Below are positions 1 through 64,000 of a stretch of DNA of 64,000 nucleotides, piece by piece. A model generated the notes under the pieces. The model was not told where the DNA came from, searched no databases, and worked only from the letters and a program-made list of their open reading frames with translations. This DNA is from Prosthecobacter sp. (GTDB taxonomy: Bacteria; Verrucomicrobiota; Verrucomicrobiia; Verrucomicrobiales; Verrucomicrobiaceae): positions 93,908 to 157,907 of the forward strand of contig JABARQ010000010.1 in NCBI GenBank assembly GCA_019186985.1. The letters are read 5' to 3'. Position 1 is the first letter of the stretch, and the number at the start of each line of letters is the position of its first letter. A program made the position numbers and the translations under genes.

Positions 1-162
1 CTCGGTGGTTTCCCGGTGGGAGAGGCGGCCGGTTTCGCCGGCTTCGTCAATGAGCCGGTCCGCACAGTCCACGTAGATGGGCGCCGAGGGCCTCGCGAGG
101 GGGCGGAAGAACTCCACCGGCACGCTGCGGTTGAGGCGTGAGCTGAGGGTTTCGGGCGGCAT
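1..162 (-). CDS. 5' end of a gene with JetA-like N-terminus (partial)
   Basis: An open frame runs leftwards from an ATG at 162 to the window edge without a stop (54 codons). It starts MPPETLSSRLNRSVPVEFFR and continues with PLARPSAPIYVDCADRLIDE. The pattern FFRPLA..(N/S)...Y.DC resembles the N-terminus of Wadjet component JetA (DUF5716 family), which partners the JetB/C/D condensin-like complex against plasmids. That similarity is from memory and rests on about 40 residues. The rest of the gene and any jetBCD genes lie outside the window. It diverges from the AsmA-like gene on the other strand. It could be another protein with a similar start. Confidence 0.45.
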   Translation of the reverse strand, partial: MPPETLSSRLNRSVPVEFFRPLARPSAPIYVDCADRLIDEAGETGRLSHRETTE

Positions 163-262
163 GGGGGGAACTAGGCCGCGTTTGGAAAATGGCAAGGCTG
201 GCCTGACACAGCGGGACCGTCGCTTGACCCCTTGGGTGTGTGCTGGCACTTTCGAGCTCCCC

Positions 263-2989
263 TTGAAAGGCTTCTTTTCCAGCGTTGTGAAGCTTGTGCT
301 CGGCAGCGGTCTGCTGGCGGGGGGGGTGTATTTGACGACGGACACCTTCGGCAGGACCTGGCGTGAGTTTGTGATTGGCGAGCTGGCCCAGCGTGGGCTG
401 CATCTGGATTTCCGGCGGCTGATCATCAATCCGGTGGGCGGGATCGTGGCGCGGGATGTGCAGGTGTTTGCAGACGCCGGTCGGCGGCAGGTGCTGGCCG
501 AGGTGAACCACCTGAACCTCGACTTCAACATGGGCAGGCTGATGGAGGGCCGGTTTGTGGTGGAAGGCCTGGAGCTGAGCCATGCGCGTGTGGCCCTGCC
601 GGTGGAGCAGGAGCCCAGGCCGCAGGAGAAGACGGGCGTGCCTACGGTGATTGAAATCGAGGACCTGAATGCGCGGGTCTTCATCCAGGAAGGCCGGCTG
701 GAGATCCGCCAGGCGGAGGGCCGGCTGGCCGGCATCGCCTTGAATGTCACGGGCGAACTGCTGCTGCCTTCGTCTTCAGCCCGGGAGCCCCGGCAGCCGG
801 CACCTGAAAAAGGCGCTTCACTGACGCAGATGGCGGACCTGGGCAGGCATCGTCTGGGCATCCGGAAAGCTCTGGACTGGCTGGGCCGGTTTTCCTTCAC
901 CAGGGCGCCCAAGCTCAGCCTGGAGATTCATGGGGCGCTGGCGCAGCCGGAGGACATGGTGGCGCGTCTGTATTTTGATGCTGACGGGCTGCGCTACGAC
1001 ACCTTTGCCTGTGACTCCCTGCGTGCGGAAATCGAATACTCGGCCGGCATGGTGGACCTGACGCGCTTTTACCTGAAGGACCGGCTGGGCGAGGTGAATG
1101 CGAACGCCAACTGGACCCTGGGTGCGGACGACCTGCGTTTTCATCTGACCTCGAGCGCGGATCTTCCGGGGCTGGCCAGCGCGTTCCTGAGCAATGAAAA
1201 GCTGAGGGAGATCGTGTTTTACGAACCGCCGCACCTGGCCCTGGAGGGCGTGTGGCATGTGGGAGGAGGACTGGCCGGCCACAAGCGGCCCGTGCATGTC
1301 ACCGGCAGCCTGGAATGCGGTCGGTTCGGCACGCGCGGCGAGCTTTTTGAAGGCCTGAAGGCCATGATCGGCGTGGCACCGGAGGGGGTTTACATCCGGG
1401 ACCTGCTGCTGCGCCACAAGTCCGGCACCCTGGCCGCCCAGAGCCTGGTGCATGAGCAGCAGGGCACGCGCTACGACCTGGTACTGCGCATGGACCCCCG
1501 AGCCTTCCTGCCCTTTGCCCAGATGAAGCAGACACGGGAGATCATCCAGCGCTTCGAGTTTTCACCCGAGTCCTCGATCCACTTCGAGCTGACCGGCAGC
1601 GGCCCGGAGCCCGACCCTCAGCAATGCCTGAACAAAGGTCGTGGTGACCTGCGCCGCTTCAAGTACAAGGGGCTCTATCTGGACGAGCTGCAGGCGGATG
1701 TGGAGTTCAAACATCCGATGCAGAACTACCGGAATGTGAAAATCCGGCGGCCGGAGGGTGCGGGGGAGGTGCAGAGCGTCGAGGTCCATGACGAGGAGAA
1801 ATGGGTGAAGCTGGACGGCGTGAAGTCCGCCATGGATCCGGTGGGAGTCGTCGGGGTGTTCGGCCCCAAGACGGCGGACATCATCGCCCGCTACCGCCTT
1901 CCCAACACGACCCGGGTGGAGCTGGACGGCACCCTTTTTTACCGGGCGCCGGAAAAGAACGACTTCCGGGTGAAGTTCAGCCATCCGACCGGCACGGGCC
2001 GGTACTCGCTGCTGGATGAGGATCACATCATCAGCGCGCCGGTGGGCGAGCTGGTGTTCAAGCAGACGGAACTGAAGTTTGACGTCAGCGGCCAGCTTTA
2101 CGGCGGACCCATGAGCGCCCGTGGCACGGTTGACCTCAGGCCGGACGTCGATGGCTTTTCGGTCGAGGTGAAGGCGGCGCGGTTCATGCAGGAAATCTTC
2201 AACAAGAGGGTGCCCTTTGAAAAGGTGCGCGCCGTGGTGACGGAGGCAGGATCGCAGACAAAGGTGGACATTGGAGCGACCCTGCTGGATGGCGGCTTCA
2301 CCCTGAAGGGCGGTTTTGGCGGTCCCCGCGGACCCGAAAGCTACTCGGGGGACATGGAGCTGAAAAACATCAGCCTGGCGCGATTTTCAGATGTCTTCAT
2401 GCGCGGCAACGACTCCCAGGGCGACGTGACGGGGTACTTCAAGTTCACCGGCCAGCTGAGGGACTGGTCGGCCTTGAAGGGCAGCGGGGCGCTGACCATC
2501 CTGAACGGTGACCTTTATTCAATCCCCATCGTGGGGGTGCTGGCACCCATGCTCGGCACCATCCTGCCCAAGCAGATCGCCGGTTACAACATCGCCAAGG
2601 AGGCGGACTGCACCTTTGAAGTGGCCGATGGCAACCTGGTGACAAAGAATTTCGAAGCTCTCACCAGCACCTTCAAGATCCTGCTCGACGGCCGGATCGA
2701 CTTCCTGCGCGACATCCTCGACATGAACGCCCAGGTCAGGGTGCGCGGCCTGCCGGGCATTGTCTTCCTGCCGTTCAGCGAGCTGCTGGAATACAAGGGC
2801 ACCGGTTCCGTTTCGGATCCCCGATGGGAGGCGAAACTGTTCCGTGGAGTGGACCGCAGCCCGCGTCAGGACAGCTCCAGGGAAGCCATGAAGGAGGGCG
2901 AAAAGCCTGCCTCACAGCCCTCGGAGCCGGTGCTTCCAAGACTGAAGAAGGCGCTGACGCCCCTGTTCAAAAGCCCAGGCAGCCGCTGA
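263..2989 (+). CDS. AsmA/DUF3971-like large envelope protein
   Basis: About 908 residues if translation starts at the TTG at 263; an ATG at 77 is in frame but adds a non-hydrophobic stretch that overlaps the divergent gene, so the start is uncertain. The N-terminus has one hydrophobic helix (VVKLVLGSGLLAGGVYL), then a long beta-rich region with the AsmA-like pattern of repeated LxxxxG...VxG units. The C-terminal part (GDLYSIPIVGVLAPMLG, then GRIDFLRDILDMNAQVRVRG and SELLEYKGTGSVSDPRW) matches the end of AsmA-like/DUF3971 proteins. These are thought to act in lipid transport or outer-membrane homeostasis. Role inferred from family only. It lies 139 bp upstream of tig on the same strand. Confidence 0.75.
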   Translation: MKGFFSSVVKLVLGSGLLAGGVYLTTDTFGRTWREFVIGELAQRGLHLDFRRLIINPVGGIVARDVQVFADAGRRQVLAEVNHLNLDFNMGRLMEGRFVVEGLELSHARVALPVEQEPRPQEKTGVPTVIEIEDLNARVFIQEGRLEIRQAEGRLAGIALNVTGELLLPSSSAREPRQPAPEKGASLTQMADLGRHRLGIRKALDWLGRFSFTRAPKLSLEIHGALAQPEDMVARLYFDADGLRYDTFACDSLRAEIEYSAGMVDLTRFYLKDRLGEVNANANWTLGADDLRFHLTSSADLPGLASAFLSNEKLREIVFYEPPHLALEGVWHVGGGLAGHKRPVHVTGSLECGRFGTRGELFEGLKAMIGVAPEGVYIRDLLLRHKSGTLAAQSLVHEQQGTRYDLVLRMDPRAFLPFAQMKQTREIIQRFEFSPESSIHFELTGSGPEPDPQQCLNKGRGDLRRFKYKGLYLDELQADVEFKHPMQNYRNVKIRRPEGAGEVQSVEVHDEEKWVKLDGVKSAMDPVGVVGVFGPKTADIIARYRLPNTTRVELDGTLFYRAPEKNDFRVKFSHPTGTGRYSLLDEDHIISAPVGELVFKQTELKFDVSGQLYGGPMSARGTVDLRPDVDGFSVEVKAARFMQEIFNKRVPFEKVRAVVTEAGSQTKVDIGATLLDGGFTLKGGFGGPRGPESYSGDMELKNISLARFSDVFMRGNDSQGDVTGYFKFTGQLRDWSALKGSGALTILNGDLYSIPIVGVLAPMLGTILPKQIAGYNIAKEADCTFEVADGNLVTKNFEALTSTFKILLDGRIDFLRDILDMNAQVRVRGLPGIVFLPFSELLEYKGTGSVSDPRWEAKLFRGVDRSPRQDSSREAMKEGEKPASQPSEPVLPRLKKALTPLFKSPGSR

Positions 2990-3128
2990 AAGCCCCCCCA
3001 AGGCCTCCCTCACCCCGGCCTTGCCAAACAGGCAAAGTCGCCTAGCCTGCGCGCCCTTTTTCCCCGGCCACCTGAAAGCAGCCCAGGGCAAAAGCCTCCG
3101 TAAGCAACCCCCGCCCCCGCCTTTGAGC

Positions 3129-4487
3129 ATGAACATCAACGTCGAACACCAGCCAAACTGCCGCGCCGTCGCCCACATCCGTGTGCCGGGTGAGGAAGTC
3201 GCCAGGCAGCGCAAGAACATCGTGGCCTACTACGCGCAGAACGTCCGCCTGCCCGGCTTCCGGCCCGGCAAGGTCCCCTCCGCCGCCGTGGAAAAGCGCT
3301 ATGGTGCCGACATCCAGTCCGAGCTGGAGCGCCAGCTCATCAGCGACGGCCTGCGCGAGGCCGTGAAGCGTGAGGGCCTGGAGGTCCTCAACGTCCTCGG
3401 CGTCAACGACCGCATGACCCACGACACCGACAAGAGCTTCTCCTTCAGCGCCGAGCTCAGCCTCGCGCCGAAATTTGAACTGCCGGAGTACAAGGGCATC
3501 CCCGTGAAGCTGCCGCGGATTGAAGTGACCGACGCGGACATCGACCACGATCTTCTGCACCTGCGTGAGCGCTACGCCACCTTTGAAGACGTGGACCGCG
3601 CCGCCGCGAACGGTGACTGCGTGGTGCTCAGCTACAAGGGCAGCCTGGACGGCCAGCCCCTGGCCGAGGCCATGCCGGAGGCCCCCAACCACCTTCAGGG
3701 CATCGAGGAAAACTGGTTCCTCCTGGATGCTGAGGAAGACTTCCTGCCCGGCTTCTATGCCGGCCTCGTCGGCATCGTGAAAGGCGAGGACCGCAGCCTC
3801 AGCATCACCCTGGGCGATGACTTCGGCTTCGAGGCCCTGCGCGGCAAGACCCTGACCCTGGCCGTGCACTGCAAGGGCGTGAAGAACAAGGCGGTGCCCG
3901 CCCTGGACGCCGAGTTCATCAAGAAGATCGGCGGTGAGGAGATGACCGAGGAAACCCTGCGCAACGAAGTGAAGGAGGCCATCCGCCGCCGCCGCGAGCA
4001 GAACCGCGAGAACGCCAAGGCCAACCAGGTGATCGCCCACATCTTTGAAAAGCTCGAGTTTGACCTGCCCCAGGAGGTCGTGAACCGCGAGGCCCAGCGC
4101 CGCACCAACGACATCGCCATGCGCGCCATGCAGCAGGGCGTGCCACAGGAGGAGCTGATCAAGCAGCAGGACGAGATCCTCAGCAGCGCCACCCAGCAGG
4201 CCCGCAACAGCGTCAAGGTCAGCTTCATCCTCGGCGAAGTCGCCAAGAAGGAAGGCATCATCGCCACCGACCAGCAGCTCATGATGGCCCTGGCCAACAT
4301 CGCCGCCCGCCAGAAAAAGGCGGTGAAGAAGTTCATGCAGGAGGCCCAGAAGAACGGCATGATCGACGGCGTCCGCGAGGACCTCGTGCTCGAAAACGCC
4401 CTTCAGTTCCTCAAGGACAACGCCCAGGTCGAGGAGACCGAGCCCGAGCCCGAGCATTGCGACCAGCACTCGCCCAAGGCCGCCTGA
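3129..4487 (+). CDS. tig: Trigger factor, ribosome-associated chaperone/PPIase
   Basis: 452 residues from ATG 3129. An upstream in-frame extension from 3021 is unlikely because it lacks trigger factor sequence. The ribosome-docking signature GFRPGKVP is at residues 43-50. The N-terminal domain is followed by an FKBP-type PPIase region (about 150-245, GDCVVLSYKGSLDGQP onward) and a long helical C-terminal chaperone domain. The end is acidic (EETEPEPEH). Length and order fit the family (about 430-450 aa). It binds nascent chains at the ribosome exit. A strong terminator follows, so it is probably transcribed separately from ilvD. Confidence 0.95.
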   Translation: MNINVEHQPNCRAVAHIRVPGEEVARQRKNIVAYYAQNVRLPGFRPGKVPSAAVEKRYGADIQSELERQLISDGLREAVKREGLEVLNVLGVNDRMTHDTDKSFSFSAELSLAPKFELPEYKGIPVKLPRIEVTDADIDHDLLHLRERYATFEDVDRAAANGDCVVLSYKGSLDGQPLAEAMPEAPNHLQGIEENWFLLDAEEDFLPGFYAGLVGIVKGEDRSLSITLGDDFGFEALRGKTLTLAVHCKGVKNKAVPALDAEFIKKIGGEEMTEETLRNEVKEAIRRRREQNRENAKANQVIAHIFEKLEFDLPQEVVNREAQRRTNDIAMRAMQQGVPQEELIKQQDEILSSATQQARNSVKVSFILGEVAKKEGIIATDQQLMMALANIAARQKKAVKKFMQEAQKNGMIDGVREDLVLENALQFLKDNAQVEETEPEPEHCDQHSPKAA

Positions 4488-4518
4488 GCCGCCTGAGCGA
4501 CAGCCCCTGAAACCCTCG

Positions 4519-4558
4519 AACCGCCGGAACCGCATCAAGCTGGTTCCGGCGGTTTTTT
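4519..4558 (+). terminator. Rho-independent terminator after tig
   Basis: A 12-bp perfect stem (AACCGCCGGAAC, 4519-4530, with GTTCCGGCGGTT, 4543-4554) encloses a 12-nt loop and is followed by a T-run to 4558. It ends tig transcription before ilvD. Confidence 0.92.
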
Positions 4559-4630
4559 GGTGACAGGCGAATGCATACTGCCGCTTGCTTCCCGGCCGCA
4601 GGTTGGCAGGGTGGGAATCCACCCACCATC

Positions 4631-6352
<1,722 letters not shown>

Positions 6353-6521
6353 TCCTGCGCCGAAGGCACCACAGGGCTCCTGGGCACATGCCGACGGAGC
6401 CTTGTCGGTGCTCTCTGACTGCAAGCCGGCCGCACCCGCCGGATTTCAGGTTGAAGAACCAGATTCAAAAACCCATACTCAGGCCCCGCCCCCGGACGAA
6501 GCCCTTCCATCATTCCGATTC

Positions 6522-7034
6522 ATGATCCCCGCCCGCCGTCTTCTTGCCCTCGCTTCCGCGTCTGTGATCCTGGTGTCCTGCCAGAACGGGCAGAACCCGT
6601 TTAAAAAGAGCAGCGGCGGCAATGATCCCTATGTGATGAACTATCCGTCTGACGGCGGCTACAACCCCTATCCGGACCAGCCCGGACGCCTGACCGGCGC
6701 TGCGCCGAGCTATGAAACCCCCGTGGCACCTGCGGAGGCGGACCCCTACGCCTTCAACGCCGCCAGCCACACTCCGCCCAAGACGACCTCTTCATCCAGC
6801 TCGGCACCCCGGAAGACGGTGGCTTCCAGCAGCAGCAAGCCCAAGTCCACCACTTCCACCAAGTCCAGGACCACGGCGAAGAAATCCACCGGCAGCAGCT
6901 CGCACACCGTGGTCAGGGGCGACACGCTCTATGGCATCGCCCTGAAGAACAGGACGACCGTGGCAAAGATCAAGTCGCTCAACGGCCTGAAGTCCGACCT
7001 CATCCGTCCCGGCCAGAGGCTGAAGCTGCGCTGA
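6522..7034 (+). CDS. LysM-domain lipoprotein
   Basis: 170 residues from ATG 6522. MIPARRLLALASASVILVSC is a lipoprotein signal with lipobox LVSC, lipidated on Cys20. The middle (about 85-125) is Ser/Thr/Lys-rich low complexity, a likely cell-wall spacer. The C-terminus (about 128-170, HTVVRGDTLYGIALKNRTTV...) is one LysM domain, known to bind peptidoglycan glycan. No catalytic domain is present, so it is probably a structural peptidoglycan anchor. It lies 169 bp after ilvD; co-transcription is unclear. Confidence 0.85.
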   Translation: MIPARRLLALASASVILVSCQNGQNPFKKSSGGNDPYVMNYPSDGGYNPYPDQPGRLTGAAPSYETPVAPAEADPYAFNAASHTPPKTTSSSSSAPRKTVASSSSKPKSTTSTKSRTTAKKSTGSSSHTVVRGDTLYGIALKNRTTVAKIKSLNGLKSDLIRPGQRLKLR

Positions 7035-7183
7035 CAGCCCTTTCTGATGCCGCTGCCCTCGGGATGAATCGCGGTGAAAAATCAGGAGAAGCGTGTCATG
7101 GATTCGCCACGCCCTCCAAGCCTCATCTTCCCCTGAAAATCATCATGGTGCCTTGATCTCCGGATCATGCCTGCGTTCATCCT

Positions 7184-7298
7184 GCGAATCCGGTCATCCA
7201 ACCCTGGGCAAGCCCGGCGCTTCTCCCTGGTCTCGCGGCGACGAACCGTCGCTCGACCTGCGTTCTTTTGCGCTGGCATGACCCGCGAATCCGGTCAT
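7184..7298. repeat. Direct repeat GCGAATCCGGTCAT (two copies)
   Basis: The 14-mer GCGAATCCGGTCAT occurs at 7184-7197 and 7285-7298, each shortly after CCTGCGTTC. Between them is a small hairpin (GCGAC...GTCGC). The 313-bp gap between the LysM gene and the ZnuA-like gene holds no credible gene; it may carry promoter elements of the latter. Confidence 0.5.
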
Positions 7299-7347
7299 GC
7301 GTGGCCGCCTGACCCCGTTTGCATCCACCCACTTCACCACGACTCCC

Positions 7348-8268
7348 ATGAAGGCTGTTGTTTTCCTGCTTCCCCTCCTGCTCCTGGCCGCCTGCAAGCC
7401 CGCCTCCGGTCCCGCGCCACAGACAAGCGCAAGCCGCAATGACGGCAAGCCTCAGGTCTATGTCGCCAACTACCCGCTGAAGTACTTCGCCGAACGCCTC
7501 GGCGGCACACTCGTGGAGGTGCGGTTCCCGGCGCCGGCTGATGAAGACCCGGCCTTCTGGCAGCCTGATGACGCCACCATCTCGGCCTTCCAGGGCGCCG
7601 ATCTCATCCTGATGAACGGGGCCACCTACTCGAAGTGGGCGGAGAAGGTCACGCTGCCTCAGTCGAAGCTGGTCGACACCTCCGCGCCGTTCAAGACCGC
7701 CTACATCGAGATCAAGGCCGAGTCGACCCACAGCCATGGCCCGGGCGGCGAGCACAGCCACAGCGGCACCGCCTTCACCACCTGGACCGACCTTCAGCAG
7801 GCCGTCCAGCAGGCCGCCGAAGTCGCCAAGGCCCTGGAAGGACTGCTTGGTGAGGCGGGCGCGAAGGAGGTGCAGGCCCGCTTCAGCTCCCTCAAGGCCG
7901 ACCTTGAAGCTTTGGATCAACGTTTGTTAGGCGTGGGCAGGCGCATTGCCGGCGCCCCGCTGGTCGCCTCGCATCCCGTGTACCACTATCTGGCGCGCCG
8001 CTACGCGCTGAACCTCCAGGCCGTGCTCTGGGAGCCCGAGGTCGTGCCGGACAGCAAGGCCCTGGACGGTCTGAAGGCGATCCTGGCAAAGCATCCGGCG
8101 AAGTGGATGCTCTGGGAAGGCGATCCCGCTCCTGAAAGCGTCGCCAAACTGGCGGCCCTGGGTGTGCAGAGCCTGGTCTATGACCCCTGCAGCAACGTCC
8201 CTGAAAAAGGCGACTTTCTGAGCGTCCTGAAGACCAATGTGGAGGCGCTTGAAAAGGCCTTCCCCTGA
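7348..8268 (+). CDS. TroA/ZnuA-family metal-binding lipoprotein
   Basis: 306 residues from ATG 7348 (the upstream in-frame region is not signal-like). Signal peptide with lipobox LAAC, lipidation at Cys16. The fold is that of ABC-transporter metal receptors: YPLKYFAERLGG near the N-terminus, a His-rich loop (HSHGPGGEHSHSG), a long backbone helix, then ASHPVYHYLARRYALN and a final VYDPC region. The usual first ligand motif (EPHxW/F) reads DEDPAFWQP here, so that histidine is missing. No permease or ATPase gene lies beside it. Metal (Zn or Mn) is inferred from family. Confidence 0.8.
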   Translation: MKAVVFLLPLLLLAACKPASGPAPQTSASRNDGKPQVYVANYPLKYFAERLGGTLVEVRFPAPADEDPAFWQPDDATISAFQGADLILMNGATYSKWAEKVTLPQSKLVDTSAPFKTAYIEIKAESTHSHGPGGEHSHSGTAFTTWTDLQQAVQQAAEVAKALEGLLGEAGAKEVQARFSSLKADLEALDQRLLGVGRRIAGAPLVASHPVYHYLARRYALNLQAVLWEPEVVPDSKALDGLKAILAKHPAKWMLWEGDPAPESVAKLAALGVQSLVYDPCSNVPEKGDFLSVLKTNVEALEKAFP

Positions 8269-8310
8269 CCTTTCCTAAGGTTGAATTTTTGAAGCCCGCT
8301 GGGTTGGCTT

Positions 8311-8367
8311 CAGAATAATCAAAATTTTTATTTTTCCGGTTGACGCCCTGCCTCATTGTGGCAGAAT
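8311..8367 (+). promoter_or_regulatory. Sigma70-type promoter with AT-rich UP-like tract
   Basis: TTGACG at 8340-8345 is followed after 16 bp by CAGAAT at 8362-8367. The 28 bp upstream (8311-8338) are strikingly AT-rich compared with the genome. This arrangement is typical of strong promoters of stable RNAs. It faces the transcript at 8374-8620. Confidence 0.5.
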
Positions 8368-8373
8368 CCGCGA

Positions 8374-8620
8374 CCTTCGACCAAAGTCATGAACCATCAC
8401 CGACCCATTACCGCAACCGCCATGGCGCTCTCCGAGCGTGGCGGGTTTGCCCGGTGTGGTCGATTTGGAAGAATGGCCACGATCCAGGTCTTGAATGACC
8501 TCGGTTGGAGCAACCCGAAACCCGGAGACATGCGAGCAGTGTCAGCCCTGAGCTGACCGGTACCATACCAGCTTTCCCTCAAAAAGCCCTGCTCGCCTCC
8601 ACTGGCCGCAGGGCTTTTTG
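8374..8620 (+). ncRNA. Candidate small RNA (or 55-aa peptide mRNA)
   Basis: The interval sits between a promoter-like sequence and a strong terminator, so a transcript of about 250 nt is expected. Local hairpins are visible (CGCTC/GAGCG, AGGTC TTGAAT GACCT). A short ORF, ATG 8389 to stop 8556 (55 codons, MNHHRPITATAM...), lies inside but lacks a clear ribosome binding site and resembles nothing I know. I do not recognise 6S, SRP, tmRNA or RNase P signatures. Confidence 0.4.
8581..8619. terminator. Bidirectional terminator
   Basis: AAAAAGCCCTGC (8581-8592) pairs perfectly with GCAGGGCTTTTT (8608-8619). The T-run on either strand makes it usable in both directions. It closes the candidate small transcript. 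Confidence 0.8.
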
Positions 8621-8919
8621 TTGGCCCAAACCCACCTACCCCGCTTTTTCGACCCACCCATTGATCTCTTTCCCAACCTAGACGGTTGACCCCTCAGCAC
8701 GAAAAGCCCCGGCACCTGTTTGCAGCAGTTGACGGGGCGGCAGCCAGCCTTGGCAGACTCCCGGAGGAGCCGAATTGAATGACCGAAGCGTGACCTGAAA
8801 ACAGGCTCGCACCGCAACTCCAGGATGTCAAGACGGACGCCCCATCGAACGCGCTATTTCCCTAAGCTTAGGCTGCGGAAAAGGGGGGCTTTTTGTCCCG
8901 AATTTCACATCACGAAACG

Positions 8920-8996
8920 GCTTCTTAGAAGGTGTGCCAGAAACACCGAAACATCCGCCGTGAAACAGCCTGCGGGTGCGACGCCAGCGATGAGCC
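8920..8996 (+). tRNA. Degenerate tRNA-like element (anticodon unclear)
   Basis: Acceptor GCTTCTT (8920-8926) pairs with GATGAGC (8989-8995), 6 of 7 with two G-T. The D-like arm GGTGT-GCCAGAA-ACACC (8931-8947) is perfect. The T-like arm GCGGG-TGCGACG-CCAGC (8972-8988) pairs 4 of 5. The anticodon arm is not convincing. It is listed because it shares loop types and orientation with the better copies downstream; it may be decayed. Confidence 0.25.
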
Positions 8997-9061
8997 AGCC
9001 CTCATCCCGCGCGTGGCAGCGGTGTTCGTTCTTCGTGGTTGGTCATCAACAGCATGACCAG

Positions 9062-9159
9062 CCATGAAAGGGCACAGAGCGCCGGTGTAGAGGACTGGTG
9101 TGTTGGGTTCGGGGGAATCCACTGACGATGGCATGACCTGCCTCTGTGTCCTTTCATGG
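9062..9159. repeat. 18-bp inverted repeat element
   Basis: CCATGAAAGGGCACAGAG (9062-9079) is inverted at 9142-9159 with one mismatch, enclosing 62 bp. It could be a tiny MITE-like element or an RNA hairpin. No gene is seen inside. Confidence 0.5.
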
Positions 9160-9182
9160 TTGGACGGCAGTCATTCCTTCAT

Positions 9183-9257
9183 ACAGCGGTGGCAGACAAG
9201 CAACGCACGGGCCTCCAAAACCCGCAGATGTGGGGGCAGTACCCACCCGCCGTGCCC
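9183..9257 (+). tRNA. tRNA-Trp-like element (CCA anticodon), non-canonical
   Basis: Acceptor ACAGCGG (9183-9189) pairs with CCGCCGT (9247-9253), 6 of 7. Anticodon arm CGGGC-CTCCAAA-ACCCG (9208-9224) has U33 and anticodon CCA, 4 of 5 pairs. The variable loop is 5 nt. T-arm GTGGG-GGCAGTA-CCCAC (9230-9246) is perfect but its loop is GGCAGTA, not TTCRANY. The D-arm is weak. The 3' end reads G-CCC instead of N-CCA, and a T-run follows. Segment lengths match canonical tRNA numbering. Function unknown; could be a pseudogene. Confidence 0.45.
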
Positions 9258-9313
9258 TTTTTCATCAAGGTAGTGCAGGGCTTCGGCCCGCACATCACCG
9301 TGTGCAGCAAAGA

Positions 9314-9502
9314 GCCGCTTTGCTTTAGCAAGGCGGCCACGAGCTAAAGCTCATGACTGCTTTTCCCAAACGCAGGGAGAGCCAGTGCTCTGCCCGGTCT
9401 CATAAGCCGGGCTCGGCGGGTGCAACTCCCATCCCTGCATCCATTTCCCAGGTGGCTTCGGCTTTAGCCGAATTCATTCCTCTAAAGTGCGATTAAAGTC
9501 GC
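9314..9502. repeat. REP-like hairpins with TTTA/TAAA loops
   Basis: Four small palindromes: GCCGCTTTGC-TTTA-GCAAGGCGGC (9314-9337, one G-T), GAGC-TAAA-GCTC (9341-9352), TTCGGC-TTTA-GCCGAA (9457-9472) and GCGA..TCGC (9489-9502). They form two pairs of a TTTA-loop hairpin followed by a smaller hairpin with an A-rich loop, one pair on each side of the Met-like tRNA element. Confidence 0.5.
9371..9443 (+). tRNA. Initiator tRNA-Met-like element (CAT anticodon), short D-loop
   Basis: Acceptor CGCAGGG (9371-9377) faces CCCTGCA (9433-9439): six pairs and a C1 x A72 mismatch, the hallmark of bacterial initiator tRNA. The anticodon loop CTCATAA equals the initiator loop, with stem CCGGT/GCCGG. The variable loop is 5 nt. 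The T-arm is GCGGG-TGCAACT-CCCAT (3 G-C, one G-T). The end is T73 and an encoded CCA. The D-arm is only GAGC-CAGT-GCTC, lacking the G18G19 segment. Whether it is charged or used cannot be told. Confidence 0.5.
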
Positions 9503-9517
9503 AACGGATTTCAAAGG

Positions 9518-9599
9518 TTCTCCAGCTCAGTCAGTCAGAGTGAGGTGCGGCGCAGAGGATGCTCAGCGGCACGAGACACAAATCTCAACGGAGGATCCA
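9518..9599 (+). tRNA. tRNA-like element, identity unresolved
   Basis: A canonical-looking D-arm GCTC-AGTCAGTCA-GAGT lies at 9525-9541. TTCTCCA (9518-9524) pairs 6 of 7 with CGGAGGA (9589-9595), followed by T and an encoded CCA (9597-9599). A T-like hairpin GAGA-CACAAA-TCTC is at 9573-9586. The central part folds as a longer hairpin (CGCAGAG/CTCAGCG) rather than a normal anticodon arm. It sits 9 nt before the His-like element. Partly decayed or class-II-like. Confidence 0.3.
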
Positions 9600-9607
9600 T
9601 TTCAAAT

Positions 9608-9682
9608 GCTTTTCATGGTGTAACAGCAGCACTTCTCTTTGTGGGAGAGACGGAGTCGGGGCAGCACCGACTGAGAAGCCCA
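9608..9682 (+). tRNA. tRNA-His-like element (GTG anticodon), non-canonical T-loop
   Basis: A complete cloverleaf with normal spacing. Acceptor CTTTTCA/TGAGAAG (one G-T); 2-nt linker; D-arm GTGT-AACAGCA-GCAC; 1-nt linker; anticodon arm TCTCT-TTGTGGG-AGAGA with U33 and anticodon GTG; 4-nt variable loop; T-arm GTCGG-GGCAGCA-CCGAC; C73; encoded CCA at 9680-9682. G at 9608 gives the G-1:C73 pair that marks tRNA-His. The D-loop lacks GG and the T-loop lacks TTC. A standard tRNA-His gene is also present at 20275. Confidence 0.65.
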
Positions 9683-9690
9683 ATTTCAAA

Positions 9691-9827
9691 CGTGCGCACG
9701 GCGAAGTCATCGAGCCCGTGGTTTGCAAGTCCACGGAACCCGGTGCGACCGCCATGCCGCGTGAGCGGCAACATCCAGCGCGAAGCGCCAATCTGTGGAG
9801 ACGGAGTCAATCCGGGGCGCACGTCCA
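9691..9827 (+). tRNA. Interrupted tRNA-Cys-like element (GCA anticodon)
   Basis: The 5' half has canonical geometry: acceptor CGTGCGC (9691-9697), 2-nt linker, D-arm GGC-GAAGTCATCGA-GCC, 1-nt linker, anticodon arm GTGGT-TTGCAAG-TCCAC with anticodon GCA. The exact acceptor complement GCGCACG occurs at 9817-9823, followed by T and an encoded CCA (9825-9827), preceded by a T-like hairpin CGG-AGTCAAT-CCG. Roughly 65 nt separate the halves, so this is either an interrupted tRNA or two fused remnants. CGTGCGCACG is itself palindromic, which weakens the acceptor argument. Confidence 0.35.
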
Positions 9828-9834
9828 GTTTCAT

Positions 9835-9910
9835 CGGATACGAGAGAGCCAGCGAACTCGCTTGATTTGGGGCCAAGACAGGCCCGGGGCAGCACCGGGG
9901 AATCCGACCA
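9835..9910 (+). tRNA. tRNA-Pro-like element (TGG anticodon), non-canonical T-loop
   Basis: Acceptor CGGATAC (9835-9841) with GAATCCG (9900-9906), 6 of 7. D-arm GAG-AGCCAGCGAA-CTC. Anticodon arm CTTGA-TTTGGGG-CCAAG (4 of 5) with U33 and anticodon TGG. 5-nt variable loop ACAGG. T-arm CCCGG-GGCAGCA-CCGGG, perfect. A73 and encoded CCA (9908-9910). The T-loop is identical to the His-like copy. It begins 7 nt after the preceding element, as in tandem tRNA arrays. Confidence 0.55.
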
Positions 9911-9981
9911 TTTTCGCCGCTTCAAATGGCATTCGAAGCCGCGCACCCGAGCCTGTGCATTCATGACGGCAGGCACGGACA

Positions 9982-10116
9982 GATTGGTTCTGCCGTTGGA
10001 CAAAGCGCCAGATTTGCTGCCTGGCCGGCTTCAGCGACAAAACGCTGGAGACTCTGAAACCGCTCGATGCCGACCCAGGCGCGCTGATTCGCGTGATCGA
10101 TGCTGTTGAGCTATGA
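9982..10116 (+). pseudogene. C-terminal gene fragment, copy 1
   Basis: An open stretch without its own start encodes DWFCRWTKRQICCLAGFSDK, then TLETLKPLDADPGALIRVID AVEL and a TGA at 10114. A second copy lies at 12336-12458 with about two-thirds identical residues. The protein of origin is not recognised. The two copies flank the HEPN-like gene as imperfect direct repeats. Confidence 0.55.
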
Positions 10117-10307
10117 GGAGTTGCGACAGCGGAGTGGTGGAGTTTTAGAGTGATACACTTCCGCCTGTTACTCCATGCTCCATTGCTTTGTGCTCTTCAT
10201 CTTCCATTCTGATTCCCACAGTTTACAGCCAAAAAATAATCCCACAAATTCTCCATGTGTCATCTGCCTTCACAGATGCCGTAGCTAGACGAATAACCCC
10301 TCAATTA

Positions 10308-12134
10308 ATGCTCATGAGCGAAAGCGACACATCATCATTCAAAGTAACGGCTCAACAAGTTCTTGAGGTTATTGACCACATAGCAATCACCCAATTGTCT
10401 TTGCGTAAACTTGCAGAACACTTTGGCGACCTTGCCAAAGAGAAAAAGCATCATAGAGCTCTCACAGAGGAACGCGCTTGCCGCCTACTTGTTGCCGCCT
10501 GTTCATTCTTGCCAAACTTCGAATTCAAAGGGAACCCGTTTGGACCATGGTGGCACAACCTGGCGGGTCCAGGAACGCGCTCGCTTATGGCCGAAGACTT
10601 GTGCGATGAAGACATTAATGCCTTGGAAGGCATCGTTACCAGTCTTCAGAACCTCGAACTACGCGCACGAATTGCAGATGTTGTCTGGGAGTGTCGCAAA
10701 AGAAGTCATTTGATTGGCCGCGATGCAATCCAGTCATACATTCAGATCGCCGATGCAATCGGACACAAAGGCGTCAGCTATTTGAGTTACATCCAATGTA
10801 TCGAAAGAGCCGCACAAATCTCGGGAAAGCTTGGGTTAAAATCCACCGAACACTCAGAACTGATTGCCAGTATTCACGCAAGATTGGTTGCTTTGTCACA
10901 CGATGTTGGATCTGCGCGAGTTTGCGGACATCTGATCAGAATACTCTTACAGCACACACTAGCTTATTCAGATCCCCAAGCGCGCATTGCTAAGTCTTTC
11001 GCAAAGCATCTTGAGGGTGAAGGACTATATGATCTCGCCGAAGATTTTTGGAAATTGGCGGAACGCATACACAGACTAGCGCAGCAAAAAGACGATGCCT
11101 GGCAATGCCAATTAAGGGCAGCGGAGTGCTTGGTGGCAATTGCTGACAAACAGAGCGAAAATCCCGATCTCGGTGCATCTGGTTGGATGTTGCGGGCTGT
11201 TGAAGCGTTGAGGAAGGCGAAAGCACCTCCTGAGAGAATTGCATATGCGCACAAACGCCTGCTGGAACTTCAGCAACAGACGCTCAAAACATTTAAGTCT
11301 ATTCCTTTGGACATTATCCAGAGATCGGACTTTCAGGAGCAGTTTGAGCGTTGCACAAATGAAGTTCGCGCCAAGGTTAGCGAACTAACATTCAGAGATT
11401 CTTTGATATTCCTTGCAACCCAAATTCTGCCGACAAACTGGCAGGAGCATCGAGAAGCCACGCTCGAACATTTAAAAAGCAATGTTTGGGCAGGGATAGT
11501 GAATACGGTTCAGTTGGACCATTCGGGCAAAATCTCCGAAAGCATGGCCCCCAAGTTATTCGGAGAGTTGGACGAAGAGTTTATTAAACAAAAAATGCTC
11601 GAAGGCGCGCGTCAGACTACCTGGCCTGTAATTGTTAATCTTTGGATCGATCCAGTTCGTCAAACCATCGTAAATTTACATGGAGCGAGGTATCATGACT
11701 TGGCATTTTTGGTGACAAACAATCCGTTTGTCCGAGAGGGGCGCGAAGGGCTTTACCTTCGAGGTATTCAAGCCGGTTTTTATGGTGATTGGGCTGTGGC
11801 AACACATCTTCTTGCACCACAAATTGAGGATTCAATTCGGCGAGTGCTTCAACTCAGAGGAAAAGTGACTTCCACGTTGGACTCTGGGATTCAACAGGAA
11901 CGGGACATAAACCAACTCCTTTGGGCCGATGGTATTGTCGAAGCTTTTGGGCCAGACATTCTCTTCGATTTGCGAGGCATATTGATCGAACGTTTCGGCT
12001 ACAACTTGAGAAACGATATGGCTCATGGCCTCTTGAATGAAGGTGACTTCTATGACGTGAGCTCGGTCTATCTGTGGTGGTTGAGTATAATGCTCTGCTG
12101 GCGAGGATACTGTATCGCTAATCTGTCAGAATGA
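10308..12134 (+). CDS. DUF4209-like protein with C-terminal HEPN-type motif
   Basis: 608 residues from ATG 10308; ATG 10314 is also possible and the frame is open from 10188. The bulk is alpha-helical with no transmembrane segment. The C-terminus (about 560-608) reads DLRGILIERFGYNLRNDMAH and then GLLNEGDF; the RNDMAH is an R-x4-H motif with Asn after Arg, as in HEPN ribonucleases, and the region matches the conserved end of DUF4209 proteins. HEPN proteins often cut tRNA or other RNA in conflict systems. The gene is clearly less GC-rich than its neighbours, suggesting transfer. It is flanked by direct-repeat gene fragments and preceded by the tRNA-like array. Function is inferred. Confidence 0.65.
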   Translation: MLMSESDTSSFKVTAQQVLEVIDHIAITQLSLRKLAEHFGDLAKEKKHHRALTEERACRLLVAACSFLPNFEFKGNPFGPWWHNLAGPGTRSLMAEDLCDEDINALEGIVTSLQNLELRARIADVVWECRKRSHLIGRDAIQSYIQIADAIGHKGVSYLSYIQCIERAAQISGKLGLKSTEHSELIASIHARLVALSHDVGSARVCGHLIRILLQHTLAYSDPQARIAKSFAKHLEGEGLYDLAEDFWKLAERIHRLAQQKDDAWQCQLRAAECLVAIADKQSENPDLGASGWMLRAVEALRKAKAPPERIAYAHKRLLELQQQTLKTFKSIPLDIIQRSDFQEQFERCTNEVRAKVSELTFRDSLIFLATQILPTNWQEHREATLEHLKSNVWAGIVNTVQLDHSGKISESMAPKLFGELDEEFIKQKMLEGARQTTWPVIVNLWIDPVRQTIVNLHGARYHDLAFLVTNNPFVREGREGLYLRGIQAGFYGDWAVATHLLAPQIEDSIRRVLQLRGKVTSTLDSGIQQERDINQLLWADGIVEAFGPDILFDLRGILIERFGYNLRNDMAHGLLNEGDFYDVSSVYLWWLSIMLCWRGYCIANLSE

Positions 12135-12240
12135 ATTGCGAGGAATCCAACACTTTTCAATTAGCACCAAGTACGAACACCGCTGCCGGGACCCTCGCTC
12201 CCATTTCTCATCTTCCATCCCTCCACTCACCCACCACCAT

Positions 12241-12458
12241 GAAACCCAACGACCTCATCCGACTCGGCGTGCCGCAGGGCGCGGCGATCCAGTCTGGCAT
12301 GGACTTCATCGCGAAGTTCATGACGACAGGCACGGGTGGACACGTTCCGCCGCTGGAAGGAGCGCCAGGTTTGCTGCCTGGCCGGCTTCAACGACAAAGC
12401 GCTCGAAACCCTGAAACTGCTCGACGCCAAGCCTGACGTGCTGATCCACGTGATCTAG
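12241..12458 (+). pseudogene. RtcB-like N-terminal remnant fused to gene fragment copy 2
   Basis: ATG 12241 encodes MKPNDLIRLGVPQGAAIQSG MDFIAKFM, which resembles the start of a family of RtcB RNA ligases (inference from memory). After about 30 codons the frame changes and the sequence becomes the second copy of the fragment seen at 9982-10116 (12336-12458, RWKERQVCCLAGFNDKALET...), ending in a TAG where copy 1 has GAT. No RtcB catalytic His/Cys region remains. It immediately precedes the RlaP-type gene, a known partner of RtcB. Confidence 0.45.
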
Positions 12459-12551
12459 GCGGTGGAGCTTTCGTGAAACTCAACTCACTTGGCCCGCCGT
12501 CCATCCCGGACGGCGGCCTTCATTTACAAATCGATAGAAAGGAGGTTCTCC

Positions 12552-13331
12552 ATGCAAAACAACGAAGTATTCCAGCGCGTCCGCAACGCGCTCGCTCGCC
12601 TCGGGGCCGAGCGGAACGTGCGCGTGCTCTACGCTTGCGAAAGCGGCAGCCGCGCGTGGGGTTTCGCCTCGCGGGACAGCGATTATGATGTCCGCTTCCT
12701 ATACGTTCACCCAAGTGACTGGTATCTGTCCGTTGAAGACCGTCGCGACGTGATCGAGGAGCCGCTGAACGATGAACTCGATGTCAGCGGCTGGGAACTG
12801 CGCAAGGCGCTAAGACTGCTCCGCAAAAGCAATCCGACGCTGCTCGAATGGCTGCAGTCACCCGTTGTGTATCAGCACGACGCCGTCTTCACTCGCGAGT
12901 TTGGCGAGCTTTCGGAGCGCTTCTATTCGCCCCGACGTTGTTTCACTCACTACCTGCACATGGCGTCGGGCAACTGGCGCCAGCACCTCGAAGGTCGCGG
13001 GCAGGTCAGTCTGAAGAAACATCTCTACGTCTTCCGGCCGCTGCTTGCCTGCCGATGGATCGAGCGTTCGCTCGGCCAGGTGCCGATGCCCTTCCATGAG
13101 CTGGTTGAAGCAGTGCTCGAAGAACGCGAGGTCCGCGAGGCGCTCAACGCACTCGTGGCACGCAAGCAGGCTGGTGTTGAATTCTCCGTCGCGCCTCCCG
13201 ATGAAGTGCTTTCGCGCTTCGTTGTGCAGGAACTACAGCGTCTGAAGGCTCTCAACAAGCCTGAAGAGGCCGCAGGTGACGTGAGTGCCTTGAACAGCTT
13301 CTTCCGTCGCTATGCGCTGTATGGAGTTTAG
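12552..13331 (+). CDS. RlaP/YcgL-type nucleotidyltransferase (PF10127)
   Basis: 259 residues from ATG 12552, preceded by a perfect AGGAGG (12540-12545), which fixes the start. Polymerase-beta superfamily motif: GSRAWGF at 32-38, then DSDYDVRF at 42-49 with the two metal-binding aspartates; a third acidic residue is likely in NDELDVSGWEL. The rest matches the helical C-terminal part of this family. RlaP proteins are encoded next to RtcB RNA ligases and proposed to act in RNA repair; the remnant upstream fits. The gene is intact and has a strong translation signal, so it is probably expressed. Confidence 0.85.
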   Translation: MQNNEVFQRVRNALARLGAERNVRVLYACESGSRAWGFASRDSDYDVRFLYVHPSDWYLSVEDRRDVIEEPLNDELDVSGWELRKALRLLRKSNPTLLEWLQSPVVYQHDAVFTREFGELSERFYSPRRCFTHYLHMASGNWRQHLEGRGQVSLKKHLYVFRPLLACRWIERSLGQVPMPFHELVEAVLEEREVREALNALVARKQAGVEFSVAPPDEVLSRFVVQELQRLKALNKPEEAAGDVSALNSFFRRYALYGV

Positions 13332-13353
13332 TCGTCCGCCCGCAGAATGACCG

Positions 13354-13382
13354 GCTTGGAAGGGTCGCAAACCCTTCCAAGC
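13354..13382. terminator. Strong hairpin after the nucleotidyltransferase gene
   Basis: GCTTGGAAGGGT (13354-13365) pairs perfectly with ACCCTTCCAAGC (13371-13382) around a 5-nt loop, 22 bp after the stop codon. There is no T-run, so it may act as an RNA end-stabiliser or a factor-assisted terminator. Confidence 0.5.
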
Positions 13383-13590
13383 TGCATTCAACCACTTCGC
13401 TGCAAGGCCCCACTGTCGCGTGACGCCCTCGGCAACACGATCAATCCCCATTCTTCGAACTTCGAATTTTTTCTGACCAACTTGCCACTTGGCAAACCGG
13501 GACCGCTGACTAGCCTCACCGTCCCAGAACGAACAGCGCTGCCCGCCCAGACGGGCCGTGATGCTCGAAACACACTTCTCAGCCCCGTTT

Positions 13591-14199
13591 ATGAGTGACG
13601 TTCTGAACAAATCGACGGTTTTGGTCCTGAACCGAAACTGGCAGGCCATCGCCGTCAAAACGCCCGCCGAAGCCTTCAGCATGATGGCCACCGGCAATGC
13701 CACCGCCCTCAAGATCTCCGGAGACGATGACATGACTCCCGTGACCTTTGAGGAATGGATGGGCCTGCCCGTGCTCGAAGGCGACAACTGCATCGGCACC
13801 GTCAAGGGCCCGGTGCGCGTGCCCACCGTCCTGGTGCTGGCCCGGTTTGACCGCGTGCCCAAGCGCCGCCCGAAGTTCTGCGCCAAGGCCATCTGGGAGC
13901 GCGACGGAGGCGTCTGCCAGTACACCGGCCGCAAGCTCAAGCCGAACGAGGGGAACATCGACCACATCGTGCCCGTCTCCAGGGGTGGCAAGAGCACCTG
14001 GGACAACTGCGTGCTGGCCGACAAGAAGGTGAACAGCCGCAAGGGCTCCAAGCTTCCTGAAGAAGCCGGGCTGAAGCTGCTGCGCCGTCCTGCCGCCCCT
14101 CGCGAGGTGCCGGTGAGCCAGCTCATCCGCAACACCTATCAGGTGCGCGACTGGGAGGTCTTCCTGGAAAGCCGGGGCGCCTTTGACGTGACCGTCTGA
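13591..14199 (+). CDS. HNH endonuclease family protein
   Basis: 202 residues from ATG 13591 (MSDVLNKSTVLVLNRNWQAI); the frame is open upstream to 13558. The N-terminal module (VLVLNRNWQAIAV..PAEAF) is typical of stand-alone bacterial HNH proteins of the McrA-like group. The HNH core is CQYTGRKL, then NIDHIVPVSRGGKSTWDNCV and DKKVNSRKG, containing DH, N and the second His/Asn positions; the usual zinc-binding CxxC pairs are reduced. DNA target and role are unknown; in Verrucomicrobiota such genes are common and not clearly defence-linked. Confidence 0.8.
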   Translation: MSDVLNKSTVLVLNRNWQAIAVKTPAEAFSMMATGNATALKISGDDDMTPVTFEEWMGLPVLEGDNCIGTVKGPVRVPTVLVLARFDRVPKRRPKFCAKAIWERDGGVCQYTGRKLKPNEGNIDHIVPVSRGGKSTWDNCVLADKKVNSRKGSKLPEEAGLKLLRRPAAPREVPVSQLIRNTYQVRDWEVFLESRGAFDVTV

Positions 14200-14317
14200 G
14201 CACGGCACGGGGCAGGGGAGCCTGCTCCTGTCATGCCGTTGGTTGGGCTGACCTGGCGGTTCTGCTTGCCCATTTCAGACAGCGAGACGTAAGCCATGGT
14301 CCGCCCTGCAACTGACC

Positions 14318-15040
14318 ATGAACATCTACGAAACCCGACGCCTGCTCGATGAATACCTGCTTTTCCATTATGGCAGTCCCACGGAGGTGCTGCCCTGGGC
14401 TGAGGGTCCGCAGGATGCCCTCGGTTTTGCCGTGCGCTCCGTGACGGCGCTGGCGGACTTTGCCCTCCAGCCTGCCTCCGCCCTGGACCTGGGCTGTGCG
14501 GTCGGCCGGTCGAGCTTTGAACTGGCCAAGCACTGCCAGACGGTTCTTGGGATCGACTACAGCCAGGGCTTCATCGACGCCGCCCGTGCACTCTGCAGCC
14601 GCGAACTGCCCTACGAACGCCTCGATGAAGGCAGCGCCCGCAGCTCCTTGATCGCGCGGGTTCCTGAAGATTGTCCGCGTGAACGGGTTCAGTTTGAAAC
14701 CGGCGATGCCATGCAGCTGCGGAACGACCTGGGCAGCTTCGACCTTGTTCACGCCGCCAACCTGCTGTGCCGGCTCACGGATCCGCAGAAGCTGATCGAG
14801 CGGCTGCCGGCCCTCGTCAAACCTGGCGGCCAGCTTTTGCTGACCACCCCCTGCACCTGGCTGGAGGAGTTCACCCCCAGCGACCGCTGGCCGCAGGGTT
14901 CCACCCGCGACTGGCTGAAGGAGCGGCTTGCGGCAGACTTTGAACTGGTGCTGGAGAAGGATCTTCCCTTCCTGATCCGGGAACATGCCCGCAAGTATCA
15001 GTGGAGCGTGGCCTGGGGCACGCGCTGGATCCGCCGCTGA
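14318..15040 (+). CDS. OvoA C-terminal-type methyltransferase (putative 4-mercaptohistidine N1-methyltransferase)
   Basis: 240 residues. Class I SAM fold: ALDLGCAVGRSSFELAK (motif I), GIDYSQGFI (motif II), then VKPGGQLLLTTP. The ends YETRRLLDEYLLFHYG and ARKYQWSVAWGTRW match the methyltransferase part of OvoA, which methylates mercaptohistidine in ovothiol synthesis. Here the domain stands alone, without the sulfoxide synthase part, and no such gene is nearby. Assignment as OvoA-type is from remembered family features. Confidence 0.75.
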   Translation: MNIYETRRLLDEYLLFHYGSPTEVLPWAEGPQDALGFAVRSVTALADFALQPASALDLGCAVGRSSFELAKHCQTVLGIDYSQGFIDAARALCSRELPYERLDEGSARSSLIARVPEDCPRERVQFETGDAMQLRNDLGSFDLVHAANLLCRLTDPQKLIERLPALVKPGGQLLLTTPCTWLEEFTPSDRWPQGSTRDWLKERLAADFELVLEKDLPFLIREHARKYQWSVAWGTRWIRR

Positions 15041-15061
15041 AGAGATCGGTGCAAGGCCAGG

Positions 15062-15343
15062 CTAGGCCTGCCTGCCCGTCACACTTTTCAACAGCTTGCG
15101 CGGATCCCAGCCCTTGGGGCAGGGGATGCCCTTGCTGCACCAGGTCATGCCCTGTTCGATCCAGTCGGCGCGCCATTCTTCGTAACCGATGCCATCGTCA
15201 TCATCGCTGACGCCAAACTGGAAGCCGCAGGCGGGGCAGATTTCGAAGGAAGCGCCGCCGGAGCGGCCACGCGGGGCTTCACGCAGGCCGTTGAAGCCGC
15301 AGACAGGGCAGTCGTGATGGATGGCGGAGGCTTTGTTTTTCAT
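15062..15343 (-). CDS. Small CPxC zinc-ribbon protein
   Basis: 93 residues from ATG 15343. Two cysteine pairs, CPVC (12-15) and CPAC (36-39), form a probable zinc knuckle, followed by an acidic stretch (SDDDDG) and GYEEWRADWIEQG. This resembles the Cys-rich CPCC domain family (PF14206-like). Its start codon overlaps the stop of the upstream secreted nuclease-like gene (ATGA, 15340-15343), so the two are translationally coupled. It could be an immunity or accessory protein for that gene; this is a guess from coupling. Confidence 0.7.
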   Translation of the reverse strand: MKNKASAIHHDCPVCGFNGLREAPRGRSGGASFEICPACGFQFGVSDDDDGIGYEEWRADWIEQGMTWCSKGIPCPKGWDPRKLLKSVTGRQA

Positions 15344-16107
15344 CGGAGCGGCAGTTCGGAAGGCTGGATGCTTCTCCCAGGCTGGCGATCCCAGTAGGAG
15401 GCGCTGTTAGGCCGAAAAAACGTCTTGGTGGTGCCATCGCGGTTGTAGGCGGCAAAGGCGCGGCTGGCAGGGTCGAAAACGCGCAGGGTGTCCTCCTCCG
15501 CGTCCCATTTCATCAGCAGCTGGCCCGCCCTGGCACGCTGCAGGAACTGCCAGGCCTTGGCAGCGTAGTCATCTGTACTGGTGGCACGAAAGTCCGCACC
15601 ATGGCGGTCAAAATGGTCCTGCAAGGTTTCCATCCGCCCCCAGGTGGCACGGGTCGGCGGCGGCCCCCTCGGCGTTTCCGGGGAAGCAGAGGTCGGAGGC
15701 GCTGAGGCAGGCGGGGCAGGGGCGGGACGCAGGGCGTCCACCAGCCTTTCGAGCATGGACCGGGGAGGGGGCCGGGTGGCAGCAGGCGGGGATCCCGCCT
15801 CGCCGAACACAAAGCTGCCCGCCGCGAGCTTCTGCCGTGCGCTGCCAATTTCATAGTAGTAGGTCGTGCCACGGGTCAGGGGCGCCAGGGTCACCGAGTG
15901 CTGCTCGCCGACCGGCCCTTCGACCTTCTGGTCCAGCTTCAGCAGGGAGGTTCCGAAGGAAGCACGCGTTCCGCAGGCCACGTCCGTCGTCCAGGTGATG
16001 CTGACGCCATCGCCCGCCGGGCTGATCACGGGTTTCGAAAGCAGCTCCACACCGGCGGCGGACCAGGCGAGGAAAAAGAAGGCGAGAAAGGCGGGCAGGC
16101 GCTGCAT
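15340..16107 (-). CDS. Secreted fibronectin-III plus BECR-like nuclease protein
   Basis: 255 residues. Signal peptide (MQRLPAFLAFFFLAWSAAGV). Residues about 22-95 form a fibronectin-III/purple-acid-phosphatase-like beta domain (ISPAGDGVSITWTTD...). A Pro/Ala-rich linker (about 105-150) follows. The C-terminal 90 residues (LQDHFDRHGADFRATSTDDY, then RVFDPASRAFAAYNRDGTTK TFFRP) resemble the Barnase/EndoU/ColicinE5-D/RelE (BECR) nuclease module of bacterial toxins; candidate catalytic residues are His165-His168 region, Lys and Tyr. It is a likely secreted RNase or toxin. Alternative: a domain with the fold but no activity. Confidence 0.65.
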   Translation of the reverse strand: MQRLPAFLAFFFLAWSAAGVELLSKPVISPAGDGVSITWTTDVACGTRASFGTSLLKLDQKVEGPVGEQHSVTLAPLTRGTTYYYEIGSARQKLAAGSFVFGEAGSPPAATRPPPRSMLERLVDALRPAPAPPASAPPTSASPETPRGPPPTRATWGRMETLQDHFDRHGADFRATSTDDYAAKAWQFLQRARAGQLLMKWDAEEDTLRVFDPASRAFAAYNRDGTTKTFFRPNSASYWDRQPGRSIQPSELPLR

Positions 16108-16234
16108 CGGCGCGATGCTAGCCCTCCGGCCTGAAAAGCCAAGCGGTGGAAACTTTGGCTAACGAACTCCTCGTCGAACCGTTCTCACTTGCCGTTCATC
16201 CACCCTCCTGCCAGTCTCCGCACCCATCCCATCC

Positions 16235-17278
16235 ATGATCCGCCCTTTCTCGACCTCGGCCGCCCTGCTGGTGCTTGCCCTTGCCGCCTGTGACAAGAAG
16301 CCTGCCAATTCCCCGGCACCGGCAGCCAAGGCCGATGAAAAGAAAGCGGCAGCCCCCGTCGCAGCCGCGCCGACGAACCAGCCTGCCAAGACCGCAGAAC
16401 CCAGTACTCCCACGTCAGCGGAGGCACCCGTCAGCTTTGATGCCAGCCAGCCTTTTCCGAACGCCGTGGACATCAGCGATTTCGGCAATCTTGAACCCAT
16501 CGAGCGCCCTGACCTCCCCAAACGCGGCATCATTGTCTTCGGCCCCGACAGCTTCGAGCATTCCAACCAGGCGCACTGGGAGACGTACTCCTGGGCAAAG
16601 TTTCAGCCCAAGCGCTGGGGCAAGTACCAGGTGCGGCTGACCTACACCTTGAAGCGCAGCTCCCTCGGCATGCAGTTCCGCATCGGGGATCTGGTGGCCA
16701 AGAAGCCGCTCAAGAGTGCCAGCACGCCCAAGAAGGTCTACATCGGCACCGTGCACATCCAGCAGGCCGGCGATCTGCCCTTCTCGATGATCACACCACC
16801 GACGGAGGACGGCAGCTTCAAGCTTCTCGAGGTCGCCCTGGTTCCCGCTCCCGAAGGCGAATCCATCAGCCAGTCGGACGACGGCACCATCACCCTGCAC
16901 GCCAAGGATGCGATCACCTGGTCGGAGCACATGCGCTACGAGCCGAAGCCGGAAAAAAACTGCCTCGGCTTCTGGACGGAGCCGGACGACTTTGCCGAGT
17001 GGGAGTTCGAGGTGAAGAAGCCCGGCAGGTACAAGGTCACCGTCAGCTACGGCTGCGGCGGCGGCAATCACGGCAGCGAGGTCGAGCTGAAGCATGCCTC
17101 GCAATCCCTCAAATGGGTCACCCAGGACACCGGCGGTTTCCAGAAGTGGAATGACGCTGTCGTGGGAGAGCTGGAGGTGAACGCCGCCGGCACGCAGCGG
17201 CTCGTGGTCGATCCTGTCAACAAACTGAAAAGCGCCGTGCTGGACGTGCAGAAGGTGGTGCTGACACCGGCGGGCTGA
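16235..17278 (+). CDS. Lipoprotein with C-terminal carbohydrate-binding-like domain
   Basis: 347 residues. Lipobox LAAC (about residues 16-19) after a short signal, then an Ala/Lys/Pro-rich spacer. Two beta-rich parts follow. The C-terminal one (CLGFWTEPDDFAEWEFEVKK, PGRYKVTVSYGCG, AGTQRLVVDPVNK) is like the CBM/DUF5077-type modules fused to fucosidases and sulfatases in this phylum. No catalytic domain is seen. First gene of an apparent operon with the two genes that follow (gaps of 14 and 8 bp). Substrate unknown. Confidence 0.7.
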   Translation: MIRPFSTSAALLVLALAACDKKPANSPAPAAKADEKKAAAPVAAAPTNQPAKTAEPSTPTSAEAPVSFDASQPFPNAVDISDFGNLEPIERPDLPKRGIIVFGPDSFEHSNQAHWETYSWAKFQPKRWGKYQVRLTYTLKRSSLGMQFRIGDLVAKKPLKSASTPKKVYIGTVHIQQAGDLPFSMITPPTEDGSFKLLEVALVPAPEGESISQSDDGTITLHAKDAITWSEHMRYEPKPEKNCLGFWTEPDDFAEWEFEVKKPGRYKVTVSYGCGGGNHGSEVELKHASQSLKWVTQDTGGFQKWNDAVVGELEVNAAGTQRLVVDPVNKLKSAVLDVQKVVLTPAG

Positions 17279-17292
17279 CCCTGGCACCGCGC

Positions 17293-18219
17293 ATGTTCCG
17301 ACGCATCCTGCAGACCGGCGGCTGGCTGGCCCTCGCCCTGGGCCTCGTGCTCCAGCTCTGGTTGAAGGACCGGCACATGGTCCTTGCCCTGGTCTTTTAT
17401 GCGCTGCCCAAGCCCTGCCTCGCAGGGCTTGCCTTGCTGCTCTTTAGGTTAGGCAGAGGCTGGCGGCGCATGATGGCGGCCACGGCCTTTGTCATGATCA
17501 GCGGCTGGTGGATTGCAGCTTCCTGGTCTTCGGGCAACGTGGCCGTTTCAGCACCGGCTCGCATCGACGCCAACAAGACTGCCGAGGAGGTCACGATCCT
17601 TTACTGGAACCTCTGCAGGCCACGCGGGCTGGACCGTCAGGCGGTTGAGCTGGTTGAATCGCTGAAGCCCGACATCGCGGCCTTTGTCGAGCCCGGCCCC
17701 AACGTCGGCGAGTTGCTTGACGAGTATGAACAGCTGCTGCCGGGCTATCGCGCTTCCTGGATGCCAAGGGGCATCCTCTGGCTCTCCCGGCTTCCATCCC
17801 GCCATCGCGTCCGCGGCAAGCTGGATGACATGGGCGCCTTCGCACGCTTTGAGGTGAACCTGCCCGGCGGCGCCTTTCCGATGGTCGTGGCGGATGTTCA
17901 TCCAGGCCTGTGGAGGCCCCGGCTCCACCAGCTTGACGAGGTTTTGCAACATTCGTTAGGCCGGGCCGACGCGGTGCTGGCCGGCGACTTCAACACGCCG
18001 CTTGAGTCCGTGTTCTTCGAACCCTACCGAGCCCGCCTCACCAACGTGCTCGAAGCCGCCGGCAGGGGCTTTCGTGAAACCTGGCCCTGCGGACTGCCGC
18101 TGCTCAGCCTCGACCAGGTCTGGGCGGGTGCGGACTGGCAGGTCCTTGAGGCCCGCAAGATCTGGCGGCTCACGGGCAGCGACCACGCCGCCCTTTACGT
18201 CCGCCTGCGCCGGCGGTAG
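17293..18219 (+). CDS. Membrane-anchored endonuclease/exonuclease/phosphatase family protein
   Basis: 308 residues. Three hydrophobic helices in the first 95 residues, then the EEP catalytic domain. Its motifs are in order: LYWNLC (Asn), FVEPGP (Glu), VVADVHPG (Asp, His), LAGDFNTP, LSLDQVW and GSDHAAL. These are the metal and catalytic residues of the DNase I/sphingomyelinase-like fold. The membrane anchor suggests an extracytoplasmic phosphodiesterase of unknown substrate. Tightly linked to its neighbours on both sides. Confidence 0.85.
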   Translation: MFRRILQTGGWLALALGLVLQLWLKDRHMVLALVFYALPKPCLAGLALLLFRLGRGWRRMMAATAFVMISGWWIAASWSSGNVAVSAPARIDANKTAEEVTILYWNLCRPRGLDRQAVELVESLKPDIAAFVEPGPNVGELLDEYEQLLPGYRASWMPRGILWLSRLPSRHRVRGKLDDMGAFARFEVNLPGGAFPMVVADVHPGLWRPRLHQLDEVLQHSLGRADAVLAGDFNTPLESVFFEPYRARLTNVLEAAGRGFRETWPCGLPLLSLDQVWAGADWQVLEARKIWRLTGSDHAALYVRLRRR

Positions 18220-18227
18220 GCTTGCTC

Positions 18228-18989
18228 ATGAAGCGCCGCACATTTTGCGCAATGAGCTCCTTGGCATTCGCCGCACCCTCTGGCATGGCGGCGGAAATGA
18301 TCGAGTTTGAAGGCGGTCTCTATCAGCTGCACAGGGTACCTAAACCACGCTGGTCTCAGCTTCAACTGCGCTGGCTTGATGATCAGGGGCGGCCTCTTGT
18401 GCATTTTGGAGGCCTGCAGAAGCAGCTCAGGAAAGAAGGCCTGAACCTCGCCTTTGCAACGAACGCTGGGATTTATAAAGCAGGTCCGAAGCCCTGCGGC
18501 CTGACGATTTCAGAATTCAGGGAGCTGGTGCCGCTCAACCTTGCTGATGGAGACGGCAATTTTTTCCTCAAGCCCAATGGCGTCTTTTATCTCGATGACA
18601 ACAAGGGGCCAGCAGTGGTGGGCGCCGCAGAGTGGCCTCAGCTGCGGCTCAAGCCCAGGCTTGCTGCGCAATCCGGACCTTTGATCCTGCTCCGCGGTGT
18701 CGAACATCCTATGTTCAGGCCGGACTCGCCTAACAAAAGACAACGCAGCGCTGTCGGTGTTGTGAAGGACACGCAGGAGGTCGTCTTTGTCATGAGCCAC
18801 CGGGAGGACCGCCGGAAAGGGCGGGTGACCTTTCACCAGCTGGCACGCCTGTTTGTGAACCTGAGTTGCATGGACGCGCTCTACCTGGACGGCGATATTT
18901 CCGAGATGATCACGCAGCCACTGCCAGATGCGGTGGCATCGGCGCCACCCACCAACACCTTTGCCGCCATGTTCGTGGAGGTGCGATGA
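18228..18989 (+). CDS. Phosphodiester glycosidase family protein (PF09992, YigE-like)
   Basis: 253 residues from ATG 18228 (a TTG 6 bp upstream is possible). A short signal-like N-terminus (RTFCAMSSLAFAAPSGMAA). Family features: LNLAFATNAGIYKAG, LKPNGVFYLD, AAQSGPLIL, SAVGVVKDTQEVVFVMS and MDALYLDGDISEM, the arrangement of the NAGPA/YigE domain that cleaves GlcNAc-phosphodiester-type bonds. It begins 8 bp after the EEP gene. An exported sugar-phosphodiester hydrolase working with the EEP protein is a reasonable inference. Confidence 0.85.
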   Translation: MKRRTFCAMSSLAFAAPSGMAAEMIEFEGGLYQLHRVPKPRWSQLQLRWLDDQGRPLVHFGGLQKQLRKEGLNLAFATNAGIYKAGPKPCGLTISEFRELVPLNLADGDGNFFLKPNGVFYLDDNKGPAVVGAAEWPQLRLKPRLAAQSGPLILLRGVEHPMFRPDSPNKRQRSAVGVVKDTQEVVFVMSHREDRRKGRVTFHQLARLFVNLSCMDALYLDGDISEMITQPLPDAVASAPPTNTFAAMFVEVR

Positions 18990-19005
18990 AGCGCGGTCCC
19001 GCTGT

Positions 19006-19554
19006 TCAGTCCAGGCTCCACTCCACCGCCACCGTCTGCTCACGGCCCGTGCGGTCGTTGTACTTCACATGCCCGTTGCGGGCGCCGTACTCGTGGACGC
19101 ACTTGGTGACCTTGACGTCGTAGGCGCAGTATTCGGCGATCTCCAGCAGCCGGCCCTGCTGCCACCAGCGCAGGGCCTGAAGACCGTCGGCGGTCTTGCC
19201 GCAGCCCAGCGTGGCGGCGGCGACATCCTCGAGCTTGATGCGATGGCCGAGGCGCTTCTCCAGGTCGACCAGAAGGTCGAAGCTGCGCACCTGGTCGCGA
19301 AAGTCGAAGATGGTGTGACCCATCAGGACGTCGTAGTCGAAGCTGATGTGGTTGAAGCCCACGACGAGGTCGGCGCGCACAAGCTGGTTGATCAGCTCGT
19401 TGGCCTCCTCCTCTTCGTAGATCAGGTATTCACCCAGCCGCGTGCTGTAGGTCACGGCGATGGAGATGCCCATCTTGTGCTTGTTGCCCCAGCCGCCCAC
19501 ATCATTGGCAGTGCGGCGGGTTTCGAGGTCGAAATAGACGATGTCCCTGGCCAT
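19006..19554 (-). CDS. RNase H-fold 3'-5' exonuclease (DEDD type, YprB-like)
   Basis: 182 residues. DEDD exonuclease motifs: VYFDLETRR (Asp9, Glu11) at the start, VVGFNHISFDYDVL (Exo II) in the middle, and EIAEYCAYDVKVT (Exo III with Tyr) near the end. This is the pattern of small YprB/PF13482-type or DnaQ-like exonucleases. It starts 10 bp after the infA stop, so they form an operon. Substrate DNA or RNA cannot be told. Convergent with the phosphodiester glycosidase gene, 16 bp apart. Confidence 0.8.
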   Translation of the reverse strand: MARDIVYFDLETRRTANDVGGWGNKHKMGISIAVTYSTRLGEYLIYEEEEANELINQLVRADLVVGFNHISFDYDVLMGHTIFDFRDQVRSFDLLVDLEKRLGHRIKLEDVAAATLGCGKTADGLQALRWWQQGRLLEIAEYCAYDVKVTKCVHEYGARNGHVKYNDRTGREQTVAVEWSLD

Positions 19555-19564
19555 CAGGATTGGT

Positions 19565-20182
19565 TCAGAGACGGTAGACGATGCGGGCCTTGTCCATGTC
19601 GTAGGGCGACATTTCGAGCTTCACTCCGTCACCGATGACCAGGCGGATGAACTTCTTGCGCATCTTGCCGGAGATATGGGCCAGGACCTCATGACCGTTT
19701 TTGAGCTTCACGCGGAACATGGTGCCGGCAAGCACGGCCGTGATGACGCCTTCAAGCTCAATGGCCTCCTCTTTTTCCTTCACATCCTCCTCCTTGGGAG
19801 GTTCGGGGCGCCGCTGCTGCTGTTTGCCGCCACCGCCACGATTGCCACCACGACTGCCGCCGCCGCCGCTGCGCTGGCCGCCATGAGGGCCTGGACGACC
19901 CGGGCCACCACCCCCCGGGCGGTGTCCGCCTCCGCCACCTGGACGAGGCGGACCTCCGGAGGTCGCGCCTGTTCCCGTTCTGGCCGGTCCTGTCGCTCCC
20001 GTGCCGGTCCTGGCAGGACCTGTCGCGCCCGCGCCAGTTCTGGCCGGGCCGCTGCTGGAACCGCCCGGACGCGATGCGCCGGACGAACCGGCACCCGTTC
20101 CAGCACCGGTAGCTGGGCGGGACGGTCCAATTCGGGTAAATCCTGCCGGGTTCGAGGAAGGGCGATGGGGAGTAGAACTCAT
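19565..20182 (-). CDS. infA: Translation initiation factor IF-1 with long Gly/Pro-rich N-terminal extension
   Basis: 205 residues from ATG 20182 ([15 protein letters not shown]). The last 68 residues are a complete IF-1 S1/OB domain: [60 protein letters not shown]. About 135 residues before it are low complexity, with near-perfect repeats of the type [10 protein letters not shown], then GGxRPGGGG-rich and basic stretches, and a short acidic [10 protein letters not shown] linker. Normal IF-1 is about 72 aa. No internal Met exists between the first residue and the OB domain, so the extension is probably translated unless a non-ATG start is used. Confidence 0.85.
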
Positions 20183-20274
20183 GAAGCTTTGAGAGTGCTG
20201 GAGAGCTGGGAGATTACAACCAAAAAAACCACTGGCGCGGCTCTGCGATTGCACTACTATCGCCCCCGCGAGTT

Positions 20275-20350
20275 GGTGGTCGTAGCTCAATGGTAGAGCC
20301 CCAGATTGTGATTCTGGTTGTTGCGGGTTCGAGCCCCGTCGATCACCCCA
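20275..20350 (+). tRNA. tRNA-His (GTG)
   Basis: Canonical cloverleaf: G-1 at 20275, acceptor GTGGTCG/CGATCAC, D-arm GCTCAATGGTAGAGC, anticodon arm CCAGA-TTGTGAT-TCTGG, T-arm with TTCGAGC loop, C73 and encoded CCA. The extra G-1:C73 pair confirms His. Confidence 0.95.
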
Positions 20351-20507
20351 CCACCGCCTTAGACAAGGCAGCACATGCAAGAGAGGTCGGACTCATCGCC
20401 AGGCAATCTACAAAGACCTGCATGCAGAATTCCCAAGGCTCTTCCTTCCTGACGACTGAAAGATGGCTGGACGCTTGATTTAATCTGACTTCCATCCGCT
20501 GCGCCCC

Positions 20508-21251
20508 ATGGAACTTCTCGAAGCCCGCATTGGACACTCCTTTCATGACCGATCCCTGCTGACACAGGCACTCACACACGCCAGCCTTGGCTATGAAACT
20601 CAGCGCACACAGCCTGACAACCAACGTCTCGAGTTCCTGGGCGATGCAGTCGTTCAGCTGCTTCTTTCTGAAATTCTCTTTCAGCGGTTCCCGGATGCCG
20701 ATGAAGGCCTTCTGACCAAGGTTCGCGCTCAACTTGTTTCCACAAAGGCACTGGCAAAAGTCGGACGTCACATCCAGCTGGGTGGTTTTCTGCTGATGGG
20801 TCGTGGTGAGGAAAGCCATGGCGGCAGGGAAAGAGATTCTTCGCTCGCCGATGCGATGGAGGCTCTGGTAGGCGCCGTCTTTATCGATGGTGGAATCGAG
20901 GCCGCCAGGGCTCTTGCCCAGCTGCTTTTTCTTCCGGAAATTCTCAAGCTGGGAGACACACCAGCGGATCAAAATCCAAAGGGGCAGCTTCAAGAGATAC
21001 TTCAAGCCGTCAGTTCCCAGTCACCCACCTACAAGATCGTGGATCAAAGCGGCCCGGATCATGCCAAATCCTTTGTGGCTGTGGTGGTTTGGGGCGATCG
21101 CGAACTGGGCAGGGGACTGGGTAAAAGCAAAAAGGAAGCTGAAGTCGAGGCGGCTCGCGCGGCATTGGTGAGCGGTATCGCCGATTATACAATCACTAAA
21201 AATTCCACACCTGACTGTGAGCAGATTGGGCAAAACTCCACTCATGTCTGA
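20508..21251 (+). CDS. rnc: Ribonuclease III
   Basis: 247 residues from ATG 20508. RNase III signature NQRLEFLGDAV at 38-48, with the catalytic Glu/Asp set completed by SSLADAMEALVGAVFIDGG. The dsRNA-binding domain spans about 155-225 (NPKGQLQEILQAVSSQSPTY, GRGLGKSKKEAEVEAARAAL). It processes rRNA precursors and structured RNAs. It follows tRNA-His by about 160 bp. The GC content is slightly lower than in the neighbouring genes. Complete. Confidence 0.95.
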   Translation: MELLEARIGHSFHDRSLLTQALTHASLGYETQRTQPDNQRLEFLGDAVVQLLLSEILFQRFPDADEGLLTKVRAQLVSTKALAKVGRHIQLGGFLLMGRGEESHGGRERDSSLADAMEALVGAVFIDGGIEAARALAQLLFLPEILKLGDTPADQNPKGQLQEILQAVSSQSPTYKIVDQSGPDHAKSFVAVVVWGDRELGRGLGKSKKEAEVEAARAALVSGIADYTITKNSTPDCEQIGQNSTHV

Positions 21252-21549
21252 GAACAGCTTGCTGAACTGCGACTTGTTCCTGAGTTCTCACAGCCTGTGC
21301 GCAATTTTATCAGCAGCGTTTTGCAACGTGGAACGCCCGGTTTTCAAGGCAGGAACACGGTTGTTCCGGTTATCCCCAGCCTATATGACTGAGAAGAATG
21401 GCAGCTCCATTTCCTCTCCAATCATAGAGGCTGGGTAAAAGTAGAAGAACTCTGAAGCTCCGCTTTGGAGGCATGAATGAGCCTCGTATTTCTTCTTTGA
21501 GCGAAGCGGTGTTTGCACATTCCCATGTCTCCGCCAAAGTCCGGCCCTT

Positions 21550-22632
21550 ATGTCCAGCAGTCTCGGCACTCTCTTCCGAATCAGCACCTGGGGTGAATCC
21601 CATGGCCCTGGCGTGGGCGTGGTCGTGGATGGTTGCCCGCCCCGGATTCCCCTGAGTGTGGAAGACATCCAACGCGAGCTCGACAGGCGCAGGCCTGGCC
21701 AGAGCAAGATCGTCACGCCACGCAAGGAAGACGATGCCGCGGAGATCCTGTCAGGAGTCTTGGAAGGCCAGACCCTGGGCACGCCCATCGGCATTTTTGT
21801 CCGCAACACGGATCAGCGTCCTTCCGCCTACACGGAGATGCAGCAGGCCTACCGGCCCAGTCACGCTGACTACACTTACGATGCGAAGTATGGCATCCGA
21901 GCGGTGTCCGGAGGCGGGCGCTCCAGCGCTCGTGAAACCATCGGGCGTGTTGCCGCAGGTGCCATTGCACGCCAGGTGCTTCGTCACTCCCTGCCGCGTT
22001 ACGAATGCCTGGCCTACGTCAAAACCATCCATGACATCGTGGCCAAGGTTCCGGATTCGCTTTCTGCGGAGAACATCGAATCGAACATTGTCAGGACCTG
22101 TGATGCAGCGGCGGCCGTTCGCATGATCGAGCTTATTGAAAAGGTGAGGAGCGAAGGCAACAGCGTCGGCGGGGTTGTGGAATGCGTGGTTCGCGGTGTG
22201 CCTGCGGGTCTGGGTGAGCCGGTCTTTGACAAGCTGGAGGCTGATCTGGCCAAGGCGATGCTGAGCTTGCCGGCCACCAAGGGCTTCGAAATCGGCAGCG
22301 GCTTTGCCGGCACTTTGATGACGGGACTCGAGCACAATGACGAGTTCTACATGGAAGCGGGAACCGTGCGCACCCGCACGAACCGCAGCGGCGGCATCCA
22401 GGGCGGCATCAGCAATGGCGAGGACATTGTCTTCCGCGTCGCCTTCAAACCCACTGCCACGGTCCTGCGCGAGCAGAAGACGGTGACGAATGACGGCCAG
22501 GAAACCACGTTGTCGGCCCGGGGCCGCCATGATGCCTGTGTTCTGCCACGCGCGGTGCCGATGGTCGAGGCCATGGTGCATCTTGTGATCGTTGATCACC
22601 TGCTGCGCCAGCGCGCCTGCAGCGGATCTTAG
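21550..22632 (+). CDS. aroC: Chorismate synthase
   Basis: 360 residues from ATG 21550. Family signatures: [20 protein letters not shown] near the N-terminus, [36 protein letters not shown], and [15 protein letters not shown]. Converts EPSP to chorismate with reduced FMN at the end of the shikimate pathway. Full length. The 298 bp upstream hold no gene I can support. Confidence 0.96.
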
Positions 22633-22691
22633 TTACACTTTTTGTTAGGCTGTTCGGCGGATCTGGGAGCTTTCAGTCATGTGTTGCAGCT

Positions 22692-23447
22692 TCAGGGCTT
22701 CGGAGCCTGGTAGCTGAGGGTGACCACCGTCTTTCCGTCCTCGGTGAGGATCAGCACGTTGCTGGTCTTTTCGCCCTGGGTTGCTGAAAGGGTGACGGTC
22801 AGACTGCCGTCGGAATCGACAGAATTCACGTTGGTTTCAAATCCGGAGGTTTTGAATTTTTCCTCATAGAAACGTCTTACCTTTTCGACGGCGTCTGAAG
22901 TGGAAAAGCTCTGGGTGCCAGCGATGCCTTCCGGAGTCTCAGTGCTGAATCCGCCTTCCTTCGGGGAAGCGCCAGGATAAGTGGGAATCCATGGGGGGAG
23001 GGAACCTGCTTGTGCACCGCTGGAAATGACCGTTTTTCCATCGGGCCCCTGGACCGTCATCTTGCCACCCTCGGCTGCTTCAGACACATCAACGGTGGTG
23101 GTTTTTCCGTCCGCCTCCTGGATGGTGAACTTGCCCTTGGCCAGATCATTGAGCGGCATGGTGATGCTCTTGCCGCTCTTTTTATCCCGCAAGGTCATTT
23201 CTCCCTTGGCCTCATCGGTGCTGATGATTTCCAGGTCGGGATTGGCAGCCACCGCAAGTTTCGCCATCAGCTTGGCTGGGTTGCCTCCAGATTCCTCAGC
23301 GATCTCCTTCACTTTCTGACAGCCTTTGTTGATGAGGAGTATTCCAGCGATGCCTGCCAGGGCGACAATGCTCAGACAACCGATGCCGACGACGGCGAGA
23401 CCTGACAAACCTTTCTTCGATTCCGGTGAGGGAGGCGTCGTGCTCAT
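22692..23447 (-). CDS. Membrane-anchored hypothetical protein
   Basis: 251 residues. A single transmembrane helix near the N-terminus (about 14-40, GLAVVGIGCLSIVALAGIAG) after a short Ser/Pro-rich cytoplasmic tail, then an extracytoplasmic part. The region 85-140 has repeated KSITMPLNDLAKGKFTIQEA-like beta units; the end (about 160-250) has an alpha/beta pattern with PPWIPTYPGASP and VEKVRRFYEEKFKTSGFE, seen in other bacterial lipoprotein-like hypothetical proteins. No function assigned. Same strand as mnmG and downstream of it. Confidence 0.75.
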   Translation of the reverse strand: MSTTPPSPESKKGLSGLAVVGIGCLSIVALAGIAGILLINKGCQKVKEIAEESGGNPAKLMAKLAVAANPDLEIISTDEAKGEMTLRDKKSGKSITMPLNDLAKGKFTIQEADGKTTTVDVSEAAEGGKMTVQGPDGKTVISSGAQAGSLPPWIPTYPGASPKEGGFSTETPEGIAGTQSFSTSDAVEKVRRFYEEKFKTSGFETNVNSVDSDGSLTVTLSATQGEKTSNVLILTEDGKTVVTLSYQAPKP

Positions 23448-23490
23448 GAAGGGGAGGAAACACGAAATGGCGAAATCTGTCCATGCAGAT

Positions 23491-25407
23491 TTAACCCTTT
23501 CTGAGCATGACGGCGAGCAGGGCGATGTCTGCAGGAGTCACTCCTTGAATGCGGGTCGCCTGGCCAAGGGTGGCAGGACGAATCTGGGCAAGACGGAAGT
23601 AAGCTTCCTTTTTCAAGCCCTGGACCTTCTCATAATCAAAGTTCGCCGGGATTTCCTTTTCTTCCATCCTCGACGTTTTCTCCAGCATGACTTCCTGACG
23701 GTGGACATAACCCTCGTATTTGACATCGTTCTCCAGAAGCTGCCAAACAGCCTCCGAAAACTTGGCGCGGATTTCTTCGGGCAGACGGCTGTGGTCATTT
23801 TCGGTGCGCTTTATCCAGGCATGAAGTCGCATGGAATCGTGGCTGTTGTTTTGAATGAAGGTCATGGCTTCCGCGAGCTGAGTGGCCTTCTCCTGGGTGA
23901 TTCGTGCACGGGTGGCACAGGCAAGACCCAGCTCCGCAGCACGCGGTGTCAGGCGCAGGTCGCAGTTGTCCTGGCGGAGGAGGAGGCGGTATTCGGCGCG
24001 GGAGGTGAAAAGGCGGTAGGGCTCGGTGACTCCCTTGGTGACCAGATCATCGATGAGCACCCCAAGATACGCTTCGCTTCGGCCGAGGATGAACGCGGGC
24101 CTGCCTTGTACTTTCAGGGCCGCGTTGGCCCCGGCGATGAGACCTTGCCCAGCAGCCTCTTCGTAGCCGGAGGTGCCATTGATCTGCCCGGCGAAGTAGA
24201 GACCGGAGACGCGTTTGGTTTCCAGGGTGGGGTAGAGCTGGGTCGGGGGGCAGTAATCATACTCCACCGCGTAGCCAGGTCGGATGATCTCCGCCTTTTC
24301 AAGGCCGGTGATGCTTCGGATGAAATCCAACTGAACCTCGAAGGGCAGGGAGGTCGAAACTCCGTTGATGTAGTACTCGTTCGTGTGATGACCCTCGGGT
24401 TCCAGGAAGACTTGATGTCGGTCCTTCTCTGAGAAACGCACCACCTTGTCTTCGATGGAAGGGCAGTAACGTGGCCCGACCCCCTCAATTCTGCCGCAAT
24501 ACATGGGGGATTTGTCCAGATTGGCCCGGATGATGTCGTGGGTTTGCGGGTTTGTGTAGGTGATCCAGCAGGGGATTTGTTCCACGTGGAACGAATTTGG
24601 AGCCCAGTGATTGAGGGTAAAGGGGCTGCGGGGGGAATTTCCTGAGCTACTAGCAGTTGGATGACGGCTGTTTTGCCAGGCCAGGTCTTCCGTATCAATG
24701 ATGCCAGACAGATAACTGAAGGGCGGGGGAGGGGTGTCTCCAGGCTGCTCCTCGCACTTGGAGAAGTCGACGCTGCGGCTGTTGATCCGGCAGGGTGTGC
24801 CTGTTTTGAACCGTTTGACCTCGAACCCGAGGTGCCGGAGGCTGTCGGAGAGCGTCGAAATGCTGTCACCCATGCGTCCTCCTGCCTGGTTTTGGAGACC
24901 TACATGGAGCAGGCCGCGCATGAAGGTGCCCGAGGAAATGACGACAGTCTGGGTCCGGTAGACGAGTCCGAGGCTGGTGCGCACACCAATGACGATGTCC
25001 CCTTCGACCAGAATCTCTGCGGCATTGCCTTGATGCAGGTCGAGGTTGGGCTGGTTTTCGATCAGCCACTTCATGCGGAATTGGTAGGCCTTCTTGTCGC
25101 ACTGAGCTCGAGGGGCTTGGACGCTGGGCCCTTTGCGGGCATTCAGCATGCGGAACTGGATGCCGGTGGCGTCCGTGTTGAGCCCCATCACACCGCCCAA
25201 GGCATCGATTTCCCGAACGACATGGCCCTTGGCCAAACCTCCGATGGCGGGATTGCAGGACATCTGAGAGATGGTGTCCAGGTTCTGCGTGAGGATGGCG
25301 GTCTGGCACCCCAGACGAGCTGCCGCCATGGCCGCCTCAACCCCGGCGTGACCAGCTCCGCAGACAATGACGTCGTAGTGTTTGGGGTAGGTGTAGAGAG
25401 AGGACAT
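23491..25407 (-). CDS. mnmG: tRNA uridine-5-carboxymethylaminomethyl modification enzyme MnmG (GidA)
   Basis: 638 residues from ATG 25407. FAD motif [18 protein letters not shown] at about 16-33; [40 protein letters not shown], and [20 protein letters not shown] are family hallmarks; the C-terminal helical part ([14 protein letters not shown]) contacts MnmE. With MnmE it modifies U34 of several tRNAs. The full set of conserved blocks is present. A parS-like palindrome lies inside the gene. MnmG is often near oriC and parAB, but no such genes are in the window. Confidence 0.96.
24578..24593. promoter_or_regulatory. parS-like palindrome inside mnmG
   Basis: GTTCCACGTGGAAC (24579-24592) is a perfect 14-bp palindrome. 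It matches the bacterial parS consensus TGTTTCACGTGAAACA at 13 of 16 positions, with a symmetric change. It encodes Phe-His-Val-Glu in MnmG at a position that varies between species. Confidence 0.5.
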
Positions 25408-25497
25408 GCGGGCTGAAGGATCGAAAAGGAAAGGTCGAAGATAGAGGGTGAAGGCGTGGACTCAAGCTGTGAGCGAGGCTGGGGACGGGTGAAAATG

Positions 25498-25513
25498 TTC
25501 CATGTGGAACAAA
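25498..25513. promoter_or_regulatory. parS-like site upstream of mnmG
   Basis: TGTTCCATGTGGAACA has perfect 7-bp arms and a non-palindromic TG centre, matching parS at 13 of 16 positions and the site inside mnmG at 14 of 16. It lies 91 bp upstream of the mnmG start, between mnmG and a small membrane-protein gene. Confidence 0.45.
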
Positions 25514-25523
25514 AATCACGGGG

Positions 25524-25937
25524 CTAATCGTCCCGGGTGGGCAGATCCCCCACAAGGGCGAACAAACCCATGGCGACTCCCTGGCTGCCAATCCCGAAAT
25601 TGATCGCCCATCCTAGCAGGCTGACCAGCAGAGCCTGCCACGGGTTTTTCTCCCGGGCATGGGCAGTGAAAGCACGAAAGAGGCACAGCGCAGAATAAGT
25701 TTGCAGTGTCAAGACCACGCAACAGCCGAGAAAGAGGACGAGACCGATGCGACGCCAAGGATCGAATGCAGGAAGCCAGTGGAATGCATCCGTGGCAATC
25801 AAGGTGGAGCCCAAGATGAAAAAGATCGCCCAAGTGGCAATGCCATGAACGGTGTAGGCGATGGCTCGTTTGGCATGCATTTGCCGTTGAAAATAGCTCT
25901 GCGAATGGACACCTGAAAGCGGCCTCACCATCAGCAT
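25524..25937 (-). CDS. Small multi-pass membrane protein
   Basis: 137 residues from ATG 25937 (ATG 25880 is an alternative). Hydrophobic segments near 27-50 (YTVHGIATWAIFFILGSTLI), 63-85 (RIGLVLFLGCCVVLTLQTYS) and 100-130 (WQALLVSLLGWAINFGIGSQ) suggest three or four transmembrane helices. No recognised domain. Same strand as mnmG, 116 bp upstream of its start; possible shared transcript. Confidence 0.7.
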   Translation of the reverse strand: MLMVRPLSGVHSQSYFQRQMHAKRAIAYTVHGIATWAIFFILGSTLIATDAFHWLPAFDPWRRIGLVLFLGCCVVLTLQTYSALCLFRAFTAHAREKNPWQALLVSLLGWAINFGIGSQGVAMGLFALVGDLPTRDD

Positions 25938-26018
25938 CGATGTTTCAGCGAACGGCGAGGTAGCCAGATAGGTTGGAGGAGCTTCCCGGGATTATGGGGA
26001 GCTGAGCCCTGGGTCTAC

Positions 26019-26059
26019 CAAAAAAGCTGCCCCGAAGACCTTGCGGTGCATCGGGGCAG
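26019..26059 (-). terminator. Rho-independent terminator
   Basis: On the minus strand CTGCCCCGA (26059-26051) pairs with TCGGGGCAG (26035-26027) around a 15-nt loop and is followed by CTTTTTTGG. It ends the Gfo/Idh/MocA gene transcript. Confidence 0.88.
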
Positions 26060-26095
26060 GGGGAGGGTTTTTGGAATTTGGGTAAGAACACCTTC

Positions 26096-27253
26096 TCAAC
26101 GGAAGCTCTTCGCGAAATCGTCCGAGGTGGCCTTGGCGACGACCTTGGTTTTCTGGAAGGTGCTCTTTTCGCCTTTCTCAATGAGGATGCGCTCGTAGTC
26201 GGCGCTGCTCATCGGGAACTCGATGGTCTTGTCCTGCCAGGTGGAAAGGAGGATGGCGTTGGCCAGTTCGACGCTGAATATGCCCTCCTCGGCCGGCGAC
26301 AGGAGCTTCTCACCCTTGAGGATGGCGTTCGTGAAGTTCTGCAGGATCTCGACATGCTGGCCGCCGCTGTCGGAAACCGGGATGTCCATGTGCCAGGATT
26401 CCGGCATGGCGAAGGCGGCGTCCGCCTCCATGCAGAACTTGCTCATGGGAACGCGGTTGCGCTGGAAGTGGATGGACGAGCCGTTGGTCACGGTCAGGCG
26501 ACCCTGCTCACCCGTGATCTCCAGCTTGTTGACGCCCGGGGCTTCGCCGGTGGAGGTGACGAAGGTGGCGGTGGTGCCGTTGTCGTACTGCATCACGGCT
26601 GTGACGTCGTCTTCGACCTCGATTTCATGGAAGCGTCCGAACTGGCAGAAGCCGCGCACTTTCTGCGGCATGCCGAACATCCACTGGAAGAGGTCCAGGT
26701 TATGCGGGCACTGGTTCATGAGCACGCCGCCTCCTTCACCCTTCCAGGTGCCGCGCCAGCCACCGGTGGCGTAGTAGTAGTTGGTGCGGAACCAGTTGGT
26801 GACCTCCCAGTGCACGCGGCGGATGGCGCCGAGTTCGCCGCTGTCGATCAGGTCCTTCACCTTCTTGAAGCAGGCGTTGGTGCGCATGTTGAACATGGCG
26901 GCAAAGATCTTGGTTTTGTCCGTGTGGGCGGCGATGAGGCGTTCGCAGTCCGCCTTGTGGACCGAGATGGGTTTTTCAACGAGGACGTGCAGGCCTTTCT
27001 GCAGGGCCTCGATGCCGATCGTGGTGTGGCTGAAGTGCGGGGTGCAGATCAGGATGGCGTCGATCAGACCGCTGGAGATCATCTTGGACACATCCGTGAA
27101 CGAGGTTTCGCCTTCCTGAAGGGGCGGGATGGTGCCGTGGCTTTCGCAGAGAGCGGTGACTTTCAGGCCGGGAACCTTGCCGGCGCGGATGTTTGCGAGG
27201 TGGGCCTTGCCCATGTTGCCGAGGCCGACGATGCCAAGTCTGACGGTGTCCAT
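26096..27253 (-). CDS. Gfo/Idh/MocA family oxidoreductase
   Basis: 385 residues. Rossmann NAD(P) motif GIVGLGNMGKAHLANI at about 7-22; ILICTPHFSH; the conserved LVEKPISVHKAD with the catalytic-region Lys; and NQCPHNLDLFQWMFG (catalytic His-Asn-x-x-Asp helix) at about 195-210. Enzymes of this family oxidise sugars or inositols. No Tat signal, so cytoplasmic. Substrate unknown. It ends at a strong terminator and stands alone. Confidence 0.9.
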   Translation of the reverse strand: MDTVRLGIVGLGNMGKAHLANIRAGKVPGLKVTALCESHGTIPPLQEGETSFTDVSKMISSGLIDAILICTPHFSHTTIGIEALQKGLHVLVEKPISVHKADCERLIAAHTDKTKIFAAMFNMRTNACFKKVKDLIDSGELGAIRRVHWEVTNWFRTNYYYATGGWRGTWKGEGGGVLMNQCPHNLDLFQWMFGMPQKVRGFCQFGRFHEIEVEDDVTAVMQYDNGTTATFVTSTGEAPGVNKLEITGEQGRLTVTNGSSIHFQRNRVPMSKFCMEADAAFAMPESWHMDIPVSDSGGQHVEILQNFTNAILKGEKLLSPAEEGIFSVELANAILLSTWQDKTIEFPMSSADYERILIEKGEKSTFQKTKVVAKATSDDFAKSFR

Positions 27254-27393
27254 AGATGATGTGTGGGTGGAGGGATTGGGAAGGTGAGACTAGGCCGGTC
27301 GACCCTGCTGGCAAGGCCGGGGTTTGATGCTTTCGGGCCGGGCTGGCAAGGCCGGATGGCCTAACAAATAATGTGTTTAAATTCGCCGCCTGC

Positions 27394-28272
27394 TTAAAAG
27401 TGTGGCGCCGAGATCGTGCCCTCCTCGATCTCCAGCTTCTTGCGGCGCACGATGCCGTCGGCGATGTCGAGGATCATCTCCTCCAGCAGAAGCCTCAGGT
27501 GGCTGCCGGCGCGGTAGTCGGCGGGAGCGATGTGCTTCACGCGGTCGGCCAGGGCGTTGAGCTGGTAGCATTTCCGGAAGCTCGCGCGGCTCGACTCCTC
27601 GGCGTTGTAAACCGCGATCGCATGGCCGCCGTAGCGCTTCATGAGCGTGAAGCAAGGCACGTCCGTCGGCCCGTCGCCGACATAGATCATGTTCTGGAAC
27701 GGGATGGGCCGCAGCTCCGGGTCCATGTGGTCGTTCACGTCCTCATGGGGCTCGAGCATGCCCTTGTTGATGCGGAAGATGTACTGGGTCTTGGTCGTGT
27801 GGCTGATGACGCGCTTGGGAAAGCTGATGCGGCCGTCCTTGTCGGTGCCGAATTCACAGCCGAAGATGCGCTTCACAAACGGGGCCAGCGAGCTGCCGTC
27901 GAGCAGGGCCTTCAGGCCGGAGGACACGATGTAGTGCTCGATGCGGATGCCGAGCGAACGGTGCTGGCCGGTGAGCGTGGCGTTCAGCTCCTCAAACACT
28001 TCGGGCACACCCTTGAAGTAGCGCAGCTTGGCGCCGAGGCTCACCAGCTCCTCGTTGGTGGGCCGGTCCATCTCCAGGTAGTCGAGCATGCACTTGAGGT
28101 AGGCCAGTTCTCCGTCGTAGCCCTGCTGGTCCACCAGCTCGCGGCTCTTTTTCCAGAACTGCGTGGCGTTGATGCCGAAATGCGGGAAGAGCGTCTCGTC
28201 CTGCATGTAGGTCGGGCTCAGCGTCTGGTCATAGTCGTAGATGACGGCGATGGTGGTCTGCGTGGCGGCCAT
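27394..28272 (-). CDS. HAD-superfamily hydrolase
   Basis: 292 residues from ATG 28272 (the frame is open 24 nt further upstream with a TTG). HAD motif I is IYDYDQTLSP with nucleophile Asp13 and Asp15; motif II is IVSSGLK; the conserved Lys lies in FPKRVISHTTKT; motif IV is YVGDGPTDVPC. A helical cap lies between motifs I and II. Probable phosphatase of unknown substrate. It starts 21 bp after the TIGR01777 epimerase stop, so the two form an operon. Confidence 0.88.
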   Translation of the reverse strand: MAATQTTIAVIYDYDQTLSPTYMQDETLFPHFGINATQFWKKSRELVDQQGYDGELAYLKCMLDYLEMDRPTNEELVSLGAKLRYFKGVPEVFEELNATLTGQHRSLGIRIEHYIVSSGLKALLDGSSLAPFVKRIFGCEFGTDKDGRISFPKRVISHTTKTQYIFRINKGMLEPHEDVNDHMDPELRPIPFQNMIYVGDGPTDVPCFTLMKRYGGHAIAVYNAEESSRASFRKCYQLNALADRVKHIAPADYRAGSHLRLLLEEMILDIADGIVRRKKLEIEEGTISAPHF

Positions 28273-28292
28273 GGTGGGTCGAAGAACCCGGC

Positions 28293-29186
28293 TCAAAGCA
28301 AGGCCGTCAGGGCGTCGTCAAGAGTCGGGCAGGCGAACCGATAGCCCAGATCTGTGGCAACGCGAGGAAAGGCTCGCTGGCTGGCGAGCAGCATTTCATC
28401 GGCCATGCCGCGCAGCAGCAGGCGCAGCGCAAAGGCCGGTGCGTGCAGAAGGGCGGGGCGGTGCAGCCGGGCGGCGAGCCTGCGGGTGAAGTCGGCGTTG
28501 GTCACCGGCTCCGGGGCGCAGAGGTTCACAGGGCCGGAGACCGCTTCATTTTCCAGGGCCCACAGGATCAGGCCGGCTTCATCCTGTTCATGAATCCACG
28601 ACAGCCACTGCCTGCCACCGCCCAGACGTCCGCCGAGGCCGCAGGCAAAGGCGCGCCGCATCAGGGGAAAGGCTCCGTTCTCCCTGCCGAGCACCATGCC
28701 GCTGCGCAGCAGCACGACGCGAATGCCCAGCTTTTCAGCCTCACGTGCCGCTGTCTCCCACTGCTGACACAATTCGGCCAGCCAGCCGCCGCCGGTGCGG
28801 CTTGTCTCATCCAGGGTTTCGTCGCCACGGCTGCCATAGAAGCCGACGCCGGAGGCGCAAAGAAGCACACGCGGCCGATTGGCTGGCTGCCAGGAGCGCA
28901 GGTCGGAGACGAGACGCTGCGTCATCTCCACGCGGCTGTTCCAGATGCGTTCACGCTTGGTTTTCGTCCAGAGGCCGAGCAGGGATTCTCCCGCGAGGTG
29001 AACAATGGCGTCGAGCTGTGTTTCCGGGACAGGATGATGTCCGTCGGAGGTGAGCCAGCGCGAGAAGACCGGGCCGGGCTGCATGGTCCGGCGCGAACAG
29101 CCGATGACCTGATGCCCCGAGCCTGAGGCCAGCGCGGCAAACGCACTGCCGATCATCCCTGTGGCTCCGGTGACGGCGATGTTCAT
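28293..29186 (-). CDS. TIGR01777 family NAD(P)-dependent epimerase (YfcH/SDR39U1-like)
   Basis: 297 residues. Rossmann motif TGATGMIGSAFAALA at 6-20; VHLAGESL; CASGVGFYGSRGDE with the SDR Tyr; LLRSGMVLGRENGAFPLM; WLSWIHEQDEAGLI; and a C-terminal DUF1731-like end (RGMADEMLLASQRAFPRVAT). This is the TIGR01777 set; physiological substrate unknown. First gene of a pair with the HAD hydrolase. Divergent from the cupin gene, 85 bp apart. Confidence 0.9.
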   Translation of the reverse strand: MNIAVTGATGMIGSAFAALASGSGHQVIGCSRRTMQPGPVFSRWLTSDGHHPVPETQLDAIVHLAGESLLGLWTKTKRERIWNSRVEMTQRLVSDLRSWQPANRPRVLLCASGVGFYGSRGDETLDETSRTGGGWLAELCQQWETAAREAEKLGIRVVLLRSGMVLGRENGAFPLMRRAFACGLGGRLGGGRQWLSWIHEQDEAGLILWALENEAVSGPVNLCAPEPVTNADFTRRLAARLHRPALLHAPAFALRLLLRGMADEMLLASQRAFPRVATDLGYRFACPTLDDALTALL

Positions 29187-29271
29187 GTCATGGATACGAG
29201 CGGAAGCGTGGAAAATGTCGCGCTGAAAAAGGGTTCCCTTCGCTCATGGCCTCCAGCAGAATGAAGGCATC

Positions 29272-29640
29272 ATGAGCCGTTCCCCTGTCATTGCCGCCGA
29301 ACAAGGTCTCGTACTCGACCAGCCCTGGGGCAGGCTGACCTGGCTGGTGTCGCGCGAGCTGGGCAACTCGGAGCACATGACTTTCGGCCGCGTGGTCATT
29401 CCTGCGGGAACGATGAACCCGCGCCACCGGCATCCGAACTGCGATGAAATCCTGCACCTGATCTCAGGCCGGCTGGAGCATACGCTGGGGGATCAGAACT
29501 ATCAGCTGGGTCCGGGTGACACGATCTGCATTCCCGCCGGCCAGTGGCACAATGCCCGAGCGCTCCCGGAATCCGAGGCGGAGATGGTCATCTGCTTCTC
29601 GTCCGCCGATCGGCGGACGGAGTTTGAAGAGGCTGCGTGA
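29272..29640 (+). CDS. Cupin domain protein
   Basis: 122 residues. One conserved cupin barrel: motif 1 NPRHRHPNCDEILHLISG (His, His, Glu) at about 44-62, and motif 2 LGPGDTICIPAGQWHNARAL (His) at about 80-100. A metal-binding small-molecule enzyme or sensor; the substrate cannot be inferred. It ends right before the REP-rich region. Confidence 0.85.
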   Translation: MSRSPVIAAEQGLVLDQPWGRLTWLVSRELGNSEHMTFGRVVIPAGTMNPRHRHPNCDEILHLISGRLEHTLGDQNYQLGPGDTICIPAGQWHNARALPESEAEMVICFSSADRRTEFEEAA

Positions 29641-29707
29641 TGGATGGCTTGCGCTGAAGTACAGACAGCTTTGGTCATCGTGAGCGGAAGAGCGTACCAG
29701 GCGTCCA

Positions 29708-30062
29708 GCTCATCTCGACGGAGCGAGATGGCTACGTTGCTTCGCATGAGCCCCGATGACAGGTGTGCGAGACAGCCTCTGCTGATGAACCGTTCCTTAG
29801 ACGGATCCCAGAAATACAGGTCATGATGCCCTGAAGGCAGCGGAAGAGCGCAAGCAAAGTAGCCATCTTGCTCCGCAAGATGAGCGAGAGGCTGGCGCAG
29901 GCAGGTAGAGCTTTCGAATTTCGAGAACGCCCGGCTTCGGCGGAGGTTTGGCTTTGCCTGAAGACGGATGGAAGGCTTGCGCTGAAGTGCAGACCGTTGG
30001 GTCATCGTGAGCGGAAGAGCGTACCAGGCATCCAGCTCATCTCGACGGAGCGAGATGGCGAC
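29708..30062. repeat. REP sequences left of the RAYT gene (three copies)
   Basis: A 27-28 nt palindromic unit, running from GTAGCCATCT to AGATGAGC with a hairpin (CATCTCG/CGAGATG or CATCTTGC/GCAAGATG). Copies: 29708-29735 (minus), 29859-29885 (plus), 30035-30062 (minus). Each sits in a longer repeated block of about 85-95 bp. The orientation alternates, forming REPIN pairs. The third copy overlaps the 3' end of the RAYT coding frame. Confidence 0.85.
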
Positions 30063-30706
30063 TTTGCTTTGCTCCAATGACACGCTTGCCCGGTTCGCAG
30101 CCCGGCTTTGAGCGGATTTTGCGCGATGTAGTCACGCAGACGTCGGAACTGTCCTTCGTGGCGCACGAGATGATCAAACGCATCTTGCTGCCAGAAGCGC
30201 CCCTGGCTGCCAAGGCGGCGATGGATTTGCCGGGCCGTGAAGTGTTTCCAGGAGGCACACTGCTCAACCATGGAACCCTTGTCGGCGAACGTGGCCAGCA
30301 GGTGAACGTGATTGGGCATGACGACGAAGTCGAGCATCTCGTAGCGATCTCCATCAAAGTGCAGAAGGCTGTCGGCAATGAGGCTGGCGATCCCGGCCTG
30401 TGCGAGAACACACGCGCCATGACCCGAGTCAAGCGCCTCGTGCCAGCGCGTGGTGAAGCGGTCGTGATATTCGGCCAACGCTTCGGGCAGCAGCTCCTGC
30501 AAGCACGTCTTCCAGCCCTTTTGCAGAGGGTCGATGCCGTGCAGGTCAAGCCAGCGATTTCTTTCCGCCCGCCAGCGATCGAGGACATCCCTGGGCATGG
30601 AATCCACCGTGCGCCAGGTGATGAAAACTACGCATCCATCCTGCGCCCAGTGCGGCAGCCGCCGCTGGGTGATGAGCCGTTCGTCAGACGGATCAAAGAA
30701 TCGCAT
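30002..30706 (-). CDS. REP-associated tyrosine transposase (RAYT), first family
   Basis: 234 residues. The start ITQRRLPHWAQDGCVVFITW is typical; the HUH metal motif is FVVMPNHVHLLATF (His-x-His), the catalytic-Tyr helix region is RRLRDYIAQNPLKAGL. These single-copy enzymes mobilise or maintain flanking REP palindromes. The last ~25 residues (SKAKSPSRSVEMSWMPG...) are encoded by a REP unit, so the natural C-terminus may have been replaced. REP copies flank it on both sides. Confidence 0.88.
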   Translation of the reverse strand: MRFFDPSDERLITQRRLPHWAQDGCVVFITWRTVDSMPRDVLDRWRAERNRWLDLHGIDPLQKGWKTCLQELLPEALAEYHDRFTTRWHEALDSGHGACVLAQAGIASLIADSLLHFDGDRYEMLDFVVMPNHVHLLATFADKGSMVEQCASWKHFTARQIHRRLGSQGRFWQQDAFDHLVRHEGQFRRLRDYIAQNPLKAGLRTGQACHWSKAKSPSRSVEMSWMPGTLFRSR

Positions 30707-30745
30707 GTCATGAAGCTATGACGGCAGCGGAAGAGCGCAAGCAAA

Positions 30746-31309
30746 GTAGCCATCTTGCTCCGCAAGATGAGCGAAAGGCTGGCGCAGGCAGGCAGAGCTT
30801 TCGAATTTCGAGAACGCCTGGCTTCGGCGAAGGCTTCAGACATATTTCGATCGAGCAGTATCGCGGCTTGGTTTTGCTGGAGCAGGACCGGAGTGCTTGC
30901 GCCGAAGTGCAGATGGCTGGGTCATCGTGGAGGGTTGGGCTAGCGGGACGTCCAGCTCATCTCGACGGAGCGAGATGGCTACTATGCTTCGCCAGAGCGG
31001 AGGCGGTTGGTTTGCGAAAAGGGGCTTGGGTGATGAGCCATTTGTCAGATGTGCATGCCACGATACAAAGACGAGTGCGAATGAGCGCAAGCAAAGTAGC
31101 CATCTTGCTCCGCAAGATGAGCGAAAGACTTGCGCAGGCATCCAAAGTTTTCGAGTTATGAGAACATCGGGCATGGCGGAGTAGTATGGCGGTCTGGTTT
31201 CACTTGAGCGTCGGCGAAAGGCTTGCGCCGAAGTGCAGATCTCTTGGTCATTGTGAACGATTGAATCGTGCGGGACGTGAAGCTCATCTCGACGGAGCGA
31301 GATGGCTAC
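30746..31309. repeat. REP sequences right of the RAYT gene (four copies)
   Basis: Further copies of the same unit: 30746-30772 (plus), 30955-30982 (minus), 31096-31122 (plus), 31282-31309 (minus). Strict orientation alternation continues, with spacings of about 140-210 bp. No gene is credible in 30707-31351 outside the repeats; frames there are read-through of repeat blocks. Confidence 0.85.
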
Positions 31310-31351
31310 GTTGCTTCGCATGAGCGTTGTCGGGTGGTTGGCGAAAAGTGG

Positions 31352-33553
31352 CTAGCCTTTGCGGCCACCGCGCTTGGGCCGGCCGTAGGCGGCCTTCTTC
31401 GGCTTCGGCAGCGTGCCGCCGTCATCGGGGTTGAGGCCCGCCTGCTTTTTCAGCTCACGGATCTGGTCGCGCAGCAGCGCGGCTCTTTCGAACTCCAGCT
31501 TCGCCGCCGCCTCGGCCATTTCTCCTTCGAGCTCGCGGATGACGTCGGTCACCACGACATCGCCTGAGCCGCCCTCGCGCAGCACGCCCTCCTCGACCTC
31601 TCTTGCCTTGCCCAGCACCTGCAGGCTCTCCTGCACGGCGCGGCGCACGGTCTGCGGCGTGATGCCATGTTTTTGGTTATACTCCTCCTGCACCTGCCGG
31701 CGGTGGCGGCTGATGCTGAGCAGGGCGCGGATGCTCTGCGTCTCGATGTCGGCAAACAGCACCACCTCGCCGGCGACATGGCGCGCGGCGCGTCCGGCCG
31801 TCTGGATCAGCGAGGTCTCGCTGCGCAGGAAGCCCTCCTTGTCGGCGTCGAGGATGCAGACCAGGCTGACCTCGGGCAGGTCGAGCCCTTCGCGCAGGAG
31901 GTTGATGCCGACGAGCACGTCGCAGTCGCCCTTGCGCAGGCTGCGCAGGATCTCGACGCGCTCGATGGCGTCGATGTCGCTGTGCAGGTAGCGCACCTTC
32001 ATGTCGAGGTTGCGCAGGTAGTCGGTGAGATCCTCGGCGGTGCGCTTGGTCAGGGTGGTGACGAGCACGCGTTCGCCGCGCTCGATGCGCTGGCGGCAGA
32101 GCTCGATGGTCTCGTCGATCTGGCCCTTGAGCGGCTTGACGGTGATGACCGGGTCGAGCAGGCCGGTGGGGCGGATGATCTGCTCGACGACCAGGTGCCT
32201 GCCGCGGGTGGTGACGTCGAACTTTTCCACGGGCTGCGAGCTGCCGCTGGTGCGCACGCTCAGGCCGGGCAGGGCGGCGGGCACGGTCTCCTCCTGGCCG
32301 ATGCGGTCGCGCTGGTGCGGGATGTAGGTCGTGTTGCCGACGACGCTGTTCTCCATCTCAAACCGGGCGGGCGTGGCGCTGACATAGACGAGCTGGCCGA
32401 CCTTGCCCATGAACTCGTCAAACTTGAGCGGGCGGTTGTCGAGGGCGCTGGGCAGGCGGAAGCCGTGCTCGACCAGGACGGTCTTGCGCGACTTGTCGCC
32501 CTCGTACATGCCGCCGATCTGCGGGATGGTGGCATGGCTTTCGTCGATGAAGAGCAGGGGAGGCTCGCGGAAGAAGTCGAGCAGGGTGCCGGGCGTGGCG
32601 CCGGGGGCGCGGCCGGTGAGGTGGCGGCTGTAGTTTTCGATGCCCTGGCAGAAGCCCATCTCCTGCATCATCTCGATGTCGTGCTCGGTGCGCATGCGCA
32701 GGCGCTGGGCCTCCAGCAGGCGACCGTCCTTCTCGAAGCAGGCGAGGCGCTCCTCCAGCTCGGCGCGGATGGCCACGATGGCCTTCTTCATCTTGTCGCC
32801 CGGCGTCACAAACTGTTTGGCAGGAAAGAGGGTGTAGCTGGGCATCTTCAGCGTCACCGTGCCGGTGAGCACGTCCACGGCGCTGATGCGGTCGATCTCG
32901 TCGCCGAAGAACTCGATGCGGATCGCCTCGCTGTCGAGGTAGGCGGGCACGACCTCGACGACGTCGCCCCGGGCGCGGAAGGCGCCCCGGCGGAGCTGGA
33001 TGTCATTGCGTTCGTAGAGCATGTTCACCAGGGCGGTGAGCAGCTCCTCTCGGGTCATCTGCTTGCCGACATGCAGCGGCACCATCATGCCCTCGTAGTC
33101 CTCGGGCGAGCCGAGGCCGTAGATGCAGGAGACGGAGGCGACGACGATGGTGTCCGGGCGGGTCAGCAGGGCGCCCATGCTGGACAGGCGCAGGCGCTCG
33201 ATCTCGTCGTTCACGTTCGAGTCCTTCTCGATGTAGGTGTCAGTGCGCGGGATGTAGGCCTCGGGCTGGTAGTAGTCGAAGTAGCTGACGAAGTACTCGA
33301 CGGCGTTGTCGGGGAAGAAGTTCTTGAACTCCGAGTAGAGCTGGGCGGCGAGGGTCTTGTTGTGGCTGAAGATGAGCGCCGGACGTCCCACTTCGGCGAT
33401 GATGTTCGCCATGGTGAAGGTCTTGCCCGAGCCGGTGACGCCGAGGAGGGTCTGATGCCGGTTGCCCGCCCGGAGCGACTTCACCAGCTTGGCGATGGCC
33501 TGGGCCTGGTCGCCGCGCGGGTGGAGTTCGGGATTGAGGCGGAACGGAGACAT
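31352..33553 (-). CDS. uvrB: Excinuclease ABC subunit B
   Basis: 733 residues. Walker A GVTGSGKTFTMAN (about 38-50); the beta-hairpin region YFVSYFDYYQPEAYIP that grips damaged DNA; FIDESHATIPQIGGMYEGD (Walker B); NLLREGLDLPEVSLVCILDA and QTAGRAARH helicase motifs; C-terminal UVR domain (LEGEMAEAAAKLEFERAALL). Works with UvrA and UvrC in nucleotide excision repair. The tail beyond UVR is basic and Gly-rich (KPKKAAYGRPKRGGRKG), longer than usual. Confidence 0.97.
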   Translation of the reverse strand: MSPFRLNPELHPRGDQAQAIAKLVKSLRAGNRHQTLLGVTGSGKTFTMANIIAEVGRPALIFSHNKTLAAQLYSEFKNFFPDNAVEYFVSYFDYYQPEAYIPRTDTYIEKDSNVNDEIERLRLSSMGALLTRPDTIVVASVSCIYGLGSPEDYEGMMVPLHVGKQMTREELLTALVNMLYERNDIQLRRGAFRARGDVVEVVPAYLDSEAIRIEFFGDEIDRISAVDVLTGTVTLKMPSYTLFPAKQFVTPGDKMKKAIVAIRAELEERLACFEKDGRLLEAQRLRMRTEHDIEMMQEMGFCQGIENYSRHLTGRAPGATPGTLLDFFREPPLLFIDESHATIPQIGGMYEGDKSRKTVLVEHGFRLPSALDNRPLKFDEFMGKVGQLVYVSATPARFEMENSVVGNTTYIPHQRDRIGQEETVPAALPGLSVRTSGSSQPVEKFDVTTRGRHLVVEQIIRPTGLLDPVITVKPLKGQIDETIELCRQRIERGERVLVTTLTKRTAEDLTDYLRNLDMKVRYLHSDIDAIERVEILRSLRKGDCDVLVGINLLREGLDLPEVSLVCILDADKEGFLRSETSLIQTAGRAARHVAGEVVLFADIETQSIRALLSISRHRRQVQEEYNQKHGITPQTVRRAVQESLQVLGKAREVEEGVLREGGSGDVVVTDVIRELEGEMAEAAAKLEFERAALLRDQIRELKKQAGLNPDDGGTLPKPKKAAYGRPKRGGRKG

Positions 33554-33623
33554 GGACGCACTTCATGGCGAAGCTGGCCCCCGTGGTCAAGATGAGTCGG
33601 GCGGGTGAACCGGGTGGCGTGGC

Positions 33624-33929
33624 TCAAGGCATGGAAAGCCGTCTCAAAAGGACGGGCAGCAGGAGCAACAGAACGACAAAGCAGAACACCCTGCGGGCCC
33701 TGGCATCCGTCCAGAAGGAGGTTCGACAGCCTCGCAGGTGCGACCAGGCCCAGAGCGTCAGGCAGCAGGCGGAGGTGATCCCCAAGCCACGCCAGAAGGA
33801 CGAAGCGAGGTTCGGCCACTGGCGGATGAGGTTTTGGACGACATCGCAGACGAGCACGCTCCAGAGGAAGGCCCGCCAGACGGGAGAAGGAACGAGAGTC
33901 TTGGCGGGCCTGGGTCCTTGTCCTTCCAT
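33624..33929 (-). CDS. Small hydrophobic hypothetical protein
   Basis: 101 residues from ATG 33929. Three hydrophobic stretches (WRAFLWSVLVCDVVQNLI, GLGITSACCLTLWAWSHL, RRVFCFVVLLLLLPVLL) suggest a three-helix membrane protein. No family recognised. It lies just upstream of uvrB on the same strand. The overlapping frames are less membrane-like, so this one is preferred, with moderate support. Confidence 0.45.
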   Translation of the reverse strand: MEGQGPRPAKTLVPSPVWRAFLWSVLVCDVVQNLIRQWPNLASSFWRGLGITSACCLTLWAWSHLRGCRTSFWTDARARRVFCFVVLLLLLPVLLRRLSMP

Positions 33930-33987
33930 GGGATTGTGTCGGCATTTGTTCCGCCTGCCTTCCCGAGCCAGCGATGCAGCGGATGGT

Positions 33988-34320
33988 TTACGACTTTACG
34001 ACAGGGGCTTGCTGGGCCGCTTCGGTGCCACAGTTCCAGCAGACTTCAAACCCGGCGGGGTTGTCCTCGCCGCATTTGGGGCAGGTCCAGTCCGAGCTGG
34101 CGGTCTCCTCGGGATAATGATGCGGTTTCAGCAGTTCGACGGCCTCCTCGAAGCGGCTGTCATCCACGATGCACAGGGTGGGCTGGAAGATCGGCGAGAT
34201 CACGTTCAGGGTTTGCGCACCGATTTCGTTCTGGATGAAGCAGACGATCCCGGCTTCATCGAGCACCGACTTGTAGAAGCCGATGCGGCTGGAATCCATG
34301 CTGGTGTAAAGTTCCTTCAT
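33988..34320 (-). CDS. DUF2007-type small protein with zinc ribbon
   Basis: 110 residues from ATG 34320 (MKELYTSMDSSRIGFYKSVL). Residues 1-75 match the DUF2007 signal-transducing-like alpha/beta fold (GIVCFIQNE..., PTLCIVDDSRFEEAVELLK). Residues about 80-100 form a zinc ribbon, CPKCGEDNPAGFEVCWNCG (two CxxC). Common in Bacteroidota and Verrucomicrobiota; function unknown. A longer upstream frame is rejected because it lies antisense to the radical SAM gene. Confidence 0.85.
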   Translation of the reverse strand: MKELYTSMDSSRIGFYKSVLDEAGIVCFIQNEIGAQTLNVISPIFQPTLCIVDDSRFEEAVELLKPHHYPEETASSDWTCPKCGEDNPAGFEVCWNCGTEAAQQAPVVKS

Positions 34321-34500
34321 GCGGGTTCGATGGGGTGGCCGCGATGCCTCAACGGGCGCGGAAGCCAGGGTTGTAGCAGCTCCAGGGTCGGGAGACCATG
34401 CTTTTTGTTCCATCCGTCCTGGCAGGTCCACGCAAGATCGGCGCAGCCTCTGCCATCCTTTGCCGGGAGGCAGGAAACGCTCGGCCGTTTTAACAGGGAC

Positions 34501-35616
34501 ATGAATGCACCGCTGATGAATCCTGAATGGTCCCGGGTCAGTTCGATGAACTATGACGGCTTTGATGAGCGGCCCTTCCTGGTGTTCTGGGAGATCACAC
34601 GTGCCTGTGCGCTGGCCTGCAGGCACTGCCGGGCCGAGGCGCAGGCCAGGCGTCACCCGGACGAGCTGAACCGTGAGGAGTCCAGCCGTCTGATCCAGCA
34701 GCTGGCCGAGCTGAACCCGCCCATGCTCATCCTCACCGGCGGTGATCCGCTGATGCGCCGCGACTGCCTGGACCTGGTGCGCGAGGCGACCGCCGCCGGT
34801 TTGCATGTGGGGCTGAGTCCTTCCGCCACCGGCCTGCTCATGAACACGGACTTCGCCGAGATCAAGGCCGCCGGGGTGGAGCGCATTTCGCTCAGCCTGG
34901 ACGGTGCCACGAAGGAGACGCACGACGCCTTCCGCGGTGTCACCGGCACCTTCAGCCGTACCATCGCCGCCGTGCATCGGGCGCATGCCGCCGACCTCAG
35001 CGTGCAGATCAACACGACGCTGACCCGTGGCAACCTGCATGAATACGAGGCCTTCAAGCAGCTCATGTTTGAGCTGAAACCGGCCATGTGGAGCGTCTTT
35101 CTTCTGGTGCCCACCGGCCGCGCCGGAGCCGACGACCTGCCGGACCCGGAGGACATTGAGCATGTGTTCAAGGACATGGCGGAGCTGGTCGGCAAGGCGC
35201 CGTTCGCGATCAAGACCACGGAGGGGCATCACTTCCGGCGCGTGCTGATCCAGAAGCATGGGGCGGCCGGCAAAACCCGCCCCGGCATGCGTTCGCCCCT
35301 GGGCATCCGCGATGGCCGCGGCGTCATGTTCATCTCGCATACCGGCGTGGTTTCCCCGAGCGGCTTCCTGCCCTTCGACTGCGGCAACGTGCGCGACGAG
35401 CACCCGGCGCAGATCTACCGACATCATCCGTTGTTTGTGTCGCTGCGCGACAACGACGCCCTGGGCGGCAAGTGCGGCCGCTGTGAGTTCCGCAGCGTCT
35501 GCGGCGGATCGCGGGCCCGGGCCTACGGCATGACCGGCGACCCCTTCGCCCAGGACCCCGCCTGCAGCTACCAGCCGCGTCAGCAGGGGCAGTTGCAGCC
35601 GCAATTTGCATCTTGA
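34501..35616 (+). CDS. Radical SAM/SPASM protein (TIGR04053/AhbD-NirJ-like)
   Basis: 371 residues from ATG 34501 (the open frame extends upstream but overlaps the divergent DUF2007 gene). The radical SAM cluster motif is RACALACRHC (Cys36, Cys40, Cys43), followed by LTGGDPLMRRD and ISLSLDGATKETHDAFRG. The SPASM-like C-terminus has GKCGRCEFRSVCGGSRARAY and DPACSY for auxili 4Fe-4S ligands. Similar proteins act in haem maturation or peptide modification. No precursor peptide or haem genes are seen nearby. Confidence 0.85.
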   Translation: MNAPLMNPEWSRVSSMNYDGFDERPFLVFWEITRACALACRHCRAEAQARRHPDELNREESSRLIQQLAELNPPMLILTGGDPLMRRDCLDLVREATAAGLHVGLSPSATGLLMNTDFAEIKAAGVERISLSLDGATKETHDAFRGVTGTFSRTIAAVHRAHAADLSVQINTTLTRGNLHEYEAFKQLMFELKPAMWSVFLLVPTGRAGADDLPDPEDIEHVFKDMAELVGKAPFAIKTTEGHHFRRVLIQKHGAAGKTRPGMRSPLGIRDGRGVMFISHTGVVSPSGFLPFDCGNVRDEHPAQIYRHHPLFVSLRDNDALGGKCGRCEFRSVCGGSRARAYGMTGDPFAQDPACSYQPRQQGQLQPQFAS

Positions 35617-35657
35617 AGCGCGTCCATTTTCGACGAGCCTCAGGGCTGCCCTGAAAG

Positions 35658-35730
35658 GCACCCGTAGCTCAGTGGATAGAGCAGTGGATTTCTAATCCTC
35701 TGGTCGCAGGTTCGATCCCTGCCGGGTGCG
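35658..35730 (+). tRNA. tRNA-Arg (TCT)
   Basis: Canonical tRNA: acceptor GCACCCG/CGGGTGC, D-arm GCTCAGTGGATAGAGC, anticodon loop TTTCTAA (anticodon TCT), T-loop TTCGATC, discriminator G; CCA is not encoded. One T-T mismatch in the anticodon stem. It stands immediately before the integron-like cassette region. Confidence 0.95.
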
Positions 35731-36080
35731 CTCCTTCGCAAAGCTTTGTTTGCAACGTTTGAAGAGACTTGGAGATGCGGGAGGAACGGGCGAAAAAGTT
35801 CGTCCCAGCCACTTTTTCGGCTGACCCCAGACCCAGCCTTGCCGGACCTGGTCTGGTCTGGCCGTAGAGTGCCGTGCGATGCTCCAGAATGTGAAGACCG
35901 GTGAATTCTCGGCAGCGTTCAGCTTGATTCCATTCCGGAAGGTGTCGATCAAGAAGCTATGATCGGCCGGAGCGGAGACATGTTGGGATATTCATCGATG
36001 GCGTTTACCCCCTCATTGGAGCAGAAACCATCACATGGGTTACTTTACACGCAAATGAGCCGCTAAAGTAGCAACATGAC
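35731..36080. other. Intergenic region without recognised gene
   Basis: 350 bp between tRNA-Arg and the first cassette ORF. A minus-strand frame here ends in RQGSNLRPED, the translation of the tRNA 3' half, and is spurious. No integrase gene and no convincing attI site are seen; a cassette promoter may lie here. Confidence 0.6.
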
Positions 36081-36623
36081 TTGAAAACCCCGGTGCAAAG
36101 CAACATTCTTGTCGGAGATAAAGCTGCCGACCAAACAACAAGCCTGTCGATAAATCACCTGTTCGCCCAACTCAACAGCGTCACCCGCAGTTCACTAAGC
36201 ATGTTCAACGTGATTCGAGACCCCGTGTGGAAAGCTTGGTGTGCAACCAAGAACATTTGCATTGAGTCGGCCCTATTTTCACTGCCCACCTGCTACTATG
36301 GAATCGGCTTGAGGGCACGCCCTGGAGCACTCATCGTGACAGATAGCGAGATGATCCACCATTCATACTCGTCGAGGGAGACGTCTTGGGCGGCATTTGA
36401 ACCCAGCTTGCGTTTGAGTTTTGTTTTGAGCGACCTCGCTTCAGTTGATCGCTACCCATTGAGTATCTGGAGACGCATTCTGATGGTTGACCCCGATGGG
36501 TGTTTCCGAGTAGTGACATCTGACAACTCGGTTCACTATCTCTGTTTACAGCAGAGAGGAGATGAGTTTGCTGCTATTCTAGACAGGCTCGGAGTCGGTG
36601 GTGAGAGACATCATCCCCCGTAA
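36081..36623 (+). CDS. Cassette 1 hypothetical protein
   Basis: 180 residues from a TTG at 36081; no ATG is available upstream in frame. The second half (YSSRETSWAAFEPSLRLSFV, DRYPLSIWRRILMVDPDGCF, VHYLCLQQRGDEFAAILDRL) has the strand-strand-strand-helix pattern of bacterial PH-like domains, which is a weak inference. Composition is less GC-rich than the core genes. It is followed 39 bp later by an attC-like site, so it looks like an integron gene cassette. Confidence 0.6.
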   Translation: MKTPVQSNILVGDKAADQTTSLSINHLFAQLNSVTRSSLSMFNVIRDPVWKAWCATKNICIESALFSLPTCYYGIGLRARPGALIVTDSEMIHHSYSSRETSWAAFEPSLRLSFVLSDLASVDRYPLSIWRRILMVDPDGCFRVVTSDNSVHYLCLQQRGDEFAAILDRLGVGGERHHPP

Positions 36624-36662
36624 GCCACAAGATGACCATGAGCATGCCTAACTGCCAACCAA

Positions 36663-36790
36663 GGGCGAACAAGGCGCTGGTGCCAACCGCCGGGGCTGCT
36701 CTGTCGGCCATGCTCTCCGTAACTTTAACCCGCCATCCCGTCTCGATGCGCCACCCGCCCCGGCGGTCGGCACAGCTTAGACGTTCGCCC
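36663..36790 (+). other. attC-like recombination site 1
   Basis: 128 bp. R''-like GGGCGAAC (36663) and R'-like GTTCGCCC (36783) are complementary; inner boxes GTGCC/GGCAC and ACCGCCGGGGC/GCCCCGGCGGT also pair, with one unpaired position, and a 60-nt variable terminal loop. This is the folded-strand architecture of integron attC sites. Confidence 0.75.
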
Positions 36791-36812
36791 AAGTAGCAGA
36801 GCCTGTCGCCCG

Positions 36813-37337
36813 ATGCCCTGGAACTTCGACACCAAGCAGTTCGATCCGCCGTTGACCTTGGCGGACATCTCGGCGCTTTCGAGCGCAACAGATCAAGTTT
36901 TCCACCTTGAGGATTTTGTTTTCTTCAAGAGCAACCAGCTCAAGTTACCTCTTTCCCGTGCGGAGATGATGTTTCGCGACACTGCTGGACTCCACGGAGA
37001 GATTCTCAGCGATGGCTGGCACAGCCCATTTTATCAGATTTACTCTTGGGATCAGTTCAGTGACATCATCGAAGTCCTCAATCACTGTGGTCATCAGGAG
37101 GCAGCCAAGCTTCTGGCTGATGCCCGCCACATTTTTTATCGAGGACGAAGTGATCTGAAGACTGAAGAAGATCGTCTTGAGGCTGGGATTGATGGTTGGC
37201 ATCTGACCCCACAGGAGAAGGAGCGCTTCTACGATATAGGTGAGGAGTTCGAGAAGCTGGCTGAGACCTCTTACTACCCTGACCTCGTGAAGTGGTTCCA
37301 TGCACACCAAGAAGACTTCAGCGACTTTCCACGATGA
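36813..37337 (+). CDS. Cassette 2: DUF4375 (DMP19-like) protein
   Basis: 174 residues from ATG 36813. The region DGWHSPFYQIYSWDQFSDII, EVLNHCGHQEAAKLLADARH is the DUF4375/DMP19 pattern. DMP19 proteins are described as DNA-mimic or dimerising regulatory proteins in Neisseria, but most family members, often near toxins and immunity genes, are uncharacterised. C-terminus EKLAETSYYPDLVKWFHAHQ is acidic. A typical small cassette ORF, 22 bp after attC 1 and 18 bp before attC 2. Confidence 0.75.
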   Translation: MPWNFDTKQFDPPLTLADISALSSATDQVFHLEDFVFFKSNQLKLPLSRAEMMFRDTAGLHGEILSDGWHSPFYQIYSWDQFSDIIEVLNHCGHQEAAKLLADARHIFYRGRSDLKTEEDRLEAGIDGWHLTPQEKERFYDIGEEFEKLAETSYYPDLVKWFHAHQEDFSDFPR

Positions 37338-37355
37338 ACACAGCATCACTCAACG

Positions 37356-37450
37356 GGGCGAACAAAACGGATGCAGGCAACGGCTCGAAGGCTACCTGTC
37401 GTGTCAGCAACGTCCTGCGCTCGCCGTCGCCTGATCCGAAGCGTTCGCCC
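37356..37450 (+). other. attC-like recombination site 2
   Basis: 95 bp, ends GGGCGAAC and GTTCGCCC. Inner arms CGGAT-G-CAGGC-A-ACGGC and GCCGT-C-GCCTG-ATCCG pair with an extrahelical G on one side, a known feature of attC strand choice. Very similar to sites 3 and 4. Confidence 0.85.
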
Positions 37451-37456
37451 AACAAA

Positions 37457-38008
37457 ATGCGCCCCCTCATTCTCCTCATGGCGTTTCTATCCAGCATCCT
37501 CCGCATGTTCGGAGCCGAGCCTCCGAAGCCACCATACAAGGTCGCCGACATCTATCAGGAGATGCGAGGCATGGTTCTGAAACTGAAGCCGACCGACATC
37601 GGCGAGAAGGACGACTCGAAGATTCTTGCCCTGGTTATGGACACGGGATTTCCAGAGGCTGCGTTCACCCTCCTTGCCACCGTTGATGGCTCAGCCAGTC
37701 TCTACTTCAGCAACGGTGGTGGCATTATTGGTGCCGGAGGTCAGCCCGAAGGAGCATCAGCAGCCAAGGCTCTATTGGCCGATGCCAGCAAGTTTGTTGG
37801 GAAGATGACAGCCACGAAGGAGACTCCTATTGTCATGCCTGGCATGACGACCTTTTACATCATCACTGGGAAGGGCATTCTCACAGTCAGCGCTAAGGAA
37901 GATGATTTTGGAGAGGGCCGCCATGCCGTCTCGCCACTCTTTCACAAGGCACATGAGCTGATTACCATCATCCGGGAGATCGACGAGAGCCGACCGAAGA
38001 GGCCATGA
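37457..38008 (+). CDS. Cassette 3 exported hypothetical protein
   Basis: 183 residues from ATG 37457, only 6 bp after the R' end of attC 2, as usual for cassettes. Signal peptide MRPLILLMAFLSSILRMFGA followed by Pro-rich PPKPPYK. Middle part LALVMDTGFPEAAFTLLATV, DGSASLYFSNGGGIIGAGGQ and end SPLFHKAHELITIIREIDES. No family recognised. Periplasmic or secreted by prediction. Followed 23 bp later by attC 3. Confidence 0.7.
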   Translation: MRPLILLMAFLSSILRMFGAEPPKPPYKVADIYQEMRGMVLKLKPTDIGEKDDSKILALVMDTGFPEAAFTLLATVDGSASLYFSNGGGIIGAGGQPEGASAAKALLADASKFVGKMTATKETPIVMPGMTTFYIITGKGILTVSAKEDDFGEGRHAVSPLFHKAHELITIIREIDESRPKRP

Positions 38009-38031
38009 CCACACCCACCAAGGGCGAACAA

Positions 38032-38116
38032 AACGGATGCAGGCAGCGGCTCGAAGGCTATCTGTCGTGTCAGCCACGTCTTGCGCTCGCCGTCGCCTGA
38101 TCCGAGATGTTCGCCC
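38032..38116 (+). other. attC-like recombination site 3
   Basis: 85 bp, ends GGGCGAAC (38032) and GTTCGCCC (38109), same inner arms as site 2 with the extrahelical G. It overlaps a possible upstream start of the next ORF. Confidence 0.85.
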
Positions 38117-38151
38117 AAGAAGCTGAGTCCACCATTTTTTCGGCCCCTCCA

Positions 38152-38493
38152 ATGAAGCGGTTGCTGATTCTGCTCATCATTCTCGCTGCCAGCATCTGGT
38201 TGGGTCCCCTGATGAACCCTCAGTTTCGCCACATGCGTCAGGTGGACAGGCACATTGATGCCATTGGTGATAGCTGGACAGCCTTCAAGACTCAGAATCA
38301 TGGCTTTGAGGAGGTTCGCTTATTTGCCTATACTGGAGGAGGCGGAACTTTTGGAGCATCTGGATATGTTCCCACCCAAAAGCATGTGGATACATTAAGG
38401 TCCTTTATGGCTAGCACCAACCCGCCACGTCCAATTTTTCTCAGTGTTAGAGTCTATCGACCCGACGAAGCCTCTAAGGAGGAAGTGCGATAA
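38152..38493 (+). CDS. Cassette 4 small exported or membrane hypothetical protein
   Basis: 113 residues from ATG 38152. N-terminal hydrophobic helix (MKRLLILLIILAASIWLGPL) as signal or anchor, then a soluble part with GFEEVRLFAYTGGGGTFGAS and PPRPIFLSVRVYRPDEASKE. No family recognised. Composition and size fit a gene cassette; attC 4 follows 79 bp later. Confidence 0.65.
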   Translation: MKRLLILLIILAASIWLGPLMNPQFRHMRQVDRHIDAIGDSWTAFKTQNHGFEEVRLFAYTGGGGTFGASGYVPTQKHVDTLRSFMASTNPPRPIFLSVRVYRPDEASKEEVR

Positions 38494-38572
38494 TGATATT
38501 TGCACTACAGCGGACTTTGTCGAGCATGGGAACGGGGCACCAGAATCACGACACAACAAGACGGCGAACAAA

Positions 38573-38650
38573 ACGGATGCAGGCCTCGAAGGCTGTCTGT
38601 CGTGTCAGCAATGTCTTGCGCTCGCCGTCGCCTGATCCGAGTCATTAGCC
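38573..38650 (+). other. attC-like recombination site 4
   Basis: 78 bp. R''-like GGCGAAC and the same inner arms as sites 2 and 3, but the R' end reads ATTAGCC instead of GTTCGCC, abutting the ATG of the next ORF at 38651. Possibly a degenerate or recombined junction. Confidence 0.7.
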
Positions 38651-39358
38651 ATGAAACTCAACGCGATCACCACTAGGAGCGACATCGAGACTCCTCGGAG
38701 AGCCATCGATTTCGTCACATGGTACGAGGCGCTTCTCGATCGAATCAGGATCGAGCCTGATCGTGAGCTGCGTGAGCAGGTTCTAATGCGTTCAGGATTG
38801 GCGAAGGTATTTTACGAGGAGCTATTTCCCATCTACCGGCTGATGCAGATCAAGGCTGCGGACTGGACTGACGTTGAGGTTACACCGGTGCTCGGCAATC
38901 AGAACTACGATGCCCGTATCGTATGTCGAGGAACGCGACCGACGGGACTCCCGGATTGGCTGGAGGTCACATGTGTCGTCGATGGACGAGACGACAAGTT
39001 CCGGATGCGGCATCTTGTAGATCATGGCATCACTAGCATGACAGGTGCCGTTAAGACACCGCGTGAGCGAGGAAGGGCGAAAGTCGAGATCGATGACGAT
39101 GTGCAGTCATGTGACGACACTGTTGCAGGTATGCTTCGGCTGCTCGAAATGCGGATAGTTGATAAGGTAGCGAAGATCTATCCAGCGAACACAGCTTTGA
39201 TTCTTTTCGTCGAGTCGCACGGCACCTTTCGAGACAAGCCGTATCAATCGGTACTCCAAGACTTTGTTAAGGCGAGGAGGGCTGAGTTGCGGAGGGTCTT
39301 CCCCTCGGTCTTTCTCTTTACCTCACTCGAAGGATTTCTCGGGGAATACAGTGGCTAA
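38651..39358 (+). CDS. Cassette 5 hypothetical protein
   Basis: 235 residues from ATG 38651 immediately after attC 4. Mostly soluble alpha/beta: RAIDFVTWYEALLDRIRIEP, ELFPIYRLMQIKAADWTDVE, a run of charged residues, then IYPANTALILFVESHGTFRD and RRVFPSVFLFTSLEGFLGEY. No domain recognised. The stop lies inside the R'' box of attC 5, which is common in cassettes. Confidence 0.7.
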   Translation: MKLNAITTRSDIETPRRAIDFVTWYEALLDRIRIEPDRELREQVLMRSGLAKVFYEELFPIYRLMQIKAADWTDVEVTPVLGNQNYDARIVCRGTRPTGLPDWLEVTCVVDGRDDKFRMRHLVDHGITSMTGAVKTPRERGRAKVEIDDDVQSCDDTVAGMLRLLEMRIVDKVAKIYPANTALILFVESHGTFRDKPYQSVLQDFVKARRAELRRVFPSVFLFTSLEGFLGEYSG

Positions 39359-39460
39359 CCAGGCGCTACAGACAACCCCGATGACGCGCAGCGTGTTCGA
39401 AAAGTCCATTGAGTTCGGACGTTCCCAGCTGGGTGCCTGAGCTTCATCGTTCGTACGCCC
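39353..39460 (+). other. attC-like recombination site 5
   Basis: About 108 bp. GGCTAAC (39353, overlapping the stop) and GTTCGTACGCCC (39449). Inner CAGGC (39360) pairs with GCCTG (39435). The R' end seems to carry a 4-bp duplication relative to GTTCGCCC. More divergent than sites 2-4. Confidence 0.55.
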
Positions 39461-39474
39461 AACTCCAACACGCC

Positions 39475-39525
39475 ATGCGATATTTCGCCTCAGCCCTTTT
39501 GAGTCTTTCGCTGGTCACTGCGTAA
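39475..39525 (+). pseudogene. Truncated sixth cassette ORF
   Basis: ATG 39475 starts MRYFASALLSLSLVTA and stops at a TAA (39523). It is a clean signal peptide cut off at the hairpin that borders bioD, so a cassette was probably truncated here. It could also be a chance short ORF. Confidence 0.45.
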
Positions 39526-39567
39526 GCGTCACGTCAAGCAGCTGCTTGACGTGCTTGACGTGACGCT
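39525..39567. terminator. Long hairpin at the CALIN/bioD border
   Basis: AGCGTCACGTCAAGCA (39525-39540) pairs perfectly over 16 bp with 39552-39567; an alternative 24-nt palindrome, CACGTCAAGCAG plus its inverse, overlaps it (39530-39553). It adjoins the bioD stop and may end that transcript; no T-run. Confidence 0.55.
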
Positions 39568-40199
39568 CAAATCCCCAGGCCTTCGGGCCAGTCGATCTCG
39601 GTTTCGCCGTGCATGACGTCGGCGAGGACGGGGACGTCGAGGAAGTTTTCGAGGACGCGGCGGTTGGAGATGCTGGCGGCGTCGCGTTCGTCCTGGGCGT
39701 GGTTGAGGATGATGCCGGCGCACTTCAATCCGCGCTGCTGGATGTTGCGGACGGTGAGCAGGGTGTGGTTGAGGCAGCCGAGCCTGTTGTTGACCACGAC
39801 CATCACCGGCAGGCCGAGCTCGACGGCGAAGTCGGCCAGGGTGTCTTTGCCGGCGAGCGGCACCTCCCAGCCGCCGGCTCCTTCAACGAGGACATGGGCG
39901 TGCTTCGCCGCGAGGGCGTAGAAGCCGCTGCGGCCGGCCTCGACATCGACGCTGCGGTTTTCCAGCAGGGCGGCGGCGTAGGGGGAGGCGGGCACCTTCA
40001 GGAACACCGGGTTGATCTCCTCGACCGCGAGGACGCCGCCGCTGGCCTGCTGGAGGGCGAGGGGATCGCGCCGATCCCCGCAGGCGAAGGGCTTGTAGCC
40101 AACGGCGTCATGGCCGGCCCGGCGCAGCGCCTCGATGAGCAGGCAGGTGATGTAGGTCTTGCCTGCGTCGGTGTCGGTGCCGGTGATGAAGTAGTGCAT
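39567..40199 (-). CDS. bioD: Dethiobiotin synthase
   Basis: 210 residues. P-loop GTDTDAGKTYITC at 7-19; YKPFACGDRRDPLAL; VLVEGAGGWEVPLAGKDTLA; the nucleotide-specificity strand VVVNNRLGCLNHTLLTVRNI. Makes dethiobiotin from DAPA, CO2 and ATP in biotin synthesis. Complete; no other bio genes in the window. Its end abuts the integron-like region. Followed upstream (right) by sugar-metabolism genes on the same strand, 60 bp away. Confidence 0.93.
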   Translation of the reverse strand: MHYFITGTDTDAGKTYITCLLIEALRRAGHDAVGYKPFACGDRRDPLALQQASGGVLAVEEINPVFLKVPASPYAAALLENRSVDVEAGRSGFYALAAKHAHVLVEGAGGWEVPLAGKDTLADFAVELGLPVMVVVNNRLGCLNHTLLTVRNIQQRGLKCAGIILNHAQDERDAASISNRRVLENFLDVPVLADVMHGETEIDWPEGLGI

Positions 40200-40259
40200 G
40201 AAGAAGGGGGCCGTGGTGAACCACGACGTGTCCGGGCGGTCAAGTGGAAGCGGGCCGGA

Positions 40260-41180
40260 TCAGGCCCAGCCCATCCACTGCTTGAGCACGGCAAAGTCAC
40301 GGACATGCGCCTCACGGAACTGCTTGAGCACGGCGGGATCCCTGGCGTCGCCTTTCAGGTATTCGACATGCAGGGAGATGGGGCCGGTGTAGCCGCGCTT
40401 GAGGAGCAGCTTGGCGAAGTCGGGGCTGACCTGGCCCTGGCCGAGCGGGCAGCCTTCGGCCTTGCGGCCGATCCACTGGAAATCCTTGAAGTAGATCGCG
40501 CCCCAGTGGTCGGCGGTGAGGGCGGCGCTGAGGGGCCACTGCATGCCGCCTTCGACGGTGGCGTGGTAGATGTCGTAGCAGAAGGAGAACTGCTCCGCCG
40601 GATACTCCTGCATGAGGCTGTAGATGTCCCAGACGGGGGCGCCGAAGTAATCCTTGCCACTGTGGTTCTGGAAGAGGGGCTGGATGCCGATTTCCTGGCA
40701 GAGCTGGATGAGGTCCTTGAGGCGGGGTTTGACCTCCTGAAGCTGGGCCCAGATGGGTTTGTCGAGGTCGTACTTGTAATACAGCATGCGGAAGCGCTTC
40801 ACGCCGAGCTTCGCGGCGGTGCGCAGGACGGCCTCGGTGCGCTGCTCCTGGCTGACCTCGTTGATGCCGGAGGTGAGGAGGGTCATCTCCAGGTTCTGCT
40901 TCTTGAGCGCCTCGATGTAGCGGGGCAGCTCGTCCTCGACCTTCTCGGGCTCGATGTGGCCCTTGGGACGGATGGGGGATTCGACGCCGTCCACGCCCAT
41001 CTCGGCGGCGAGGCCGGCGATGTCGTCGAAGCCGAGGCCCTGGAGGTGCTTGGTGAAGAAGCAGAGTTTGTTGGGCCGTGCGTTCGCGGCCGGGGCGGCG
41101 GCCGCAGTCGTGAGGCCGGAGGCGGCGAGGGAGCCGGCGAGAAGGGAGGCGTTGTGAAGGAAGCTGCGGCGCGTGGTCAT
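40260..41180 (-). CDS. Tat-exported sugar phosphate isomerase/epimerase-like protein
   Basis: 306 residues from ATG 41180. Tat signal TTRRSFLHNASLLAGSLAAS. The TIM-barrel (AP endonuclease family 2) pattern follows: FDDIAGLAAEMGVDGVESPI, KRFRMLYYKYDLDKPIWAQL, IGIQPLFQNHSGKDYFG, FSFCYDIYHATVEGG, YTGPISLHVEYLKGD, with metal-binding Glu, Asp/His and Glu. Its start overlaps the stop of the 603-aa membrane protein by ATGA, so they are coupled. Exported members act on sugars of unknown type. Confidence 0.88.
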   Translation of the reverse strand: MTTRRSFLHNASLLAGSLAASGLTTAAAAPAANARPNKLCFFTKHLQGLGFDDIAGLAAEMGVDGVESPIRPKGHIEPEKVEDELPRYIEALKKQNLEMTLLTSGINEVSQEQRTEAVLRTAAKLGVKRFRMLYYKYDLDKPIWAQLQEVKPRLKDLIQLCQEIGIQPLFQNHSGKDYFGAPVWDIYSLMQEYPAEQFSFCYDIYHATVEGGMQWPLSAALTADHWGAIYFKDFQWIGRKAEGCPLGQGQVSPDFAKLLLKRGYTGPISLHVEYLKGDARDPAVLKQFREAHVRDFAVLKQWMGWA

Positions 41181-42988
41181 GGGGTCTGCTTTTGGATCGA
41201 ACGGATGCGGTCGGTGTAGAACGTCATCTGCATGCTGAGGTTTTCCTTGCCACCGACGGGAACGGCCACCAGGGGCAGGGGCACCTTGAACTTGAACTCC
41301 GGGTGCGGGATGAATTCGCGGTCGAGGGCGAGCATGGGGCCGCGGAAGATGAGGTCGGGCCACTCGCGGTAGGGGCCGTCGAAGGCTTCGTGGAGGTGGT
41401 TGACCCTGGCGCTGAGGGGAGTGACGACGATGCCGGCGACACGGCCGCCCCTGGCTTCCACCTGGGTGGTCATGGCGGTGAAGTCGCTGCGTTTGACCGG
41501 CAGCCAGATCGTGGGGACGTCGGCATACCAGGCGACAAACCAGGGGGCGTCGGAGAAGACGACCTCGTCCGGGTCGATCAGGCGACGGACGAAGGTGACG
41601 CGGTCGGGCACATAGGGCGGCCACTGGGGATGGATGCGGCCGCGCAGCACGAGGCCCATCTTGACGGTGGAGGGCAGCTCGGCGGCCATGGGCAGGGCCG
41701 AGCTGGCGACGGCGAGGACCGCGAAGCCGAGGCGTGCCCAGAAGCTGGTGTCCATGCTGCCGCGAAACCGTGACCAGAGGACGGCGAGCATGCCGCAGCC
41801 GATGACGGTCATGGCAGGGGCGAGGACGATGTAGAGAGCGTTGTCATCCTCGGTCTTCTCGGGCAGGCCGAGCATGCCGAGGCCGATGGCGAGCATGCCG
41901 AAGATCACGGCGAGGGCCTGAGCGGAGCGGGTGATCTCCTGGCGCCGGAAGCGATGCATGAGGGCGATGAAGAAGACGGCGGCGGGCACCAGGCAGGCCA
42001 GATGAGCGAAGCCCTGGGAGAGCTGGTTGCGCCAGTTGACCACCATCTTGCGCAGCAGGTCGTCGAAGTACACCGGCTGGGTGATGAGGGAAAATTCGCG
42101 GTCGATCAGCGAGGGCTGGGTGGTGAGCAGGTGCGCCTGGAACAGCGGCTTGGCACCGCCGAGGGGATCGCCGCAGGCCTGGGTGAGCCAGAGCCCCCAG
42201 GCGGCCAGGGCCGCGAGAGGCAGCAAGGCGATGAGGATCAGCGCCGGTTTGCCGCCTTTCAGGGTCAGGGCGCAGGCGAGGATGAGCCCGGCCACCAGCC
42301 AGAGGGCCATCCAGTGGGTGAGCAGCATCAGGGCGGCGAGCAGGCCGATGCCGGCGGCCTGGAGCATCACGCCCTGGCCTTCCTGGACGCGGACCTGGGC
42401 CGAGGCGAGCAGGCGGAAGCCCAGGGCGAAGAGCAGGGTCAGCAGCGCCAGGGGGCTGCCGCTGACGGCGAGCTGCCAGAGAGGTTCGCAGACCATCAGG
42501 CAGAGCAGCGCCACGGCGGCCACGGTTTCATCAAACAGGCAGCGCGCCGCCCCGTGGGTCCACCACAGGGTCAGCAGGAAGCCGAGCACGCCCAGGCAGG
42601 CCACGGCTCGGTCGAGCAGGTAGATCGAGCCGCCTTTGACGGGATCAAAGGGCTGGTGGCGTTCCAGCAGCTTGAAGACGGGCGCCCAGACCAGGGCCTG
42701 CAGGGGTGGCTGGGTGATCTCCGGCATGGCGGCCGGGGAGGCCTGCTGGTGATGGCTTTCCAGGCGCGCCCAGGCGTGGGGCCGGATGACCTTGGTCTGA
42801 TAGCCACGGCCCCGGGCGATTTCGCGGGCGAGCTGCGCCTGCTCCATGCCGGCCTCGCTGCTGAGGCCGCGGAAGGTGACGAACACATGCAGCAGGGCCA
42901 GCACGACGGCCGCCCCGTAGACCACCACGCGTAGCATCGGGTGGCTGGAGCTGCTGGCGGCGGACGGTAGGGACATGCGGCGCGCCAT
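41177..42988 (-). CDS. Large multi-pass membrane protein (glycosyltransferase-like, uncertain)
   Basis: 603 residues. About ten to twelve hydrophobic helices, with an N-terminal helix (MLRVVVYGAAVVLALLHVFV), a periplasmic loop with QAQLAREIARGRGYQT, then many helices to about residue 430, and a soluble C-terminal part (ELPSTVKMGLVLRGRIHPQW, PYREWPDLIFRGPMLALDRE). This layout resembles ArnT/PMT-type lipid-linked glycosyltransferases, including an acidic residue cluster in the first loop. No defining motif is certain. Coupled to the following Tat-exported protein by a 4-bp overlap. Confidence 0.75.
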   Translation of the reverse strand: MARRMSLPSAASSSSHPMLRVVVYGAAVVLALLHVFVTFRGLSSEAGMEQAQLAREIARGRGYQTKVIRPHAWARLESHHQQASPAAMPEITQPPLQALVWAPVFKLLERHQPFDPVKGGSIYLLDRAVACLGVLGFLLTLWWTHGAARCLFDETVAAVALLCLMVCEPLWQLAVSGSPLALLTLLFALGFRLLASAQVRVQEGQGVMLQAAGIGLLAALMLLTHWMALWLVAGLILACALTLKGGKPALILIALLPLAALAAWGLWLTQACGDPLGGAKPLFQAHLLTTQPSLIDREFSLITQPVYFDDLLRKMVVNWRNQLSQGFAHLACLVPAAVFFIALMHRFRRQEITRSAQALAVIFGMLAIGLGMLGLPEKTEDDNALYIVLAPAMTVIGCGMLAVLWSRFRGSMDTSFWARLGFAVLAVASSALPMAAELPSTVKMGLVLRGRIHPQWPPYVPDRVTFVRRLIDPDEVVFSDAPWFVAWYADVPTIWLPVKRSDFTAMTTQVEARGGRVAGIVVTPLSARVNHLHEAFDGPYREWPDLIFRGPMLALDREFIPHPEFKFKVPLPLVAVPVGGKENLSMQMTFYTDRIRSIQKQTP

Positions 42989-43042
42989 TGTGCCGTGTTT
43001 TCATGGCTTGAAAAGCACGGCGTCAAATCTCTGCGCCGCGCT

Positions 43043-43927
43043 TCAATAATCCCTGGCCAGGAGGTAGTCGGCGAGCTCGTGCAGGCGGCCGCCTGCCGAA
43101 CCAAAAAGGCTCAGCACATCATGGGCGTGCTGGGTCAGGCGCTGGGCCTCGGCCCGGGAGGCGTCGAGGCCGATGAGGGCCGGGTAGGTGCTCTTTTCGG
43201 AGGCGAGGTCCTTGCCGGCGCTCTTGCCCAGCTTTTCGCTCGTCTGCGTCACGTCGAGGATGTCGTCGATGATCTGAAAGGCGAGGCCGGTGGCCATGCC
43301 AAACTCGCGCAGGGCCTGCAGCTGTTCCGCCGTGGCGTCGGCGCTCATGCCGCCGAGCCGGAGGCTGGTGGTGAGCAGGGCGGCGGTCTTGTTTTCGTGA
43401 ATGAAGCGCAGGGCCTCCAGGGGCAGCTTCCGGCCTTCGCCCTCGAGGTCGGCGACCTGGCCGCCGACGAGGTGCAGGCTGCCGGCGGTGACGGCCAGCT
43501 CGCGGACGAGGTCACCGGCGGTGTAGCGGCTGACGGCGGGGGCCTTGACCACCAGCTCAAAGGCCAGGGCCTGCAGAGCGTCCCCGGCCAGCACCGCGAT
43601 GCCGTCGCCATAGACCTTGTGGCAGGTGGGGACGCCGCGGCGGAAGTCATCGTTGTCCATGCTGGGCAGGTCGTCGTGGATCAGCGAGTAGGTGTGCAGA
43701 CATTCGACGGCGCAGGCGGCGGGTCCGGCGGCTTCCTTGGAGCCTCCGCAGGCCTCGGCGGCGGCCAGGCAGAGGATCGGGCGCAGGCGTTTCCCCCCGG
43801 CAAAGACGCTGTGGCGCATCGCCTTGTGGATGGTCGCTGGGGCGGTTTCCACGGAGGGGATCCACTGGTCGAGCAGGGAATCGGTGTAGGCGCAGCGCTC
43901 GGTGAGGTAGGACTTGAGGTCGGACAT
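43043..43927 (-). CDS. Polyprenyl synthetase (farnesyl/geranylgeranyl diphosphate synthase type)
   Basis: 294 residues from ATG 43927 (ATG 43948 is in frame too). FARM motif DDLPSMDND (Asp85 onward) and SARM motif IIDDILDVT (about 225); GGKRLRPILCLAAAEACGG, KTAALLTTSLRLGG match short-chain IspA-type enzymes. It condenses isopentenyl diphosphate units for isoprenoid synthesis. A gene symbol of ispA would fit, but chain length cannot be told. Upstream in the opposite direction of pgk, 185 bp away. Confidence 0.9.
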   Translation of the reverse strand: MSDLKSYLTERCAYTDSLLDQWIPSVETAPATIHKAMRHSVFAGGKRLRPILCLAAAEACGGSKEAAGPAACAVECLHTYSLIHDDLPSMDNDDFRRGVPTCHKVYGDGIAVLAGDALQALAFELVVKAPAVSRYTAGDLVRELAVTAGSLHLVGGQVADLEGEGRKLPLEALRFIHENKTAALLTTSLRLGGMSADATAEQLQALREFGMATGLAFQIIDDILDVTQTSEKLGKSAGKDLASEKSTYPALIGLDASRAEAQRLTQHAHDVLSLFGSAGGRLHELADYLLARDY

Positions 43928-44112
43928 GGGAGGAAAGGCAGCCGTCATGAAGGGCAGTTCCGCCCCCTTGGCAAGGGCTTCATCCGCCCCGGGACGGCAC
44001 GCTCCGGCGGCCGGGCCGCAGGGGCTGAAAAAATCACGAGCGCCCTGCACGCTCTGTGCTACTCCTCACGCCCCTTGCGCCCTAAAGCGCTGCTTTTCAT
44101 CCTCCCACGACC

Positions 44113-45327
44113 ATGCCCAAAAAGACCATCCGCGACATCGACCTGAGCAACAAGCGCGTCCTCGTGCGCGTCGATTTCAACGTTCCCCTGGAAGAAAAGG
44201 ACGGCCAGATGGTCATCACGGACGCCACCCGCATCCAGGAAACCCTGCCGACGATCAAGGCCCTGCTCGAAAAGGGTGCCAAGGTCATCCTTTGCTCCCA
44301 TCTCGGTCGTCCGAAAGGCCAGCGCGATCCCAAGCAGTCCCTCGCCCCCGTGGCCCCGGCCCTCAGCGCCCTGATCGGCGTGCCGGTGGCGTTTTCCGAG
44401 GAGACCACCGGTCCGGTCGCCAAGGCCAAGGCCGAAGCCCTGCCTGCCGGCGGCGTGCTGCTGCTGGAGAACACCCGCTTCCATGCCGGTGAGGAGAAAA
44501 ACGACGCTGAACTCGCCAAGGGCCTGGCCGAGCTGGCCGAGGTCTTCGTGAACGACGCCTTTGGCTCCGCCCACCGCGCCCACAGCTCCACGGCCGGCGT
44601 TGCCGACCATCTGCCCGCCGTCTCCGGTTTGCTGATGGAGAAGGAGCTGGCCTACCTGCACGACGAGCTGGAAAATCCCGACCGTCCGTTCGTGGTGATC
44701 CTTGGCGGCGCCAAGGTCAGCGACAAGATCGGCGTCATCAACCGCCTGCTGGAAAAGGCCGACACCATCATCATCGGCGGCGGCATGGCCTACACCTTCC
44801 GCAAGATCGTGCAGGGCATCTCGATCGGCAAAAGCCTCTACAAGCCCGAGTGGGAGCCCATCGCCCAGGCCGCTCTCGACAAGGCGAAGGAGCGCGGCGT
44901 GAAGCTGCTCATCCCCGTGGATGCCATGATCACCGACGCCTTTGACTTCGATGCCAAGAAGCTCGGCACGACGAAGTACACCGGCGTCAACGAAAGCATT
45001 CCGGACGGCTGGGAGGGCGTCGACATCGGCCCTGAAACCGTGAAGCTTTTCAGCGAGGAGATCGCCAAGGCCAGGACCGTCATCTGGAACGGCCCCATGG
45101 GGGTGTTTGAAATCAAGGAAGCCTCCAAGGGCACCTTTGAAATTGCCGAGGCCATGGCCCGGAACACCAGTGCCAAGAACATCATCGGCGGCGGCGACAG
45201 CGTGAAGGCCGTGAAGAAGGCCAAGCTGGGCGACAAGATGACCTTCATCTCCACCGGCGGCGGCGCGTCCCTGGAACTCCTCGAAGGCAAGGTGCTTCCC
45301 GGCGTCGCCTGCCTGCAGGAGAAGTGA
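44113..45327 (+). CDS. pgk: Phosphoglycerate kinase
   Basis: 404 residues from ATG 44113. [55 protein letters not shown] (substrate site), [29 protein letters not shown], and [14 protein letters not shown] (ATP site) are all present. Full length. Transfers phosphate between 1,3-bisphosphoglycerate and ADP in glycolysis. Followed by tpiA with a repeat-rich 138-bp spacer, as in many bacteria. Confidence 0.97.
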
Positions 45328-45335
45328 TCCAGGCC

Positions 45336-45452
45336 GTTTACAGGGGTTTGCGGTTGTTGACCGGGGTTGTCGATTGTTTGCCCAGCCCGTCCAAGCCTTC
45401 CCGAAATCCACTGTAAACCACCGTCAACCATCGCAAACCACCGCCAACTTCC
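45336..45452. repeat. 10-bp-periodic inverted repeat arrays between pgk and tpiA
   Basis: Left array, five 10-bp units starting GTTTAC, GTTTGC, GTTGAC, GTTGTC, GTTTGC at 45336, 45346, 45356, 45366, 45376. Right array, four 10-bp units at 45413, 45423, 45433, 45443 beginning GTAAAC, GTCAAC, GCAAAC, GCCAAC, whose reverse complements are the same hexamers. The exact 10-bp period (one helical turn) is directly visible. The two arrays could also fold as an RNA stem. Confidence 0.8.
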
Positions 45453-45465
45453 CTCCCCCTCTCCC

Positions 45466-46257
45466 ATGACCCACATCCGCAAGCCCATCGTCGCCGCCAA
45501 CTGGAAGATGCACATGACTCCCCAGGAGTCCGATGACTTTCTTCGCTCCTTCGCCCGCCTCGTGCCGGACAAGTGCCCCATCCAGATCGTTGTCGCCCCG
45601 CCTTCCGTCAGCCTGGAGCGCGCCAACAACGCCCTCGTCAACGCCCGTGAGCAGAGCGTCGAGCTGGCCGCCCAGAACATGAGCCAGCATGCCGGCGGCG
45701 CCTTCACCGGCGAGATCAACGCCCGCATGGTCAAGGAATGCGGCTGCAAGCACGTCATCCTCGGCCACAGCGAGCGCCGCAGCCTCTACGGAGAAAGCAA
45801 CGCCATCGTGAATGCCAAGGTGCTCGCCGCGCTGGAAGCCCGCCTGCACCCGATCCTCTGCATCGGTGAAACCCTGGAGGAGCGCGACGGCGGCCTCATT
45901 GAGAAGGTGCTGGAAAGCCAGCTGCGCGAATCCCTCGCCGAAGTCGGCGCCCGCCGTGTGCTCGACTGTGTCATCGCCTACGAGCCCGTCTGGGCCATCG
46001 GCACCGGCCGCACCGCCAGCCCCGAGCAGGCGCAGGAGGCTCACGCCTTTGTCCGCAAGGTGCTCACCGACATGTTTGGCGAGGACACCGCCCAGAAGAT
46101 CCGCATCCAGTACGGCGGCAGTGTGAAGCCGGGCAACATGGCCGAGCTGATCAGCCAGAAGGATGTCGACGGCGCGCTCGTCGGCGGCGCCAGCCTGGAG
46201 CATGGAAGCTTCTGGGAAATCTGCCGCGCCGCCATCGACTGGGTGAACGCGCAGTAA
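45466..46257 (+). CDS. tpiA: Triosephosphate isomerase
   Basis: 263 residues from ATG 45466 (the open frame extends back to 45367 through the repeat, but the family start is MTHIRKPIVAANWKMH). Catalytic Lys in AANWKMH, His in LGHSERRSLYGE, Glu in AYEPVWAIGTGRTASPEQA, and the phosphate-binding YGGSVKPGNMAELI. Complete TIM barrel. Same transcript as pgk likely. Ends at a strong terminator. Confidence 0.97.
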   Translation: MTHIRKPIVAANWKMHMTPQESDDFLRSFARLVPDKCPIQIVVAPPSVSLERANNALVNAREQSVELAAQNMSQHAGGAFTGEINARMVKECGCKHVILGHSERRSLYGESNAIVNAKVLAALEARLHPILCIGETLEERDGGLIEKVLESQLRESLAEVGARRVLDCVIAYEPVWAIGTGRTASPEQAQEAHAFVRKVLTDMFGEDTAQKIRIQYGGSVKPGNMAELISQKDVDGALVGGASLEHGSFWEICRAAIDWVNAQ

Positions 46258-46287
46258 GCAGCCCAGCCACGCAGCTTTGAAATCCTG

Positions 46288-46314
46288 GGGCAGGCGGAGA
46301 CGCCTGCCCTTTTT
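46288..46314 (+). terminator. Rho-independent terminator after tpiA
   Basis: GGGCAGGCG (46288-46296), loop GAGA, CGCCTGCCC (46301-46309), then TTTTT. Perfect 9-bp stem. Confidence 0.93.
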
Positions 46315-46321
46315 CATGCCC

Positions 46322-46693
46322 TCACTTCCGTGAATGCAGGCCGATCAGGTTGCCTTCGCTGTCGAAGACCAGGGCGATGAAGCCGTAGGGGCCGATGGAA
46401 AACTTGGGTTTGAAGACCCGGCCGCCGGCGCTGACCGTGCGGGCCTCCTCCACGGCGCAGTCCTCGCAGGAGAAGTAGATGAGCGTGCCGCCTGGGCCGG
46501 AGGGGCAGCCCTCGATCTTGATCAGGGCGCCGGGCGATCCGCAGCGTTCCGCCGCCATGGGAAAGCTCCACATTTCATGCTGCGTGCCGGGCAGCGCCTC
46601 CAGCGTGACCTGGAACACCTGCTCGTAAAAGCCACGGGCCCGAGGCATGTCCTGCACATAGATTTCAAACCAGCCGACCGGGTTGTTGTTCAT
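46322..46693 (-). CDS. VOC (glyoxalase/bleomycin-resistance) family protein
   Basis: 123 residues. Two beta-alpha-beta-beta-beta modules: NNPVGWFEIYVQDMPRARGF YEQVFQV and LIYFSCEDCAVEEARTVSAG GRVF, ending SIGPYGFIALVFDSEGNLIG LHS. Metal-ligand positions Glu at the second strand and His/Glu at the end fit VOC. Exact reaction unknown; small-molecule binding or detoxification. Convergent with tpiA. Confidence 0.88.
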   Translation of the reverse strand: MNNNPVGWFEIYVQDMPRARGFYEQVFQVTLEALPGTQHEMWSFPMAAERCGSPGALIKIEGCPSGPGGTLIYFSCEDCAVEEARTVSAGGRVFKPKFSIGPYGFIALVFDSEGNLIGLHSRK

Positions 46694-46790
46694 GGATGGG
46701 GTGATCCTGACAGGGCGGCCGGGATCCTGTCAATCCGGCCCTCCGGAGTTCAGGCTCGACTCGGCATTGTCCTGCTTTTAGTTTGGCCGG

Positions 46791-47702
46791 ATGAACCCCC
46801 ATTCCTCCCTTTCACGTCGTCAGTTTGGCCGGCTTGCAAGCGTCAGCGCCGTCGCCGCATTGCTGCAAGCCCAGGTGGAGGCCGCCGAGAAGGCCGCAGG
46901 CGCCGCCGGGCAGGGCAAGGTGCGGCATTCGGTCTGCAAATGGTGCTACAAGAGCATCCCGCTGGAGACGATGTGCCTGGCGGCCAGGGAGATCGGCCTG
47001 GAGTCCATCGAGCTGCTCGATCCGCCGGACTTTGCGACGCTGAAAAAGCATGGCCTGCACTGCGCCATGGTGAGCTATCCGACAATCGAAGGACCGGGCG
47101 GCGTGAAGATCGGCCCGATCCCGAAAGGCTGGAACCGCGTGGAGCATCATGACCTGCTCCTCCAGGCCTACGAGCCGCTTCTGAAAGTCAGTGCCGAGGC
47201 CGGTTTCAAGCAGGTGATCTGCTTCAGCGGCAACCGCGACGGCATGAGCGATGAGCAGGGCCTGGAAAACTGCGCCATCGGCCTGAAGCGCCTGATGCCC
47301 ACGGCGGAAAAGCTCGGCGTGAAGCTGGTCATGGAGCTGCTGAACAGCAAGGTGAACCATCCCGACTACATGTGCGACCACAGCGCCTGGGGCGTGGCGT
47401 TGTGCGAGAAGCTGGGCTCGGCGCACTTCGGCCTGCTCTATGACATCTACCACATGCAGATCATGGAGGGCGACGTCATCGCGACGATCCAGAAGCATCA
47501 CGCGCACTTTTTCCATTACCACACCGGCGGCGTGCCGGGCCGTGCCGAGATTGATGACACGCAGGAGCTGAACTACCCCGCCATCATCGCGGCGATCCAG
47601 GCCACCGGTTACACGGGTTATCTCGGCCAGGAGTTCATTCCGAAGCGTCCCGACAAGCTCGCCTCGCTGAAGCAGGCCGTCGGCATCTGCTCGGTGGGCT
47701 GA
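46791..47702 (+). CDS. Tat-exported hydroxypyruvate isomerase-like TIM-barrel protein
   Basis: 303 residues. Tat signal SRRQFGRLASVSAVAALLQA. TIM-barrel features: HSVCKWCYKSIPLETMCLAA, IGLESIELLDPPDFATLKKH, VICFSGNRDGMSDEQGLENC, GVKLVMELLNSKVNHPDYMC, FGLLYDIYHMQIMEGDVI, FFHYHTGGVPGRAEIDDTQE, which match the Hyi/hydroxypyruvate-isomerase family. Metal-binding Glu, Asp-His and Glu pattern seen. Followed 69 bp later by a DUF1080 gene; the pair may process an exported sugar-related substrate. Confidence 0.88.
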   Translation: MNPHSSLSRRQFGRLASVSAVAALLQAQVEAAEKAAGAAGQGKVRHSVCKWCYKSIPLETMCLAAREIGLESIELLDPPDFATLKKHGLHCAMVSYPTIEGPGGVKIGPIPKGWNRVEHHDLLLQAYEPLLKVSAEAGFKQVICFSGNRDGMSDEQGLENCAIGLKRLMPTAEKLGVKLVMELLNSKVNHPDYMCDHSAWGVALCEKLGSAHFGLLYDIYHMQIMEGDVIATIQKHHAHFFHYHTGGVPGRAEIDDTQELNYPAIIAAIQATGYTGYLGQEFIPKRPDKLASLKQAVGICSVG

Positions 47703-47771
47703 GACAGGCTGTGTGAATCTCTCACGCACCTCGTATTCCTCCGCTCACACCCAACCTTTTGTTTGATCCTC

Positions 47772-48404
47772 ATGCTCCGCTCCCTGCTGTTCAGCCTTCT
47801 TGCCGTCGCCGCCTCCCTGTCCGCCGCCGAGGACGGTTTTGTCAGCATCTTCAACGGCCAGGATTTCAACGGCTGGAAGGGGCCGGTGGAGAACTATGAA
47901 GTGAAGGATGGAGCGATTGCCTGCAAGGCCGGCAAAGGCGGGACCATCTACACTGCGGAGGAGTATGCCGACTTTGTCGTGCGTCTGGAGATCCTGATCC
48001 CCGCTGGTTCGAACAACGGGCTGGCGATTCGTTATCCAGGCTCGGGCGACACGGCCTATGTCGGCATGTGCGAGCTGCAGGTGCTCGACAACGACGCCCC
48101 GAAGTATGCCAAGCTGGACGCGCGCCAGTATCATGGCTCCGCCTACGGCATGGTGGCCGCCAAGCGTGGTCACCTGAAGCCTGCGGGCGAATGGAATGTG
48201 CAGGAAGTCACCGTCAAAGGCTCCACGATCCAGGTGGTGCTCAACGGCGTGACCATCCTCGACACCGACCTGAGCCAGGTGAACCTGGAGGAGGTCATGG
48301 GCAAGAAGCCTCACCCCGGCAAAGACCGCACCAGCGGTCACTTCGGTTTCGCCGGTCACAACGACCTCGTTTTGTTCCGCAACATCCGGATCAAGAGGCT
48401 GTAA
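47772..48404 (+). CDS. DUF1080 (3-keto-disaccharide hydrolase domain) protein
   Basis: 210 residues from ATG 47772. Signal peptide MLRSLLFSLLAVAASLSAAE. Domain start FVSIFNGQDFNGWKGPVENY and the concanavalin-like core (YADFVVRLEILIPAGSNNGL, MCELQVLDNDAPKYAKLDAR QYHGSAYGM), ending HFGFAGHNDLVLFRNIRIKR. These secreted proteins are assigned to 3-keto-glycoside hydrolysis in Bacteroidota/Verrucomicrobiota. A second member lies at 51842. Confidence 0.88.
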   Translation: MLRSLLFSLLAVAASLSAAEDGFVSIFNGQDFNGWKGPVENYEVKDGAIACKAGKGGTIYTAEEYADFVVRLEILIPAGSNNGLAIRYPGSGDTAYVGMCELQVLDNDAPKYAKLDARQYHGSAYGMVAAKRGHLKPAGEWNVQEVTVKGSTIQVVLNGVTILDTDLSQVNLEEVMGKKPHPGKDRTSGHFGFAGHNDLVLFRNIRIKRL

Positions 48405-48430
48405 GCCTCAGGACAAGCCTGGATCTGACA

Positions 48431-48464
48431 CATGGACTGCGGCAGCAAGCTGCCGCAGTCCATG
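48431..48464. repeat. REP palindrome, second family, left copy
   Basis: A 34-nt perfect palindrome with 15-bp arms (CATGGACTGCGGCAG and its inverse) and CAAG loop. It is followed by ATCCATGTCGATCCATGT. It lies 20 bp left of the second RAYT gene and may also terminate the DUF1080 transcript. Confidence 0.85.
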
Positions 48465-48483
48465 TGATCCATGTCGATCCATG

Positions 48484-49062
48484 TCACTCGCCATCTTCGG
48501 CGGCGATTTCATCGAAGGGAAAACTGGCGATGGTTTTCACCCAGGCGGGTGTGGCTTCCCTTTTGAAGGCAGCGGCACTGCACCACTTCCATTGCGAAGC
48601 CTGCGGCACCAGGCCGTGATGACGCGGGTTTTGATGGACGTAGTTCAGCCTGGCGAAGTAGCTCTGCGCATAGGTGAGATGCGTCTCGCGATAGTTCTGC
48701 CACAGCCGTGTGCGCCCAGGCGTTTGATCCTCCACATTCAATCGTTTGGTGGCCAGGCTGTGAATCTTCTGGACCACTTCCCGAAGAGTCTCGGCTCCTC
48801 TCCGAGGGCTGTGCGCGACGACATGGTAATGATTCGACAGCACCGCCCAAGCTTCGAGCTTCCAGCCGGGCTCTGTGAATGCGTCGAAAATCAGCTGCTC
48901 AAACCAATTGCGTCGGTCGGGTGTGTTGAACAGGTGCCTTTGTTCGCGGGCACGCGCCGTGACGAAGTAGACGCCGCTTTCGGAAAGCCGATGGGGCGGT
49001 GCATGCGGCCAGTTCCGTGTGCCGCGAAGGCATTCATCTTCGGATGGAACTTCGGGCCTCAT
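48484..49062 (-). CDS. REP-associated tyrosine transposase (RAYT), second family
   Basis: 192 residues. HUH metal motif AVLSNHYHVVAHS (His-x-His), catalytic Tyr region SYFARLNYVHQNPRHHGLVP, then QWKWCSAAAF. It is unlike the RAYT at 30002 in start and length, and sits between two copies of a different REP sequence. The N-terminal Ser-rich CLRGTRNWPHAPPHRLSESG, VYFVTARAREQ is typical. Complete. Confidence 0.88.
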   Translation of the reverse strand: MRPEVPSEDECLRGTRNWPHAPPHRLSESGVYFVTARAREQRHLFNTPDRRNWFEQLIFDAFTEPGWKLEAWAVLSNHYHVVAHSPRRGAETLREVVQKIHSLATKRLNVEDQTPGRTRLWQNYRETHLTYAQSYFARLNYVHQNPRHHGLVPQASQWKWCSAAAFKREATPAWVKTIASFPFDEIAAEDGE

Positions 49063-49224
49063 GATGTCGTGGCATGAATGGAGCGCTGCGCACGGGTCAA
49101 CCCTGGAATGTCACGAATCACAGCCGCGAGAGTTTCTTTGCTAACGAAGAAACCCCGGGCTGGAGTTCTTGGGGATGGCCTTCTCTGGGGTTCTTCGACG
49201 GCCAGCAGGGCTGGCCTGGTGAAA

Positions 49225-49250
49225 GCGGCAGCAGGCTGCCGCAGTCCATG
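49225..49250. repeat. REP palindrome, second family, right copy
   Basis: GCGGCAG-CAGG-CTGCCGC arms followed by AGTCCATGT and CCCATGTCGATCTATGT. Same orientation as the left copy. It is 163 bp from the RAYT start; the adjacent 250-bp gap to the next gene holds no gene. Confidence 0.8.
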
Positions 49251-49312
49251 TCAGCCCATGTCGATCTATGTGATAGGCGAAGAACGGGGATCGGCTGACG
49301 TTTCATCTGGCC

Positions 49313-50437
49313 ATGCGTCTGCTTGCCCTCTCTTTATCCGCCGTTGCCGCCTTCGTGACCGCCGAAGAAAAGCCCGACCTGCCCATCATCGATCTTTCCG
49401 ATCAAAAGCAGCGTCAGACGGTGATCGCAGCGGGGACGGAGCAGGTGTATCAGGGGCATCCGACGACGACGTTGCTCGCGGATGGCAAAACCATCTTGTG
49501 CGTGTGGTGCGTCAATCATGGCGGCGCGGCGGGGCCGATGGCGCGCAGCGAGGACGGCGGCAAAACGTGGACGCGGATCGATGACACCTTGCCGGAAGGC
49601 TTCAAGACGCATCAGAACTGCCCCAGCATCTACCGCATGACCAATCCGGCGGGCAAGGAACGCCTGTGGGTGTTTTCCGCGGCCAAAGGCACGCGCCAAG
49701 GCCCGGGCATGCCGAGCATCATGAGCGAGGATGCGGGAAGAACCTGGAAGGAGATGCCGCCTCTCGGCTTCCGCTGTGTGATGACTTTCAGCAGCATCGT
49801 GCGCCTCAAGGATGGCCGCTATCTCGGCCTCTATCACAAAGGGCCTGAAGGCGCGGACAAGCCGCCGTTGGAGGTGCTGCAGACGATCACCGCCGATGGT
49901 GGTTTCACCTGGAGCGAGCCGAAAGTCGTGGCGAGTGTGGCGGGCAAAAACCCCTGCGAGCCTTTTGTGTTCCGTTCACCCGATGGCAGCGAGCTTTGCT
50001 GTCTGATGCGCGAAAACACGCACAAGGAGCGCAGCCTCGTGATGTTCAGCCGCGATGAAGGCGCGACCTGGAGCACACCGGTGAACACCTGCTGGGGTCT
50101 CACGGGCGACCGTCATGCCGGGGTGTTCACGAAGGACGGGCGCCTGGTCATTGCCTTCCGTGACCAGGCCCTCAACAGCCCGACCCGGGGTCATTTCGTC
50201 GCCTGGGTCGGCACCTATGACGACATCCAAAACGGCAGGCCCGGGCAGTATCGCGTGAAGCTGCTGCACAGTCATGCCACGCGGGTCAGCGACTGCGGGT
50301 ATCCTGGCATGGAGCTGCTGCCGGACGGCACGATCGTGGCCACGACCTATGTGAAATACGCGCCGGGCAAGGAGAAGCACAGCGTGGTCAGCGTGCGCTT
50401 GGATTTGCAGGCCACCGATGCGCTGCTGAAGGAATAA
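49313..50437 (+). CDS. Secreted sialidase/BNR-type exo-glycosidase-like protein
   Basis: 374 residues. Signal peptide [19 protein letters not shown]. Four Asp-box-like motifs ([32 protein letters not shown]) mark a six-bladed beta-propeller. Conserved Arg residues occur at [18 protein letters not shown] and [10 protein letters not shown]. Family of sialidase-superfamily exo-alpha-sialidases of broad or unknown substrate. Common near DUF1080 genes in this phylum. Confidence 0.88.
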
Positions 50438-50444
50438 CCGCTCG

Positions 50445-50885
50445 TCATTCCTCGCCGCTGAGCACCACGCTGCCGGTGGCGAGCCGGGTTCCGTCCTGGG
50501 TGGTCAGTTCACCGCTGATCTGCACCAGGCCAGGCATCACCGCATCCTGCCGGGCCTGGATGGTCAGGGTTTCGCCAGGTGGAATGGTGCCAAGGATCTT
50601 GAACTGCCGCACGGCGGTGAGGCGCATGTCTTTCATCGGCTTGTCACCGCGGCCGCTCTGGGCCAGCACGCCGCCGAGCTGGGCGAGCGCCTCGATCATG
50701 ATGACGCCTGGCAGCAGGGGCTGGCCGGGGAAATGACCTTCGAGAAAGGCCTCCGTGCCCTTCAGCGTCCAGCGACCGGTGGCGGAGGTGCCGGGGATGA
50801 GCTCGATGAGTTCATCCACGAAGCGAAAGGACGGCCCGTGGGGCAGGGAGGAAAGCGCTTGGAAAAGCCCGGTGTGCTGCGACAT
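50445..50885 (-). CDS. FabZ-like 3-hydroxyacyl-ACP dehydratase
   Basis: 146 residues from ATG 50885. Hotdog fold: FRFVDELIELIPGTSATGRW, then FLEGHFPGQPLLPGVIMIEA LAQLGG, with the catalytic His-x-x-x-x-Pro of FabZ (HFPGQPLLPGV). The end NAM PGLVQISGELTTQDGTRLAT GSV fits. A single-domain enzyme of fatty acid or other lipid synthesis; could be a dedicated dehydratase for special lipids. Divergent from the plsC-like gene, with the 71-bp spacer as shared regulatory region. Confidence 0.8.
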   Translation of the reverse strand: MSQHTGLFQALSSLPHGPSFRFVDELIELIPGTSATGRWTLKGTEAFLEGHFPGQPLLPGVIMIEALAQLGGVLAQSGRGDKPMKDMRLTAVRQFKILGTIPPGETLTIQARQDAVMPGLVQISGELTTQDGTRLATGSVVLSGEE

Positions 50886-50956
50886 AATCAACCTGTTCTA
50901 GCGATGAAGCACGCGCCTGACAAACGGCAAACCACCCACCTTTTTCCCAGTCCGGC

Positions 50957-51754
50957 ATGACGACCCAGAACGCATCGGAGGACAGCCCTCGTCTGACGCT
51001 GTCATGCCGGCTTCGCTTTGCCACGGCGGGTCTGGTTCTGCTGATCTACTGGTCGGCCTGCGCCTTTTGCCTGCTGCCGCTGGCGGGGGCGGTGTTTCAT
51101 CTGCGTCAGCAGCCGCGACGTCGTGAGCTGGGCCAGTCGGCGCTGAACCTGATGTTTCGCGGCGTGGCGGGCATCCTGAGGAGCTTTGGCGTCGTCGAGG
51201 TGTCGTATGAGGGCTTTGATCAGCTGAAGCTGCAGACCGGACCGCTGATCCTGGCCCCGAACCATCCGGCCCTGTGGGATGCGGTGTTCGTCATCGCCGA
51301 GGCGGGTCGCGCCTCCTGCGTTTTGAAGGCCTCGCTGATGCACAACCCACTGCTGGTCGTGGGCTCAAGCATGGCCGGTTTTGTGAAGAATGAACCGCTG
51401 CATCGCATGCTGAAGACTTGTCTGGAGAGACTGCGCGGCGGCGAGCGCGTGCTGTTTTTTCCGGAGGGAACACGGACTCGTCCGGAGCATGGTGCGGTCA
51501 ACCCGCTCACCGGCAGCCTGGCGGTCCTGGCACGTCAGTCGAGGGCGCCCGTGGTGCCGGTGATCATCCGGACCAGCAGCCGCTACCTGAGCAAGGGCTG
51601 GCCGATCTGGCGGCTGCCCCGTGAGACGGTGCATCTGCGTCTCAGCCTTGGTCAACCGCTGACCTGCGGGCCGGAGGAGGAAACCGCGGATTTTCTCGAA
51701 CGTCTTCGCGCCGTCTATGTGGCGGCGGGCTGCGGTGAGACGCCGGCGGCCTGA
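50957..51754 (+). CDS. 1-acyl-sn-glycerol-3-phosphate acyltransferase (PlsC family)
   Basis: 265 residues from ATG 50957. N-terminal transmembrane helix (GLVLLIYWSACAFCLLPLAG). Acyltransferase motif NHPALWDAVF (NHx4D) at about 96-105, FFPEGTRTRP (about 172) and VVPVIIRTSSRYLSKG. Adds an acyl chain to lysophosphatidate or a related lipid. Divergent pair with the FabZ-like gene hints at a shared lipid pathway. Confidence 0.88.
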   Translation: MTTQNASEDSPRLTLSCRLRFATAGLVLLIYWSACAFCLLPLAGAVFHLRQQPRRRELGQSALNLMFRGVAGILRSFGVVEVSYEGFDQLKLQTGPLILAPNHPALWDAVFVIAEAGRASCVLKASLMHNPLLVVGSSMAGFVKNEPLHRMLKTCLERLRGGERVLFFPEGTRTRPEHGAVNPLTGSLAVLARQSRAPVVPVIIRTSSRYLSKGWPIWRLPRETVHLRLSLGQPLTCGPEEETADFLERLRAVYVAAGCGETPAA

Positions 51755-51841
51755 TCCTGCGGAGGACCCGTCGGCGGCCGAACCAGAAATGCGGCCGCCT
51801 TTGGAAAGAAGCCGCGGGGCCGGGTCGAATTGCTTGCACCC

Positions 51842-52573
51842 ATGAGACTCCGACTTCACGCCCTCTCCCTGCTGCTCGTCACCGCCGCCCTGGCCGCCGA
51901 TCCCGTGCCGCCGCCCGGTTTCAAGGCCATCTTCAACGGCAGGGACCTCAGCGGCTGGCATGGCCTGAACCCGCACTCGGTGGTGAAGCTGCAGGGTGAG
52001 AAGAAGGAGGCGGCGCTGAAGGCGATGCGCGACGAGTTTCCGCAGCACTGGCGCGTCGAAAACGGCGAGCTTGTGAATGACGGTCACGGTGCCTATGCGA
52101 CGACGGATGCGGACTTTGGCGACATCGAGCTGCGGATCGAATACAAGACCGTGGCGAAGGCCGACAGCGGCATCTACCTGCGCGGCACGCCCCAGGTGCA
52201 GATCTGGGACTGGAACCAGGTCTTTGATCCGAAGAAGCCGGACCGCAAGCCGCACCTCGGCTCCGGCGGCCTGTTCAACAACACGCCGGGAACTCCGGGC
52301 CGTGACCCGCTGGTGCTGGCCGACAGGCCCTTTGGTGAATGGAACAGCTTCCGCATCCGCCAGATCGGCGCCGTGACCTGGGTGTGGCTGAACGACAAGC
52401 TCGTCGTCGATGGAGCGGTGATGGAGAACTTCTACGACCGCAGCAAGCCCCTCGACGCCAGAGGCCCGATCATGCTTCAGACGCACGGTGGCGAGATCCG
52501 CTGGCGCAATCTTTTCGTGAAGGAATACAGCGCCGAGGAGGCGGCGAAGATCCTCAAGGACGCCGGCAAGTGA
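51842..52573 (+). CDS. DUF1080 (3-keto-disaccharide hydrolase domain) protein
   Basis: 243 residues from ATG 51842. Signal peptide MRLRLHALSLLLVTAALAAD. Domain: PPGFKAIFNGRDLSGWHGLN, NGELVNDGHGAYATTDADFG, DIELRIEYKTVAKADSGIYL RGTPQVQIWDWNQV, ending EIRWRNLFVKEYSAEEAAKI. Classic full DUF1080 length with insert. Secreted enzyme of glycoside degradation by family. Follows the PlsC-like gene by 87 bp; likely independent. Confidence 0.9.
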   Translation: MRLRLHALSLLLVTAALAADPVPPPGFKAIFNGRDLSGWHGLNPHSVVKLQGEKKEAALKAMRDEFPQHWRVENGELVNDGHGAYATTDADFGDIELRIEYKTVAKADSGIYLRGTPQVQIWDWNQVFDPKKPDRKPHLGSGGLFNNTPGTPGRDPLVLADRPFGEWNSFRIRQIGAVTWVWLNDKLVVDGAVMENFYDRSKPLDARGPIMLQTHGGEIRWRNLFVKEYSAEEAAKILKDAGK

Positions 52574-52582
52574 CCAGGGGCC

Positions 52583-55108
52583 TCAGGGCCAGTCCCGAAG
52601 CATTTTGAGGCCCTCGCGGAAACGTGGCGCGAGGGCCAGGCAGTCGAGCAGATGGCGTCTGGCCTGGGCGGCGTCCTGTTCACGCAGCAGGACCGCCAGG
52701 CGGAAGTGCGTCATGGCGGCGCCTTCCGGATCCAGGATCAGCACGCGACGCCAGGCAGCGATGGCTTCCTGAGGCAGGTTCAGCCTTTCCGAAGCCTCGG
52801 CCAAGGCCTGCTGGGGCGTGCGCAGAAAGGGGTTGAGCGCCATGGCGCGTGCGGCATTGGCATGAACCTGGGGCCAGTCCTGCTTCTTCTGGTCGAGTTC
52901 CATGAGGCGCAGGAAGACCGGCATGAGGCTGGATTCGTGCCCGGCCAGGTGCCGGAGCACGGCGATCTCCTCGTCGTCCCTCCCGAGTTCGCGAAGCGCG
53001 GTCGCCTTGAGCTGCCAGCCGCTCTCCGCGCTGAAATCCTCGGGCACCAGGGTGATGAGCCGCTCCGCCAGCCCGAGCACGGCCTGCCAGTCTTTTTGTT
53101 CGGCCAGGCGCTCGGCCTGCCGGTGAACGCCCCAGAGGCTGGCGGGATGCTTGCGCAGGTATTCGTCCAGCGATTCAGGATCAAGGGGGTTGACCTCCTC
53201 AGGTCCTGGCTTGCCCCAGTCGGCCGTGGCTCCGAAGGCGGCGGCCTTGGATTCCAGGTGCTTTTCGAAGGCGGGTTCCAGCTTCTCCATCGGCTCCGTG
53301 TTCGCCGTGATTGCATCATTGATTCGGCGGCCCAGGGCGAGGTCGCGCAGGATGCCCTGGAACTTCTCCGTGCCGAAGCGCTCCAGCAGGTAGCCGACGA
53401 CCTGGCTGGACTGGAAGTAGGCAAACATGAGGTGGTCCTCGTCCTCGGCATTGAGGAAGGCGCTGCTGAGCTGGCTGACGGGCGTGGCGGCCTTGTCCTC
53501 GAGGATCATGCGCCGGAAGCGGGCGTCCATGGCCATGCCCCAGACGGGGTTGCGCAGGCTCTCCTCGTGCACGCTGATGCCCTCGCTGAGCCAGCGCGGC
53601 ATCTTGTTCTGCGTGAGGTTGAGCGTGACCACGTGGCAGAACTCATGCCACAGCGTGGCCTGCCAGTTGTTGCGGCCATGGGCGAGGCCGCCGGGGCTGT
53701 TCATGGTGATGACCGTGCCGAAGCAGACGCCCAGCAGACCCTGGCCTCCCAGGCTGCCGAAGGTGCGGATGGCGAAGTCCTGCTGCTCGCCGAAGAACTC
53801 GACCATCACCGGCTTCTTCAACTCCAGACCGTACTTGGCCGTGAGCACACTTCTGGCTTCGCGCAGCAGGGCCAGCGCCTCCTCGCCATACACAGGCCAG
53901 TCACGCTTCGGCAGCTTCAGGATGAAGTCGTCAAACACCTGGGTGGTGAAGCCGCGCATCTGCTGCTCGAGCAGTCCGATGTTATGAGCGCGGACGTTGT
54001 AGCCGTCCTTCTCGCGGATGCCGGCGGCCAGCTTCCAGGCTTCCTCCTCCTCGCCCAGGCGCAGCAGGTCCTGGCAGAGCGCGACCTTGGCGGGCAGGTA
54101 GCCGGGATCCAGTTCAAGCGCCCTGCGTTGATGCCGTGAGCCTTCGGCAAAGCGGTAGGCGCGGGACAGGACGCGGCCGATGATGTGATCCACCTCGGGA
54201 TTCCTCTCCCAGCGTTTCAGGCCGCTGGCGCGCGCAGCTTCAAACTTGGCGGCGTCGGCGGCGCTGAGCTGGGTGATGGCGGCCAGCAGGGCCCAGGCGG
54301 CCGGTGAGTTGTCGCAGGTGGTCAGCACCTTCTGCACGAGCCCGGCGGCATCGAGAAACTTTTCGGAGCTGATCATGGACTCGGCCTGGTTCAGCAGGGC
54401 GCCGGTGTGACTGGGATTGATCTCCAGCGCGCGCTTGAGGCTCTCCGCCGACTTTTCACGGTCGCCGGTGGCCAGTGCCAGGGCGAGTCCGACGCGCAGA
54501 TCGGCGGTTTCACCGCAGGCCTTCAAACCGGCGCGGAACACACTGGCGGCGCGCGCAGCATCGTCCTTGTCCAGCGCCAGCCGTCCTTCGGCCAGATAAG
54601 CGGGCTCGAACTTGGGATCCTTCTTCTGGGCGGTCTGGAAGTACTGGGTGATGACCTTTTTGGCATCTGCGCCGAGGGCGAGCGCCGCCTGCCCCAGGGC
54701 CACCCAGTCGGCGGCGCTGCGATTCTTGGGCTGGCCGGCCTTGGCGGCGGCGTTCACGGCCTTGAGCGCTTCGTCGGCAAGGTCCTGCCTTCCCAGCCGC
54801 AGGGCGATGCTGTGCTGGAGCATGAGCAGCTCCAGATGACCGGGAAAGGTTTTCACGGCGAGCTGCGCCACGTCGCGCGCCTCGGTTTCGCGGCCCAGCT
54901 CCAGCAGCGCCTTCAGCCTCAGGGTGCGCCATTCGGGCGACTTCATGCCGGCCTGGATGGCGCGGTCGGTGAGCAGGGCGACGTCCTCGTAGCGCCCGGC
55001 GGCGAGGATGCGCCGCATGGGCTCCAGGTTGTCCTCTTCAAAGATCTTCTCCAAGTCCTGGCCGTGCAGGGCGGAGCAGAGGAGGAGGGACAGCAGGGCG
55101 CGGCGCAT
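52583..55108 (-). CDS. TPR protein with gluzincin metallopeptidase domain
   Basis: 841 residues. Signal MRRALLSLLLCSALHGQ. Tetratricopeptide-like helical repeats fill residues about 20-400 and 640-841. Between them is a peptidase-MA-like zinc domain: TLWHEFCHVVTLNLTQNKMP RWLSEGISVHEE (HExxH at about 513-517, with the downstream Glu of SEG). It would be a secreted or periplasmic metalloprotease or a protein scaffold. No inhibitor or partner known here. Convergent with the DUF1080 gene, 9 bp apart. Confidence 0.88.
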   Translation of the reverse strand: MRRALLSLLLCSALHGQDLEKIFEEDNLEPMRRILAAGRYEDVALLTDRAIQAGMKSPEWRTLRLKALLELGRETEARDVAQLAVKTFPGHLELLMLQHSIALRLGRQDLADEALKAVNAAAKAGQPKNRSAADWVALGQAALALGADAKKVITQYFQTAQKKDPKFEPAYLAEGRLALDKDDAARAASVFRAGLKACGETADLRVGLALALATGDREKSAESLKRALEINPSHTGALLNQAESMISSEKFLDAAGLVQKVLTTCDNSPAAWALLAAITQLSAADAAKFEAARASGLKRWERNPEVDHIIGRVLSRAYRFAEGSRHQRRALELDPGYLPAKVALCQDLLRLGEEEEAWKLAAGIREKDGYNVRAHNIGLLEQQMRGFTTQVFDDFILKLPKRDWPVYGEEALALLREARSVLTAKYGLELKKPVMVEFFGEQQDFAIRTFGSLGGQGLLGVCFGTVITMNSPGGLAHGRNNWQATLWHEFCHVVTLNLTQNKMPRWLSEGISVHEESLRNPVWGMAMDARFRRMILEDKAATPVSQLSSAFLNAEDEDHLMFAYFQSSQVVGYLLERFGTEKFQGILRDLALGRRINDAITANTEPMEKLEPAFEKHLESKAAAFGATADWGKPGPEEVNPLDPESLDEYLRKHPASLWGVHRQAERLAEQKDWQAVLGLAERLITLVPEDFSAESGWQLKATALRELGRDDEEIAVLRHLAGHESSLMPVFLRLMELDQKKQDWPQVHANAARAMALNPFLRTPQQALAEASERLNLPQEAIAAWRRVLILDPEGAAMTHFRLAVLLREQDAAQARRHLLDCLALAPRFREGLKMLRDWP

Positions 55109-55142
55109 GAAAGCAAAGAACGCGCCCCTGGGCGGCCTTTTC

Positions 55143-56426
55143 TCAAGCCTTCGGCATCACGCCGGTGTCGCGCAGGATGGCCAGGATGTGGCCGCGCTCG
55201 GAACTGCCGAGATAATCAAAGGTGCCGCTGCGGTCGCGGCCTTCGAGGATGTCGCCAAGTCGTGCCAGCACGGTCTTCTTCAGGTGCGGGTTCAGGTTCC
55301 GGAAGGTGAGGGAGTGAATCATGTAGCTGCAGCGGTGCTTGAAGAGCCGGGTGTTGAGCTGGAAGTCCTTCAGTGAACGTCCGCTCCTGGACTGCGGCGC
55401 GCTGGCGGTGAAGGCGGTCTGGAAATCCTCCTCGCCCTCGATGCCGCCATCCGGCAGGGCGGCCTCATCCTTGAACAGCAGGGCCTCCACCACGTCCTCC
55501 GCGCAGTGGTCGATGATGCGCCGCGCGGTGCCGACGGGCTCGCTTTCCACCTTTTCGCCGAGTTCCTTCTGCAGGCTGGACTGCATGTGCATGGCCCGCA
55601 TGGAGGTGTGGTTGGCCTTGGTCAGGATGTTCTGCACGGAGGTCTGATGTTCCAGGACCATGAGCGCGACGATGTCGCTCTTCTTGCGCTTGTAGGGGGT
55701 GGTGTCGAAGAAGCTCGTCAGGTCGGTGACGTTCGCGCCTTTTTCGACGGGCATGTCACAGGTGTTGTCCGGGTTTTCCCGGGCGGTGACATTGCCGCGA
55801 TGCAGGGAGTCGCCGTGCCTGCCGGTGACGTACCAGCCGCCCCAGCGGTCGGCGAAGGGCGTGGTGGTGTCCACGACCGTGCTGCCCTGGCTCATGATGG
55901 GATGGCCCTCGGGTCCGGGGAAGACGGAGCGCACGAGCACGCCGGGCACTTCGGGCGTGAAGGGGCCGCCGTGGCAGCTCAGGCAGCTTTGATCACGCTC
56001 AAAGTGCAGCGGCTTGGAGTCCTCCACCGTGGGGTCGAGCAGGTAGAAGATCGGGCCGAGCTTCGGATCCACCGTGGAGATTTCCAGGGCGCCGCCAACG
56101 GAGTAGCCGACATAGGCATCGTCGCCGAAATAGATCACGCGAGGGGTCTGCGGGCTGATGCGGTCGTTCTGCTTGCTGGTCTTGGAGAAGACCATGACCT
56201 GGGATTCCTCGGGGATGCGGAACTGCTTCAGCACGCCGCGCAGCACGCTCCAGGCGTCGCTGCGGTCGATCTTGAGCTTCCCGGACAGCATGAGCTTCTC
56301 CATCTCATAGGCGGCGTCGCGCGGCTGCGTCTCCGAATAGTGGATGGGCGCCTGCTCGTACTCGTTCTCAGCGCGCGCATGGAGCGCGCACAGGGCGAGC
56401 AGGGGCAGCAGTCGGCGAAGGTTCAT
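55143..56426 (-). CDS. Exported single-haem c-type cytochrome-like protein
   Basis: 427 residues. Signal MNLRRLLPLLALCALHARA. A single CXXCH haem site at RDQSCLSCHGGPFTPEVPGV (about residue 156), in an otherwise unrecognised fold with repeated Arg/Asp-rich segments: VIYFGDDAYVGYSVGGALEI, MSQGSTVVDTTTPFADRWGG WYVTGRHGD, KKSDIVALMVLEHQTSVQNI. Large proteins with one haem and 'SCLSCH' occur in Planctomycetes/Verrucomicrobia without known role. 34 bp from the TPR peptidase gene on the same strand (it lies upstream), so an operon. Confidence 0.75.
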   Translation of the reverse strand: MNLRRLLPLLALCALHARAENEYEQAPIHYSETQPRDAAYEMEKLMLSGKLKIDRSDAWSVLRGVLKQFRIPEESQVMVFSKTSKQNDRISPQTPRVIYFGDDAYVGYSVGGALEISTVDPKLGPIFYLLDPTVEDSKPLHFERDQSCLSCHGGPFTPEVPGVLVRSVFPGPEGHPIMSQGSTVVDTTTPFADRWGGWYVTGRHGDSLHRGNVTARENPDNTCDMPVEKGANVTDLTSFFDTTPYKRKKSDIVALMVLEHQTSVQNILTKANHTSMRAMHMQSSLQKELGEKVESEPVGTARRIIDHCAEDVVEALLFKDEAALPDGGIEGEEDFQTAFTASAPQSRSGRSLKDFQLNTRLFKHRCSYMIHSLTFRNLNPHLKKTVLARLGDILEGRDRSGTFDYLGSSERGHILAILRDTGVMPKA

Positions 56427-56545
56427 GGCGATAGGTTGGCAGGGAAAATACGGAACTGGAGTTCCGCTTATTGCCTATGGCTTGGCCGGCGCTGCGCCTG
56501 TATTGGCACGGCCTTCAGGGCGTCAATCCGGCATCGTGCCAGAAG

Positions 56546-56674
56546 GCCCAATGACGAAGGAAGTTTCAAGTCCCAAGTTCCAAGGGCAGGATTCATCCGT
56601 CATGAGCCGGAGGCTCGAAAGAGATGAGCCTGGAGTGAAACGAGCAGCGCGAGTGGGAACTCCAGGACCACGTT
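56546..56674 (+). repeat. Dispersed intergenic repeat, copy A
   Basis: About 130 bp, including GAGCC-GGA-GGCTC and CTGGAGTGAAACGAGC, which reappears inverted at 63524-63661 with about 80 percent visible match. No gene is seen in 56427-57001 besides this and the 56919 hairpin. Confidence 0.65.
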
Positions 56675-56918
56675 GTCACCCCCACGTTTGAGATTCACCT
56701 CGTCCTGGAGGGACGCGAGAAGCCATTGCCAACCCTGGGCGTCACCGTCATGGCCAAGTCGCGCCCTTCTCGCGCCCCTTCAGGGCGCTCCCCTGGGTCG
56801 GTGTGTGTTTCGATTCATCGATCCGGTGGTTCTCGCTCGCCGAGCCCCGCTGCACCTCCGGCTCGATTCTGAAAATGCTTCTGCCTCTTTCACCATCGGC
56901 GCCCCCGGCTCGACGCAA

Positions 56919-56997
56919 TGAATCCGCCATCGTAGCAGCATAGCAAGCCCGCCCGTTTCCAGGGTGAGGGGGATGCGCCTTCAAGGTGGCGGATTCA
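56919..56997. repeat. Inverted repeat downstream of the reductase gene
   Basis: TGAATCCGCCA (56919-56929) is inverted perfectly at 56987-56997 with a 57-bp loop, ending 5 bp from the stop codon of the CysJ-like gene. Possible transcript-end structure. Confidence 0.5.
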
Positions 56998-57001
56998 GGG
57001 T

Positions 57002-58168
57002 TTAGTACACGTCGCGGCGGTAGCGCTTGGCGTCCTTCAGGGCGGCCATGTAGGCGACGGCCTCCTCGGGGGATTTGCCACCTTCCTTTTCAATGATCGT
57101 GTGCAGGGCCTTATCCACGTCCACGGCCATGCGCGAGGCGTCGCCGCAGACATAGACGATGGCTCCCTGCTCCAGCCAGGCGAAGAGCTCGGGACCGTTC
57201 TCCAGCATCTTGTGCTGCACATAGATCTTCTCCGCCTGGTCGCGGCTCCAGGCCGTGGTCAGCTTCGTCAGGGTGCCGTCGGCCAGCCAGGTCTCAAACT
57301 CATCCTTGTAGAAGAAGCAGGTCTTTTCGCTGACCTCACCAAAGAACATCCAGGCCTTGCCCTTGGCGGAAGTGGCCTGGCGTTCTTCGAGGAAGGCACG
57401 GAAGGGGGCGATGCCGGTGCCGGGGCCGATCATGATGACCGGCACGTCCTCGTGAGGTTCGGGCAGGCGGAAGCCCTTGCCGTGGTTGACAAAGACGGGG
57501 ATGAGCGTCTCGCCCACCTGGATGCGTTCGGCCAGGAAGGTGGAGGCCACGCCGCCGCGTTCGCGACCATGGCTGGTGTACTTGACGGTGGCCACGGTGA
57601 GGTGGACCTCCTTCGGATGCGCCTTCTGGCTGCTGCTGATGGAGTAAAGCCGGATGTTCAGCTTCTTCTGGGTGGCCATGAACTCCTGCGGCTCAAACTT
57701 TGCGGCGGGGTTTTCCAGGAGCAGGTCGATGACGAAGCGGCCCCAGAGGTACTTTTTGAGGTCCTCCTTGCGCTCGGGTTCCAGCAGGCCGTTGAGCGGC
57801 GTGTCGCCGCAGGTCTTCTCGATGATGGCCTTGATGAGCTTGTTATCGACCTCCGTGATGAGGGTGGCTTCAAACAGGGCCTGGCGGATCGGCACGTCGG
57901 CGGCGGTCTTCGGGTGCTTGACGATCTCATCGCCGCTGAAGCCGAGGGCCTTGAGGGTGTCCTCGACCAGGGCGGGGTCGTTGGTCGGCTGCACCGCCAG
58001 GGAGTCGCCGGGAAGATACTCCAGCTCGCCGCCCTCCAGGTCGATTTCATAGTGGCGGGTGTTCTTCGGAGCGCCGGGGCCGGAAAGATCATAGGCCTTC
58101 TTCACTTTCGCGATGAAGGGGTTCTTCACGTTGTAGACGGGCTTGCCAGCGGCGGCTTCGGTGCTCAT
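57002..58168 (-). CDS. CysJ-like sulfite reductase flavoprotein (FAD/NADPH part only)
   Basis: 388 residues from ATG 58168. It contains the connecting and FAD/NADPH domains: [40 protein letters not shown] (RxYS FAD motif), [56 protein letters not shown] and RRDVY at the end. The N-terminal flavodoxin/FMN domain of CysJ is absent, so electrons may go to another acceptor. Matches the CysJ-like proteins of Verrucomicrobia/cyanobacteria of this shorter type. Confidence 0.88.
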
Positions 58169-58388
58169 GAGGGTCGGGATGGGTTGGCGAAAGGCCGCGC
58201 AGGCTAGGACAGGGCGGGGGGTTGTCAATGCAGAGGGGAAACCCTCCTTTCAGCAGCTCCCATGCCGCTTTCGCAGGGCAAGTGCCGAAGCCGGGCCTGC
58301 CCCCTGGCAAAAGGATTTCGGCAAAGTGTGTCCGGTCTCCACGTTGAATCCCCAGGCGCCAGGCGATCCCTGCATGCCAGACTCCTCC

Positions 58389-59081
58389 ATGAAAAAGCTC
58401 CTCCTGATCCTTTCCGCCTGTTCCCTCGCCGCCGCCGAACCAGTTTTGCTTTTCTCCGACGACTTCGCCCGTGATGAAAAGACGCCGGGCAGGGAGGACA
58501 TCGGCAACGGCTGGACCAGCAACAGCGGCTGGCGCGCCAGGGGCCATCAGCAGGTCGATCTGATGGACGGTGTGATGCATGTCACGAAGCACGCCGAGGC
58601 GGATCATGGCGTGGCCATCTTCCATGACGCCGCCTTCCATGACGGCGCGGTCGAGCTGCGCTTCAAGCTGGGCGCGGGTGATGACCTGGGCGTCGATTTT
58701 GTCGACCGTGAACTGAAGAGCGTGCATGCCGGCCATCTGTGCATCGCCCGGGTGACGAACAAGGCGCTGACGATCACCGACTCGAAGACCGGCGGCATGG
58801 ACAACACGATCCGCGAACGCCGCCAGAAGGGTGACAAGTCGCCGGAGCTGGCTGCGCTGCTGAAAACCAAGACCAAATCCTTCAAGCTCGACCTCAAGCC
58901 CGGCACCTGGCACACGCTGCACATCACGGTCGCAGGTGACACGATGTCGGTGAAGATCGACGGCCAGGACACCGGCAGCTTTGCCAGCGAGGGCATCGCT
59001 CATCCCACCAAGCGCATGATCACGCTGGCGGTGAACAAGTCGGCGGATGTGGATGATGTGAAGGTCTGGAGGTTGAAGTGA
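58389..59081 (+). CDS. Secreted concanavalin/LamG-like protein (DUF1080-related)
   Basis: 230 residues from ATG 58389 (signal [18 protein letters not shown]); an ATG 15 bp upstream is also in frame. The body fits a jelly-roll fold: [94 protein letters not shown]. No catalytic residues recognised; probable glycan-binding or degrading protein. Stop codon overlaps the GTG region of the next gene, so they form an operon. Confidence 0.8.
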
Positions 59082-59086
59082 CGAAC

Positions 59087-60046
59087 ATGCTCCGTCTTGC
59101 CCTGTTCTTCCTTCTGACCCAGGCCGCGCTGGCCCAGACATCCAGGCATGAGGTCGTGCCGGACTGGCCGCGCCTGCCGGAAAAGCATGTGCTGGGGCTT
59201 TGCGCCGGAGTCGGGGTGGATGCGCAGAACCGCGTGTTTGTGTTTCATCGCAGCGGCAGGAAGTGGTCGAACCCGTTTCCGAAGGAGCCCATCGCCGGGC
59301 CGACGGTGAGCATCATCGACGCTGACAGCGGGCGGCTGCTGGCCTGCTGGGGTGAGAAGCGCTTCATCATGCCGCATGGACTGAGCCTCGATCCTGAAGG
59401 CAATGTCTGGCTGACGGACGTGGGCCTGCACCAGGTCTTCAAATGCACGCCGGAGGGCAGGGTGCTGCTCACGCTTGGCGAGGCCGGTGTGCCGGGGGCG
59501 GACAAGACACACTTCAACCTGCCCACCGATGTGGCCGTGCTCAGGGATGGGTCCTTTTATGTGAGCGACGGCTACAAGAACACCCGGGTGATCAAGTTCA
59601 GCGCCGAGGGACGGTTTGAGTTTGAATGGGGCGCGAAGGGCGCGGGGAACGCAGAATTCAACCTGCCGCACGGCCTGGCCCTGGATGCCCGGGGCCGTGT
59701 GATCGTCTGCGACCGTGAAAACGAGCGTGTGCAGCTGTTTGATGCGCGCGGCGGCTTTCTTGAGGCCTGGAAGGGGCCGCAGCTGGGCAAGCCTTATGGA
59801 GTGGCCGCGACGCCGGACGGGCGGGTTTTCGTCATCGACGGGGGTTCGCCTACGGTGCGCGCAGAGCTGCGGGGCAAGGCGGTGGAGCTGGACCTTGGCG
59901 GCAGGGTCATCGACACTTTGGGTTCGTCGGGCAAAGGTCCGGGCCAGTTTCAGCTCGGCCATGACATCGCGGTCGGGCCCGACGGCTCGGTGTATGTGGC
60001 GGAAGGCACCGGAGCGCGTGTGCAAAAGTTTGTCAGGCGGCCCTGA
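59087..60046 (+). CDS. Secreted NHL-repeat/peptidyl-alpha-hydroxyglycine lyase-like propeller
   Basis: 319 residues from ATG 59087 (GTG 59078 overlapping the previous stop is possible). Signal MLRLALFFLLTQAALAQ. NHL/PAL-like propeller blades: GLCAGVGVDAQNRVFVFHRS, IMPHGLSLDPEGNVWLTDVG, FNLPTDVAVLRDGSFYVSDG, FNLPHGLALDARGRVIVCDR ENERVQLFD, YGVAATPDGRVFVIDGG. Resembles the PAL domain of peptide-amidating enzymes, but bacterial members have varied roles. Coupled to the gene before it. Confidence 0.85.
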   Translation: MLRLALFFLLTQAALAQTSRHEVVPDWPRLPEKHVLGLCAGVGVDAQNRVFVFHRSGRKWSNPFPKEPIAGPTVSIIDADSGRLLACWGEKRFIMPHGLSLDPEGNVWLTDVGLHQVFKCTPEGRVLLTLGEAGVPGADKTHFNLPTDVAVLRDGSFYVSDGYKNTRVIKFSAEGRFEFEWGAKGAGNAEFNLPHGLALDARGRVIVCDRENERVQLFDARGGFLEAWKGPQLGKPYGVAATPDGRVFVIDGGSPTVRAELRGKAVELDLGGRVIDTLGSSGKGPGQFQLGHDIAVGPDGSVYVAEGTGARVQKFVRRP

Positions 60047-60048
60047 AC

Positions 60049-60816
60049 TCATTGAAGCTGCAGGGTCGGCGGCAGGGTGACCGGGCCGGCTGCGGGCTGG
60101 TGGTCGTCCGGAAAGATGATGGTGATGCTTTGCACGCCCTGCTGATGGGTGGAGCCGAGCAGCCAGCGTTTGACGAATTCCGCCACCGAGCTGCGGGCGG
60201 CTTCGCGGATGCGGTCAAGGTGGGCCTTGTTGCCGGCGCGCTTCTCCAGGGTGGGCGTCAGCTCGCGTTCCAGGCTGGCGAGGTTTTCGGCGGCGTTGAA
60301 GCGCAGCCATCCGGCTTCGGACTTCTTCTGCATGCCGTCCGTGCGCACGGCGGGAGGAGGAGAGGGCCGGATGGCGGGAGCCCGGACGATGCAGCGGCCT
60401 GCATCCACCTCTAGCCGCCAGTCTTCAGAGATCCTGACGTGATAACGATACACCACCGGCGTGCGGATTTCGGAAACCGTGGTGCCCAGATAGACAAGCT
60501 CGTTGAAGGCGGTCTTCATGTCGAAGCGCGTCACCGTTTCGTCCGTCTCCAGCGTGGCGACCTCCAGCACGTCACCATGCGTGGCGGTGATGCGGGTGAT
60601 GGATTCGCGGAAGGTGGTGCTGATGTCCTGTTCCACCAGTCGCCCTGGCAGTTCGCGCAGCCAGGCCCCGGCCTCCTTCAGGGCGCCGAGGAAGAACCAG
60701 GCGGCAACTCCGAGCCCAAGCAGGCCTAACAAACCAAGCATCAAAACGCTCCTCAGGCAGCCGCGGCGCCCGTGGGCGGCTGAAGTCGGGTTTTGAACGG
60801 GAACCTGCTCGGACAT
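60049..60816 (-). CDS. Membrane-anchored DUF4230-like hypothetical protein
   Basis: 255 residues from ATG 60816, preceded by a purine-rich GTGGGCGG. One N-terminal transmembrane helix (CLRSVLMLGLLGLLGLGVAA WFFLGAL), then an extracytoplasmic region: HGDVLEVATLETDETVTRFD, VVYRYHVRISEDWRLEVDAG RCIVRAPAI, and a conserved-looking end SSVAEFVKRWLLGSTHQQGV. Similar overall to DUF4230 proteins. Function unknown. Convergent with the propeller gene, 2 bp apart. Confidence 0.75.
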   Translation of the reverse strand: MSEQVPVQNPTSAAHGRRGCLRSVLMLGLLGLLGLGVAAWFFLGALKEAGAWLRELPGRLVEQDISTTFRESITRITATHGDVLEVATLETDETVTRFDMKTAFNELVYLGTTVSEIRTPVVYRYHVRISEDWRLEVDAGRCIVRAPAIRPSPPPAVRTDGMQKKSEAGWLRFNAAENLASLERELTPTLEKRAGNKAHLDRIREAARSSVAEFVKRWLLGSTHQQGVQSITIIFPDDHQPAAGPVTLPPTLQLQ

Positions 60817-60873
60817 CCGCCCACTATGCCGCTCCGCGAACGATCCGGCCAAGGCTTTTTAGGGCGGACATGT

Positions 60874-61218
60874 TCAAGGCCACTTCGCCAGGACTTTGCC
60901 GTCGGTCGTCTTGAGGACGAGGCCTTCGAGCCTGGCTTCACCAGGACCGGCGCAGGGGTCCTGGCGCAGGGCGTGCAGGGTTTTGGTCTCTTCGATGCGC
61001 AGGCTGTGGACATGCCATTCGCCGTCGTGCTTCACGTCGAAGCCTGCGTGGCCGCCCTTGGGCAGGAGTGTCTGGGCGTCGGTGGTCCAGTAAAGTTCGC
61101 CGCCTCCCGTGGCGCGGCTTTGCAGTTTAAACTCGAGCAGATAGGGGCCGGGTGAAGTGAGGGTGAGGCGCTCGAAGGCGAGGCCTGGACCTTCGCCGCT
61201 GCACTGCAGGGTGACCAG
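60874..61218 (-). pseudogene. Orphan C-terminal domain of a sulfatase-type protein
   Basis: An open frame without a start codon encodes FERLTLTSPGPYLLEFKLQS, RATGGGELYWTTDAQTLLPK, FDVKHDGEWHVHSLRIEETK and ends LVLKTTDGKVLAKWP before TGA (60876-60874). This is the beta-rich terminal domain often seen at the end of sulfatases in the PVC group. It directly follows the stop of the metallophosphoesterase in another frame, so it is either a leftover or a frameshifted extension of it. Confidence 0.5.
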
Positions 61219-61231
61219 GCATTTGGAGGCA

Positions 61232-62299
61232 TTAGTTCAGCGGCAGGTCGAGCGTGAACTGGTGCTGGTCCGGATCATGGACGTAGGGCGTGTCCTCGAC
61301 GAGGACCTGCTGGACGACGTCGTAGGTGAGGACGTGAACACGTTTTTCGTTGGGCACAAAGCGCAGCAGGCGCAGGACGGGCTGGCTGAGGTAGTCGCTG
61401 AGCAGGGAGGTGACGGGATGACCGTCGTCGGCAGGCGTGGTCAGCCTGAGCGCGGTGACGCGGCTCTGGTCGCCGCAGAAGATGAGGCGCAGGTTTGCAT
61501 GCCTGCGGAACAGCTTGTCCCACATCTGCCCGCCCGTGTTGCCACGCGCACCATGGATCTTGACCCAGCGCATCCTGCCCTTGGCGTCGTGGATGTAGCC
61601 CTTCTCCTCCTTCGGTTTGTCGAGGATGCCGAGGTCCATGTGGGTGGTGATGAGCGCCTGCCGGTCCTCGTGCTTTTTCAGCAGGGCATCGGCCCAGGCG
61701 AGCACATCGTCGGGGGCGTTGCATTCGAGGCTGAGGTGGATGAAGGCGATGCCGCCCGCGCTGAAGAGCTGGGCGCTGTTGACGTTGTTGGCGGAGACGT
61801 TCTGATCCTTGCGGTCGTGGGTGTAGCTGCCGAGGTACCAGGGCTTGGAGGCAAAGCTGGAGGCGGGAAAGTGCTGCTGGAACAGGTGCGCGTCGCCCCT
61901 GCTGGTCATGTCATGATTGCCAACAGTGAGGCTGAAGGGCAGCAGGCCGCGCAGGTGATCGAGGTGCTGCCTGGCGACGGCCCACTGGTCGGCGTTGTTC
62001 TTGTCCACGATGTCGCCGACATGGCTGACGAAGACGATGTTCTGGCCGGCCTGATGGTCGCGGATCCAGCGCACCTGGGCCTCGAGGTTGGTGTTGGTGA
62101 CGGGGTCGGTGCTGTCCGGCGTGGCCTTGCAGCCCCTGCCATGGTAGCTCTGGGTGTCGGGGATGACGACGAGAGTGAAGGCCTTGTCCGGCAGCGCGGG
62201 CAGGGGGCGTGAGCCGATCATCGTGCGCTTCTTCACCTCCTGGGCGGAGGTGGGAAGGCACAGGCAGAGGGCGAGGAGGCCCAGGAACAGCGGTTTCAT
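61232..62299 (-). CDS. Secreted metallophosphoesterase
   Basis: 355 residues. Signal MKPLFLGLLALCLCLPTSAQ. Calcineurin-like motifs: VVIPDTQSYH (D-x-Q variant of DxH), FVSHVGDIVDKNN (GDxxD), TVGNHDM (GNHD), ITTHMDLG (GHxH region variant) and a later His. Divalent-metal phosphoesterase of unknown substrate. Adjacent to the lactonase gene (13 bp), probably same operon, and followed by the orphan domain fragment. Confidence 0.87.
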   Translation of the reverse strand: MKPLFLGLLALCLCLPTSAQEVKKRTMIGSRPLPALPDKAFTLVVIPDTQSYHGRGCKATPDSTDPVTNTNLEAQVRWIRDHQAGQNIVFVSHVGDIVDKNNADQWAVARQHLDHLRGLLPFSLTVGNHDMTSRGDAHLFQQHFPASSFASKPWYLGSYTHDRKDQNVSANNVNSAQLFSAGGIAFIHLSLECNAPDDVLAWADALLKKHEDRQALITTHMDLGILDKPKEEKGYIHDAKGRMRWVKIHGARGNTGGQMWDKLFRRHANLRLIFCGDQSRVTALRLTTPADDGHPVTSLLSDYLSQPVLRLLRFVPNEKRVHVLTYDVVQQVLVEDTPYVHDPDQHQFTLDLPLN

Positions 62300-62312
62300 G
62301 AAAAGGAGAGCC

Positions 62313-63371
62313 TCAGTCCAGCTTCACGCTCATGACCCAGGCGGGGCCCTTGCCGCAGTCATAGGTTTTCAGCGGCGTGAGAGCCCCGGTTTCAGCGTTG
62401 CGCCGGTAGACGATGAGGCGGTGCGAGCCTTCGCCGGCGGAAACCACGAAGGCATCGCCGGGAGTGAGGGCGAAGGAGCGCGGCGTTTTTTCCGTGGGCG
62501 TCTGGCCGAGTGCGGTGAGCTCGCCGGTCAGCGCATTCACGGAGAAGACCGCCAGGCTGTCATGGCCGCGGTTGGAGGCGTAGACAAAGCGGCCGTCGGC
62601 GCTGACGTGGATGTCGGCGCAGGAGCCCTTGTCGCGCCATTCCTCGGGCACGGTGGGCACGCTCTGCCGGGCCTTGAGCGTTCCCAGCGCGGCGTCATAG
62701 TCGCAGAGGGTGACGCTTTTGCCCTGTTCATTGACGAAGTAGGCCCAGCGTCCGCTGGGGTGAAACTGCATGTGGCGCGGCCCCTCGCCCGGGCCGCCAG
62801 GCAGGTTGGACGGTTGGTTAGGCGTGAGCATGCCGGTCTGTTCGTCGAAGCGGAGCTGCTCCACCTTGTTCAGCTCGCCGACATGCGGCACGAAGGCGAA
62901 GCGGTTCGCCGGGTCGGTCTGGATGCAGTGGGCCTTCTTCCCGGTCTCCAGCGTGACGACCGGCAGGCCGGTGACACGTCCGTCCCGGATGGCGGACGAG
63001 CCGATGACGCCCTCGCTGTAGGAGGCTGCGAGCAGCCAGCGGCCGGTTTTGTCCGTGCGGACATAGGCGGCGTTGAAGCCGGCGTCTGCGAACGAAGGGT
63101 CTGACAGCGCCCCGTTTTTCGGATCGACCGCAAGCGTGGCGAACTGCTTCGTCGTGCGCACCGAGGCGTGCAGGTGCCGGTGGTCCGGACTGAGGCAAAG
63201 GCTGCCCGGAGCCCCGGGCAGCGGGGCTTCACCGGTTCTGGTGAGAGCACCGGTTGCTTCATCCAGCGTCCAGACCGCGATGTGTTTCTCGCCGCTTTCA
63301 GAGACATAGACGACCGTGGGTCCGGCCAGCAGGGGGCCGGCGAGGCAGAGGAGTGCGAGGAGAAGTTTCAT
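62313..63371 (-). CDS. Secreted 6-phosphogluconolactonase-like lactonase (YbhE-type)
   Basis: 352 residues. Signal MKLLLALLCLAGPLLAGP. Seven-bladed propeller typical of the lactonase family: VYVSESGEKHIAVWTLDEAT, HLHASVRTTKQFATLAVDPK, FVPHVGELNKVEQLRFDE, PRHMQFHPSGRWAYFVNEQG, SADGRFVYASNRGHDSLAVF, FALTPGDAFVVSAGEGSHRL IVY. The family hydrolyses sugar lactones; exported members are frequent in this phylum. First gene of the operon with the phosphoesterase. Confidence 0.9.
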   Translation of the reverse strand: MKLLLALLCLAGPLLAGPTVVYVSESGEKHIAVWTLDEATGALTRTGEAPLPGAPGSLCLSPDHRHLHASVRTTKQFATLAVDPKNGALSDPSFADAGFNAAYVRTDKTGRWLLAASYSEGVIGSSAIRDGRVTGLPVVTLETGKKAHCIQTDPANRFAFVPHVGELNKVEQLRFDEQTGMLTPNQPSNLPGGPGEGPRHMQFHPSGRWAYFVNEQGKSVTLCDYDAALGTLKARQSVPTVPEEWRDKGSCADIHVSADGRFVYASNRGHDSLAVFSVNALTGELTALGQTPTEKTPRSFALTPGDAFVVSAGEGSHRLIVYRRNAETGALTPLKTYDCGKGPAWVMSVKLD

Positions 63372-63523
63372 CGTTGGACAGGGCCAAGCTCAAACGACGG
63401 ATGGTGGAGGCAGCCTTCATCTGTTTCGCCCAGGGCCCGATTTGGTCAGCGCGGTTGCACGGGGTTGGTGAAGGCTGCTCGCATCCTTCCAGGATGCGGC
63501 GAAGGTGAAACGCGGGTCTGGCG

Positions 63524-63661
63524 ACGTGGTCCTGGAGTTCTCACTCGCTGCGCTCGTTTCACTCCAGGCTAATCTCTTTCGAGCCTCCGGCTCGTGATGA
63601 AACGAAGAGCGATGCATCCAGCCCTTGCGCCTTGGTCCTTGGAACTTCCTTGGTCATTGGC
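63524..63661 (-). repeat. Dispersed intergenic repeat, copy B
   Basis: Inverted copy of the repeat at 56546-56674. In 63372-64000 I see no credible gene: only this repeat and the REP copies near 63.8 kb. Confidence 0.65.
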
Positions 63662-63777
63662 TTTTGGGTCTTGGTCATTCATTGCCGAGACAACAAACCA
63701 GGCTCCCTGGGTTTGCTTGTTCGCGTTGATCATTTCCCGGGCCGGATCTCAGCAGGCTTCGAAGCTGCGCCAGCAAG

Positions 63778-63897
63778 GTAGCCATCTCGCTCCGTCGAGA
63801 TGAGCATGGCGTCTGGCAGGCTCAGGCGTTGACGAACTCCCGACGTCCTTCCTGTTAGCGAAAGCCTTCCGCACATCTCGCGGAGCGAGATGGCTAG
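63778..63897. repeat. REPIN of the first REP family
   Basis: 63778-63805 (plus, exact unit) and 63871-63897 (minus, degenerate). Same 27-28 nt palindrome as around the RAYT at 30002, in inverted pair. It shows that this REP family is dispersed beyond the RAYT locus. Confidence 0.8.
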
Positions 63898-64000
63898 TGC
63901 GCTGTGAAGCGTCACGATCCTCCGGGGTGGAAGACCTCGGCCATCTGGAACCGTGTTCCAGGTGAGAACTTGAAGTAACTGCGTCGCCGCGAGGCGGGGT

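Follow-up and report, generated by a model that had tools for sequence, protein, structure and literature searches.

Operons for RNA repair built around RtcB, RlaP and Ro60 were reportedly described by Burroughs and Aravind in 2016. The Salmonella operon rsr-yrlBA-rtcBA (PMC7790460) belongs to this group, and RlaP is covered in two further reports (PMC6514570, PMC7824862). For long tRNA arrays, the type case is the trn operon of Anabaena PCC 7120, an array of 26 supernumerary tRNAs that stays silent until translational stress and is repressed, together with rtcB, by TrcR; according to the same source, deletion of trn in Anabaena lacking TrcR left resistance to kasugamycin and BMAA unchanged (PMC10272220). 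The canonical tRNA elbow consists of the pairs G19-C56 and G18-U55, and the literature describes the conservation of G18 and U55 in ordinary tRNAs as high or universal (PMC7912444, PMC4810234).

Here, we analyzed a 64,000-nucleotide stretch of the genome of a Prosthecobacter sp. (hereafter the window), in which a short array of tRNA-like elements departs from this canonical elbow. Our preferred explanation, held with slightly better than even confidence, is that the window carries a reduced remnant of an RNA-repair island, and that the altered-elbow set held by intact relatives, with predicted tRNAs covering all 20 amino acids, is a likely stress-induced reserve, accompanied by enzymes that would mend cut tRNAs. 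The array, its order and anticodons, the covarying elbow, the RlaP, RtcB, Ro60 and HNH neighbors, the phage-like arrays, and the truncation of Ro60 and RtcB can all be read from the sequences; the structure of the array is well supported, and its function is what we infer.

The preliminary description of positions 8920 to 9910 had proposed six or seven head-to-tail tRNA-like elements on the plus strand. Six of these stood, namely Trp, CAU, a Thr relic, His, Cys and Pro, on the evidence of relatives and of R1, a covariance model built from 37 array tRNAs of relatives, whereas the first (approximately 8920-9000) is, judged from its alignment, part of a leader RNA and not a tRNA. The covariance-model search, which the same description had proposed, matched the Trp, CAU, His and Pro elements (E 5e-13 to 1.4e-4 when 6,001 bases were searched without filters). 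ARAGORN and Rfam at its gathering threshold each reported two tRNAs in the window, none of them within 8920-9910. The expectation that a standard gene finder would miss these elements therefore held in the window and partly in relatives, where ARAGORN called 15 of the 28 elements in the array of locus L035.

The Trp(CCA) element (9183..9257, plus strand; R1 43.8 bits, E 1.5e-11) forms 17 of 21 stem pairs, carries the elbow A18 G19/G55 C56, and ends in CCC, not CCA. It shares 72-93% identity with the six relatives compared, in which two to three pairs broken in the window are formed; overall, up to three pairs formed in relatives were lost from the Trp element and up to two from the CAU element. 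The latter (Met or Ile; 9371..9443, plus strand; R1 24.7 bits, E 6.5e-6) has a 4-nt D-loop, CAGU, and the T-loop UGCAACU. It matched the tymovirus tRNA-like family RF00233 at 37.0 bits (E 1.6e-5), below the gathering score of 40, and the tRNA-Sec match of Rfam at the same place had an E value of 0.61; other Rfam families gave chance-level matches only across 8200-10300. The element that had been left unassigned (9516..9599, plus strand) proved to be real, and we read it as Thr by isotype, a relic with a palindromic insert (approximately 9541-9583), from the match of the insert, the place before His, and a 3' end as in relatives.

The His(GUG) element (9609..9682, plus strand; R1 48.8 bits, E 5.3e-13) forms 21 of 21 pairs, in agreement with the earlier claim of complete stems, and has G at position -1 (9608) and the T-loop GGCAGCA. 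Compared with seven relatives, it differs by two-sided changes that keep the pair, six of them in five relatives and five in one, and is identical to L039. The Cys(GCA) element (9692..9827, plus strand) is indeed interrupted, as had been noticed: a palindromic insert (approximately 9750-9811), recognizable from its family and from the uninterrupted orthologue in L035, adds about 62 nt to the T-loop. The Pro(UGG) element (9835..9910, plus strand; R1 20.1 bits, E 1.4e-4) shows AG in the D-loop, the T-loop GGCAGCA, and an encoded CCA, and near-copies occur in L035, L044, L033 and L040. The last four elements are separated by 9, 9 and 7 nt, within the 7-9 nt previously given. A cloverleaf of acceptor, D, anticodon and T stems is present in the array elements, with fewer pairs in the others than in His. 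The possibility that the T-loop inserts are introns spliced by RtcB was considered and rejected; the same insert family occurs in both orientations, so a palindromic mobile DNA element fits better.

Upstream of the array lies a structured leader RNA (8930..9165, plus strand) with a near-invariant core of about 100 nt and a long hairpin (9058-9163). In an alignment of 12 loci, including the window (L034 has the leader and was omitted), its consensus comprises 67 pairs, 15 of which are compensated on both sides in one sequence or more, and the fold z for 8925-9182 was -3.99. The core pattern occurred in 24 of 35 same-genus genomes, including the window's own, and in 0 of 21 others; it was not found in viral contigs.

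Downstream of the array, our analysis revealed a mixture of intact genes and fragments, all on the plus strand. Only the C-terminal end of Ro60 (TROVE) remains at 9994..10113 (tblastn 82.5% over residues 436-475 of L035 Ro60, E 2e-15), and a second C-terminal copy lies at 12327..12470 (56% over residues 405-475, E 5e-15), an 80% DNA repeat of 9960-10112; this 153-nt repeat was first read as RtcB, an assignment rejected on recognizing the Ro60 C-terminus. TROVE had no match anywhere in the window's own genome. RtcB is reduced to an N-terminal end at 12174..12376 (tblastn with L035 RtcB, residues 23-90, E 2.7e-11), and the sole RtcB match in this genome sits on another contig. RlaP, the RNA-repair nucleotidyltransferase, is an intact open reading frame at 12489..13331 (PF10127, 301.5 bits; 90.7% to L035 RlaP), and it is followed at 13558..14199 by an HNH endonuclease gene (Pfam HNH) with homologues near arrays in relatives and on phage-like contigs. 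The adjacency of RNA ligase and RlaP is true of relatives, while in the window RlaP is intact and RtcB a fragment. Between the Ro60 and RtcB fragments is a DUF7380/DUF4209 gene (10188..12134; Pfam), a candidate phage-defence gene (PADLOC PDC-S39, 415 bits), which had no tblastn match in L032-L045 and is outside the island in relatives; a PDB sequence search with the DUF4209 protein gave no match. As a whole, the island has probably lost its function in the window's own genome. The earlier suggestion of decayed tRNAs fits the window copy, with its approximately six remaining genes (28 in L035), two of them interrupted by the Cys and Thr inserts, the CCC end of Trp, and the Ro60 and RtcB fragments, but it does not extend to the loop motifs, which covary in intact arrays.

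The intact form of the island was evident in relatives. Of 56 genomes, 28 contained RlaP (PF10127), at 36 places in total; besides the window, 14 of these places, all of the strong RlaP type, were examined with long flanks, 13 from the same genus (L033-L045) and one from another family (L032). An array of many tRNAs precedes RlaP in 13 of the 13 same-genus loci, and L032 gave no array match within the 8 kb examined. By tblastn, RtcB was present in 11 of the 13 (not in L034, and L045 ends inside RlaP), HNH in 12, and the Ro60 C-terminus in 7, the same seven that had a TROVE match; with no hit beside the array in the other six, Ro60 is, on this count, not essential. Pfam identified TROVE, RlaP, RtcB and HNH in L035. 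The L035 array contains 28 tRNAs for all 20 amino acids (24 by R1; the other four, namely Tyr, two Ser and Pro, were read by eye from gaps, and ARAGORN also called the Tyr), in the order Trp, Tyr, Met, Asp, Ala, Asn, Arg, Ser, Ile, Phe, Gly, Arg, Gly, Thr, followed by His, Cys, Pro, Met, Gln, Leu, Leu, Leu, Arg, Ser, Glu, Leu, Lys and Val. By our count, the codons without an obvious reader in the array set are Ser UCU/UCC/UCA and Leu CUA. Among the elements listed, order and anticodons are largely kept between genomes, and chromosomal arrays mostly lie between the same flanking genes across the genus. The stems are conserved in these related genomes, a point on which the preliminary description had made its reading depend. 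The many head-to-tail tRNA genes of L033-L045 come on top of a full dispersed tRNA set, as seen in the window's own genome (44 tRNA places) and, with array members counted in, in G029 (55) and G001 (51).

The absence of G18G19 and of TTCRANY from the window elements, noted previously, was confirmed and extended to relatives, where the altered motifs are shared and covary. In most array members, G18G19 and U54 U55 C56 are missing and G55 is present. By comparison, all 31 unique housekeeping tRNAs recovered for the window genome, drawn from loci around 30 of its 44 tRNA places, have GG/TTC. Among 538 unique sequences (all aligned matches pooled, housekeeping hits included, and lengths restricted to 6-10 nt in the D-loop and 7 nt in the T-loop), residues 18/55 were A/G in 364, G/U in 97, G/G in 27, U/G in 20, C/G in 20, and other or without a call in 10, a distribution that depends on register 19, which was set by complementarity to 56 with preference for G, then A, at 18; the CAU elements, misaligned by R1, are counted in the U18 class. 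The combination of A18 with U55 occurred in 0 of the 538, and a lone earlier assignment (L171) did not recur. Residue 56 was not C in 31 sequences, and its complement stood at 19 in 29 of these, compared with 13.8 by permutation, with one register rule applied to observed and permuted loops alike (p 2e-4, the lowest value that 5,000 permutations can give; kinship is ignored). The pairs G-C, U-A, C-G and A-U are all represented at 19-56. The Arg(UCU) orthologues illustrate the switch, with U55 in two of seven and G55 in five, and D- and T-loop changing together. From these alignments, the missing GG/TTC motifs are mostly not decay but an alternative elbow, shared and covarying in the intact arrays of relatives.

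The identity elements bear on whether the array members could serve as tRNAs. When the altered-elbow members are grouped by anticodon, the majority discriminator base is one expected for the isotype in 21 of 25 groups, compared with 11.5 by permutation (p ~1e-5; permutations ignore kinship), with expected bases taken from general knowledge and native tRNAs and either A or G allowed for Arg. The misfits are two Gly groups, Phe and His; residue 73 is A in all 14 Gly copies and in 11 of 14 His copies, and G in 8 of 11 Phe copies. All 10 Ala copies have G3:U70, the Ser and Tyr copies keep long variable arms, and CCA ends are mostly encoded in the arrays. Native Leu tRNAs are 85-86 nt long, whereas the Leu copies of the arrays, leaving aside a miscalled element of 96 nt, measure 73-77 nt and are without the long variable arm of bacterial tRNA-Leu, which speaks against normal charging of Leu. 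Taken as sequence evidence, the discriminator fit and Ala G3:U70 favor chargeable tRNAs over decoys, so that the decoy reading offered earlier is now the less favored one. In its fuller form, which we judge unlikely, the array RNAs would occupy anticodon nucleases or other tRNA-acting toxins as a sponge, one per tRNA species, with RlaP and RtcB providing repair. At least one element per amino acid with conserved anticodons, the short Leu variable arms, and the off-type Gly discriminators would all suit this purpose, and Hughes et al. raised competitive inhibition of an anticodon nuclease for the tRNA-like YrlA encoded with RtcB (PMC7790460). Nevertheless, an anticodon decoy would have no need of conserved discriminators and Ala G3:U70, and the mostly encoded CCA ends also argue against it.

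Arrays of this kind extend to viral contigs. The altered T-loop pattern with CCATTTCA, which required GGTGC, yielded 47 loci with 436 R1 matches; the best 150 of the 436 were aligned, and a second alignment comprised 143 matches from 11 chosen loci, nine of which had matches. Elbows in the 143 were AG/GC in 81 and GG/TC in 40, the altered share being inflated by the training of R1 on array tRNAs and by the GGTGC requirement, and the AG/GC share varied between loci (19 of 20 in L197, only 2 of 21 in L200). On these contigs of 98-225 kb, L191 has RlaP (80%) after the array together with a terminase gene, L186 has RtcB (60%) with portal and terminase genes, and L185 has RtcB (69%). Of the 47 loci, several are near-copies of one another; 11 carry HNH homologues. 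GenBank phages (one record) and PLSDB plasmids (six records) gave weak hits only. The idea of divergent mobile-element tRNAs came close, given the similar arrays on phage-like contigs (L191, L186) and in RNA-repair islands of Verrucomicrobiota. These large contigs with many altered elbows, some bearing terminase and portal genes, would also suit a simpler account, in which the arrays are a phage-derived translation supplement that matches codon usage and the chromosomal copies are domesticated prophage remains with no role in damage. We find this account more doubtful still, since the order and anticodons of the chromosomal arrays are kept across the genus, mostly between the same flanking genes, and RlaP or RtcB also appears on 3 of the 47 viral loci.

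The association also reaches beyond the genus. In a phylum search of 288 genomes, seven loci (one of them same-genus) were examined, from clusters chosen for several strong hits and from G018; HNH and RtcB lie near the array in six of the seven loci and Ro60 in two, L231 has none of them, and AG/GC accounts for 89 of 114 matches. Among 80 named RlaP loci, altered arrays occur in the Verrucomicrobiaceae UBA2429 (L076) and MAG-17 (L120), and Verrucomicrobium BvORR106 (L077) has RlaP and HNH but gave no array match. Two Cohnella loci (L127, L137) combine RlaP, Ro60 and RtcB with four or eight tRNAs called by ARAGORN that have the ordinary elbow, indicating that tRNAs in repair islands are more widespread than the altered elbow.

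The presence of a Ro60 gene behind the array at 7 of the 13 loci raises the further alternative that the elements are Ro60-bound regulatory RNAs, tRNA mimics similar to Y RNAs that act as a gate for Ro60 or for a machine of Ro60 and a nuclease. A weak YrlA (RF02553) match, the best in L035 at 37.9 bits against a gathering score of 69, follows the array there and points in this direction; YrlA had no Rfam match in the window region. We consider this very unlikely, as Ro60 had no hit in the other 6 of the 13 array loci or in the 47 viral loci, and each element is a complete tRNA of its own with a conserved anticodon rather than a Y stem with a tRNA module. Chance, or the decay of ordinary tRNAs functionless in any genome, has next to no probability: the window copies are partly broken, but the significant R1 matches, compensatory changes, conserved order, and covarying 19-56 pair contradict it for the relatives.

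Under the preferred explanation of a reserve tRNA set, the array transcript would be processed into tRNAs that are charged and used by the ribosome, and, by analogy with the Anabaena trn operon, the set may sustain translation while RlaP and RtcB mend cut tRNAs. In the altered elbow, the L-shape would be held by the pair 19-56, whereas there would be neither a site for pseudouridine 55 nor the usual contact between 18 and 55; U55 is the substrate of the Psi55 synthase. This change could make the array tRNAs poor substrates for tRNA-cutting enzymes or set them apart as a pool distinct from that of the host. As a bolder possibility, which we consider less likely than not, bacteria and phages may share a full parallel tRNA pool whose recoded A18/G55 elbow is accepted by the ribosome and spared by tRNA-cutting defences and toxins, moving between phages and chromosomes with RlaP, RtcB and Ro60 as a means of tRNA-damage immunity and counter-immunity. 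Sets for all 20 amino acids that swap residues 18 and 55 together, in bacteria, on phage-like contigs and next to RNA-repair genes, would be evidence that cells can rebuild the tRNA elbow. Such sets would also account for the incomplete detection of these arrays by standard tRNA finders, and would open the idea of a distinct, attack-resistant tRNA pool to direct tests.

Among the literature titles and abstracts searched, with subscription journals mostly beyond reach, no A18/G55 tRNA arrays were found, which is not proof of novelty. Several known systems nevertheless resemble parts of this locus. RNA-repair operons contain the same proteins, an RNA ligase, an end-restoring nucleotidyltransferase and Ro60, but here the place of Y RNAs alone is taken by individual tRNAs, up to tens of them, that together cover all amino acids. 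A Staphylococcus tRNA-Gly that is non-proteinogenic and serves cell-wall synthesis lacks G18G19, so the GG elbow motif is likewise lost in a special-purpose tRNA, although it concerns one isotype and involves no array. The tymovirus/pomovirus tRNA-like structure RF00233 has a consensus D-loop of CAGU and T-loop of UGCAACU, which are also A18/G55 with G19-C56, but it forms the 3' ends of viral RNAs, whereas the array members are genes in arrays with ordinary 7-bp acceptor stems. The Anabaena trn operon is likewise a long supernumerary array on top of a full housekeeping set, with rtcB co-regulated; the array of the relatives differs in being physically linked to RlaP, mostly to RtcB and HNH, and often to Ro60. 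Most members of the relatives' array have the A18/G55 elbow. The nearest parallels are the Anabaena trn operon and, as regards the letters of the elbow, the tymovirus tRNA-like structures.

The T-loops of different array tRNAs were found to be interrupted by a family of palindromic inserts of 61-70 nt, which occurs in both orientations. Among the same-genus loci, whose longer tRNA arrays precede RlaP, these inserts occupy L033 8959-9019, L036 11724-11791 and L037 10997-11058 (the latter two in oriented coordinates) and L041 1045-1114, while the window carries them at 9750-9811, in the Cys(GCA) tRNA-like T-loop, and at 9541-9583, in the Thr tRNA relic. Across the loci searched, nearly all matches to the family fell within or next to arrays, the few away from them being weak (L041 5602-5633 and window 13190-13221).

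GGCAGYKAG-type repeats separate the last tRNA from Ro60 in L035 (3603-4238), the locus with 28 tRNAs, and in L045 (4445-4960). One such region weakly matched YrlA, the Ro60-associated Y RNA family (RF02553), and the repeats are perhaps the Y RNAs of the adjoining Ro60. In the window, a DUF7380/DUF4209 gene (10188-12134) is flanked by two copies of a Ro60 C-terminal remnant; its product strongly matches PDC-S39, a candidate phage-defence family, and contains, by eye, a HEPN-like motif, RNDMAH; the family itself has a link to HEPN proteins.

On the 5' side of the structured leader, window 8584-8925 retains 67-75% identity with relatives and encloses a terminator-like inverted repeat (8694-8710 / 8885-8901); it is possibly another small RNA. 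Visual inspection of the leader hairpins (window 9041-9170) indicated that CCAGCC has two potential partner strands, one upstream and one downstream of it; each of these pairings appeared to be kept in relatives, a possible switch preceding the array.

A stretch of a Mycolicibacterium alvei plasmid (L207) showed weak DNA similarity to the array (66.5%) and contains no listed genes, with an HNH gene close by. In the named Cohnella genomes (L127, L137), short tRNA arrays with an ordinary elbow lie in Ro60-RlaP-RtcB islands.
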